A DNA stretch of 46,258 nt from a virus. The stretch lies in IMG/VR virus record IMGVR_UViG_3300048023_000615, positions 1 to 46,258 of that record; one strand, 5' to 3'. How positions within the stretch are numbered: the first letter of the stretch is position 1; each line of letters opens with the position of its first letter. The notes under the pieces are model-generated. The model was not told the origin of the DNA, did no database searches, and saw only the letters and a list, made by a program, of their open reading frames with translations. Below, one piece after another: positions 1 to 46,258 of the stretch. The translations under genes and the position numbers were made by a program.

Positions 1-748
1 TACGCTTGTCCGCCCATGGCTCAGTCCTCCCGTACCATCCACAGAACAGAAAAGGGAAGGCATCAAGGCTTCCATCCTCTAGCGGTAGCGATCCCGCGGT
101 GTTATCGTGACTATCCCCATAGCATCTTTCAAGTATGCCATTGAGTCTGGGAGGTAGACCTTTTGGTATGTCTGGAGACTTCTCAAAGCACCACTCAGGA
201 TACACACCAGTACGGAATGGCTTCTCTCCTTTCTTTGGTTCGTATACTCTTTCCCAGTATCTATTCCAACGATCATCATCCGTGCAGTAGTATGAAGACA
301 TGAACCTCTGCTCTACCTCCTCGGGTGTCATTATCCATAGTGGAGACTTATCGAGTAGATACATGATGAGCGGGCCGATACCATACTGATTGTGTAGCAT
401 GGTTGTTCTCGCACCAATACACGCATGGTTAGAGAAGTGCTGGCAGTTAATGATTGGTATGTTCCCTTGGGGCATATGCACATACTCAACTTTATTGTGA
501 GTAAACATACCCCCAGTCACTTGCCTGAATATAGCAGTAAGTTCAGTATCAACTACCGCCTCACGCAAGAGATCACGCTGCCTACAATCCTTAGACCATA
601 TAGTATTCCAACCTTGTGCTAGTACTACTTGGGGTAGATCGTACGGTGAGTCCTCTAGAAGAGGGGAGGGGCGCAGGGAGAGGGTAGATCCCCTCTCCCT
701 TCTACACTCCGCAACCTTTCGGTAATCTTTGATGAGAATAGTAACCAT
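1..748 (-). CDS. Hypothetical protein, 3' end cut by window edge
   Basis: An open frame of 249 codons starts at an ATG at 748-746 on the minus strand and runs off the left edge without a stop. It begins MVTILIKDYRKVAECRRERG and contains Cys and Trp-rich stretches such as INCQHFSNHACIG and DRWNRYWERVYEP. I do not recognise a family. It is the last visible gene of the leftward operon, six bases after the stop of the ubiquitin-like gene. Its neighbours resemble PRTRC proteins C and E, so I compared it with what I know of PRTRC protein B (E2-like) and saw no match. Reality as a gene is supported by length, position and the absence of stops; function is unknown. Confidence 0.7.
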   Translation of the reverse strand, partial: MVTILIKDYRKVAECRRERGSTLSLRPSPLLEDSPYDLPQVVLAQGWNTIWSKDCRQRDLLREAVVDTELTAIFRQVTGGMFTHNKVEYVHMPQGNIPIINCQHFSNHACIGARTTMLHNQYGIGPLIMYLLDKSPLWIMTPEEVEQRFMSSYYCTDDDRWNRYWERVYEPKKGEKPFRTGVYPEWCFEKSPDIPKGLPPRLNGILERCYGDSHDNTAGSLPLEDGSLDAFPFLFCGWYGRTEPWADKR

Positions 749-754
749 TTCGTG

Positions 755-994
755 TCACCCTTTAGTTCCGTATGAGCCGGACATTTTGTAGGTTTCGGTT
801 TTGCCCTCGAGCTTGTACCTTTCCTCCCCTTGCTGTTCGATCTTTTCATATGTACCTTTCGTTAGTGCAGGATACTGATTTGCGTACATAGACATGACTT
901 CTTCTGGTGTCATGTGTGGTCCCGGATCAGGTAAGTCCTTACCCTTGTACAGGAATCTTCTTTTTACTGGCTGGAATCCTTTGCTTTCTGACAT
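755..994 (-). CDS. PRTRC protein C-like (prokaryotic ubiquitin-like) protein
   Basis: A 79-residue protein resembling PRTRC system protein C, a small beta-grasp ubiquitin-like family (Prok_Ub) usually found in plasmid ParB/ThiF cassettes. Visible signatures are FLYKGKDLPDPGPHMTPEEV (residues 14-33), QYPALTKGTYE (40-50) and the C-terminal GTKG, the usual end of the family. Homologues are about 65-75 residues, so the length fits, with a slightly longer N-terminus. AAAGGAG lies seven bases before the ATG. It follows a protein E-like gene, as expected for a PRTRC remnant. No ThiF/E1 or JAB gene is visible in the window. Whether the terminal Gly is conjugated to anything is unknown. Confidence 0.75.
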   Translation of the reverse strand: MSESKGFQPVKRRFLYKGKDLPDPGPHMTPEEVMSMYANQYPALTKGTYEKIEQQGEERYKLEGKTETYKMSGSYGTKG

Positions 995-1106
995 GCTTTT
1001 CTCCTTTTATTTCTATATGTAGTTCGTTGTAGAAGTAGTCTATCTTGCCACCTCTACGTAGTTGTAGTGTCTCATCGCTAGTTAGGCTTATTACGATGTG
1101 CTTCAT
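939..1106 (-). CDS. Small hypothetical protein, 55 aa
   Basis: A 55-codon frame starts at ATG 1106-1104, overlapping the stop of the protein E-like gene (ATGA), and ends inside the ubiquitin-like gene. The product starts MKHIVISLTSDETLQLRRGG and continues with alternating hydrophobic residues (KIDYFYNELHIEIKGE), as in a short beta-sheet, then a basic tail. Stop-start coupling and the beta pattern argue for a real gene. The 56-base overlap with the next gene is unusually long. I do not recognise a family. Confidence 0.45.
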   Translation of the reverse strand: MKHIVISLTSDETLQLRRGGKIDYFYNELHIEIKGEKHVRKQRIPASKKKIPVQG

Positions 1107-1660
1107 AGGTCTTCTAGGGATAGGTCAGTTTTCTCCTCCGCTTTCTCGACGGCAGTCTTTAGCTCCTTCTTCTCATCCGCTTTGGTTGCTATATCTTCAG
1201 CCTCTTCCTCGGCAGTCATACGATCACCAGAGAACAGATCACCTTGACCCTCCTTGCCCTCAGCTTGCTTAACTCGTAGCTTCTCGCGCTCCTCTGCTTC
1301 CTGTTCTGCCTTGGTCTTCTTCTTGGGCTTAGGCTTATGAGCTGCTTTTGGCTTTGGCTTAGCCTTCCTCTTCTTCTCGTCTGCCAACTTCTTGATCTCA
1401 GTCTCAAGGTCGACAAGGTTAGTCTCGCCATCGATCACAACATTCTGCCAGTCCATTAGGTCTTGGAAGAACTTATCGTTATCGAATTCTGCAATGGGAT
1501 ACTTCTTGGTTACCGCACCACCTAGCACACGCTGAGCATCTTCGCATAGCTTGTCGTTCAGCATGGTAGGCTTGAGGGTAACAATTAAGTTCCCGTCCGT
1601 TAGCTCAAGATATACATTGAGCTTAGCTACATTTAGTATTGGTGTTAGTTCTGCTAACAT
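1103..1660 (-). CDS. PRTRC protein E-like protein
   Basis: 185 residues resembling PRTRC system protein E. The N-terminal part (about 1-85) begins MLAELTPIL and has the family pattern of a beta-strand pair ending in VTLKP, then a helical region. From about residue 95 it is highly charged, with KPKPK repeats and Glu/Lys-rich coiled-coil sequence to the end. AAAGGA precedes the ATG by six bases. The function of PRTRC E is not known to me. Adjacency to the protein C-like gene is the strongest support, because the two families co-occur. The low-complexity tail could mislead similarity searches, so only the first ~90 residues should be compared. Confidence 0.6.
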   Translation of the reverse strand: MLAELTPILNVAKLNVYLELTDGNLIVTLKPTMLNDKLCEDAQRVLGGAVTKKYPIAEFDNDKFFQDLMDWQNVVIDGETNLVDLETEIKKLADEKKRKAKPKPKAAHKPKPKKKTKAEQEAEEREKLRVKQAEGKEGQGDLFSGDRMTAEEEAEDIATKADEKKELKTAVEKAEEKTDLSLEDL

Positions 1661-1661
1661 A

Positions 1662-2009
1662 TTAGTTCCTTTCTACTAGTCCGTTTTCGTGGTACTTGAA
1701 GCCTAGCTTCTCCCACGCTTTTATGTTTTCTTTATTTAGTCCGGGGTCTATCCGTGGTTCCCATCCACCCTTGATTCCCCAGTCAAACCAGTCGTTGATC
1801 TCTTTGATGAACTCCTCGTCCGTATCCAATTTGACATGAGTCTCATCACCCTCCGCAAAGCATATAAACTCACGAGCAGTCGGGCATGCCCATGTTCCGT
1901 AGTACGATGCGTCCTGGTTGGTATCAAGTTGAGCCCAAGATTTGCAGGGCCCGTAGTCGTAGTGGTATCTTTCACGAAATAAATATCCTTTCTCACTTAC
2001 ATTCCTCAC
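1662..2009 (-). CDS. Conserved phage hypothetical protein
   Basis: 115 residues with a GTG start that overlaps the stop of the upstream coiled-coil gene. The core, from about residue 25, reads WAQLDTNQDASYYGTWACP and then a segment like FICFAEGDETHV. I recall this 'DTxQDASYFGxW...YAEGD' pattern from hypothetical proteins of phages and plasmids, without an assigned function. No ATG is available in frame before the conserved part, so the GTG start is the best choice. It lies between the coiled-coil gene and the PRTRC E-like gene in the same leftward operon. Confidence 0.6.
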   Translation of the reverse strand: MRNVSEKGYLFRERYHYDYGPCKSWAQLDTNQDASYYGTWACPTAREFICFAEGDETHVKLDTDEEFIKEINDWFDWGIKGGWEPRIDPGLNKENIKAWEKLGFKYHENGLVERN

Positions 2010-2809
2010 AGATCGTCCATACCTCCGGATTTCTTAGGATTCTTTAGCTCCTCGATGTCAGCATGGTGCTTCTGGATGAACTTCTTCTGAGCATCACAAC
2101 GCTTCTGCAGTTCACCGATCTGACCCTTGAGTGTACCGACCTCATCCTTGAGTGATTGAACTAGGTCGATCATCTCCTGAACATTACCGAACGCTCGCAC
2201 ATCAATAGCACCACGAGCAATATCCTCGATAGCTTCACGCAATCGTATAACTGGGTGTGGCTCATTCGGATCTTCGACACGCTTCTTGCTAGCTTGAGCA
2301 ACAGCATCCAACTTCTCTTGGCTTGCACCTTCTGGCATTACTTTCTCCTCCTTCTTTTCTTCCTGTGTACTCTGCTTGATCTCCTCTTCCAGTTCTTCAG
2401 CGCCTACAACTTCCGTCTCGGGCTGTTCCTCTAGGTCATCAGCAGATAGCCTCTGCTCAACTTCCGGGTCAGCTGTAGCCTCTATCTCGGGTGGGCGATC
2501 AAACTCACCTGCCTCCACACGCTTAAGCCAGTCACCAAGGTGGGCTTCTGTTAGCTTCTGAAAGAATTCAGTACGCTCAGTATCGTCACGTGGTGGTGTC
2601 TCTACACCTTCGGGCCACAATGGATTGGGAGTACCATCGATTAGTTTTGATTTAATAAATGTCCTGGCATTGCCAATGAACATTGGTACATTATGTATGG
2701 CGGGACTAATGCAAGATAGGCATTCCCTTTTGAATCTTGCGATGAAATCGTCACCGTATTTTTCGACACGCAAATCGAGTGCGTCCGCTAGTTTTTGTCT
2801 CAGCATCAT
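2006..2809 (-). CDS. Acidic coiled-coil hypothetical protein
   Basis: 267 residues from a double ATG at 2809. This start lies one base after the upstream AAA+ gene ends and 12 bases after AAGGA; the longer open frame upstream would run deep into the ATPase gene. The N-terminal third (LADALDLRVEKYGDDFIARF) is globular with two Cys. The middle is strongly acidic (EELEEEIKQSTQEEKKEE) and the C-terminal third is a predicted coiled coil (LVQSLKDEVGTLKGQIGELQ). It ends MDDL. No family recognised. Coupling to the clamp-loader-like ATPase suggests a partner or adaptor role, which is inference only. Confidence 0.65.
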   Translation of the reverse strand: MMLRQKLADALDLRVEKYGDDFIARFKRECLSCISPAIHNVPMFIGNARTFIKSKLIDGTPNPLWPEGVETPPRDDTERTEFFQKLTEAHLGDWLKRVEAGEFDRPPEIEATADPEVEQRLSADDLEEQPETEVVGAEELEEEIKQSTQEEKKEEKVMPEGASQEKLDAVAQASKKRVEDPNEPHPVIRLREAIEDIARGAIDVRAFGNVQEMIDLVQSLKDEVGTLKGQIGELQKRCDAQKKFIQKHHADIEELKNPKKSGGMDDL

Positions 2810-2810
2810 T

Positions 2811-3503
2811 TTATGCGAGTTCCTTTCTTTGTTTGATTTTGTATTTGTTAAGTGCTGATTGCACTTGCTTGAAGGTTTGGCGAATGTCTCCCTTGCCCTT
2901 GTCAACACACGCCATAACAACTTTGGCGCGCTCATCTTTGTTTTCTATTGGTGTCATACATCTGTTGTAGACAACCTTGGCTAGTTCCTTCCTATCTATG
3001 TCCGGTGCTTCGTATTGCATGAAGCGAGATGAGAACTTCGGAGTCAGATGCTCTGCTCGTTGCTCTGCTGTTAGCTTCTCATACTCTGCGCGGACACATG
3101 GTTGATGGTTAGTAGTTACAATGAATACCCAGTTGCGTGGTAATTTCTGCAACCAATCGTGCATATGGTCTTGTACATTCTTATGCACACGATCCACTTC
3201 GTTGATGATGATTACTACATTATCCGATTGAACATACATAGTATCCATCTTCCACTCATCCACGACCGACATGGTTACCTGAGTGCCACTAAGTATTCGG
3301 CGATTAACCTCTTGGCTCGCAAACTCATTGGCTATGAACTCGGCGATCGTAGTCTTACCACGACCTTCTTTGCCGTAGATCAGAAAACACCGCTCGCCCT
3401 GTCCGTCTTCGATCTCTTGCTTGATCTCTTCGTAGACAAGGGCGATGTCTTCACCGATGAGTTCTGTTGAGTCTTGCGGTTTCCATCTTGCCCAGTTTTG
3501 CAT
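2811..3503 (-). CDS. Clamp-loader-like AAA+ ATPase
   Basis: 230 residues with the order of an RFC/DnaX-type AAA+ core: Walker A GKEGRGKT (44-51), Walker B-like VVIIINEVD (96-104), sensor-1 VTTN (129-132), an SSR arginine-finger-like motif (158-160) and sensor-2 GDIRQTFKQVQ (205-215). The first acidic residue of the DExx box is Asn (NEVD); the Glu is kept. The protein stops right after the sensor-2 helical domain, so it lacks the collar domain used by clamp loaders to oligomerise. Known members load sliding clamps or remodel DNA-bound complexes. No clamp or polymerase gene is visible here. The N-terminus overlaps the preceding gene by 124 bases. Confidence 0.75.
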   Translation of the reverse strand: MQNWARWKPQDSTELIGEDIALVYEEIKQEIEDGQGERCFLIYGKEGRGKTTIAEFIANEFASQEVNRRILSGTQVTMSVVDEWKMDTMYVQSDNVVIIINEVDRVHKNVQDHMHDWLQKLPRNWVFIVTTNHQPCVRAEYEKLTAEQRAEHLTPKFSSRFMQYEAPDIDRKELAKVVYNRCMTPIENKDERAKVVMACVDKGKGDIRQTFKQVQSALNKYKIKQRKELA

Positions 3504-3679
3504 TTATTATTTTCCTCCTCCCATTGTTGTACGAACATCTCATGATTGAGTTGCTCTATTGGTTTATCTTCTGGTGGTAAGTTGTCTTTTGCTCCTTTCA
3601 TGGCATCCTTTATCATATTCTGAACAAACACCTCAGGGTCTCCAATGACCTCACTGATGTGCTTAATTCTTCCATTCAT
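3380..3679 (-). CDS. Hypothetical protein, 99 aa
   Basis: A 99-residue frame starting at ATG 3679, 17 bases inside the previous gene. Its first ~58 residues (MNGRIKHISEVIGDPEVFVQ onward) look protein-like. The rest is read in a second frame of the AAA+ gene's 5' end and is rich in Ser, Lys and Thr (SVKTSPLSTKRSSKRSK), as expected of a shadow tail. The true stop may therefore have been lost, or the overlap is genuine. No family recognised. Confidence 0.5.
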   Translation of the reverse strand: MNGRIKHISEVIGDPEVFVQNMIKDAMKGAKDNLPPEDKPIEQLNHEMFVQQWEEENNKCKTGQDGNRKTQQNSSVKTSPLSTKRSSKRSKTDRASGVF

Positions 3680-3971
3680 GAACCTCTAGTCCCTCCACTT
3701 GTTCGCCCTGCTTAGTGAATAGTACCCAATCGTATTCATCGGGTATTCGCTCTAGTGTCTCGTAGACGAATCCGTGCGTGTAGTTCTTTTTGATTAGCCA
3801 ATCCCTACCCGAACGATCATAAGCAATAGACAGGTCTAGCATCATGCCATCCTCATGGTGTAGGTGCATGACCCAGAACTCTGTCTCGTCCTTGAGTCGC
3901 AGGTAGTCATCAGCGTGCAGATGTTGGATGTCCAAGTGGCAGAACTTATTAGTATCTCCCGTGATCTTCAT
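3663..3971 (-). CDS. Hypothetical protein, 102 aa
   Basis: 102 residues starting MKITGDTNKFCHLDIQHLHA, acidic and rich in aromatic residues and His (FWVMHLHHEDGMMLDL). Its start overlaps the stop of the preceding gene (ATGA) and its end overlaps the start of the next, as is usual in this operon. The sequence has the mixed hydrophobic/charged pattern of a small folded domain. No family recognised. Confidence 0.55.
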   Translation of the reverse strand: MKITGDTNKFCHLDIQHLHADDYLRLKDETEFWVMHLHHEDGMMLDLSIAYDRSGRDWLIKKNYTHGFVYETLERIPDEYDWVLFTKQGEQVEGLEVHEWKN

Positions 3972-4237
3972 TTGAGATCTTTGGACAAGTACCCATCAGA
4001 TGCAGGCACATCCGTAAGTAGCATACCATCTGCACATCTCCTTGTTATGCTTAGCGGGGATTCTGGAGTGACTAGATGACGAGGGGTATCAATCAGAGAT
4101 ACAAGGGTTACTTCCTTATCTTCATCATACCTCATCCACTTTAGGTGAGCGGGATTAATCCAGAAGATAGTCCACTCAAAAGTAGCACGAGTGTAGTGCT
4201 GAGTAGTAGGAGTCCAGGCTGCTTTTATATTAATCAT
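3968..4237 (-). CDS. Hypothetical protein, 89 aa
   Basis: 89 residues starting MINIKAAWTPTTQHYTRATF, overlapping the ligase-like gene's stop by four bases (ATGA coupling) and the next gene by the same arrangement. It is Trp-rich near the start (WTIFWINPAHLKWMRY). No transmembrane segment or known motif is visible. Function unknown. Confidence 0.55.
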   Translation of the reverse strand: MINIKAAWTPTTQHYTRATFEWTIFWINPAHLKWMRYDEDKEVTLVSLIDTPRHLVTPESPLSITRRCADGMLLTDVPASDGYLSKDLK

Positions 4238-4986
4238 CTGAATCTATACTTTCTATGCATCTCCATATTCATGGACTGCGTACGGGTTAGGTCATAGGGC
4301 AGGGTAGTGTCCACAGCCACAATGCCTTCCCATAGATAGCGATCACCTACATTCTTATATATATTCTTCATAAGCTCATAGTTGGCTAACGCATCCAGTT
4401 GGTTCTTGTACACAGGTAGCTTCCAGACTGTCTTACGCATACCAGATGTAGGATGTGCATATATTATATCGAGTTGCTCGAGTGGGTTCATCAATAGACC
4501 GGAATCGAATAGCTCTTTTCGCGCGTGATAGTCAGCATCTGACCCGTCACAGCAATCTATAATGGCAGCCACTCTGAACTCATGCACATACTCCATGTCC
4601 CACCATTGCACATACTTGCACGAGTTGGTCAGTAGCTTGTCATGTATCTCATGCCTAGTCTCCCTATCCATCTTGGTGAATGGTTGCATCTTTCGATTGT
4701 ACACATTGCCATTGCGATCCATCAGTACACGCATGCCATTGAGCTTGGGTGTAGCGATGTCTCGTGCCGTGAGGCTAGGCGCACTACCAGTAGTAGGGCG
4801 AGGAGGGAAACCAAGTTTCACGTTAATTCGTGTTACCTCTTTGCCATCTCGCCAAGTTGTTGCTGTCTTGCGACATCCATTCAGCGTATAGCTATGCTCC
4901 TCATCCTTGTTGCCCCACTTATCTTCTGGGGTACGCAGATCATCTGATGGAGACATACGCCCATATTGTTGTTCGTATATACTCAC
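4234..4986 (-). CDS. Minimal ATP-dependent DNA/RNA ligase (adenylation domain only)
   Basis: 250 residues carrying the ordered motifs of covalent nucleotidyltransferases. Motif I is KLNG at 81-84 (Lys81 the predicted AMP acceptor; Asn in the usual Asp position), followed by an NR motif at 97-98. Motif III is DME (130-132), motif IV EGIVA (220-224) and motif V KYR (246-248). The enzyme would self-adenylate with ATP and seal nicks in DNA or RNA. The protein ends four residues after motif V, so the C-terminal OB domain of ordinary ligases is absent. An unusual ~75-residue N-terminal extension precedes motif I. Its start overlaps the stop of the next upstream gene. DNA versus RNA substrate cannot be decided from the sequence. 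Confidence 0.75.
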   Translation of the reverse strand: MSIYEQQYGRMSPSDDLRTPEDKWGNKDEEHSYTLNGCRKTATTWRDGKEVTRINVKLGFPPRPTTGSAPSLTARDIATPKLNGMRVLMDRNGNVYNRKMQPFTKMDRETRHEIHDKLLTNSCKYVQWWDMEYVHEFRVAAIIDCCDGSDADYHARKELFDSGLLMNPLEQLDIIYAHPTSGMRKTVWKLPVYKNQLDALANYELMKNIYKNVGDRYLWEGIVAVDTTLPYDLTRTQSMNMEMHRKYRFR

Positions 4987-5345
4987 AGCATTTCCTCCTC
5001 TTCTCTCTTAGCTTTCGCCAAGGTCATAGCACATGGAGGCTCGGGCTCTTCTTCATCTTCTTCACCATACATTTCATCGAGGCACATATCCTCGACCATT
5101 TCCGATGCGTCCGTGCCATTATCCCGTATGATCGGGAGTACATCCTCGGCTCTGACTTCAACCTTGGTAATAATATAGTCACCAACAGGCTGCTTATCGA
5201 TAGTAAGAGTACCACTAGCCTGCCCATCCCGGATATTGACTGCGGCTTGCTCAACTGCGTCACCAATTAGCTTACGCATATTGTGGTCAAGTGGCGCTAG
5301 TGTTGTCAGATTCAGCTCTAATTTCAATTTCTCGCTCACGCTCAT
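4983..5345 (-). CDS. Acidic hypothetical protein, 120 aa
   Basis: 120 residues, MSVSEKLKLELNLTTLAPLD at the start and a very acidic C-terminus (GEEDEEEPEPP). AAAGG of the repeated leader AACATAGAAAGG directly abuts the ATG at 5345, which leaves no spacer. The GTG two codons later, at 5339, has a six-base spacer and is the likelier start. No family recognised. It overlaps the ligase-like gene by four bases. Confidence 0.6.
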   Translation of the reverse strand: MSVSEKLKLELNLTTLAPLDHNMRKLIGDAVEQAAVNIRDGQASGTLTIDKQPVGDYIITKVEVRAEDVLPIIRDNGTDASEMVEDMCLDEMYGEEDEEEPEPPCAMTLAKAKREEEEML

Positions 5346-5637
5346 CCTTTCTATGTTGCATTAACTTTAGTATTTTTTGTTGTTCCTCATCGGTGCATCT
5401 ATTTCGAATGAATGTAGGTACATCCGTGAGGGTTAATTGTTTCCCTTGTGTTACCTTGGTAGTGCCCGACAGTTCTATTATCTCTGCGGTATCCAAGGCT
5501 ATTTGTTTCATGTCTTCGAATATCGACATATGTTTCCTTTCTTGTTGTTTTTTGTATTCTTCTATGGCTGCAGTCCTAGTAAGTCCTGATGGACCACCAT
5601 AGGTACGCTCCCAATTATCGAACCAATGCCTACTCAT
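5287..5637 (-). CDS. Hypothetical protein, 116 aa, with possible internal start
   Basis: 116 residues from ATG 5637, overlapping the upstream gene's stop. An internal in-frame ATG at 5529 (MSIFEDMKQIALDTAEIIEL, 80 aa) is preceded by AAGAAAGGAAAC, a better Shine-Dalgarno sequence than any at 5637, so the frame may produce two proteins or only the shorter one. The C-terminal half is helical and charged (QHRKDEREREIEIRAE) and overlaps the next gene by 59 bases. No family recognised. Confidence 0.55.
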   Translation of the reverse strand: MSRHWFDNWERTYGGPSGLTRTAAIEEYKKQQERKHMSIFEDMKQIALDTAEIIELSGTTKVTQGKQLTLTDVPTFIRNRCTDEEQQKILKLMQHRKDEREREIEIRAESDNTSAT

Positions 5638-6382
5638 TGTTATCCTCTCCTAGGGGCCACTCGCACTTACCTTCGCACTTGTCACCCCATGTGGCTCGCA
5701 CACAATCCTTCTTACATCCGCGCCGCTTGAACTTCCTTGCCTCTGTTATGTAGTCTGCGAAGTACTTGCGTAATGCACACCATACGCCAAACTCCTCGAT
5801 GTATTCATCCAATCCATGCTGAGCATTCCAGTACTCGGCGAAGTTGCCACAAGCATCTACATTAGCCTTGAATTGTAGCATCTCCATGAACTTCTCCATA
5901 CACTCCTGGACGATAGCCTCATCGTCATGCTTGATGCCAGAGATACATAGCGTACCATTCTCAGACATCATAACATCTGCTAGAGCCTTATACTTCTTAC
6001 CTGTACTATCGCACACAACCATTATCTCAATGTCATTATGGAGGGTAGTGGTATCCAGTTTATCAATGATGTCAGAGAATGTATCCGGGGACACACCATC
6101 ACCATACGCATCATGAATAGGCACAGGCTTTTTGGCATGCTTCTCCAATGTTTCTAAGCAATCTTGCTCAAAAGCATCTACCTCTTCGATGTGCATCTCT
6201 ATTTGCATGGGAGCGATGTACCTACCATCGGCAGTCTTGTACCCTTGGGGAGTGAAGGTACGTCTACGGAACAGATTGATAAACTCACACGCTTCAGCAG
6301 AATTATTGAATAGCTCAGCTCGTGCGGGTATCCCGTCCGTATCGTTCCATACTCTGTACTTAGTTTGCTTGTCTTCGCTCAT
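5630..6382 (-). CDS. Hypothetical protein with Cys-rich C-terminus
   Basis: 250 residues starting MSEDKQTKYRVWNDTDGIPA, with AAGGAAGC five bases upstream of the ATG. The body is acidic, mixed alpha/beta. The last ~30 residues carry four Cys spaced as in a metal-binding cluster (RRGCKKDCVRATWGDKCEGKC). The start overlaps the Nudix gene's 3' end by 23 bases. No family recognised; a zinc-binding tail is inference from Cys spacing. Confidence 0.6.
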   Translation of the reverse strand: MSEDKQTKYRVWNDTDGIPARAELFNNSAEACEFINLFRRRTFTPQGYKTADGRYIAPMQIEMHIEEVDAFEQDCLETLEKHAKKPVPIHDAYGDGVSPDTFSDIIDKLDTTTLHNDIEIMVVCDSTGKKYKALADVMMSENGTLCISGIKHDDEAIVQECMEKFMEMLQFKANVDACGNFAEYWNAQHGLDEYIEEFGVWCALRKYFADYITEARKFKRRGCKKDCVRATWGDKCEGKCEWPLGEDNNE

Positions 6383-6992
6383 TAGCTTCCTTCCTTCTCA
6401 TGGATGAGTAGCACACTAAATGAAACACCGATTGCCTATCCTTATGGTGCATGGTGTAGTGTGTCTTTCTGGTATGCACACCCTGCCCATGGCTCTTGTT
6501 CGTTACGAACTCATCCTTGTTTATATCAACAGTATACCTAAAGATATTAGTTTCGCAGTCTAACCCATCTGCTATATCTGCAAATGGTATGATCTTTAGG
6601 TCGGTGATTGCCCTGTCTCGCTTGGACATATCGAAGTCCAACGCTCCTAGGTCAGGAGTGAAAGCCAGATAGTATGTGATTTGCTTTTCCCTATCTGTCC
6701 ACTCACCATTCATGTAAGTCTCGCGAGTGATAGTCGTAGCGATGGGTCTCTTGACACCGCCCAGACGAAGCACGGGATCAGTAATAAAGGACAGCTTGCT
6801 AGCATTCACCTTGGCTGTGTACCCTGTTTCCTCGCGGAATTCACGGGAGGCACATCGAATGCCTGTCTCACCGGGCTCTAGTTTACCTTTAGGGAATGAC
6901 CATGACTGACCGTATTGTTCAACGATCAATGTATTCATAGCCTTATCCGTTACGATCATCCCGAATGACTCGGGTCTATTTAAACTAACCAT
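6360..6992 (-). CDS. Nudix hydrolase
   Basis: 210 residues. A complete Nudix box G-x5-E-x7-RE-x2-EE-x-G occupies residues 36-57 (G36, E42, R50, E51, E54, E55, G57), so metal-dependent cleavage of a nucleoside diphosphate linked to another group is expected. The box is preceded by WSFPKGK, the phrase typical of mRNA-decapping Nudix enzymes (Dcp2/RppH style), so 5' RNA processing is one possibility; dNTP or cofactor clean-up is another. After about residue 165 the sequence is basic and His-rich (VHTRKTHYTMHHKDRQ), without a recognised domain. AAAGGAG precedes the start by seven bases. Substrate not decidable here. Confidence 0.85.
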   Translation of the reverse strand: MVSLNRPESFGMIVTDKAMNTLIVEQYGQSWSFPKGKLEPGETGIRCASREFREETGYTAKVNASKLSFITDPVLRLGGVKRPIATTITRETYMNGEWTDREKQITYYLAFTPDLGALDFDMSKRDRAITDLKIIPFADIADGLDCETNIFRYTVDINKDEFVTNKSHGQGVHTRKTHYTMHHKDRQSVFHLVCYSSMRRKEANERRQAN

Positions 6993-7840
6993 TAGCTTAC
7001 TCCTTTCACGGCATACTGCTGTACTAAGTTCATCTGGTATGCGGGACGCATAATCCAGTCCTCATTAGGGAGATCAATATGCTCACAATGAGGGTCGGGT
7101 AGTAAGGACATTAATTGTCCATCCCAACCATCGGGCAAGTTGATCGTTAGATTGCCAGGATATATTGTCCATATTGCTTGCTCATCAGGTATCCATTGTG
7201 GATCCTCGGGCGTATGATCCTCACCAAATGCCTGACCGACAATCATCCAAGCCGCATACCCATCATTCTCGATCAGCTCACTACATAGGGTGGGAACTAC
7301 TGCTTCGCATTGCATCTCCGGCTTACCCGTCTTGATCGATGGGAGAATCTTGAACCCATCTCTCTTTATGCCCTGCATGATGTGGTCATAGCGTACATAT
7401 GGATACTTGAATTCCATTGGGTCATTAAGGATTTGCCAACGACGCAACAATTGCTTGAGCGTCCACATACTTTGCTTGGCCTCCGGGAATACTTCTTCAA
7501 GCTCACTTGCCTTGACTGCTAGATATGTGCAATCGGGAAGCATAGCATCATTTAATTGCTCACTTTGCCTGCGAGAGTTCACCTCTTGCCATGGTAGTTT
7601 AGCAATACCCTCCAGTGTGCTAATATATCTGCGACCGTAAGCGCCATCATCAGGGTCTTCGTCCTCGATGGATGCCTGACCCCATGTACTGCCTGCCTTA
7701 CGCTCTTCTGCTATATGCAATGCATGTTTAGGATTTGTCCGCACGGTTGACTGCATAGCCAACTGAGCAAACGACGATGCCCACGTGCCTGGCAGATCGC
7801 CAAGCGTGAGTCTTCTCATTGGTGGTAATACACTACTCAT
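6992..7840 (-). CDS. Hypothetical protein, 282 aa
   Basis: 282 residues starting MSSVLPPMRRLTLGDLPGTW, with an acidic, Trp- and Pro-rich C-terminal part (DPQWIPDEQAIWTIYPGNLT). The repeated leader AACATAGAAAGG lies 15-26 bases upstream, and one copy of the 22-bp palindromic site sits 30-51 bases upstream, so this gene starts a regulated segment of the operon. No catalytic motif or known family is visible. The start is a clear ATG; the end overlaps the Nudix start by one base. Confidence 0.6.
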   Translation of the reverse strand: MSSVLPPMRRLTLGDLPGTWASSFAQLAMQSTVRTNPKHALHIAEERKAGSTWGQASIEDEDPDDGAYGRRYISTLEGIAKLPWQEVNSRRQSEQLNDAMLPDCTYLAVKASELEEVFPEAKQSMWTLKQLLRRWQILNDPMEFKYPYVRYDHIMQGIKRDGFKILPSIKTGKPEMQCEAVVPTLCSELIENDGYAAWMIVGQAFGEDHTPEDPQWIPDEQAIWTIYPGNLTINLPDGWDGQLMSLLPDPHCEHIDLPNEDWIMRPAYQMNLVQQYAVKGVS

Positions 7841-7869
7841 TGTGGTATTTCTAACCTTTCTATGTTAAT

Positions 7870-7891
7870 GTGACACGTAAAATCGTGTTAC
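7870..7891 (-). promoter_or_regulatory. 22-bp palindromic site (copy A)
   Basis: Dyad GTGACACG-N6-CGTGTTAC, arms of eight bases with one mismatch. It covers the stop codon of the gene ending at 7888 and precedes the gene starting at 7840 by 29 bases. It belongs to the family of ten sites described in the findings and is one of few in the early minus-strand operon. A regulatory role is inferred from recurrence. Confidence 0.6.
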
Positions 7892-8211
7892 ACCTGACCC
7901 ATGACATCAGCCATGAGTACGAACTTGGAGTTATCTTTCCGGGGAACGACACCGATGGTGCTAGGTTTGGTCTCAGCAAACTTGAAGTTAGTCTTGAACC
8001 ATGCTACTGCCGCATCGCTGAACTGCTTGGTGTACATGAGGTCACGGGCATACTTCGAGCCTCTGCGAGAGCGATACTCCAATGCCATATCTCCAGTACC
8101 TTTCTCTGCATACTGCTCACGCAATGCAGGTGTAGCCACATAGCTACCGTTTACATATATAAAGCCTAACGCAATGCCAGACTTACGAGGGAATCTTACT
8201 TTTTTACTCAT
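7888..8211 (-). CDS. Basic hypothetical protein, 107 aa
   Basis: 107 residues starting MSKKVRFPRKSGIALGFIYV, basic at the N-terminus, with a central YRSRRGSKYARDLMYT stretch. The leader is AT-rich without a clear Shine-Dalgarno sequence (AATAATAATAAATACT before the ATG). Two tandem 18-bp palindromes lie just upstream, which suggests it is the first gene of a separately controlled unit. No family recognised. Confidence 0.55.
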   Translation of the reverse strand: MSKKVRFPRKSGIALGFIYVNGSYVATPALREQYAEKGTGDMALEYRSRRGSKYARDLMYTKQFSDAAVAWFKTNFKFAETKPSTIGVVPRKDNSKFVLMADVMGQV

Positions 8212-8231
8212 AGTATTTATTATTATTGTTA

Positions 8232-8273
8232 GTGTCCGTACGCAGACACCTATTAGTGTCCGTACACGGATAG
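8232..8273 (-). promoter_or_regulatory. Tandem 18-bp palindromes (operator-like)
   Basis: Two copies start 24 bases apart: GTGTCCGTACGCAGACAC at 8232-8249 and GTGTCCGTACACGGATAG at 8256-8273. Both are close to the dyad GTGTCCGT...GGACAC, also found at 10574-10591 and 18923-18940. They lie 21-62 bases upstream of the minus-strand gene starting at 8211. Spacing and symmetry suit a cooperative repressor site; the cognate protein is unknown. Confidence 0.5.
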
Positions 8274-8280
8274 AAATTGT

Positions 8281-8619
8281 TCATTTGCGATCAAAGCGTA
8301 GGTTAGAGCCGTAGCCCGGTCGCTTGATCTTCTTGTACTCTGACCTAGGCATACGCACAGGAACACGGGAGGTCTTACCTTCACTACCAGTAGCCGCCGA
8401 TTCCATTACATAGAATTCTTCTTGATCGTTATCTACCTGGCACTTAACGCACTTGGTAGTATTGGGAACTGAAGCGATACGCTCGATCGGGATGACCACG
8501 CCACACTCATCGCACTCACGGGGTGGGACAATATCAAATGGCGATGCTGACCCGCGGGAGCAATTATCATCATCTACTAAGGGATAACACATACTACTTA
8601 GCAGACCCGCCATGGTCAT
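8281..8619 (-). CDS. DksA/TraR-type zinc finger protein
   Basis: 112 residues with the DksA/TraR C4 zinc finger: CDECGVVIP and CVKCQ, the four Cys at 36, 39, 57 and 60, spaced C-x2-C-x17-C-x2-C. Proteins of this family bind the secondary channel of RNA polymerase, and phage or plasmid versions alter host promoter use. The coiled-coil part of classical TraR is short or absent here: the 35 residues before the finger are not obviously helical. The 50 residues after it are basic and unfamiliar. The start could be ATG 8619, 8613 or the internal ATG at 8592; none has a strong Shine-Dalgarno sequence. Confidence 0.65.
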   Translation of the reverse strand: MTMAGLLSSMCYPLVDDDNCSRGSASPFDIVPPRECDECGVVIPIERIASVPNTTKCVKCQVDNDQEEFYVMESAATGSEGKTSRVPVRMPRSEYKKIKRPGYGSNLRFDRK

Positions 8620-8651
8620 TGCCGACTATCACGGCTGAGGATTTCGCGTAC

Positions 8652-8680
8652 ACAAAAAAACCAATCATTGCTGACTGGTT
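8652..8680 (-). terminator. Rho-independent terminator
   Basis: On the minus strand AACCAGTCA, loop GCAA, TGATTGGTT form a nine-base-pair stem (one G-U pair) followed by a run of Ts. It lies just downstream of the gene ending at 8707 and would separate transcription of 9936-8707 from the DksA-like gene and everything beyond it. Confidence 0.8.
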
Positions 8681-8706
8681 CTTTGTTGGGTTATTATATT
8701 TAGTTA

Positions 8707-9255
8707 TCATTTCTTATAGGTTAGTGGATTGTAGTCGGTGAAGTACTTCGCAACCATAGTTCGCTTACCATTGGCATTCATTTCGTATTCGCCGTTAGTC
8801 TTTACATAGTACAACTTATGAGGTCGTGTTTGGTTAATGGATCGGAAGTGTGCTTTGATTGCATCACTTACTCGCTCGACAGTTTCTCCGAGACTTAAGC
8901 TAGTCTCAACTTCGAGAGTATTTTGTTTGTATGAGTCGATTCGCTTGTGCTTGGTAAACGACATGGTACAATCGGATAACTCCGTACCATTCTCAAGGTA
9001 TGTCGTAATGTTAATGGTATGTTTTGCTCTATGCATCCATACACCATGTACTTTGACTAGGTTTTCATTAGCCATACGACCTGCCTCTCGTTCACTTGCA
9101 CGTCGATAGATATAAGGTTTTTCACGGAAGCGAATGATAACCTCAAGGTCGGTCGAACCATGATCTTGAGCAATCGCTTTCATGCGTTTATTCCTACGAT
9201 ACCTACGACGCTTAGCTTGCCGACGCATAAACTGCTTATGCGTTAGTTGTTTCAT
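8707..9255 (-). CDS. Basic hypothetical protein, 182 aa
   Basis: 182 residues from ATG 9255, chosen because GGGAG lies seven bases upstream; a longer frame starts at 9291. The first ~30 residues are extremely basic (MRRQAKRRRYRRNKRMKAIA), as in nucleic-acid-binding tails. The remainder alternates strands and helices (HTINITTYLENGTELSDCTM). It ends in a strong terminator. I do not recognise the family; DNA or RNA binding is inference from charge. Confidence 0.6.
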   Translation of the reverse strand: MKQLTHKQFMRRQAKRRRYRRNKRMKAIAQDHGSTDLEVIIRFREKPYIYRRASEREAGRMANENLVKVHGVWMHRAKHTINITTYLENGTELSDCTMSFTKHKRIDSYKQNTLEVETSLSLGETVERVSDAIKAHFRSINQTRPHKLYYVKTNGEYEMNANGKRTMVAKYFTDYNPLTYKK

Positions 9256-9297
9256 AAAATACTCCCATGTACAAAGCGCATGGGGACGCATTAGTTG

Positions 9298-9936
9298 TTA
9301 GGCTACTTCCTCAAGACCTTGAGCCGCGGCGGACTCGTCAAGGAAACCTTGAGCAAATGAATTCAGTTGGTCGACCGAATCCTTTGCACGGACTCTAGCC
9401 TTAGCGTTAACATCCACGAACAATTCACCATCATCGAAGACAATGTTGTTGCGTAGCTTGACGACTCGACCCTTGCTTGAAGCATTGGATACCAACGCTT
9501 GAGCATGAGATTGACCGGTTGTATCGACATAGTCGTCAAGTTGTTTGAGCAACTCGGCTCGATCTAGCTTTTGCTGTTCGCTAAGCCATACATCGTAGCC
9601 ATGCTTGACGCCACTAAGACGATCCGATCCTAACGGAATACCTTGAGTAAATCTTGTCCAACCAATGTCGGTAAGAACTACTCCTTCTTCCTGTAATACC
9701 TTGCCAAGGTCTGTTTCAGCAGTTGCTAAAGCAGTTTGGATAGGTTGACCCTTATACTTGGTTTGCTTGATACCATTGCAAGTATCATGCGTACCATTTG
9801 CATAAGCACGGATGGTATTAACCTCACCCCTAGCCATAGATACTCTACGACTATTCTTAGGGATTGCGATGTCGCCATTTTTGACGGATAACTTGCCCGA
9901 TTGTTCGGACAATGATGCTAGTAATGATTCGCTCAT
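9298..9936 (-). CDS. Hypothetical protein, first gene of the leftward operon
   Basis: 212 residues from ATG 9936 (MSESLLASLSEQSGKLSVKN), chosen over the frame's upstream ATG at 10026 because AGAAAGGATT lies 11 bases before it, within the repeated leader AACATAGAAAGG. The sequence is soluble, rich in Asp and Gln, with a C-terminal helical segment (SVDQLNSFAQGFLDESAAAQ). No family recognised. As the promoter-proximal gene of the early operon next to the control region it may be made early and abundantly; that is inference. Confidence 0.6.
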   Translation of the reverse strand: MSESLLASLSEQSGKLSVKNGDIAIPKNSRRVSMARGEVNTIRAYANGTHDTCNGIKQTKYKGQPIQTALATAETDLGKVLQEEGVVLTDIGWTRFTQGIPLGSDRLSGVKHGYDVWLSEQQKLDRAELLKQLDDYVDTTGQSHAQALVSNASSKGRVVKLRNNIVFDDGELFVDVNAKARVRAKDSVDQLNSFAQGFLDESAAAQGLEEVA

Positions 9937-10428
9937 ATTGAATGAATCCTTTCTATGTTTATGTTTACGATTGCGAGCAAATGCCCACAGAGAATCAAAA
10001 AGATAGAAACAACTAACGACGTACAAAATTTGCGTGCGTTCACTATGGTTGCGTGTGTCTCAGTATAGGACTGCGCATCGGTATACTCCCCTTGCCGAAT
10101 GGCTTCATGCTATCGAGCTAGTAGCGTTGTCACGGAAATGACTGCGTCTCGAAAATCACTCGGTACATACGATAGTTTGAGATTCATTCCGTTGGGCAGT
10201 CACTTTTCCGAGTGCCTACTTAGTTGGGATTCGTTCGATCAAACGCTTTGCATCGCTTGTCGGTATGTACCTAGAACCAATGGGTTAGGTTTCTATATGC
10301 TGTATTTGATATTTCTAATAGTTGGGATTCCTTTCTGTTAAGTTAAAACTATATGTGACTCAATCCGAAGTGACCGAGCCAACTCCCAACCTAGTAACCT
10401 AAGATAATCAACGACTTACGACATCCGT

Positions 10429-10452
10429 GTAACACTAGGGTTATAGTGTAAC
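10429..10452. promoter_or_regulatory. Palindromic site, 24-bp variant (copy B)
   Basis: GTAACACTA, six bases (GGGTTA), then TAGTGTAAC: an inverted repeat of the same family as the 22-bp sites but with two more central bases. It directly adjoins the C8-A-G7 dyad, which starts at 10454. It is the only copy not close to a start codon. Confidence 0.5.
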
Positions 10453-10453
10453 A

Positions 10454-10469
10454 CCCCCCCCAGGGGGGG
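10454..10469. repeat. C8-A-G7 inverted repeat
   Basis: Eight Cs, one A and seven Gs form a nearly perfect homopolymeric dyad. It is not followed by a T run, so it is not a normal terminator. Such tracts can form hairpins or G-quadruplex-like structures and may slip during replication. Confidence 0.6.
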
Positions 10470-10534
10470 AACGCCTTTGTCCCGGGTCGCATATATATAC
10501 CTGTTTTCTCAAGTTTCCAGAGTCCCTAACAAAA

Positions 10535-10564
10535 TGACATTATGACGAATTGACAAAATTGACA
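10535..10564 (+). repeat. Short TGAC array
   Basis: TGAC occurs at 10535, 10543, 10551 and 10560, spaced 8, 8 and 9 bases, in AT-rich units (ATGACATT, ATGACGAA, TTGACAAAA, TTGACAGAA). It lies upstream of the 10602 TTGACA box. Possible roles are a protein-binding iteron or overlapping -35 elements; nothing decides between them. Confidence 0.4.
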
Positions 10565-10573
10565 GAATTGTGG

Positions 10574-10591
10574 GTGTCCGTGTGTGGATAC
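10574..10591. promoter_or_regulatory. 18-bp palindrome (operator-like)
   Basis: GTGTCCGTGTGTGGATAC matches the family found at 8232, 8256 and 18923. It ends 10 bases before the TTGACA box of the putative late promoter, a suitable place for a regulator to help or block RNA polymerase. Confidence 0.45.
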
Positions 10592-10601
10592 TAAGGGGAT
10601 A

Positions 10602-10639
10602 TTGACAAATTTACTTTGTAACACTAAATTTAGTGTTAT
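10602..10639 (+). promoter_or_regulatory. Putative late promoter with palindromic site (copy C)
   Basis: TTGACA at 10602-10607 and TAAATT at 10625-10630 are separated by 17 bases, a sigma70-type arrangement. The -10 element lies inside a perfect 20-base palindrome, TAACACTAAATTTAGTGTTA (10619-10638), whose last base is the A of the ATG at 10638. Transcription starting about seven bases after the -10 would give a leaderless or nearly leaderless message. Promoter activity is inference. Confidence 0.5.
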
Positions 10640-11756
10640 GGTAGCAGAAGTAGCAACTAAGCCCTTAATGCAGACAATTACGGATGGGATAACAAAGTAT
10701 TTAATTGATATACCCACCAATGCTATAGCGGACGGACTTACCAAGATCGGGTTAGACTCTGTTGGTAATGTAATAGGTACTGTTGGAGATAAAGCAGTAT
10801 CTGGATTGAGCAACATTGCTGCGGGTAACATAGTTGGATTAAAGGATCTGTATAGTGGTGCGGACACATTGGTGGGTGGAATACTGCCGGGTGGGCAAAA
10901 ATTTGCAGAAGGATACCTGGGTCAGTTATATACTGGAGCAGATAAGATGTTTGGTGGGTACTTACCCAATGTGGGTGGAGCGGGCTATGTGGCTCCCAAT
11001 GCGACTAATGCGACTCTGGCGACTACTGGTGGAGATACTATGGTAAGTGATGGTTTTCTCAGGAGTCAGGATGTGTATGGACCTCAGTTCACGGATGCCC
11101 GATTGCTGGATGGAACACCTATGAAGTTTTCCCCAACTGGTACGCCCCTCTTTTCTATGGCTCCCCCGATGAGTGGAATTGATAAATTTATGTCTATTGC
11201 TCAGCCTACGGTTAAGTTAGCTGGTGCAGTAGGTACTATTGCCTCTATGCTTGATGGTAAAGGAGGAGGTGGAGGTGGGAGAGTTCCCACGGCTGCGAAA
11301 GGTGGCAATACGGGTACTCGTAGTAGTTCTGGTTTATCCCGCAGGAGTAATTTAGATGCACCTGAGGACAAAGGTGGTGGATCTACAAGTGGACTTGGCA
11401 TGGGGAGAAGGAGTATAAGCGATCAAATTGAGGCGAGTGCTAGTTCGGATACTGATGCAGTTACTTCCGGAGAGACCAATGGTGAATTAGGTGCTACCCA
11501 AGCTACTCGCATGCTGGAATCCTCTGCTGGGATGAGCCCAGATCAGATTGCAAATATGGCGAATGGTGACATGGATAATTTAATTGCAGAGGCTCTAGCA
11601 ACAGAGAGTGCAGTTGAAGTACAGGAAGAGGTGGAGGGGGAAGATGTTGCCCGTGATGTGATACAGAATTTAGTCACCCCGCAACCTACAGCTATACAAC
11701 CGGTACATCAGCCAGGTTCTGTCGGTGCGTTTTTTGCTGAACCAATAAGTCAATGA
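10638..11756 (+). CDS. Putative virion or late structural protein
   Basis: 372 residues from ATG 10638 (MVAEVATKPLMQTITDGITK). The frame is also open upstream to a GTG at 10584, but that start would place coding sequence across the promoter and palindromic site. The N-terminal ~110 residues are Gly/Ala/Ile-rich and amphipathic. A Gly-rich linker lies near 205-215 and the C-terminal half is acidic and low in complexity (SGETNGELGATQATRMLESS). The pattern resembles internal virion or ejection proteins of short-tailed phages, but I see no diagnostic motif. It heads a block of coupled small genes; its stop overlaps the next ATG. Confidence 0.55.
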   Translation: MVAEVATKPLMQTITDGITKYLIDIPTNAIADGLTKIGLDSVGNVIGTVGDKAVSGLSNIAAGNIVGLKDLYSGADTLVGGILPGGQKFAEGYLGQLYTGADKMFGGYLPNVGGAGYVAPNATNATLATTGGDTMVSDGFLRSQDVYGPQFTDARLLDGTPMKFSPTGTPLFSMAPPMSGIDKFMSIAQPTVKLAGAVGTIASMLDGKGGGGGGRVPTAAKGGNTGTRSSSGLSRRSNLDAPEDKGGGSTSGLGMGRRSISDQIEASASSDTDAVTSGETNGELGATQATRMLESSAGMSPDQIANMANGDMDNLIAEALATESAVEVQEEVEGEDVARDVIQNLVTPQPTAIQPVHQPGSVGAFFAEPISQ

Positions 11757-12055
11757 TCTCATGGAGACGCTTTAAGGAATTCTTACGAGTTGCTTTTGGC
11801 CCGAGGGTCACATGGAGGGATTACCTCAAAATCCTAAAGGCGGGTATTAGTATTTCAAGAAGTCCATACTCCGAAGAGATGTGGAGGTCGCGTATGTATA
11901 TTTGCTACAGATGCCCAATATTTAATAAAGACCTAAAGACATGCCGACCATTTCCCGAGTCGGATATGGGGTGTGGTTGTTATGCTCCCTACAAGGCATT
12001 GGTTAAGGAACATTGCTGGGGACGGGAAAATATGGGGGATAACTTTGGATGGTAG
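11753..12055 (+). CDS. Cys-rich, probably zinc-binding phage protein
   Basis: 100 residues beginning with a basic amphipathic helix (MISWRRFKEFLRVAFGPR). From residue 51 it carries CYRCP, CRP, GCGC and HCWG, six to seven Cys spaced like a treble-clef zinc site. I recall similar small proteins next to virion genes in phages, without a known role. The ATG overlaps the previous stop (ATGA) and the 3' end overlaps the next gene by seven bases, supporting co-translation. Confidence 0.6.
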   Translation: MISWRRFKEFLRVAFGPRVTWRDYLKILKAGISISRSPYSEEMWRSRMYICYRCPIFNKDLKTCRPFPESDMGCGCYAPYKALVKEHCWGRENMGDNFGW

Positions 12056-12294
12056 TAGAGTGGGACAAATTCAAGGGTACGATTAAAAGAGATGCGTGTA
12101 AGGCAACCATTGAAATGATGGATTTGCCCGAGGCATTCTGGCAGGCAACCTTTCAATACCTAGAACCTTTGAAGACCGAACTGGTTGTTCACGGATTTGA
12201 AGAGGGTAAGCTGGAGCAGGCTTACAGGTGGTGTGTAACCGAAATAAAACAATATGAGCAGAGAAGTAACACAAAAGGATGTTCTCCAGACTAG
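12049..12294 (+). CDS. Hypothetical protein, 81 aa
   Basis: 81 residues starting MVVEWDKFKGTIKRDACKAT, predicted mainly helical (LEQAYRWCVTEIKQYEQRS). The ATG lies seven bases before the previous gene's end. Its own 3' end overlaps the next small gene by 41 bases. No family recognised. Confidence 0.55.
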   Translation: MVVEWDKFKGTIKRDACKATIEMMDLPEAFWQATFQYLEPLKTELVVHGFEEGKLEQAYRWCVTEIKQYEQRSNTKGCSPD

Positions 12295-12430
12295 ACTTCA
12301 AAATATTAAAATGGACTTGGAGGTTATTGAAAACAATCAGAAGAGATTGGAAGATAACAGAGCCCAGTTAATATTAAAGTTGGTTAGTACTAGGGAAACC
12401 CTGATGTCCTTAAAAGAACAGGATGAATAA
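12254..12430 (+). CDS. Small coiled-coil protein, 58 aa
   Basis: 58 codons from ATG 12254 to TAA 12428-12430, overlapping the next gene's ATG at 12423. The product is almost wholly heptad-like (LQNIKMDLEVIENNQKRLED, then LILKLVSTRETLMSL), so a coiled coil or helical hairpin is likely. Short coiled-coil genes are common beside phage structural genes. Reading frame and coupling support it; function unknown. Confidence 0.55.
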   Translation: MSREVTQKDVLQTRLQNIKMDLEVIENNQKRLEDNRAQLILKLVSTRETLMSLKEQDE

Positions 12431-12668
12431 ACTAACCTTTGTTGTACGGGGAGACCTGCGCAACATGGGGTGGATTGTACGATCCCAAGGTCCATTGGGG
12501 GAGAGTCCTGTCGGCCCTAGGCTTGCAAAAGGTACGAGATTTCCAAATGAGATTGGTACATCTTTTGAGATCAAAGAGGATGCCGAGGCGGCAGCTAAAA
12601 GATGGGACGAGTGGTATCATTCTCAGCCATATTTAAAAAAGAAACAAAAAACAAAGTATCTTGCATGA
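12423..12668 (+). CDS. Hypothetical protein, 81 aa
   Basis: 81 residues starting MNKLTFVVRGDLRNMGWIVR with a Lys-rich C-terminus (LKKKQKTKYLA). Residues 13-60 have the small beta/alpha pattern of a domain with GWIVRSQGPLG and a helix ending WDEWY. It ends just before a copy of the 22-bp palindromic site, so it may close a transcription unit. No family recognised. Confidence 0.5.
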   Translation: MNKLTFVVRGDLRNMGWIVRSQGPLGESPVGPRLAKGTRFPNEIGTSFEIKEDAEAAAKRWDEWYHSQPYLKKKQKTKYLA

Positions 12669-12672
12669 TTCT

Positions 12673-12694
12673 GTAACACGAATTAAAATGTTAC
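12673..12694 (+). promoter_or_regulatory. 22-bp palindromic site (copy D)
   Basis: GTAACA, ten bases, TGTTAC. One base separates it from the ATG at 12696. It contains TAAAAT at 12684-12689, a -10-like box with TTGCAT 17 bases upstream, so a transcript would begin near the ATG itself. No Shine-Dalgarno sequence precedes that ATG. Confidence 0.6.
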
Positions 12695-12695
12695 T

Positions 12696-12917
12696 ATGGA
12701 GATCACACATTATATGTTTGCCGGAGTCGGAGTGGCAATCTCTGTCCTGGCTTTCTTTCTGAAGAAAAACAAGATGGAGATCGACGCAATGAAAGGAATT
12801 CAGCGGAAGCTAGAAATTTCGGACGCTCGCAACAGCGAGCGTATAAGAACACTACTTAAAGTCGTGGAGGATAGAAGAAAAGATATTCAAAATTTATATG
12901 AAAAAGCGCAAAAGTAG
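12696..12917 (+). CDS. Small membrane-anchored coiled-coil protein
   Basis: 73 residues: one N-terminal transmembrane helix (about 7-24, MFAGVGVAISVLAFFLK), then a charged helix likely to form a coiled coil (DARNSERIRTLLKVVEDRRK). This topology is seen in inner-membrane spanins and in small phage membrane proteins of unknown role. The ATG follows a palindromic site by one base and lacks a Shine-Dalgarno sequence. The stop overlaps the next gene by 20 bases. Confidence 0.55.
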   Translation: MEITHYMFAGVGVAISVLAFFLKKNKMEIDAMKGIQRKLEISDARNSERIRTLLKVVEDRRKDIQNLYEKAQK

Positions 12918-13041
12918 TAAGCCAAAATCTAAAAAGGATGCCTGCTACCATAAGGTAAAGCGTAGCTACAAGGTATTTCCTAGTGCGTATGCGTCAGGTG
13001 CTATTGCTAAATGCCGAAAGAAAAGGGCAGGAAAGAAATAA
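12898..13041 (+). CDS. Lys-rich basic mini-protein with YKVFPSAYASG motif
   Basis: 47 codons, ATG 12898 to TAA 13039-13041, which overlaps the next ATG. The core DACYHKVKRSYKVFPSAYAS followed by GAIAKCRKK matches a short motif I know from many marine phage and large-virus genomes, usually as Lys-rich virion-associated peptides. The two Cys flank the motif. DNA binding or packaging is plausible from charge, but the function is not established to my knowledge. Confidence 0.65.
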   Translation: MKKRKSSKPKSKKDACYHKVKRSYKVFPSAYASGAIAKCRKKRAGKK

Positions 13042-13277
13042 TGGCAGTACGCAAAACAAAGAAGGGGGCTGCCCTAAAGCGTTGGTTCAAGGAGAAGTGG
13101 AAGGATCAGGACGGAGATCCATGCGGTAAGAAAAAAAATAAAATTAAAAAATGTAGACCAAGTAAAAAAGTTTCAAAGAAAACACCAAAGACCTGGAAAC
13201 AGGTTGGTAAAAAGAAAAAAGCTCTCGTCGCTGAAAAAAGGAAAGTAGGCATGGGGCGCAGAACAAAGAAAGCGTAA
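13041..13277 (+). CDS. Lys-rich basic mini-protein with RWFKEKWKD and KCRPSKKVSKKTPKTW motifs
   Basis: 78 residues from ATG 13041 (MAVRKTKKGAALKRWFKEKW), coupled to the previous stop by an overlapping A. A longer frame from 13011 would overlap the previous gene. The order 'LKRWFKEKW...PCG...KCRPSKKVS-KKTPKTW' is a compact family I recall from phages and nucleocytoplasmic viruses. About one third of residues are Lys or Arg. A role in condensing or packaging DNA is inference. Confidence 0.65.
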   Translation: MAVRKTKKGAALKRWFKEKWKDQDGDPCGKKKNKIKKCRPSKKVSKKTPKTWKQVGKKKKALVAEKRKVGMGRRTKKA

Positions 13278-13279
13278 TT

Positions 13280-13477
13280 ATGCATTGTAAAGGAAAAGGT
13301 AAAAAGAAAGCATCATCTAAAGTCCGTAGCTATTCTATGTCTAAGAAAAAGGCATCCTCCAAGGTGAAGAGCTATGCTATGACTAAAAAGAAGGGCAAGG
13401 CATTTAAAGCATGTCGCGGATGCCCTCACCCAGCCAAATGCAAGAAGGCAGGTAAGTGTATACTACATAAGCATTGA
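13280..13477 (+). CDS. Lys/Ser-rich basic mini-protein with internal repeat
   Basis: 65 residues. KKKASSKVRSYSMS and KKKASSKVKSYAMT form a tandem repeat (about 7-35). The C-terminus carries four Cys and His (ACRGCPHPAKCKKAGKCILH) that could bind a metal. It sits two bases after the previous gene and two before the next, in the same basic cluster. It resembles histone-tail-like or protamine-like phage peptides in composition only. Confidence 0.55.
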   Translation: MHCKGKGKKKASSKVRSYSMSKKKASSKVKSYAMTKKKGKAFKACRGCPHPAKCKKAGKCILHKH

Positions 13478-13478
13478 T

Positions 13479-13766
13479 ATGGCTAGGAAGGGTTCAATGA
13501 AAGGGCACACCATCAAGGGAGGGCATAAGCGTCCTACCAAGAAGGGTGCTGGCATGACCAAGAAAGGTGTTGCTAAATACCGTAAGGATAATCCTGGTTC
13601 TAAACTCAAGACCGCAGTAACTGGTAAGGTCAAGAAGGGTAGTAAGTCAGCAAAGCGCAGAAAGAGCTATTGCGCTCGCTCTGCCGGACAGATGAAGAAA
13701 TTTCCTAAGGCAGCTAAAAACCCTAATAGTCGACTCAGGCAAGCGCGTAGAAGGTGGAAGTGTTAA
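13479..13766 (+). CDS. Lys-rich conserved phage protein ending RRRWKC
   Basis: 95 residues. GAGMTKKGVAKYRKDNPGSK (43 % charged) and SYCARSAGQMKKFPKAAKNP, ending LRQARRRWKC, match a Lys-rich family (I recall it as DUF6321-like) widespread in marine phages. The ends of the motif are very conserved while the middle varies. It closes the run of four basic proteins. The family's function is not known to me; virion or DNA binding is inference. Confidence 0.7.
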   Translation: MARKGSMKGHTIKGGHKRPTKKGAGMTKKGVAKYRKDNPGSKLKTAVTGKVKKGSKSAKRRKSYCARSAGQMKKFPKAAKNPNSRLRQARRRWKC

Positions 13767-13767
13767 T

Positions 13768-14094
13768 ATGAAAAATGATGAAGCAATAGGGGAGGAGTCA
13801 GTTGTGAAAGCGAACGTCGCTTTCATGTTGAAAACTATTGGAGCTGTGGCCATCGCCACATATTCCTATGTTACCATAAAATCGGATATAGACGATCTAA
13901 GGAATGAGAATGTTAGATTACATCATGAGGTTGATATGAATAGTGAATTCAGGGTTAAGTGGCCTCGGGGTGAACTTGGTTCGTTGCCAGATGATGCAGA
14001 GCAAAATATGCGTCTTACTTTCTTAGAGAAACAGGCAGAGAAGCATGATGATCTATTAGAAAAACTTAGATATAAGAACGGAGTACACCCATGA
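13768..14094 (+). CDS. Membrane protein with C-terminal coiled coil
   Basis: 108 residues: a transmembrane helix at about 19-37 (FMLKTIGAVAIATYSYV), an adjacent helix (IDDLRNENVRLHHEVDM), then a second coiled-coil segment (LTFLEKQAEKHDDLLEKLRY). Type II topology with a periplasmic helix is seen in spanins and small phage membrane proteins. It is one base from the basic cluster and its stop overlaps the next ATG (ATGA). Confidence 0.55.
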   Translation: MKNDEAIGEESVVKANVAFMLKTIGAVAIATYSYVTIKSDIDDLRNENVRLHHEVDMNSEFRVKWPRGELGSLPDDAEQNMRLTFLEKQAEKHDDLLEKLRYKNGVHP

Positions 14095-14207
14095 AATGTT
14101 GTAGTTGCTGTGAAAAAAAGGCTAAGAAAGCCATGACCCCGAAATCATGGAAGGGTAAGTCTGTAGACCTAGAGTTGGCTAAAGTAGCATATAAGAATAA
14201 ACGATGA
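14091..14207 (+). CDS. Cys-rich mini-protein, 38 aa
   Basis: 38 codons from ATG 14091 (ATGA overlap with the previous stop) to TGA 14205-14207 (overlapping the next ATG at 14204). The N-terminus MKCCSCCEKKAKKAMTPKSW has four Cys in five positions and a Lys-rich helix. Coupling at both ends supports it despite the small size. Possible metal binding; function unknown. Confidence 0.55.
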   Translation: MKCCSCCEKKAKKAMTPKSWKGKSVDLELAKVAYKNKR

Positions 14208-15265
14208 ACGCTCTGCAGAACCTATATCCTTCGTCGGAAGTACCTAGCTATGGCTGGCTTAAAGACGCATGGAATAAGTTAACAGGTAAACAAAAAGGTA
14301 TTGATTTAAAAAATCAGGCACGCGCCGCAGACTTTATGGGTAAGGGGCAGACCTACTATGATGCCTATATAGATGGTTACAACTATGATGACCTAGCATA
14401 CGGCACACCTACAGACTATATAAGAGATGCCGACCATGCGTTTGACGAATATGCCAGGACTGATCCTAGCCTAATGCATGTTGGTCTCTATGGGTACGAC
14501 CCAGATGGTACTGCCGCCGAGTGGGCTACTCAAGCACTTGAGGGATCGGCCGAAAAGAGATTAGCAAATATCGGTCGTATTCATTACGGGAAGTTTGGTA
14601 AAAACGAAGGTAGAAATCTACTAGCTCCCGGATACTATGATGCGCAGGGTAATATGGTAAAACCCCATGAGTCATCTGCATTACAGGAAATACTTAATAC
14701 GGGGCCCGTGGAACCAGAGTATCAAGAGTTTGAACCAGGACTTAATTTTTTAACCAACCAAGAGCTGGAGGATCAGGGAGTTGTATTGAATGACAATATG
14801 ATCCGAAATATGGAATTACGACCAGAGAAGTATATTCGTAAGGCTGCACCCCAAAAGCGTGCAAATGACTATATCGAATATATGAAGGGCGAAGGTAATG
14901 AAGACCTTATGCGTGACTTTCAGGTTTCCATGAATTTAACACCCGAACTGATTGGTGCAGATACCGATCAAATAGATGATGTTAGGTCACTCATGGAACT
15001 ATATGGTGCAGGTGCATTTACACAAGGTATGGGAACGGGCGATATGCCTACTATCGGACTTGAGCAAGAATTCGACTATTCTCCGGAGCGAAAGACCGAT
15101 ACGTATTTAGATAATCTTAAAAGACTATATAAAACTAACACACCCACAAGTAATCCAATCACTACACTAGAAGATCGTCTAGCAACTAGAAACAACTATG
15201 TTGCGCCAGAGAGGCAAGCTGTAGACTTGGGACTTGGTAATAGAAAAGCTTACGGACAAGCGTAA
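14204..15265 (+). CDS. Hypothetical late protein, possible internal virion component
   Basis: 353 residues starting MNALQNLYPSSEVPSYGWLK. Residues ~60-145 hold tyrosine-rich helices and the phrase IGRIHYGKFGKNEGR, similar to the 'HYxxFGxxEGR' repeat of bacterial surface and calcium-associated proteins. The rest is acidic, with no catalytic motif. It is the largest gene of this block apart from the first. Position after membrane and basic proteins suggests a virion protein, but that is not demonstrable. The stop overlaps the next ATG (TAATG). Confidence 0.5.
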   Translation: MNALQNLYPSSEVPSYGWLKDAWNKLTGKQKGIDLKNQARAADFMGKGQTYYDAYIDGYNYDDLAYGTPTDYIRDADHAFDEYARTDPSLMHVGLYGYDPDGTAAEWATQALEGSAEKRLANIGRIHYGKFGKNEGRNLLAPGYYDAQGNMVKPHESSALQEILNTGPVEPEYQEFEPGLNFLTNQELEDQGVVLNDNMIRNMELRPEKYIRKAAPQKRANDYIEYMKGEGNEDLMRDFQVSMNLTPELIGADTDQIDDVRSLMELYGAGAFTQGMGTGDMPTIGLEQEFDYSPERKTDTYLDNLKRLYKTNTPTSNPITTLEDRLATRNNYVAPERQAVDLGLGNRKAYGQA

Positions 15266-15549
15266 TGCAGGCAGAGTGGCTTGAGGCTCAGAGATTTCTG
15301 TTCACGAGTAAACTGAACCCAAGCAATACTAATCTAGTAGACCTAGAAGAGTTTGACGGGTATGGAGAATGCTCTTGCGAGCATTTCCAATTTAAGCTTT
15401 ATCCTCGGCTTCGTCTGGGGAAGCGTCCTCTTGCTCCTGCGTGTCGCCACCTTCGGTCTGCTCGGAGGCTTTGGAAAGATTGGCAAGAACTGAATCAGTT
15501 ACATGCTTCTTTACAAGATCAAGCTCGCCAAGAATGTAAGGTAGTGTGA
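15265..15549 (+). CDS. SWIM-like zinc-binding protein
   Basis: 94 residues with a SWIM-type arrangement, CSCEHFQF then ACRHLRSARRLWKDW (C-x-C...C-x-H), at about 37-70. SWIM domains bind nucleic acids or proteins. The ATG is coupled to the previous stop (TAATG), supporting translation. The last ~158 bases overlap, in antisense, a minus-strand gene that is itself coupled to its neighbours, so both strands of this stretch appear to be coding. Confidence 0.6.
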   Translation: MQAEWLEAQRFLFTSKLNPSNTNLVDLEEFDGYGECSCEHFQFKLYPRLRLGKRPLAPACRHLRSARRLWKDWQELNQLHASLQDQARQECKVV

Positions 15550-15631
15550 GTTTTTGCTCTTTGGCTACCTCGCCGACTTTTTCTACGATAACCTGGAACA
15601 GGCTAAGTTTGGGTTCTGTATTATCTGTCAT
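15392..15631 (-). CDS. Hypothetical protein, 79 aa, antisense to the SWIM-like gene
   Basis: 79 residues from ATG 15631 (MTDNTEPKLSLFQVIVEKVG), with a helical N-terminal half and an acidic C-terminal tail (EQTEGGDTQEQEDASPDEAE). The frame is open further upstream, but 15631 is chosen because its ATG overlaps the stop of the preceding micro-gene (ATGA). The acidic tail lies entirely within the antisense overlap. No family recognised. Confidence 0.5.
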   Translation of the reverse strand: MTDNTEPKLSLFQVIVEKVGEVAKEQKLTLPYILGELDLVKKHVTDSVLANLSKASEQTEGGDTQEQEDASPDEAEDKA

Positions 15632-15717
15632 TTGAATATTGCGTCTAGTATTATTATTCCTGCGATCATAAATATCGCACATACAAATATTTCCATCATT
15701 GGTTTTCGAATTGGCAT
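15628..15717 (-). CDS. Single-helix membrane micro-protein, 29 aa
   Basis: 29 codons from ATG 15717 to TGA 15630-15628; an internal double ATG at 15702-15697 would give 23-24 residues. The product MPIRKPMMEIFVCAIFMIAG continues IIILDAIFK, essentially one transmembrane helix with a positive N-terminus. Its start lies within the previous micro-gene and its stop overlaps the next ATG. Small single-span peptides of this kind include holins, toxins and regulators; which applies is unknown. Confidence 0.45.
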   Translation of the reverse strand: MPIRKPMMEIFVCAIFMIAGIIILDAIFK

Positions 15718-15821
15718 ATTGGGCAGGGTCCGTGCCCCTGTTTAGGGCAACACAATTCCTTTTTACAAACTGAACTGCACCCACATGTTACAAATAATAT
15801 AACAATTATAAGTAGTTTCAT
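15696..15821 (-). CDS. Small Cys-rich lipoprotein-like protein, 41 aa
   Basis: 41 codons from ATG 15821, overlapping the stop of the HNH gene (ATGA). MKLLIIVILFVTCGCSSVCK is a typical bacterial secretion signal followed by Cys; the lipobox is imperfect (VTCGC). The mature part has six more Cys (CCPKQGHGPCPICQF). Size and signal resemble Rz1-type outer-membrane spanins, but those are Pro-rich and not so rich in Cys. Lysis function is inference. Confidence 0.5.
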   Translation of the reverse strand: MKLLIIVILFVTCGCSSVCKKELCCPKQGHGPCPICQFENQ

Positions 15822-16099
15822 ATCAAGAATCCCTTCTCCCTTGCCCATATAGGCTCTTTGTGAATCTTATCGTGGCAAAATCTGCACACGGACAACCAAG
15901 AGTCCACATCAAGGTAATGTTTCCCCCGCCCGGCTTTGTGGTGTATGTCTGTCGAGTTCGCCTTCATACACACTTCGCAAATAGGAAGTTTGCTCAAAAA
16001 CTCTGTCCTCAATGTCCCATACTCCCGCATTTCTTTCTGTCTCTTCTTGCTTACTCTGCGAAGGGGTGTTTTGCGTTTTAGAGGACCGGAACGCTTCAT
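15818..16099 (-). CDS. HNH endonuclease
   Basis: 93 residues. After a basic N-terminus (MKRSGPLKRKTPLRRVSKKR) come CEVC (41-44), DIHHKAGRG (51-59) and VCRFCHDKIH (71-80), the Cys-x2-Cys / His-His / Cys-x2-CH-x3-H pattern of HNH nucleases. Phage HNH proteins of this size help terminase cut DNA or are mobile nicking enzymes. Here it lies far from terminase, in a micro-ORF cassette. The ATG overlaps the previous stop (TAATG). Confidence 0.75.
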   Translation of the reverse strand: MKRSGPLKRKTPLRRVSKKRQKEMREYGTLRTEFLSKLPICEVCMKANSTDIHHKAGRGKHYLDVDSWLSVCRFCHDKIHKEPIWAREKGFLI

Positions 16100-16185
16100 T
16101 ATTCATCCGAATTATTGTTTCCAGATCCCACATACAATAAACTGCAACATGTTACTAAAATTATTAAGAAAAGTATTGCCCACAT
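16099..16185 (-). CDS. Membrane micro-protein, 28 aa
   Basis: 28 codons from ATG 16185 to TAA 16101-16099, overlapping the HNH ATG. MWAILFLIILVTCCSLLYVG is a single hydrophobic segment with a CC motif resembling a lipobox, then GSGNNNSDE. Its ATG lies two bases after a perfect-arm copy of the 22-bp palindromic site on the minus strand, so it would be the first gene of a cassette controlled by that site. Too short for family assignment. Confidence 0.5.
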   Translation of the reverse strand: MWAILFLIILVTCCSLLYVGSGNNNSDE

Positions 16186-16187
16186 CC

Positions 16188-16209
16188 GTAACACGATTTT
16201 ATGTGTTAC
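16188..16209. promoter_or_regulatory. 22-bp palindromic site (copy E), possibly bidirectional
   Basis: GTAACAC, eight bases (GATTTTAT), GTGTTAC, both seven-base arms exact. On the minus strand it ends two bases before ATG 16185; on the plus strand it ends three bases before another ATG at 16213. Minus-strand genes lie on both sides, so it marks an internal start within the leftward block. Confidence 0.65.
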
Positions 16210-16222
16210 ATTATGTGTGATG

Positions 16223-16486
16223 TCAATCTCGATATGGTGGATACGGAGACGGAGGTGTGTCTTTTCTTAGCGAAACTTTACGACGAAGGTTTTCCCTCGA
16301 TGCCCCACTTACATGACGAAACCTCCTCAATCCCTCGAGCCCCGACTCATGGTATATCCGAGAAACGCGACCCCAAACCAGAAGAGTGCGCCACAAACGA
16401 CGCACCCTTCCGGGAATAGAGTATAAAAATCGAACGATTCCACGAGCTATCTTAAAAGCCAGGGCCTTCACTTGCTCCGCCTCCAT
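16223..16486 (-). CDS. Basic hypothetical protein, 87 aa
   Basis: 87 residues starting MEAEQVKALAFKIARGIVRF, amphipathic and very basic (RRLWRTLLVWGRVSRIYHES). It overlaps the end of ssb by 35 bases. A weaker plus-strand frame (16213-16419) lies opposite; I prefer the minus one for continuity with the operon and its more protein-like pattern. No family recognised. Confidence 0.45.
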   Translation of the reverse strand: MEAEQVKALAFKIARGIVRFLYSIPGRVRRLWRTLLVWGRVSRIYHESGLEGLRRFRHVSGASRENLRRKVSLRKDTPPSPYPPYRD

Positions 16487-16805
16487 CGTTTCTATTATCT
16501 AGTAAATCAAAGTCCTCGACTCTGAATCGATAGGTTTTCACCTTATTTCCATTCTTATCGTCGTAAGAATCTTCGGACATTGTACCTCTAACAGATACAT
16601 TCTTTCCCTTCTTAAAGAACTTCATTATGTGTTCATTCTTGTAGGGACTCCAAGATTCGAAGTTTGCGAAAGAACCAATGCTCTCCCCTTTGCGTTTTTC
16701 ATTCCATGCTCCACGGAACTTAACGAGTGTACTGTCCCCAACTTTTACCTCTTCGGCATCAGCCACGAGCGTTATATTTCCGATGAATAACATTTTACCA
16801 TTCAT
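16452..16805 (-). CDS. ssb: Single-stranded DNA-binding protein
   Basis: 117 residues with the OB-fold pattern of SSB: GNITLVADAEEVKVGDSTLV near the start, a central FANFESW strand and the GKNVSVRGTM strand at about 74-83, then YRFRVEDFDLL. The C-terminus GGASEGPGF resembles, but does not exactly match, the acidic DDIPF tail that recruits partners. The protein is shorter than E. coli SSB (about 178 aa), as in many phages. It would coat single strands for the DnaB and ERF activities encoded upstream. Confidence 0.7.
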   Translation of the reverse strand: MNGKMLFIGNITLVADAEEVKVGDSTLVKFRGAWNEKRKGESIGSFANFESWSPYKNEHIMKFFKKGKNVSVRGTMSEDSYDDKNGNKVKTYRFRVEDFDLLDNRNDGGGASEGPGF

Positions 16806-16832
16806 ATTCGTATTTTATTTGATTATTTGTTG

Positions 16833-17117
16833 TTAGAAATCCCATGATACTTGTCCTTTATGGACTTTCATCACGGGCGTTATAAGTCTTCCGGTTATTG
16901 TGCATTTGCGTTTTGCGGTGGGCTCTAGTCTGCCTTCTTTTTTCAAATCATTCACCCGTCCACTAACTGCATTAATTTCGATGCCCGTTGCATCACTAAT
17001 TTCTTTAAGAGAACTTCCATTCATGGTTACTGCTTGGAGGATTACCTCTTTTTGATTTGATGAGGTTCCATCTTCCTGAATCTCTCTGTAAGCTAATTTA
17101 CTTGTGCCCTGTATCAT
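16833..17117 (-). CDS. Winged-helix DNA-binding protein
   Basis: 94 residues. Residues ~22-62 (KEVILQAVTMNGSSLKEISD, then ATGIEINAVSGRVNDLKKEG RLE) form a clear winged-helix/MarR-like recognition pattern, followed by a short strand pair with basic residues. Such small phage proteins act as transcription regulators or replication accessory factors. Position between dnaB and ssb fits either. The ATG lies inside the preceding micro-gene, 20 bases before its end. Confidence 0.65.
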   Translation of the reverse strand: MIQGTSKLAYREIQEDGTSSNQKEVILQAVTMNGSSLKEISDATGIEINAVSGRVNDLKKEGRLEPTAKRKCTITGRLITPVMKVHKGQVSWDF

Positions 17118-17241
17118 TTTTTGCCTCCAGTTGTCTTGTTTTTAAAAACCTAGATTGGGCTCTTAATCGTTTACCCCTAATTCCACCAAATGCACCCTTT
17201 GTTATGTGCCCTGATCTTGACTGTCTACTTTTACTACTCAT
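17098..17241 (-). CDS. Basic mini-protein, 47 aa
   Basis: 47 codons from ATG 17241, overlapping the dnaB stop (ATGA). MSSKSRQSRSGHITKGAFGG continues IRGKRLRAQSRFLKTRQ: strongly basic, low acidic content, as in nucleic-acid-binding peptides. It ends 20 bases inside the next gene. Coupling supports translation; function unknown. Confidence 0.5.
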   Translation of the reverse strand: MSSKSRQSRSGHITKGAFGGIRGKRLRAQSRFLKTRQLEAKNDTGHK

Positions 17242-18608
17242 AGTCTGTTCTCCACTTTGAATTCTCTGTTTCCATCATTTAATCTGTTTGCTTCGACCTG
17301 AATGAATCTCTGAGCTTTTGCTTTAAATCTGATTCTATCTTTCGAGTGACCAGTTCCACCGAATCTATTCTTTGCTACAATGATGGAGGTCTTTTCCTTA
17401 TCCTCAGCTAGAAGATCCCTATGCAAAAGCAGTACAACATCTGCGTCCTGCTCAATCTGTCCACTCTCCCTTAAGTTATGGAGCTGTGGCTCACTTCCTG
17501 ATTTTACAGAGTCTCGATTAAGCTGACAGATTAGGAAGACCGGAATATTTAACTCCTTGGCTAATTGCTTAGCCATGCGACTGATCTCTGCGACTTGTTG
17601 TTCCCTTGGTGCTTTTGAGTCCTCGGGTTTCACTAAACCAAGATAATCAATCACTATGCAGTCTAGCCTTTCTTTCCTATGCAGGATTCTTGATGTAGTC
17701 CGTATATTGCTCATGCTTGAGCCTGCGAAGTCATCAATTAAGATTGGTAACTTTCTACACTCCTCGATATGGGAGATTAATTTCTCCGCGTTGTGGCGAT
17801 TGAGAGTGTCGTCATTAGTTTTGTAGGACAATCCATGCTCATCTTCCTCTGAGCGAATAAGACCGAGCTTTTCCCATAGTGCTTCTGCCTTCATCTCTAA
17901 AGAGAAGAATAATGTCCTCTTTCCTTGAAGAGCCGCATTGTAGACGAAGTTTAGTACAATCGTTGTCTTCCCAACGGATGGACGAGCTGCTACGACCACT
18001 AAATGGTTATCTTTAAATCCACCATTGAGACCAAACTTTAACCAAGGCAAATGAGGTTCAATCCTTGCAGGTCCTTGAGTTAATGTCTTCCTGATTTCGG
18101 ATATTGTATCGCTAGTTAATTCATCAGCTCCCTTGAGTGTGCTACTCTTTGGTTTAATTAACTCTTGGAGGGTCTTCTCCGTTGCAACAGCTAGATCGAT
18201 TGGGTCATCAAGAGGGGCAGAGTCCTTAACTTGCATTGCAAGGTTGTCTCCGATCCTTACGAGATCCCTCTTGGTTTTATACTTAATCAAATCATCAACT
18301 GCTTGAGTTCCTTTGTGAAATCCGGGAACTTCATGTGCATCAAGTACCCATTGATTGAAATGTGGATGATGCTCATTGAAATCTTTTGGTAATCTTTGAA
18401 AGACACCCAATGTTCCAAATCCACCTTCCTTCTCTGATTGTACAAGTGCGTTCCAGTAAATCATACAAGATTCATCTTGGAAGTGTTCGTTTGTTATTCC
18501 TTTTTCAATCGCATAAGCAAAGAGCTTATATGCCTCATCGTCCTCATATCTGAGGCATGAGATTAGTGACCTCTCTTCATTAGAAGTCATAATTACCGCG
18601 TGGTTCAT
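17238..18608 (-). CDS. dnaB: Replicative DNA helicase DnaB
   Basis: 456 residues from ATG 18608. A longer frame starts at 18653 inside the upstream gene, and ATG 18590 is also possible. The N-terminal DnaB domain starts at EERSLISCL. The RecA-like core holds Walker A ARPSVGKT (about 208-215), Walker B LDCIVIDYLGLV, the ICQLNRDS motif and DADVVLLLHRD. It unwinds DNA ahead of the fork as a hexamer and is close to the usual ~450 residues. No primase or polymerase gene is visible; the host enzymes or genes outside the window would be used. The upstream gene is the likely loader or initiator. Confidence 0.9.
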   Translation of the reverse strand: MNHAVIMTSNEERSLISCLRYEDDEAYKLFAYAIEKGITNEHFQDESCMIYWNALVQSEKEGGFGTLGVFQRLPKDFNEHHPHFNQWVLDAHEVPGFHKGTQAVDDLIKYKTKRDLVRIGDNLAMQVKDSAPLDDPIDLAVATEKTLQELIKPKSSTLKGADELTSDTISEIRKTLTQGPARIEPHLPWLKFGLNGGFKDNHLVVVAARPSVGKTTIVLNFVYNAALQGKRTLFFSLEMKAEALWEKLGLIRSEEDEHGLSYKTNDDTLNRHNAEKLISHIEECRKLPILIDDFAGSSMSNIRTTSRILHRKERLDCIVIDYLGLVKPEDSKAPREQQVAEISRMAKQLAKELNIPVFLICQLNRDSVKSGSEPQLHNLRESGQIEQDADVVLLLHRDLLAEDKEKTSIIVAKNRFGGTGHSKDRIRFKAKAQRFIQVEANRLNDGNREFKVENRL

Positions 18609-19080
18609 TATTAATGTTCTCCAATCTATTTTTCCTTTTCCAACCATGTCCATTGATCCAACCCTGTGGATGCTTGAACTTTGTGTCTGACTTCTTGCAG
18701 TCAGCTAAGTAGCTATTGTAAGATTCAGCCAATTCCTCGGCAGTCATCTTGGTTTCCTTAATCGCATCCCATTGATCCTTGATTTGCTTCACAACGGCTT
18801 CGGGCATTTCACAAAAATGAATGTGCTTAATGAAGCCTTTAAAGAATTCATGCGATTCGCTTTTAGCGTCTTTAGATTTATCTAAAGATAAATTATTAGT
18901 ATCAACGCACGTACGCGAGGGAGTGTCCACGTGCGGACACTTGGCATATTTTTTAAGTCCATGAATTACGAACATTTTTACCGCTTGAGCGGGCTGTAAA
19001 TCATTGACTTCACAATACCATTCCAAGCGCCTTTTTAGGTCACCTTTTAAGTTTACGGATGTCTTTAAAACTTCACTCAT
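18580..19080 (-). CDS. Putative replication initiator / helicase-loader-like protein
   Basis: 166 residues from ATG 19080 (MSEVLKTSVNLKGDLKRRLE); GGAGGT lies six bases upstream and the ATG overlaps the RusA-like stop (ATGA). The N-terminal ~45 residues resemble a ribbon-helix-helix or small DNA-binding fold. The C-terminal KHPQGWINGHGWKRK resembles the 'HPxxWLNxxRW' end of phage replisome organisers and DnaT-like proteins. Position directly before dnaB supports a role in loading helicase. An 18-bp palindrome lies inside the gene at 18923-18940. Family assignment is tentative. Confidence 0.5.
   Translation of the reverse strand: MSEVLKTSVNLKGDLKRRLEWYCEVNDLQPAQAVKMFVIHGLKKYAKCPHVDTPSRTCVDTNNLSLDKSKDAKSESHEFFKGFIKHIHFCEMPEAVVKQIKDQWDAIKETKMTAEELAESYNSYLADCKKSDTKFKHPQGWINGHGWKRKNRLENINNEPRGNYDF
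18923..18940. promoter_or_regulatory. 18-bp palindrome (operator-like), intragenic
   Basis: GTGTCCACGTGCGGACAC, with six-base arms GTGTCC/GGACAC extended to seven by flanking A and T. It matches the family at 8232, 8256 and 10574 but lies within the replication-protein gene, about 315 bases before dnaB. It could be an intragenic operator or an origin element, or be partly coincidental. Confidence 0.35.
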
Positions 19081-19405
19081 CTGCTTACCTCCACCCACGT
19101 TTCCTCTTTAGCGTACGAGGAGACTTTTTCTTGGCTGACTTCGAGCGTGATGGCTTTCGGGTCGTCTTCTGGAATAATTTCAGCAAGCCTGAGCGCATCG
19201 ACGAGGTGCTTGACTCCCCCAACCAAATTATCGGGGTCACAGAGTCTAACCCGTTTAGAGACAATGCGGACTCGATGGCGAGGAGACATTCCCGATTCAT
19301 ATCTTGTTTCTCCTTTAACCTCGCCCACTCGTTCATTCGTAGAAGCGTATTTAATGAAGGGGTTCTCTTCGCGATCCGTAGGGTTATTTTCTCTCCTACT
19401 TCCAT
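19077..19405 (-). pseudogene. rusA: RusA-like Holliday junction resolvase split by a -1 frameshift
   Basis: The N-terminal part (from ATG 19405) reads KITLRIAKRTPSLNTLLRMN, a RusA-type start. The C-terminal part (HRVRIVSKRVRLCDPDNLVG onward, with DPDN and PEDDPK) lies in the -1 frame and ends at 19077. The N-terminal frame is coupled to the previous gene (TAATG) and the C-terminal frame to the next (ATGA), so one protein is expected. Joining needs a shift at about 19260-19310. Both frames stay open across the region. I see no clear slippery heptamer, so this may be an indel, a sequencing error, or programmed. RusA cleaves Holliday junctions. Confidence 0.6.
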
Positions 19406-19794
19406 TAGTCATGAGTCTCAATAATTGCAGGAGATTTTGGTTTTGTTTGTGCAATATCGCCAAGACGCTTCTTAATATCCTTTCTTGCGTCTGCCTTACT
19501 TATGCCTCTCTTATCTGCCCAAACACCCACCATAGAGCCCTCCACGAATCTACATGCCTTCAGGAAATCATTCCATTGCAACACATTTGTAGACATCAGA
19601 ACCTCTGCGACCTCCGGACAATCATAGGATACTGTATTCCCCGACTTTCTGAGTTTGAGCCCAGGAACGGATTCTGCATCCTCCTCAAGTCTCTCCTTTA
19701 TTGCAGCCTTCACTTGCTTGATGTACTGCTCCATTGTTTTTGCCATTCTGTAAGCCTCCAAGAGGTCAGAATCTTTATTTAACCAATCTTCCAT
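19405..19794 (-). CDS. Probable C-terminal partner of a DUF2800-type nuclease
   Basis: 129 residues from ATG 19794 (MEDWLNKDSDLLEAYRMAKT), with AAGGAG eight bases upstream and the ATG overlapping the nuclease stop (TAATG). Helix-rich, then PGLKLRKSGNTVSYDCPEVA and a C-terminal basic part. In DUF2800-type proteins I recall a Cas4-like nuclease domain followed by a similar helical 'xxPGxKL' region in one chain; here the two are separate coupled genes. Function would be with the nuclease; this is inferred. Confidence 0.5.
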   Translation of the reverse strand: MEDWLNKDSDLLEAYRMAKTMEQYIKQVKAAIKERLEEDAESVPGLKLRKSGNTVSYDCPEVAEVLMSTNVLQWNDFLKACRFVEGSMVGVWADKRGISKADARKDIKKRLGDIAQTKPKSPAIIETHD

Positions 19795-20486
19795 TACTTC
19801 TCCTTTTTTTGTATACACGAAAATAAGTGTGACTTTGCCTCTGGGCACACATAGAGGGCAGAACACCACTTGCATTGTTTATGTCCGAATACTTTCTCCG
19901 GATCCTTTTTGTAGCTTTTTGCTACCACTTCTTCCAACCACCTTGCCTTTTCTTTTAAGAATTCAACGGAATACTTAACTGATGTGTACCATGGATCATT
20001 AAAAGGCTCGATTAGGGCTGCGTAAATCGTCTCCACGTGGGGGTAATTTTTCCAATAAAGAACTGCTTGTGCGATTAATTGGATATTATCGGGAGCAGGG
20101 GTATGAGAGCCGTGAAGCGTTTTATAGTCAGCAATTAAGACGTCTACCCCAAACGCCTCTGAATAATCAAGTTGACCGCTCCACGACTCATCATACCAAA
20201 GTCTTTCTTCCCGTTTTATCTCACCCTCTTTATCGCCAAATACTTTTTGTCGGCATTCCTCTAGGGCAATCCTACAACGATATGCACAGAGCCGTCTCTC
20301 ATCATCCTCTATTTCTTCTAATGGAGTTTGATTCTCTTCATGCTCATGACGGATTGTGCCTTCATTTGCTGAGTCCCTATCGCCTTGCCAAGCAAAAGTT
20401 TTATTTGCAGACCAGTAAGCAGGGCACAAGCTAGCCGCCTCCATCTTGGAGGCAGATAACTTGGCTTGTACTTCCTCACTTCGCAT
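19794..20486 (-). CDS. PD-(D/E)XK exonuclease with Fe-S-type cysteines (Cas4/DUF2800-like)
   Basis: 230 residues with the RecB/Cas4 nuclease core: SGQLDYS (103-109) and LIADYKTLHG (117-126) containing the D-x-K (D120, K122) active site. Gln and Tyr follow in IQLIAQAVLYW. Cys21 and Cys205, Cys208, Cys214 (CKWC...C) match the four-Cys iron-sulphur arrangement of Cas4 and AddB-like enzymes. With the ERF annealing protein encoded just upstream, it forms a Red-type pair: resect one strand, then anneal. No cas1/cas2 genes are nearby, so a CRISPR role is unlikely. Start at ATG 20486, overlapping the ERF gene by 11 bases. Confidence 0.7.
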   Translation of the reverse strand: MRSEEVQAKLSASKMEAASLCPAYWSANKTFAWQGDRDSANEGTIRHEHEENQTPLEEIEDDERRLCAYRCRIALEECRQKVFGDKEGEIKREERLWYDESWSGQLDYSEAFGVDVLIADYKTLHGSHTPAPDNIQLIAQAVLYWKNYPHVETIYAALIEPFNDPWYTSVKYSVEFLKEKARWLEEVVAKSYKKDPEKVFGHKQCKWCSALYVCPEAKSHLFSCIQKKEK

Positions 20487-21168
20487 CCGGAAAGTCCTGC
20501 TTTTTGGAATGACTCATTTGAGAAACAACACGCTCGATTGCCTTGAGAAGGTCGGGATCTTGTTCCTTAATAAGCTCAAACTTTTCCTTTAGAGTCTGCT
20601 TGAGGTACTCAGGATCTTTCTTCGCAATCCACCCCAAGGTTTTCTTGTGATGTTTTTGCTGACCCGGCCAAACATAATCCTCAGCCTTTTTGTCGGCTTC
20701 TCCATTGGATTGCTTGATCGCACCTTCCTTGACATCCTTGCGTTCCTCCGCCCGAGTATTTTTCTCATCCTCGCGAGCCACTTGCATGTACTCCTCTCCA
20801 TCAGAATCGACTGCAGGAATCCCACATACGGATTGTAAAGAATACCTACGGCAGTAAGAGATCACTCCCCCAGCAGATTGTGGGTCTGCTTTAGGTACTC
20901 GCATCGTGAATTCGTTGGACATGAATTGTCCACTCTCATGTACAATAACTGTTTCCACACCAATGCGATCCTCGCTAGTAATTGGGAACTGGGAGTAAGA
21001 TAAGCCATGTCTTGCGAACGGAGGCTTAATTACTCGTATAATAGACCCAAGGTCAGCGTACTTAGATTTAAAGAAAGGATTGTCAGCATCGGTTACTGCA
21101 CCACCCATCTCAGCTTGAGCCTTGGTTAAAGCCAAAGCTAACTCATTAATATTTTCAGACTTTTGCAT
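20476..21168 (-). CDS. erf: ERF-family single-strand annealing protein
   Basis: 230 residues. Residues ~20-120 show the ERF signature: NPFFKSKYADLGSI (30-43), PPFARHGLSYSQF (49-61) and QSAGGVISYCRRYSLQSVCG (97-116). The C-terminal ~100 residues are charged, helical and variable. ERF proteins anneal complementary single strands in phage recombination and genome circularisation. The gene is coupled to the nuclease downstream and overlaps the ParB-like gene's end by 14 bases. Confidence 0.85.
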   Translation of the reverse strand: MQKSENINELALALTKAQAEMGGAVTDADNPFFKSKYADLGSIIRVIKPPFARHGLSYSQFPITSEDRIGVETVIVHESGQFMSNEFTMRVPKADPQSAGGVISYCRRYSLQSVCGIPAVDSDGEEYMQVAREDEKNTRAEERKDVKEGAIKQSNGEADKKAEDYVWPGQQKHHKKTLGWIAKKDPEYLKQTLKEKFELIKEQDPDLLKAIERVVSQMSHSKKQDFPDAK

Positions 21169-22009
21169 AATTTGGTTTCCTTAATCTTGGGAGGGGTCCT
21201 GTTTTGGGGACTCTTGCTCTTGAAACGGTTTTTCCTGAAAACCAGTTGTTCCACATTATATAGAGGCCCTTGAGAAGGTAATGGTTGGTCAATTTGTTGT
21301 TCTCGTTTTGCATCCATGAAATCAAAAAGTTTCTGTATGCAAGAATAGGGCAACCACTCTTCAGTCCTTCGCCTGTATGGAATAAAGTAAGGCACTCTTC
21401 ACCTAGATCCCGATCAATCTTGCACAGATTATAGTGAGCGACCCCCATACAAGCAGGTCGAGTTTTGAGTTTGTACTTCATCTTGTGAGCGAATTGTACT
21501 GACTGCATTAATTCAGGACGCTTCGCTAGCTCTGCATCAATTTGATGATTCCTTACATCTGCAGTTGATCCCGATCCAACAAGTGAATCCACCAACTTAT
21601 TATGCTCTACTTGCACTTGAAGCTTTAGGGTAGCCGCTAATTGACTAGCATGCTTATGCCCCAAGATCGTGCAAATATCTCCCGGTGATCTCTGCTTACC
21701 GCAATCTACGGTGGCAAATGAATCGGGTTTAGCCACAAACGCAACCGCAGTCGTAAAAGACCTCTTAGCCTTAACGCATGCACTTAGTCTGTGTTGCCCG
21801 TCAATTAGGGAGTGCAACCAAAGCGGAGGGAACCTTTCTTGGGTTGTATTACACAACTTAATGGTTTCTCCATTTAAATCCCATTTCCCTCTCCTTATAT
21901 CTTCCGCATATTTTGAGGTTAAGGTAGGGGATAGTTTTCTATTCCCATAATTGCGCTCCAATAGCTTTACGGCTAGGGAGGGTTTTATCTCCATCACTTT
22001 TATTTCCAT
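21155..22009 (-). CDS. ParB/Srx-like phage protein
   Basis: 284 residues. NRKLSPTLTSKYAEDIRRGKW and the key motif LIDGQHRLSA (68-77), followed by VDCGKQRSPGDI (101-112), match phage and actinobacterial ParB/sulfiredoxin-like proteins that carry the 'L-x-DGQHRL' motif. In classical ParB the related motif binds CTP; these phage homologues lack the DNA-binding partition domains and their function is unclear. The C-terminal half is alpha-helical and unfamiliar. It follows the first HTH gene of the operon. ParB-like plus PRTRC-like genes in the same phage is noteworthy. Confidence 0.6.
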   Translation of the reverse strand: MEIKVMEIKPSLAVKLLERNYGNRKLSPTLTSKYAEDIRRGKWDLNGETIKLCNTTQERFPPLWLHSLIDGQHRLSACVKAKRSFTTAVAFVAKPDSFATVDCGKQRSPGDICTILGHKHASQLAATLKLQVQVEHNKLVDSLVGSGSTADVRNHQIDAELAKRPELMQSVQFAHKMKYKLKTRPACMGVAHYNLCKIDRDLGEECLTLFHTGEGLKSGCPILAYRNFLISWMQNENNKLTNHYLLKGLYIMWNNWFSGKTVSRARVPKTGPLPRLRKPNYAKV

Positions 22010-22012
22010 ATT

Positions 22013-22267
22013 TTATTCTCCAGTTTCCTTACCCCCGTGTACTTCGAAATCAGGGCAGGGTAAGGCATTTTTTTCCCTGATGTTCGTTAGTTCTAAAACT
22101 TCATCCTTGCGCCACCTTGGAGTCTTTAACCCCGGAAGATGGACTGGCATTAAAATCTGATGCGATTGAAGGTGGGCTAGGTATCTGTACCCCGCGGTAT
22201 CTCCCAACCCGAGCATTCTAATTATTTCCGCACCCTTCATTAAAATCTGTTCGTTTTTCCCACTCAT
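22013..22267 (-). CDS. Small HTH (excisionase/MerR-like) protein
   Basis: 84 residues: ILMKGAEIIRMLGLGDTAGY, then RYLAHLQSHQILMPVHLPGL and TPRWRKDEVLELTN resemble the MerR/excisionase-type fold (helix, turn, wing with the PRWRKDEV phrase). Such proteins direct excision or control the early promoter. It is the promoter-proximal gene of the leftward replication operon, divergent from the RHH gene at 22452. The frame starts at ATG 22267 with only a weak AT-rich leader. Confidence 0.6.
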   Translation of the reverse strand: MSGKNEQILMKGAEIIRMLGLGDTAGYRYLAHLQSHQILMPVHLPGLKTPRWRKDEVLELTNIREKNALPCPDFEVHGGKETGE

Positions 22268-22451
22268 ACTTAATTCATTTGATTATCCAACACTTTCTTG
22301 AAAAAGCATAACTTTACTGAATTAACTAAATAAAGAAAGAAAAAAGTGAAAATATTATAAACTTAAATTTTTTATTAGAATTTCTTGACAGAGAGTGAAA
22401 CTTAGTGAAGTATTTAATCTTCATTAAAGAACTTGCCCTCATAATATAAAT
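22268..22451. promoter_or_regulatory. Divergent switch region
   Basis: 184 bases of AT-rich sequence between the leftward operon and the RHH gene. TTGACA at 22385-22390 is followed 20 bases later by TATTTAAT, a loosely spaced rightward promoter candidate. AGTGAA occurs three times on the plus strand (22345, 22394, 22404), the last two 10 bases apart, as expected for RHH-protein contacts. No copies of the two palindrome families occur here. Confidence 0.45.
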
Positions 22452-22667
22452 ATGAAAAATCAAGAATCCCTAGTTGCGATTAGCACAAGAATCGCACCAG
22501 ATGTTTATGGTAAGATGTCTAAATTATCTGAACTAACGAAAAAAAGTACCGCGTCTCTGGTTCAAGATGCGATCAACGAATATGTGGACCAAGTTTTCAA
22601 CACTACATACAAACCAAGTAAAGCAATGCAAATAGATCAGTTTGCTGTTAAATTAGAGAGGAAATGA
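22452..22667 (+). CDS. Ribbon-helix-helix regulator
   Basis: 71 residues. LVAISTRIAPDVYGKMSKLS, then ELTKKSTASLVQDAINEYVD form the beta-strand, helix, helix pattern of CopG/Arc proteins (strand at about 7-13). The C-terminal 20 residues are a basic tail. Such dimers bind short repeats in promoters. It is divergent from the replication operon and next to attP and integrase, so a lysogeny or partition regulator is likely. It is a candidate binder of the palindromic sites, unproven. The 3' end overlaps the next gene by four bases. Confidence 0.7.
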   Translation: MKNQESLVAISTRIAPDVYGKMSKLSELTKKSTASLVQDAINEYVDQVFNTTYKPSKAMQIDQFAVKLERK

Positions 22668-22978
22668 AAACAAATATGAATAAGACTCACTCCCAACTTA
22701 CAATCCTACACGACTCCCAAGAATGGAATACAAAGATTGAGGGTGAGATTGGCGAAATAAAGGTAGATGGAAAAAAGCTCAGCGATATACAAGAGCTAGC
22801 ATGCAAGGTAGAGGGGATTGCTCAGAGTATTAAGACTTTAGTCTTATGTCTTGTCGCCATCGTAATCATTTGCCTGATATGTAATGTGGCAATGGCCACA
22901 TGGGTATTCCTGCACGACGGGGATATTATGGATGCAATCAGGCAAATTCTGGCAGCAGGATGTCAACACCAAGCCTAG
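22664..22978 (+). CDS. Single-pass membrane protein
   Basis: 104 residues: a polar N-terminal ~50, a helix (LSDIQELACKVEGIAQSIK) then a strong transmembrane segment at about 58-82 (TLVLCLVAIVIICLICNVAM) and a short C-terminal tail. Coupled by ATGA to the RHH gene. Genes at this position in temperate phages can encode superinfection-exclusion or lysogeny proteins; that is inference from place only. Confidence 0.55.
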   Translation: MKTNMNKTHSQLTILHDSQEWNTKIEGEIGEIKVDGKKLSDIQELACKVEGIAQSIKTLVLCLVAIVIICLICNVAMATWVFLHDGDIMDAIRQILAAGCQHQA

Positions 22979-23002
22979 CCCTAGTAAATAAAGCATAGTT
23001 TA

Positions 23003-23052
23003 CCTGCTTTGGGAGCAGGAGGCCGTGAGTTCGAATCTCACCGTCCCGACCA
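23003..23052 (+). other. attP: attP candidate: 3' part of tRNA-Pro(UGG)
   Basis: Reads as the anticodon arm to CCA end of a proline tRNA: stem CCTGC, loop TTTGGGA (anticodon TGG), stem GCAGG, a variable loop, T arm GTGAG-TTCGAAT-CTCAC and the acceptor half ending GTCCCGACCA. The 5' half (expected CGGGAC, D arm) is absent upstream, so it is not a complete tRNA gene. With integrase next to it, it is best read as the part of a host tRNA gene carried at attP and restored on integration. The precise crossover cannot be fixed here. Confidence 0.75.
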
Positions 23053-23081
23053 TTTTAAAATAGCGTTAATCTCAGTAAATA

Positions 23082-23112
23082 AGCACCTCTCAGAAATGGG
23101 GGGTGTTTTTTT
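23082..23112 (+). terminator. Rho-independent terminator
   Basis: CACCTCTC (23084-23091), loop, GGGGGGTG (23098-23105) pair through eight positions with two G-U pairs and are followed by seven Ts. It lies between attP and the integrase start, insulating the integrase from rightward transcription of the RHH gene or, in a prophage, from the tRNA promoter. Confidence 0.7.
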
Positions 23113-23156
23113 GTTTACTTTACTAAATTTCACAAATACCCACTAATTCATGGTTT

Positions 23157-23179
23157 TTTTGTCAACAGTTTTGTCAACA
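23157..23179 (+). repeat. Tandem TTTTGTCAACA repeats at the integrase start
   Basis: TTTTGTCAACA occurs at 23157-23167 and 23169-23179, 12 bases apart; the second copy reaches the A of the integrase ATG. Possible integrase arm-type sites or an autoregulatory operator; on the minus strand each gives a TTGACA box. Confidence 0.45.
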
Positions 23180-24189
23180 TGAAGGTAAGCATAAAGGAGC
23201 ATAAGGTAAGAGGTAAAACCAAGTGGGTGGTGGATATGCTCCATGATGGCAAAAGAAAGCGAAAATTTTTTAACTCTGCAATGGAGGCTAAAACATTCAA
23301 TTCCCTAGAATGGTTTTCGGAAATTAAAAAGAAAGAACCTGTCGGAGAGGAAACATTATTATATATAGCCAAGGATTTATATTACCAAGATTACTTAAAT
23401 AATAACTACAATCCAAATAAGCCAAAGCAAAAGGGGTACAGAACCACCGTTGAAAGAGTAAACAAATTTACTGCTTGGTTCGGAGAAGGTCGAGCAGTTC
23501 ATGAAGTAACAGTAGAGGACTACAAGAAATATGTTAATTCTGGCAGATGGTCGGAGGAAACAAAAGCCGGATATAGTCGGGCTGTAAGAACTTTCATGGC
23601 TTGGTGTGCGAAGCAGAACTTAGGTGGTAATGTGACGGACTGGTATGCACAAACTAATCCCAAGTTAAAACTGACCAAGAAAAAGACCTATTTTAAGCTC
23701 CCAGAAATAGTCACGCCCGAACAGGCAGAAGGTTTATTAAATGAGATAACGGACAAATACCGTCCTGCACTTGCCCTTATGCTTTTTGCGGGGATCAGGC
23801 CGGAAATCGAGATGCTCACCCTAGATTACTCAAGAATCCGCTGGGGCAAATCTATCGGACTAAAAGCAGAACTTACAAAGACGGGTAGGGAGAGGTGGAT
23901 TAAACCACCAGAGAATCTATGGAGATGGTTACCCAAGAAACCAATTAATATAATGCCTAGTTACAATTCAGTAAACAAAGCTAGGTACAGAGCAGCTAAA
24001 AGATTAGGATTCAAGTATCCACCAAATGGGGCAAGACATTCTTTTGCTAGTTATGGATATTGGCACCTAGGATTTGAGTCAGCATTAGACATTATGGGTC
24101 ATATGTCATCAGAAACATTTCTCAAGAACTATAAAAACAATAGGGTGGATATAGAACTATCTGAAAAATACTTTTCTATAGTAACTTAA
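23179..24189 (+). CDS. int: Tyrosine recombinase (phage integrase)
   Basis: 336 residues. The C-terminal catalytic domain shows Arg207 (GIRPEIEMLTL), Lys234 (ELTKTGRERW), R286 in NGARHSFASY, His308 (IMGHMS) and the nucleophile Tyr318 (FLKNY). The residue normally His in HxxR is Asn283, a variation seen in some integrases. An N-terminal SAM-like core-binding domain (~55-155) precedes it. It would recombine attP (the tRNA-Pro fragment 127 bases upstream) with a host tRNA-Pro gene. The start follows the tandem TTTTGTCAACA repeats. Its stop lies inside a 22-bp palindromic site. Confidence 0.9.
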   Translation: MKVSIKEHKVRGKTKWVVDMLHDGKRKRKFFNSAMEAKTFNSLEWFSEIKKKEPVGEETLLYIAKDLYYQDYLNNNYNPNKPKQKGYRTTVERVNKFTAWFGEGRAVHEVTVEDYKKYVNSGRWSEETKAGYSRAVRTFMAWCAKQNLGGNVTDWYAQTNPKLKLTKKKTYFKLPEIVTPEQAEGLLNEITDKYRPALALMLFAGIRPEIEMLTLDYSRIRWGKSIGLKAELTKTGRERWIKPPENLWRWLPKKPINIMPSYNSVNKARYRAAKRLGFKYPPNGARHSFASYGYWHLGFESALDIMGHMSSETFLKNYKNNRVDIELSEKYFSIVT

Positions 24190-24202
24190 TTTTTCGTGTT
24201 GC
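24181..24202. promoter_or_regulatory. 22-bp palindromic site (copy F)
   Basis: GTAACTTAA then TTTTTCG and TGTTGC: weaker outer arms than other copies but the same length and bases. It overlaps the integrase stop codon and lies 32 bases before ATG 24235, so it may head the packaging operon. Confidence 0.45.
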
Positions 24203-24234
24203 AAATCAGATTAATAGTTTTTTAATTCTAAAAC

Positions 24235-24474
24235 ATGGAGGATAATAACGATTGGCAGGAAAATCAATGGAGGCAAGATGAGGCCTTTTCATTGTTTGAA
24301 AGAATAAAACCCTTAATCACAGAGTATTTTGATGACTGGATAATAACCGGTCGTCGAGCTGGCTGCGGAACAAAAGTAATCATCGGTGATTACAGTAAGA
24401 AGAAAACCGATATGAACCTACTAATGTCCAATGCCAAAAAGTGGAAAGCAAACGCCCTGGAAGATATTAACTAA
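24235..24474 (+). CDS. Hypothetical protein, 79 aa
   Basis: 79 residues starting MEDNNDWQENQWRQDEAFSL, acidic and Trp-rich at the N-terminus, basic at the end. No Shine-Dalgarno sequence precedes the ATG. It is the first gene after the integrase and overlaps the next one by 44 bases. No family recognised. Confidence 0.5.
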   Translation: MEDNNDWQENQWRQDEAFSLFERIKPLITEYFDDWIITGRRAGCGTKVIIGDYSKKKTDMNLLMSNAKKWKANALEDIN

Positions 24475-24814
24475 GTATCCGCCTGTATTTGTTCGGCTAT
24501 ATGCCAAGGAACGATCAGGTCCGCGGATGCACTGTGCTTTAAGCGATCAAGAAATCGCAATAAGGGGAAACTTAGACCTAGAGGAGGTTAAGCGTATATC
24601 TCGCCTAACCTCTTGGGATTCTGTTAAAATAGGAAATGCAGAAAAGTTCTGCGTGGGCTGTAACTTCGATCCTTTTAACTACTTAGATAGAAATCGCATA
24701 TCGTCTTATTCTCGTAGAGGAACATACGCATTTCTTAGGAGATCAGAGCATTGGAAGAGTACATTCCTACCATTAATTAAAATATTTCAAGATGCCCAGA
24801 TCGCACAAAATTAA
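24431..24814 (+). CDS. HTH-containing phage protein
   Basis: 127 residues starting MPKSGKQTPWKILTKYPPVF. The central part, CALSDQEIAIRGNLDLEEVK and RISRLTSWDSVKIG, resembles a helix-turn-helix that I recall in phage proteins just upstream of terminase, followed by FCVGCNFDPFN. A DNA-recognition role in packaging or regulation is plausible. It overlaps the next gene by 23 bases. Start at ATG 24431 is uncertain because of the long overlap with the previous gene. Confidence 0.5.
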   Translation: MPKSGKQTPWKILTKYPPVFVRLYAKERSGPRMHCALSDQEIAIRGNLDLEEVKRISRLTSWDSVKIGNAEKFCVGCNFDPFNYLDRNRISSYSRRGTYAFLRRSEHWKSTFLPLIKIFQDAQIAQN

Positions 24815-25460
24815 AACAGATGTTCTGGCGCAAGCCATGAAAGAAATGGATGGCGACTATACTAAAGTCGCAGAACACTTTGGTACAACTGCAAAGAAAA
24901 TTAGAGAAAGAGTATACCACGACCCGCAACTTTATTCTGTATGGGTAAAGAACGGAGTTAAAGATATGAAGCCGGATGGCATTGAGCTTTTGGAGCGCCA
25001 AAACGAGTTTGATGACGAGAAGGGCACAAGGCTACTTGAAGCACTAGATAAGAATTCTAGGTATGTATTTAATAATGAATTGTCGAGCATCTTGACAAAT
25101 CAAGACAATGTAGAAAAGCTCAAGATATTCGAAGACTTTGACGATTCAGTTGGCTTACTTATGGCAGAGGCCTTACGGGTAACTCAAAAAGTAAATATTA
25201 GGCAGAACATGAGTCTATTTGAAGTTACTGAGGCATTAAAAGATGCACTAGATGTAGATGACATGGATCCAGAGGAGAGGATTCTCCAGACTAGACTATT
25301 TCTTCAAGCAACCGAACAACAAGGAAAGTTCTACGACCGACTTCTTAAAGGACTAGAATTCCAACTTAAATTAGCTAACGAAAAGGATAAGAGGGGGACT
25401 AAGAAGAAACCGGGATTCAGACCATTAAAGGAATTAAAGGATGCCGAAGAAGAAAAGTAG
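24792..25460 (+). CDS. Terminase small subunit candidate
   Basis: 222 residues. N-terminal ~50 residues, KIKTDVLAQAMKEMDGDYTK and VAEHFGTTAKKIRERVYHD, form an HTH-like domain, followed by a helical middle and a Lys-rich C-terminus. Its place directly upstream of the large terminase, with a 20-base overlap, is typical of the DNA-recognition subunit. Sequence alone does not prove it. Confidence 0.6.
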   Translation: MPRSHKIKTDVLAQAMKEMDGDYTKVAEHFGTTAKKIRERVYHDPQLYSVWVKNGVKDMKPDGIELLERQNEFDDEKGTRLLEALDKNSRYVFNNELSSILTNQDNVEKLKIFEDFDDSVGLLMAEALRVTQKVNIRQNMSLFEVTEALKDALDVDDMDPEERILQTRLFLQATEQQGKFYDRLLKGLEFQLKLANEKDKRGTKKKPGFRPLKELKDAEEEK

Positions 25461-26982
25461 GGTTGACCATAAGATTCTTCTTGAGAAGTTTGCTCCCGAA
25501 GAAATTGTAACCGATCAAAAGGATACAGAGCCATGGATGCCATCCTTAACGATTACGCAGAGAAAAATCTTTGATGATCCAGCTAAGTACATTCTTGCAT
25601 ATGGGGAGAGAGGTTCCGGAAAAACATACTCCCTAGGTGGTCATAAGTTAGTTCGTCATTGTTACGAAAACTTCAATGCACTAGCTCTAATCATAGTTGG
25701 TGTTCGATCACAGGCGACCATGGGTGGTGTGTGGCACAAGTTACAAGTGGAAATACTACCTGAATGGGTGGAGGGCATAAACCTCGTTCACACAGAAGAA
25801 AGGCAAGATACGCAAAAGAACTTATATATAGATGTAGAAAACCGATTTGGTGGTCATTCTCGTATCTGCCTTATATCAATACCTTATGGTGCATTTATTA
25901 AGGATCGGATAAAAGGTTTTGAGCCAAGCCTGATATTTGTGGATGAGCTTACCAACTTGGATACTGATGACTATTTCAATGCCGTAGTCCAGCAGTTGGG
26001 TAGACGCCAAGGTATCCATGGCCCACAGCAATATCTAGCGGCATGCAATCCAGATGGTCCGAGTCATTGGGTGTATAAGAGATTCTTTGAAGACCCATAC
26101 GATGATGATGGTAACTGGAATAAAGATTATGCAGTTTATCATGTAAAAATCGAAGACAATATAGATAACCTACCGAAAGGTTATTACGATCGTATCCAAG
26201 AAGCAGTTAAGTCCGATCCGATCGAGGAAGCGCGAATGGTACGAGGGGAATGGATAGATCGCCCGGCTGGAAATGCAATATTTGGTCCTTACTTTAATAA
26301 AGAACTGCATGTAAGAGGAGATGCCAAAACTGGGATACTTCCAAACACAGAATACCCTGTAACAATAGGCTGGGATCCTGGATCAGTTAATAATGCGTGT
26401 ATATTTATGCAAGCATTACCAGGCCAAGATAGAACTGTATGGATAGTATTTGATGAGTTTGTAACTATAAACAAAAAGCTACCCTACACTACTCTAGTTC
26501 CACTACTTATGAGAAAGATGGCATACTGGAATAGAAGAATGGAGCATAAATTTAAATATGTACATATATCTGATAACTCAGCCTTCAATCAGTTCCGGGC
26601 AAAAACAGGCAGTTATGATGTAAAAGATATAGAGCAAATATCTAGGGACAAAGCAGAAACATTTGATTTAGAACCTATCCGCATGCGGGCTGCGCCTAAG
26701 TTTAATGGATCTGTGGAGTCTAGGGTCAGAATAACAATCGCAAAACTGCAGTCAGAAGAATTCTTGGTTTCATCACAATGCACAGCGATATGTAAGATGT
26801 TTCAAAACTTAATTTGCGAGAAGCAAGGAAAGACATACGACCCGAATATAGCATTCAAGCCAAGGCGAAGTATTTATGTTCATCCGTTCGATGCAATGTC
26901 CTATGTGCTTCTACATTATAACTCTACAAATGTTGAGTCTATACAAGCATCAAAGTCCGAAATCATCGAGATTGGAGCTTGA
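25441..26982 (+). CDS. terL: Terminase large subunit
   Basis: 513 residues with ATPase and nuclease domains in order: Walker A GERGSGKT (55-62), Walker B LIFVDE (164-169), coupling motif ACNPDGPSHW (201-210), then nuclease acidic residues in IGWDPGS (Asp312), ISDNS (Asp378) and HPFDAMSY near the C-terminus. It pumps and cuts the genome into proheads. Length is normal for the family. Its stop is followed within seven bases by a palindromic site. Confidence 0.9.
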   Translation: MPKKKSRVDHKILLEKFAPEEIVTDQKDTEPWMPSLTITQRKIFDDPAKYILAYGERGSGKTYSLGGHKLVRHCYENFNALALIIVGVRSQATMGGVWHKLQVEILPEWVEGINLVHTEERQDTQKNLYIDVENRFGGHSRICLISIPYGAFIKDRIKGFEPSLIFVDELTNLDTDDYFNAVVQQLGRRQGIHGPQQYLAACNPDGPSHWVYKRFFEDPYDDDGNWNKDYAVYHVKIEDNIDNLPKGYYDRIQEAVKSDPIEEARMVRGEWIDRPAGNAIFGPYFNKELHVRGDAKTGILPNTEYPVTIGWDPGSVNNACIFMQALPGQDRTVWIVFDEFVTINKKLPYTTLVPLLMRKMAYWNRRMEHKFKYVHISDNSAFNQFRAKTGSYDVKDIEQISRDKAETFDLEPIRMRAAPKFNGSVESRVRITIAKLQSEEFLVSSQCTAICKMFQNLICEKQGKTYDPNIAFKPRRSIYVHPFDAMSYVLLHYNSTNVESIQASKSEIIEIGA

Positions 26983-26988
26983 CCTTTT

Positions 26989-27010
26989 GTAACACTAAAA
27001 CATAAGTTAC
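26989..27010 (+). promoter_or_regulatory. 22-bp palindromic site (copy G)
   Basis: GTAACACTA, then AAACATAA and GTTAC. Four bases separate it from ATG 27015. TTGACC at 26979-26984 and CATAAG at 27001-27006 would give a sigma70-like promoter with 16-base spacing and a message starting within a few bases of the ATG. Confidence 0.55.
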
Positions 27011-27014
27011 AGAT

Positions 27015-27272
27015 ATGCGCATGGAATCATTAGTGAACTTCGACCTGGAAATGTATCCTGATATTATGGATATGCTAGAAGGGGTATCTGCGGGGGATGT
27101 TGTACGCATATCTGGCTCATTCCAAGTCAAGGAATTGACCGATAAGCGTTTCTCTGCCTCGTTTAACGACGACGACTCAGATGTCAGTATATCAAAGATT
27201 GGAGGAGATGACTCCGAAAGCGAAGACGATACGGACGAAGAAGAGCCCGAAACTGAAGAAACTTCCGGGTGA
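27015..27272 (+). CDS. Acidic hypothetical protein, 85 aa
   Basis: 85 residues starting MRMESLVNFDLEMYPDIMDM. The N-terminal half has a beta-rich pattern (VVRISGSFQVKELT) and the C-terminal third is strongly acidic (GDDSESEDDTDEEEPETEET). The ATG lies four bases after a palindromic site without a Shine-Dalgarno sequence. It overlaps the next frame by about 65 bases. Function unknown; acidic tails occur in phage assembly proteins. Confidence 0.55.
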   Translation: MRMESLVNFDLEMYPDIMDMLEGVSAGDVVRISGSFQVKELTDKRFSASFNDDDSDVSISKIGGDDSESEDDTDEEEPETEETSG

Positions 27273-27567
27273 TTCACAATATACTACTTCAGCTTCGCTC
27301 CTTATGGATGCGCATTATATGCGCTTGGGAATCAAGAAAAGGTGGAGCAAAGAAAGGGTAGATAGGTTATGTGGATTTTTAAGGATGAACTACGGGGAGG
27401 TGGCGAGCCTTTTGCATATGCCTCACGCAGAGTTTACCCAAAAAATATCTTCAACGAAACCATTAGATGGACCCCTTTGCCTGCTTTTAACCATAATTGA
27501 GAGAAGGTATCTCCATAATTACACGAAGGACACTATAGACAACTTATTCAATTTTACCGATGGTTAA
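27208..27567 (+). CDS. HTH-like small phage protein
   Basis: 119 residues from ATG 27208 (MTPKAKTIRTKKSPKLKKLP), which has GGAGG at a short distance; the frame also opens at 27181. The C-terminal ~85 residues, from MDAHYMRLGIKKRWSKERVD to PLCLLLTIIERRYL, match an XRE-like helix-turn-helix pattern (FLRMNYGEVASLLHM as the recognition region). A regulatory role among late genes is inference. It overlaps the portal start by eight bases. Confidence 0.55.
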   Translation: MTPKAKTIRTKKSPKLKKLPGDSQYTTSASLLMDAHYMRLGIKKRWSKERVDRLCGFLRMNYGEVASLLHMPHAEFTQKISSTKPLDGPLCLLLTIIERRYLHNYTKDTIDNLFNFTDG

Positions 27568-29845
27568 TAAGGATATACTTAAAAAATACGGATGTACAAC
27601 CGAGAGACTTCGTGAAATCTTTACTGCTGAAGAGGATTCAAAGGATCATGAAACAAGGCAGTACTTTCAGGATTTAATTCAATCGAGAATACTTGAGGGA
27701 ATAAGAGAGAGTGCAGATAGTGCCAAACTATACATGAGCGTGGATATGGCTTGGGACTCAATCCCGATTAATAAGTCTACCATTCCGTTATTACAGTACG
27801 CACAGGGCAAAATATCCATTGAGGATTGTCACGAAAAGTTGAGCGATCTAGGTATGGCAGATAAGTTCTGCGAGTATGATGACGAGGGTGATCTACGCAA
27901 TATTAATGCTCTTAGGTTGTATGAAGTGTCTGTAAATATCATACGCTCGTATGTCACTAGGAGAGTTGCGGCTCAGGCAAGTAGGTTTTCAAATCTATAC
28001 CCATACTTCAAATATGAACCAAGAAGTACCGCACTAGCAGATAAGCTCCGGGCGGATGTATTAAGCCAGCGGGTGGAAATGATGACCGAGCAGTTTGGTT
28101 ATAGGCACCAGTTCGAGCAAACAATTAGGCAAATGTTTATGTATGGGCATAGTGTAGCATTTCCTGATACAGCATGGACGGAGGACATACAATGGAGATA
28201 CTCCAATGATGAGCTAACTGGCGAGGAGAATATGGAGTCCTACGCAGAGAGGGCTGGGGTTCACTTCACGACTCCACACCCTACTCGCGTAATGAGGGAT
28301 TCATCCCGGCCGTTACATGACCTAAATAATAACCAAGGTCCAGAGTGGATCGGGTATTGGGACATAGTAAGGTATTCAGATATTTACGGAAATGCAGCTT
28401 CTTGGAATTCAGATAAGATTAGTTACACAAACAGCTTATCCACTCTATATAACACATATGCAGACTTCTTTGGTTATTACTTTAAGGATGACTTGGTATT
28501 TCCAAAAGTTCAAGATCAGCACTCATTTCGCAATGAGAGAGTAGCTCAGACCGGAATGTATGCAGGTGAAGATCTTGATAAAGGATTGTTTGTCACCCAA
28601 ATGTGCATGAAGGTAAATCCAAAGAGAGACGGACTGGGTGAGTATCCGCATGATGTGTGGTTAAAGTTTACAGTAGCTAGTGACGAAACTGTGCTGTACG
28701 CAGAGTATCTGCCATCGTTGCCAGCTATTTATGGTGGTATCAATGAGAATGATGATCGCATGGCGAATATATCAGTCGCACATGAAATCATGCCCTACCA
28801 AGACCAATTAACAAATATACTCAACTCTATGCTTGAGCAGATGAAAATGAGTATGTTCAAGATATTTGCCATAGACCAAGACGCACTAGACGACGACGTG
28901 AAAGACTATATCAAGAATGCGTTGGCAGATGATACATTCTACGCTAAACCAAAAGCATTATTCTACTCTGGTCAAAAGGCAGCCGATCTAGGTATTAATA
29001 ATAACGACTTTATTAAGGTAGTAGATGTACAGAAAGAACTTTCCGCGGGGGTCAACCAATCGATCCAAGCAATTCTCCAGTTATTAAATCTCGTTGAGCG
29101 TTTGCTGATCCTTTCTCCACAAGAGTTAGGACAGCCCGCTCCTCGGGAGATTTCAGCTACGGAGGTCGCGGAAATATCCAATACTACAAATGCAATCTAT
29201 TCGTTTATATCTGAGGGTATAGACGATATGAGATGTGCTATGAAAAAGGTATTATATGAGCATTTGGTTACATGCTCTAATGATTCTTTTGTAGTACCAA
29301 TCAAGGGCAGGTACTCGGAAAATATCATAAGAGACGCTGGCTTTGAGGTGGAGACCACAGGGGAGGATAATATGACAAAACGCAATGTCATTGGTACTCC
29401 CACCAACCTTATATATGAATACTTATTCAGCGGTAGAGATGGAGCAGAGCGTGCAAGAGATACTCAATCCGCCCAGGTACTAGGACAACTTGTTATGCAA
29501 ATGCTACAAGTACCCGACATGGCAAAGGCTATGGGTAAGGAGCGTGTATTTGGTATGTTTAATGAAATTTTTAGAATGTCTGGGGCTCATGATCTGAAGT
29601 TGGAGACAGACGAGCAAGACATGCAGGATGATATGGCAAATGTCGGAAACGAGCAATTTATCACAAAACTACGTGAGCAATGGCCTCAAGTGCTACAGAT
29701 GCTTCAAGCTGTAGTTCAACAAATACAGGGAGGTCAGGGCGGACCAATGCCACAAGCTGGACAACCTCAGCCAGCTCCGGGCGCACCACCTATGCAACCT
29801 GAACAACAACCTAAGACATCACCAGATCAACAAGTCCAAATATGA
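27560..29845 (+). CDS. Portal protein
   Basis: 761 residues, the size of large short-tailed-phage portals. Position between terminase and scaffold/capsid genes, a helical central part with FKIFAIDQDALDDDVKDYIK and a Gln/Pro-rich C-terminus (PQAGQPQPAPGAPPMQPEQQ) support this. The portal forms the dodecameric ring through which terminase pumps DNA. No short diagnostic motif is visible; assignment rests on order, length and internal fold pattern. The start lacks a Shine-Dalgarno sequence and overlaps the preceding gene; its end overlaps the scaffold gene by four bases. Confidence 0.8.
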   Translation: MVNKDILKKYGCTTERLREIFTAEEDSKDHETRQYFQDLIQSRILEGIRESADSAKLYMSVDMAWDSIPINKSTIPLLQYAQGKISIEDCHEKLSDLGMADKFCEYDDEGDLRNINALRLYEVSVNIIRSYVTRRVAAQASRFSNLYPYFKYEPRSTALADKLRADVLSQRVEMMTEQFGYRHQFEQTIRQMFMYGHSVAFPDTAWTEDIQWRYSNDELTGEENMESYAERAGVHFTTPHPTRVMRDSSRPLHDLNNNQGPEWIGYWDIVRYSDIYGNAASWNSDKISYTNSLSTLYNTYADFFGYYFKDDLVFPKVQDQHSFRNERVAQTGMYAGEDLDKGLFVTQMCMKVNPKRDGLGEYPHDVWLKFTVASDETVLYAEYLPSLPAIYGGINENDDRMANISVAHEIMPYQDQLTNILNSMLEQMKMSMFKIFAIDQDALDDDVKDYIKNALADDTFYAKPKALFYSGQKAADLGINNNDFIKVVDVQKELSAGVNQSIQAILQLLNLVERLLILSPQELGQPAPREISATEVAEISNTTNAIYSFISEGIDDMRCAMKKVLYEHLVTCSNDSFVVPIKGRYSENIIRDAGFEVETTGEDNMTKRNVIGTPTNLIYEYLFSGRDGAERARDTQSAQVLGQLVMQMLQVPDMAKAMGKERVFGMFNEIFRMSGAHDLKLETDEQDMQDDMANVGNEQFITKLREQWPQVLQMLQAVVQQIQGGQGGPMPQAGQPQPAPGAPPMQPEQQPKTSPDQQVQI

Positions 29846-31230
29846 GCGAAGAAGAGAATCCTGAAGTAGAAGAGCAAAGAGCCGAAACTGAAGAAGTAGA
29901 GGCAAGCCAACCGGAAGAAAAAAACGATGCTTTATATAAAACGCTATTTGATATAGCTGAAGAAGCCGTTGAGGAGCAAGAGGAGTATCGTCCACCCGTA
30001 GAGTTAAATGAAGCTGTAGCTACTTTAGACGATCAACCGGAAGAGGAAGTCGTACAGGAAGATGTACAAGAGGAGGCAAAGGAAGAAGAGCCTAAGAAGA
30101 CTGAGCCTAAAAAGAAAAAGCTACGAAAAGTAATAGACCCAGATGTCCCTGAAGATGTAGCTAAGCAACCAGCATTTACAGCTTCTAATGAAGATAAATA
30201 CGAGCCGGACTCTGAGGATGTTGAGTTCATGGAGGAGCTTGTCCCTGATGAGCGTGCAGTATACGAGAAGGTATTATATGCCGATAAAAGGCTTGGTGGT
30301 GACTACAGGGGGAAATCAAAACAATTCCGTGACTTTTTTAAGAAGAATAAGGAGTTTGTTGAGAAGCGTATGGCTGAGGATGATTTCTATGACCCTTCAT
30401 CAGATGAACAATATTCCCAGTTTGTACAAAAGAACAAACCGCAGTTTAGTCGATCGGATGAGGATAAGGTTTATAGAGAGATGATCCTTGAGGAAGCCGA
30501 CCGCAGGATAAATAAGAAGACCTCAGAGAAGATTGAGCAACTTGAGCAACAACTTAAAAGACAAGAAGTCTTACCTAGAGTGAATCAGGCAAAGGCAAAT
30601 TTTAGAAAGGTAGCACAGCAAACAGTAGTACCAGAGGAGTATCAAAAAGAATTCGCTGAAGGGGGACAAGAGGCAGTAACTAAATTTGCGGGCGAAAATC
30701 CACTTGAGTATCAAATACTTGAGAAGAACACTCAGGAACTATTGCAATTTAGTGACACACTTACAGAAATCTTCTTAGATCCAAGTACTCAACTTGATGT
30801 TGCTGGTAATCCAATGCACAAACATCTGAATGATTGGCTTAACGGAGAGCAGAATAACTTTATTAAAAGCGGGCAGACCCAACAGGAAGACGGTAGGGTA
30901 TTTATGCGCAGGGAGAGATATTTTCAACTACCAGAGGACAAAAGGTCAGAATATTACACATGGTCGGATAATGATCTACTTAAACTCCTCGCGTTGCGTT
31001 ATGGAGATAAGGTTAATGCAGAGATTAAGCAGCATAGGGAGCAGATGGAGAAGGCTGGATACACAAGGGTAAAGCCACAGGAAGAATCGCAACCCCAACA
31101 GCAACAGCAACCTACGAGACAACAAGCAAGGCCTCCAGTCGTAAATCCATCTCCTAGGCAAGGTAGTACCGTAGATTCAAAGCAAGCCCAACCAAAGCAA
31201 AATGCGCTGATGTCAGCATTGGGTTTGTGA
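29842..31230 (+). CDS. Scaffolding protein candidate
   Basis: 462 residues. The N-terminal ~130 are extremely acidic (EEVVQEDVQEEAKEEEPKKT), the middle is helical with a coiled coil (KTSEKIEQLEQQLKRQEVLP) and the end is Gln/Pro-rich (QPQQQQQPTRQQARPP). Charged, helical composition and the position between portal and capsid are typical of scaffolds that leave the prohead during maturation. ATGA coupling with the portal stop. Sequence similarity to a family is not obvious. Confidence 0.7.
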   Translation: MSEEENPEVEEQRAETEEVEASQPEEKNDALYKTLFDIAEEAVEEQEEYRPPVELNEAVATLDDQPEEEVVQEDVQEEAKEEEPKKTEPKKKKLRKVIDPDVPEDVAKQPAFTASNEDKYEPDSEDVEFMEELVPDERAVYEKVLYADKRLGGDYRGKSKQFRDFFKKNKEFVEKRMAEDDFYDPSSDEQYSQFVQKNKPQFSRSDEDKVYREMILEEADRRINKKTSEKIEQLEQQLKRQEVLPRVNQAKANFRKVAQQTVVPEEYQKEFAEGGQEAVTKFAGENPLEYQILEKNTQELLQFSDTLTEIFLDPSTQLDVAGNPMHKHLNDWLNGEQNNFIKSGQTQQEDGRVFMRRERYFQLPEDKRSEYYTWSDNDLLKLLALRYGDKVNAEIKQHREQMEKAGYTRVKPQEESQPQQQQQPTRQQARPPVVNPSPRQGSTVDSKQAQPKQNALMSALGL

Positions 31231-31264
31231 ATCCAAAAACATAGTTTTAGGTTATCGGTGTAAA

Positions 31265-31281
31265 TATGGGCAAAACCCATA
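31265..31281 (+). other. Hairpin in the capsid-gene leader
   Basis: TATGGG, CAAAA, CCCATA: a perfect six-pair stem with a five-base loop, 35 bases after the scaffold stop. It is followed by an AT-rich stretch, not a direct T run (the first TTTTTT is at 31302), so it may be a weak terminator or an RNA stability element. Confidence 0.4.
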
Positions 31282-31349
31282 AATCAATAAATATATAAGT
31301 ATTTTTTCCGAAATGATGATTTAGTACCACTTTATGTTAATATCAGATT

Positions 31350-31371
31350 GTAACACGAAATATCGTATAAC
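31350..31371 (+). promoter_or_regulatory. 22-bp palindromic site (copy H) before the capsid gene
   Basis: GTAACACGA, AATA, TCGTATAAC. Its right arm has two mismatches and supplies TATAAC. It lies 22 bases before ATG 31394 in the 163-base leader of the capsid gene, which would need strong separate expression. Confidence 0.55.
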
Positions 31372-31393
31372 AATCAACTCAATATAACATAAT

Positions 31394-33307
31394 ATGGCTA
31401 CAAATTCATCACTGGATACTCCTAGCGCATCAAGTGCGAGTTCTCTCGTAAAGGATCCATCGGGGGCTAACTTCACAACCGCAAATGTCGCTCGTATCAT
31501 CAAGGTAGATGATTCTACGGGCTGTACCCTTACGAACGCATCGATTAAGGGTCTTACTCCTGCCGAATTCGAGGCTCTTTCCAATAAGGAAATTGACTTG
31601 GCTCGCGTTATCGCAAGCTCTGCAGAAGCTAAAGTACTCGGTGTTCGTCAGCGTGGGTTAGTTGACTTACTTAATAGCTCAATTACTAACATTAAGCCTC
31701 TTATTAATAAGGTAAATGTTGCCGAGCAATCAATCATTCTTCCATACATTCAGCGTAGACAGCGCTCCATTCTTAATAGTGGATACTTTGCTATCGAGGC
31801 TGGAAAGAAAGCGGACGGCAATTCTCCGATTGACGGAAATTCCGGATATACGCTTGCTCCACAAGACCGTGAGGTAACTGTAAATCTTGGAGCATCTGAC
31901 TGGGCTACTCCAATCGATCACATCGAGAGATACTTCCTTACTGGTGGATTTGTAGTATGTAACTGGTGGGACTCTACCTCCAAGGAGCCAATCGAGGTAC
32001 AATTCCAAATCATTGGTGCAGCAGATGCTACTGGTAGTAACATTCAAAAAGCAAAAGTAACTCTTCGTCCGGCAGGTAAACAAATCTCTGCAACTTATGC
32101 AAATGGTGGAGCATGGGACGGAACTAATCCAGTTAATGCCGCTCAAGCTGTAATAGCTGCTCAGTACTCACCTACATATGGTATTGTTCAGACGATCGCT
32201 AACAATGTTAATGATTTTGAAGCATGGTGTCAGAACCAACCAACCGACTTGAGCGTAAAGATCATCGTCAACTGGTTGCAAACCACTCGTGAGTCCAGAA
32301 CTATTGACCAGTCATACAAGGAAACATTGCAGAAAATCATGAACGGGGATGTTAATAGCTACCTCAAGTCCATGGTTTACACTCCGCTTTCCGAGCAAAA
32401 CAAGATTGCCGCTCAAGCATCTCAAGATCAATGGTTGCGTGCTACTTGGTTCAATCAACCAATTAGTGACAAGCAAACTCCTGAGACTTACATGTCCCTT
32501 CCTGCGGTCACCGACCCAGAAGACAATACCTGCACACTTGAGTACAAATCTAATGCACTTGGTATCAAGTCTCTCTTAGCTGAGTCCAATCGTGTTAAAT
32601 CTAAGTCCGGTGGAGTTTACACTCTTGAGGATCTTCAATCTGACATCTACTACTTGAAACGCAATCGTGAGCAAGACGGCTCTAGCATTAGCGTTGTCGA
32701 TGTGATGACTGATCGCTTCACCTACAACAAGCTCTTTGAAGTATTTAATAAATACTACCAAGGTCGCTACGGTTGGGGACTTGATCGCAATGCTCAAATC
32801 AACCAGCAGATCACTCACAACGGCATCTTGTTGTTTAATTACTCGATGTTTGATCTTCCTGAAGTTGGTTGCCAGCTTGCAGTTTTCCACGATCCTTATT
32901 TCGATGACATGATCAATCACGGATCCATGCTTTTCAATGGTGATGGGTTTGCTGGTGATGACGGAGACAAGGCAATCAAAGATGACGGAAGTCGCTCCAC
33001 TCAGCCTGTGTTTGGTACTGGTAATACTTCCAAGAGTGCAGAGTATGCAAAAGCTATGCGCTCCATGTGGTTTATCGATTGGTCTGATGTAAAGATCGGT
33101 ATTGCTGGAACTAACAGCGTTACTCGTAAATGGCCAAAACCAGAAGTTATGGAATCATACAAGTGTCGTATGGCTCACAAGGAAACTGAGTATTCACTCC
33201 GTTCCACCAAGTGGACCACTATGATGGATGTTCCTGCTCGTCACTTGATTGTCGAGAACTTCGATGTAGCTTCTGAAGTAAAGAACTGGTCAACTTACAT
33301 CTCTTAA
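31394..33307 (+). CDS. Major capsid protein
   Basis: 637 residues in the position directly after the scaffold. It begins MATNSSLDTPSASSASSLVK. Beta-rich stretches and helices alternate throughout (FTTANVARIIKVDDSTG; TYNKLFEVFNKYYQGRYGWG). At 637 residues it is longer than a simple HK97-type capsid, so an extra domain or a distinct lineage is possible. The gene appears richer in C-ending codons than its neighbours, as expected for abundant expression; I did not count. It is framed by its own 5' site and a strong terminator. Confidence 0.75.
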   Translation: MATNSSLDTPSASSASSLVKDPSGANFTTANVARIIKVDDSTGCTLTNASIKGLTPAEFEALSNKEIDLARVIASSAEAKVLGVRQRGLVDLLNSSITNIKPLINKVNVAEQSIILPYIQRRQRSILNSGYFAIEAGKKADGNSPIDGNSGYTLAPQDREVTVNLGASDWATPIDHIERYFLTGGFVVCNWWDSTSKEPIEVQFQIIGAADATGSNIQKAKVTLRPAGKQISATYANGGAWDGTNPVNAAQAVIAAQYSPTYGIVQTIANNVNDFEAWCQNQPTDLSVKIIVNWLQTTRESRTIDQSYKETLQKIMNGDVNSYLKSMVYTPLSEQNKIAAQASQDQWLRATWFNQPISDKQTPETYMSLPAVTDPEDNTCTLEYKSNALGIKSLLAESNRVKSKSGGVYTLEDLQSDIYYLKRNREQDGSSISVVDVMTDRFTYNKLFEVFNKYYQGRYGWGLDRNAQINQQITHNGILLFNYSMFDLPEVGCQLAVFHDPYFDDMINHGSMLFNGDGFAGDDGDKAIKDDGSRSTQPVFGTGNTSKSAEYAKAMRSMWFIDWSDVKIGIAGTNSVTRKWPKPEVMESYKCRMAHKETEYSLRSTKWTTMMDVPARHLIVENFDVASEVKNWSTYIS

Positions 33308-33328
33308 CAACTTAGCTTAGACCCTACA

Positions 33329-33370
33329 TCCCTCCTCCTGCGTAGCGGGGGGAGGGGGTGGGGTTTTGTT
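33329..33370 (+). terminator. Rho-independent terminator after capsid gene
   Basis: CCCTCCTCC (33330-33338) pairs with GGGGGAGGG (33348-33356), a nine-pair GC-rich stem with one G-U pair and a nine-base loop, then GGTGGGG and TTTTGTT. It lies 21 bases after the capsid stop and ends just before the next gene. Confidence 0.75.
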
Positions 33371-33374
33371 CTAT

Positions 33375-33731
33375 ATGAAGTATTTATTTTTTAAGGACGC
33401 GAATAGAGATTACAAGGCTGAGATCGAAAGAGTAAAGCTCGGTTCATTATGGATGGCTGTTGGTATGTATGAGGATAAGGATGCCAAGAAACTTCTTAAA
33501 GACCACAAGGGTTTTGTATCTGAAATAGATCAAGTTCAGTACGAAGATTTATTGCAAAAAAAAACTCAATCGGTAACGGGACGAGTATTCAAGACGCAAC
33601 CCCAAGACCCGAGCAGAGATCCCAATGCAGTGTATGCGGAAGAAAAAAGCAAGCCTACCTCGCCTAAAGTAAAGGATTTAATATCAGTCGGGGATGCGGT
33701 TGTTGAAAACCCCCTCGAGGGATCAGACTGA
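33375..33731 (+). CDS. Hypothetical protein, 118 aa
   Basis: 118 residues from ATG 33375; a TTG three codons earlier is also in frame. It begins MKYLFFKDANRDYKAEIERV and has a Pro-rich, charged C-terminal half. It is the first gene after the capsid terminator and lies in the region where head-completion proteins occur. Its stop overlaps the next ATG. No family recognised. Confidence 0.55.
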   Translation: MKYLFFKDANRDYKAEIERVKLGSLWMAVGMYEDKDAKKLLKDHKGFVSEIDQVQYEDLLQKKTQSVTGRVFKTQPQDPSRDPNAVYAEEKSKPTSPKVKDLISVGDAVVENPLEGSD

Positions 33732-33889
33732 TGGACAGGGCGACTTTCGTTGGTGTTTTGGGTACTGTTTTTAGTTTCACATTAGATTCTATTCATCTTG
33801 TTGCCGCAACTATTTGCGCACTATTGACTGCTGTGCATATGGGTGTTAGTATTTACCTCAAGGTAAAGGGGAAAGGGGATGATAAATGA
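33731..33889 (+). CDS. Small membrane protein (holin-like), 52 aa
   Basis: 52 codons, ATG 33731 to TGA 33887-33889, coupled on both sides (stop overlaps ATG 33886). ATFVGVLGTVFSFTLDSIHL, VAATICALLTAVHMG and VSIYLKVKGKGDDK indicate two hydrophobic segments and a basic tail, similar to small phage holins. It lies among head genes; holin function is inference. Confidence 0.55.
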   Translation: MDRATFVGVLGTVFSFTLDSIHLVAATICALLTAVHMGVSIYLKVKGKGDDK

Positions 33890-34479
33890 ATACAGTAAAT
33901 TATAATGAAAAGGGGGCGATAACTGATTCTACTTATGTTGGAGTAGATAATAATAGGTTGGTAGTAACCACCCGCCCGGAAGACTTTGGTACATTTGTTG
34001 TATCAACTAACGAAAACTACACTATTATCCCTTTCGCTAAGGCAAAAAGCTTTAGAATAAATAACCTTACTGGGAAGATCGCAGGCATACGCCGCAGGCA
34101 CAAAACTATAGTAGTAGATAATCTGGACGATTTAGATTATAGCGAGTGGGCTGGCACGGGAACTATTGTCAAAGCAGATGAAGTCCTTGAGGGTGTGCGC
34201 ACAGCAAAAGTAACGGGACTTGTATATAGACCACTTTCTACAGAGGTAATGCTTGATGATTCAGAGGTAGAAGTCACTTTCAGAACACCCATACAAGAGG
34301 AGTATTCTACAAAAATATCAGTATGGGACTCTGCTACTCGTGTAACTACTCCAAACGCAAACGCATCAGCTACTTTTACAGCAACAGAGCAAAATACAAC
34401 AAAGGATACTGCATACAAGGTGATATTTAGAATGAGACCTTCCAGGAGTGAGTATGATGTATTCTTAGAAAAGGAATAA
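33886..34479 (+). CDS. Hypothetical structural protein, 197 aa
   Basis: 197 residues starting MNTVNYNEKGAITDSTYVGV. Predicted beta-rich (LVVTTRPEDFGTFVVS; VEVTFRTPIQEEYS), as in head decoration or tail adaptor proteins. Coupled to the small membrane gene and followed at two bases by the next. I do not recognise a family, though position suggests a virion protein. Confidence 0.5.
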   Translation: MNTVNYNEKGAITDSTYVGVDNNRLVVTTRPEDFGTFVVSTNENYTIIPFAKAKSFRINNLTGKIAGIRRRHKTIVVDNLDDLDYSEWAGTGTIVKADEVLEGVRTAKVTGLVYRPLSTEVMLDDSEVEVTFRTPIQEEYSTKISVWDSATRVTTPNANASATFTATEQNTTKDTAYKVIFRMRPSRSEYDVFLEKE

Positions 34480-34481
34480 TT

Positions 34482-36431
34482 ATGTCTTTAGCACAAGGTC
34501 AGATTTATAAAGGAACTACAGGGTCATACTCTGCAATAAGTTCACCATTTAAATATATTCCCTTTGGTGATTCCCTTAAGGTTGGTATCGACCAAATCCC
34601 AATTAATACGAATGTGCCGGAAGCAGATTCGACATGGTGGCCAGGACCAATAGTTGCTGATAACGGGGTTTTTATTAATAGTAGTGAATGGCTAGATAAT
34701 TCAACATGGTCGTCAGATGGATACCAGGATGGAGGCGGCTCTATAAACTATAGGCAGTTTGCAGGTCCATCAAAAACTCAGCCATATAACGGGGATGGCT
34801 TGTTTACGAGAACCACTTTGGGTGCAGTTGCACTACAGGGGCAAGATGACTCCAATCACTGGGGTCAAACATTTTCTCAAGGACTAAGCGCTGTACAAAA
34901 TGGACAGTTTACTTTCATGGTCGGGAGTAGTCGTGATGCTGCACCTGGATACACAATTAATGGTCTGTCCAATACTCTTGTAACAAAAAGATTTAAGTTA
35001 GTCGCTGGTCAGACTGATATGTCAGCTAGTGCAAATGTAACACTTGTTGCATATGATCCTGCACTACACCCAACGGACTGGGATAGTCAATGGGTTCTAT
35101 CTACTGATGGTAATCAACTAACCTATTACGCCGGAGCAAACTCATCTACGAATTTCGAAGACTTAAATAGTAACATAAATAATGTTGCTCCCCCATCTAC
35201 TAAACTTGAGAAGGGTAAAATATACCAAGGAGATTCTTCGTCTTATGCACCGATTGATTCTCCATTAGAAATACTGGCAAGAGTCGGGCCAGGAACGAAT
35301 GGTACATCAGACATATTTAGTATGCCACAAGTAGACACTCAATCTTGGTACACAGGTGAAGGCTCATGGCAAGCAGGTCGCTATGGTAACACTAATAATA
35401 GCCAGTTCCATGACCCGTTTACTGCTGTTACGCAGGGACTGATGCCGCAAGGTCCATTTGGTGTAATAGGCAATACAGATGATGTAACAGGTGACCCAAT
35501 ACTCACTTACTATAAAGACTTTTTTATTGCTCGTAAAACGAATGACCATTGGCTGGTTGAGTATAGTATTTCACATAAGGATTTCCCTACTCCAACAATA
35601 GGTAATGGAATAATACGACTTACTTTTAAGCTAGTAAGCGGGCAGTCGGTCATAGATACATCAAGCTGGGAAGAGGGGCAACCTACTCCAATTTTGGTAG
35701 ATATATTACCAGCAGCTGGTAATCCATCCGACTGGGCAAATAACTGGGTATTAAGTTCGGACGCACAGACACTCTATTATTTTACAGATGACGCATCAGG
35801 AACAACTGGACTAGCTCCGCTAAGTATTGACTCTTTTGAATTTGGGGATTTATCTGAATCCGCCACCCCGCCAAATAATGAACCTACAAATAATGACCCT
35901 GTAACTATAACAGATGGTGGCTCAGGCTACCCGAGTACTGGAACTAATGTAGCAGTAGAGAACGGATCAGGTAAGGGGATGACCGTAGACTATGAGGCAA
36001 CTGCAGGAGCGGTGACCGAGGTAACCATTAGTGACCCTGGAGTGGATTATGAGGTAGGAGATCAAGTACAGATAACGGGAGGCTCAAGTCCGGCTACTAT
36101 TACTTTAAACCAAGCATCCCCAGATTCCGATGTAGGTGAAACAATTAATGGTAGAACAATTATAGCAAGGAATGAAGCTGGACAGTTCGGTACAAATAGC
36201 ATGATGGATTCAGTCGTGTCTATAGAGTCTGAGAATTCGGTTAATGTTGACCCTATAGTTTATCAACAAAAGGTAAATTATGTTCACGAGCAAATGTTCA
36301 GCACTTCATCATACTCATTTCCTTGTTATGATAATATATCGGAATATGAAGTGATAAACCTAGGAAGTGATGCTCTTAATTATTCTGATAATACAGATAG
36401 TATATCTCTAACTGGTTTTTATGGATCATGA
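34482..36431 (+). CDS. Structural protein with duplicated domain and GSGY domain
   Basis: 649 residues. AQGQIYKGTTGSYSAISSPF (about 3-22) and KGKIYQGDSSSYAPIDSPLE (about 246) start two copies of one ~240-residue unit, with matching ends (PTDWDSQWVLSTDGNQLTYY and PSDWANNWVLSSDAQTLYYF). A Gly-rich domain follows (ITDGGSGYPSTG; ISDPGVDYEVGDQVQITGG), the GSGY type seen in many cyanophage and marine phage virion proteins. AAAGGA precedes the ATG. Receptor or capsid decoration is possible; the precise role is unknown. Confidence 0.6.
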   Translation: MSLAQGQIYKGTTGSYSAISSPFKYIPFGDSLKVGIDQIPINTNVPEADSTWWPGPIVADNGVFINSSEWLDNSTWSSDGYQDGGGSINYRQFAGPSKTQPYNGDGLFTRTTLGAVALQGQDDSNHWGQTFSQGLSAVQNGQFTFMVGSSRDAAPGYTINGLSNTLVTKRFKLVAGQTDMSASANVTLVAYDPALHPTDWDSQWVLSTDGNQLTYYAGANSSTNFEDLNSNINNVAPPSTKLEKGKIYQGDSSSYAPIDSPLEILARVGPGTNGTSDIFSMPQVDTQSWYTGEGSWQAGRYGNTNNSQFHDPFTAVTQGLMPQGPFGVIGNTDDVTGDPILTYYKDFFIARKTNDHWLVEYSISHKDFPTPTIGNGIIRLTFKLVSGQSVIDTSSWEEGQPTPILVDILPAAGNPSDWANNWVLSSDAQTLYYFTDDASGTTGLAPLSIDSFEFGDLSESATPPNNEPTNNDPVTITDGGSGYPSTGTNVAVENGSGKGMTVDYEATAGAVTEVTISDPGVDYEVGDQVQITGGSSPATITLNQASPDSDVGETINGRTIIARNEAGQFGTNSMMDSVVSIESENSVNVDPIVYQQKVNYVHEQMFSTSSYSFPCYDNISEYEVINLGSDALNYSDNTDSISLTGFYGS

Positions 36432-45740: not shown

Positions 45741-46046
45741 ATGCCAAACACATCATCAATTTTATATCAGGTCGGACAAGGCGTTAAGAATAGTATTTCC
45801 TCCGCTCTCGGTAAGGATGACTCGTTCTCCGAACCCGTATTTAATTCAGGGGGCGACCTTGCATCATTAACGACATGGACAAATAGCGGGAAGGGGACAA
45901 AAGTGGGTAGCAAAACATTTTCATACACAAGCGGTAATCTAACAAGCGTAGTCGAGAAAGACGGCTCTGATGTTACTACGCTTACTAAGACCTTAACTTA
46001 TGATGGAGATGGTAATCTCTCATCAATTACAAAGGATTACGCATGA
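45741..46046 (+). CDS. Short tail-associated protein, 101 aa
   Basis: 101 residues. The C-terminal half (TKVGSKTFSYTSGNLTSVVE; TKTLTYDGDGNLSSITKDY) is a YD-repeat-like beta pattern that I know from marine phage tail clusters. It follows the Mtd-like gene by two bases and its stop overlaps the next ATG (ATGA). Function not known; virion attachment is inferred from neighbours. Confidence 0.55.
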   Translation: MPNTSSILYQVGQGVKNSISSALGKDDSFSEPVFNSGGDLASLTTWTNSGKGTKVGSKTFSYTSGNLTSVVEKDGSDVTTLTKTLTYDGDGNLSSITKDYA

Positions 46047-46258
46047 GTTTTTCTGAAGCAAGTAACAAGATTACGCAAACGGGAACTGACGCTGATCTTA
46101 GTGGGCTGAATGGAATAGCAGGAGTAACTACTACGGTCCGTGCAAATCACACTACTTACACCATTGCATCAACTCATTCCTTGGAGGTCACGGGAACACT
46201 AAGCATTGATCCTGCCTATGAGACTTTGCAATTGATGAAGCAAGCGGTCAACTCAGGT
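46043..46258 (+). CDS. Tail or structural protein, cut by the right edge
   Basis: 72 codons, ATG 46043 (ATGA overlap) to the window end without a stop. MSFSEASNKITQTGTDADLS continues GLNGIAGVTTTVRANHTTYT and then TGTLSIDPAYETLQL. Proteins with a start MSFSExSxxITQTGTDxDLSGL occur at tails of marine phages and usually continue as repetitive beta structure. Length unknown. Confidence 0.6.
   Translation, partial: MSFSEASNKITQTGTDADLSGLNGIAGVTTTVRANHTTYTIASTHSLEVTGTLSIDPAYETLQLMKQAVNSG

Follow-up and report, generated by a model that had tools for sequence, protein, structure and literature searches.

The left edge of the virus record IMGVR_UViG_3300048023_000615 (IMG/VR; 46,258 bases, analysed over its whole length and referred to here as the window) probably carries the start of a PRTRC-type ubiquitin-like conjugation cassette with the order E-C-X-B-ThiF, namely genes E and C and a portion of X. 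This cassette would lack a JAB peptidase, its E2 and E1 genes would lie beyond the left edge, and its likeliest targets are proteins acting on viral DNA. Judged from sequence, a tagging system is the best reading of these genes. The PRTRC cassette of plasmids is equivalent to type 6d among the operons of Iyer et al. 2006 (PMC1779556), in which the ubiquitin-like proteins of phages are those of tail assembly only. In the open-licence papers found, which treat PRTRC as a plasmid feature, we found no paper describing it in tailed phages and no report of its function.

The genes lie on the minus strand and run, towards the left edge, from an AAA+ clamp loader (2811–3503; T4 gp44-like; PHROG 168, 3.1e-20) through two further genes to protein E (1103–1660), a small ORF (939–1106), protein C (755–994) and an ORF (2–748) that is cut by the edge, so that the window stops 754 nt downstream of C, within the gene in the F position. 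The span of 755–1660 that the first-pass annotation had assigned to C and E was confirmed, with both genes on the minus strand, and its proposal that phage-borne PRTRC C and E sit in an early operon is supported, this being an early or replication operon. The clamp loader also forms the left flank of the cassette in related viruses, as revealed by synteny. The small ORF specifies 55 amino acids and overlaps the ends of E and C, in C at its start; it shows 41% identity (2e-12) to an ORF in the same place in the relative G005, lacks a clear ribosome-binding site, and is of uncertain membership in the cassette. Elsewhere in the window, the protein encoded at 4234–4986 possesses, by eye, a KLNG-x-R motif resembling the adenylation site of ATP-dependent DNA ligases and matches nothing in Pfam or PHROG at E 0.01, and 23179–24189 encodes a tyrosine integrase (PHROG 1). 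A second integrase-family gene (PF00589) is located beyond the SNF2 helicase in the relatives of this virus.

Protein C, a 79 amino acid ubiquitin-like tag which ends exactly in GTKG, as had been claimed for it, passes the PRTRC_C model narrowly (TIGR03738; 46.5 bits, cut-off 45.95, E 2.9e-12) and the Prok_Ub model clearly (PF14454; 50.6 bits, cut-off 25). Comparison with nine C proteins from plasmids and phages showed that it retains every one of the nine invariant alignment columns, including D23-P24 and the terminal G-x-K-G. On these matches the protein is a genuine PRTRC protein C, in agreement with its earlier designation. Structure prediction, which the first-pass annotation had suggested, was carried out with AlphaFold from 20 sequences and gave a model (pLDDT 76) with the order beta-beta-alpha-beta-beta. 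SUMO, ubiquitin-like and PB1 domains predominated among its top PDB neighbours, with no individual match reaching significance, so the predicted beta-grasp-like fold is supportive only.

Protein E (185 amino acids) consists of a conserved N-terminal domain and a Lys-rich tail. The annotation of this gene as PRTRC E fared less evenly, since no curated NCBIfam, Pfam or PHROG model identified it, and a profile made from plasmid E proteins only was too weak to place it. A profile of plasmid and viral N-terminal domains, from which the window protein and its two nearest relatives had been held out, did find it among ORF decoys (E 8.6e-7) and matched none of 20 shuffled copies. Without its Lys-rich tail, the N-terminal 100 residues match the E protein of G005 by blastp at 3.6e-22, and a related viral E (L126:8221-8709) exceeds the cut-offs of both TIGR03741 (49.3 vs 37.95) and PF19556 (33.8 vs 26). 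Because the held-out profile and these intermediate viral homologs connect the window protein to the E family, its identity as a diverged PRTRC protein E is established through intermediates, at the level of sequence similarity.

The window itself contains no E1 or E2 gene, and the first-pass annotation had considered that C and E might be a reduced PRTRC module devoid of E1. Scans of viral contigs with the window C or X alone returned no match; relatives were reached through the window terminase, whose close relatives are present in IMG/VR. Seven of the contigs found in this way, four of them about 78–81 kb in length, encode a PRTRC ThiF above the TIGR03736 cut-off, immediately preceded by an E2-like B. 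The gene order in the relatives is clamp loader - helper - ... - E - C - X - B - ThiF - ... - SNF2 helicase. No clamp loader was detected in G018, the outermost member, in which E lies near the start of the contig. A second scan with a viral ThiF as query added further contigs. With near-identical contigs counted once, eight lineages possess all five cassette genes, and a ninth, G003, is on a contig that likewise begins within X and goes on to B and ThiF.

A virus that retained only C and E, and perhaps X, without E1 and E2, would account for the window as it stands, which holds just E, C and part of X, with a C barely above the strict cut-off. Nevertheless, the contig breaks off within X, which in the relatives immediately precedes B-ThiF, and hence the missing E1 is probably an artefact of the edge. 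Furthermore, the closest known X (in G003, 59% identical) is followed by B and ThiF, the relatives carry either all five genes or none, and in the window neither the reading frames nor the terminal GTKG is disrupted. We consider such degeneration very improbable. Although an exact-match search revealed no contig overlapping the left edge of the window, we infer by analogy with these relatives that the virus has its own B and ThiF.

The viral B proteins match Prok-E2_D (PF14460) at 57 and 70 bits (cut-off 25) and fall below the stricter PRTRC_B cut-off (TIGR03737). Every B protein aligned has one Cys at the same motif, the automatic alignment shifting the viral Cys by a few columns. Eight of the nine viral B proteins contain D-x-H 7–9 residues before this Cys, approximately where classical E2 enzymes carry a His. 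Most plasmid B proteins have a His downstream of the Cys, which has been proposed to complete the active site of the family (Iyer et al. 2006, PMC1779556), whereas the viral group is without it. Viral ThiF retains the GxGGxG nucleotide-binding motif, together with Asp, Asn, Arg, Lys and Cys at the positions that are invariant among 12 plasmid, phage and viral copies.

The product of the F-position gene, of which 249 residues are visible (2–748), is referred to here as protein X. It is homologous to the X proteins of G005 (36% identity, 4e-41) and G003 (2e-24 over the piece of X present there), both of which continue with B and then ThiF. PRTRC protein F (TIGR03742) was not encountered; X has no detectable homology to the F, B, A, E or ThiF profiles, and a PDB search with its fold model (pLDDT 66) gave no match. 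Contig L139 was considered as a bridge between X and F and was rejected, its F match having vanished against decoys.

Two relatives (G020 and G023) keep the clamp loader and the SNF2 helicase and are without E, C, X, B and ThiF, none of which gave a profile match at E up to 1. The cassette is likewise absent beside the SNF2 gene in G026 and G027, in which the clamp loader was not recognised. Since two relatives retain both flanks and are yet devoid of all five genes, the cassette behaves as one accessory unit. X comes and goes together with the rest, which makes it a probable working component.

The first-pass annotation had also remarked on the lack of a visible E1 and JAB gene; while the former is probably due to the contig edge, the absence of JAB holds for the viral group. 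PRTRC A (TIGR03735) has no match in the viral relatives, and no Prok-JAB match exceeds the cut-off in 14 records. A is absent from several plasmid cassettes too. Weak JAB-like matches in G005 and G018 were rejected as PRTRC A, being mutual homologs of the RadC family (PF04002). These proteins (L124:5899-6348 and its homolog in L128) carry a JAMM motif and are encoded near the SNF2 helicase, the L128 gene adjoining both ThiF and SNF2. No PRTRC ParB (TIGR03734) exceeded the cut-off, either in the window or in nine relatives, although the positive control was detected. The gene at 21155–22009, previously called ParB-like, belongs instead to PHROG 5931; it has a DGQHR motif and no Pfam ParB match, and the motif recalls the ParB/Srx fold.

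A comparison of plasmid, phage and IMG/VR cassettes revealed that residues follow the GxKG of protein C (3 to 72 of them) in seven of 11 loci with A and in none of 36 in which A was not found (Fisher p 5e-6; 1e-5 after removal of four near-duplicates). Collapsed by hand to 8 vs 7 lineages, which handles relatedness crudely, the association gives p 0.026. If loci without ThiF in the stretch read are left out, because the absence of A is less sure there, the counts become 7/10 vs 0/26. Since C extends past GxKG only at loci with a JAB gene, the data fit a role for A as a maturing peptidase, with the JAB-less versions as pre-matured tags. This link between JAB and the C extension is a simple, testable statement on tag maturation.

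How might such a tag be used? ThiF would adenylate the C-terminal Gly of C, which would then be handed to the conserved Cys of B and attached to amino groups on target proteins, with E as an adaptor or first acceptor. A maturing JAB peptidase would be dispensable, because C stops at the active Gly without extension. The targets would most likely be proteins, of the virus or the host, that act on viral DNA. We infer both the conjugation and the identity of the targets: activation by ThiF and transfer through B are suggested by the families of these proteins, and the remaining steps by the neighbourhood. Targets acting on viral DNA are favoured because the cassette is one unit inside a replication block bounded by clamp loader and SNF2 helicase; plasmid PRTRC cassettes also adjoin dnaN, dnaG or SNF2 genes, and thus point in the same direction.

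The position within the replication block may, on the other hand, reflect early expression merely. The same enzymes could then serve counter-defence or host takeover, tagging host proteins of defence systems or of the host replisome and thereby inactivating or redirecting them. The all-or-none presence of an accessory unit among related viruses fits a role in an arms race, as does its residence in an early gene block, but plasmid cassettes lie beside replication and partition genes, which suggests a function in the upkeep of the element itself, and we regard takeover as possible though unlikely. More speculatively, this group of tailed viruses might tag its own replication machinery, for example the clamp, the clamp loader or the SNF2 helicase, through its own E1 and E2, with a pre-matured tag and no deconjugating JAB. 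This narrower proposal is a doubtful one; if true, it would represent a viral analogue of PCNA modification in which the tag is possibly irreversible. A compact JAB-less version, linked to a viral replication block and present or absent at the same site among relatives, offers a small genetic system for prokaryotic ubiquitin-like conjugation outside host immunity.

ThiF-type E1 enzymes and small Gly-ended beta-grasp proteins are also parts of sulfur-carrier systems, and ThiF could conceivably thiocarboxylate C so that, as with ThiS or MoaD, sulfur is passed on to nucleotide or DNA modification. The occurrence of the DNA-modification gene DpdA in relatives would suit such a pathway. Against this, the unit includes an E2-like protein whose Cys is conserved, none of 12 viral records contains a rhodanese (PF00581), and relatives without the cassette likewise possess DpdA and SNF2-type genes, which makes sulfur transfer improbable and conjugation to proteins the preferred reading. 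DpdA (PF23859) lies near the cassette in relatives (L126:5002-5895; L124:6608-9175), and the best PADLOC match of their SNF2 helicase is DpdE, for which reason 7-deazaguanine DNA modification is likely in this virus group; the window contains neither DpdA nor SNF2.

The viral cassette resembles plasmid PRTRC (TIGR03734-TIGR03742) in the order E-C-(F position)-B-ThiF and in possessing a ubiquitin-like C with a terminal Gly, an E2-like B with its Cys and an E1-like ThiF. It differs in being virus-borne and within a replication block, in the absence of A/JAB and of the PRTRC ParB, in an X that is unrelated to F by sequence, and in the B residues described above. The JAB-less cassettes of Pseudomonas, Deinococcus and Parabacteroides plasmids are similar in having no A and a C that ends exactly at the terminal Gly, but most of those from Pseudomonas encode PRTRC ParB, and the protein in their F position is long. 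The E1-E2 conjugation of type II CBASS (PMC10097602) shares the E1-like adenylation domain, and viral ThiF gave weak matches to the PADLOC E1-E2 models; in contrast to CBASS, the viral cassette has separate E1 and E2 proteins and its own ubiquitin-like protein, has no visible CD-NTase and is carried by a virus.

A ThiF tree unites the viral group in one clade (support 95/87) within PRTRC ThiF, its nearest neighbours, with moderate support (89/94), being contig L139 and the Mu-like Burkholderia phage BgVeeders33 (OK665841). Like the viral group, this is a tailed phage with E, C, F, B and ThiF in identical order, but it is of another phage type and possesses its own JAB (A), a 62-residue extension of C and a true F. 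Since BgVeeders33 has a full cassette, the viral group is not alone among tailed phages in carrying PRTRC. Its cassette (OK665841.1), complete including JAB, is annotated mostly as hypothetical proteins, and the phage is an isolate workable for experiments. A scan of genome contigs for a prophage copy of the cassette returned distant ThiF proteins only. The IMG/VR contigs L013-L024 contain a Bacteroidetes-type PRTRC without JAB, close to that of a Parabacteroides plasmid, and some of these also encode a terminase match.
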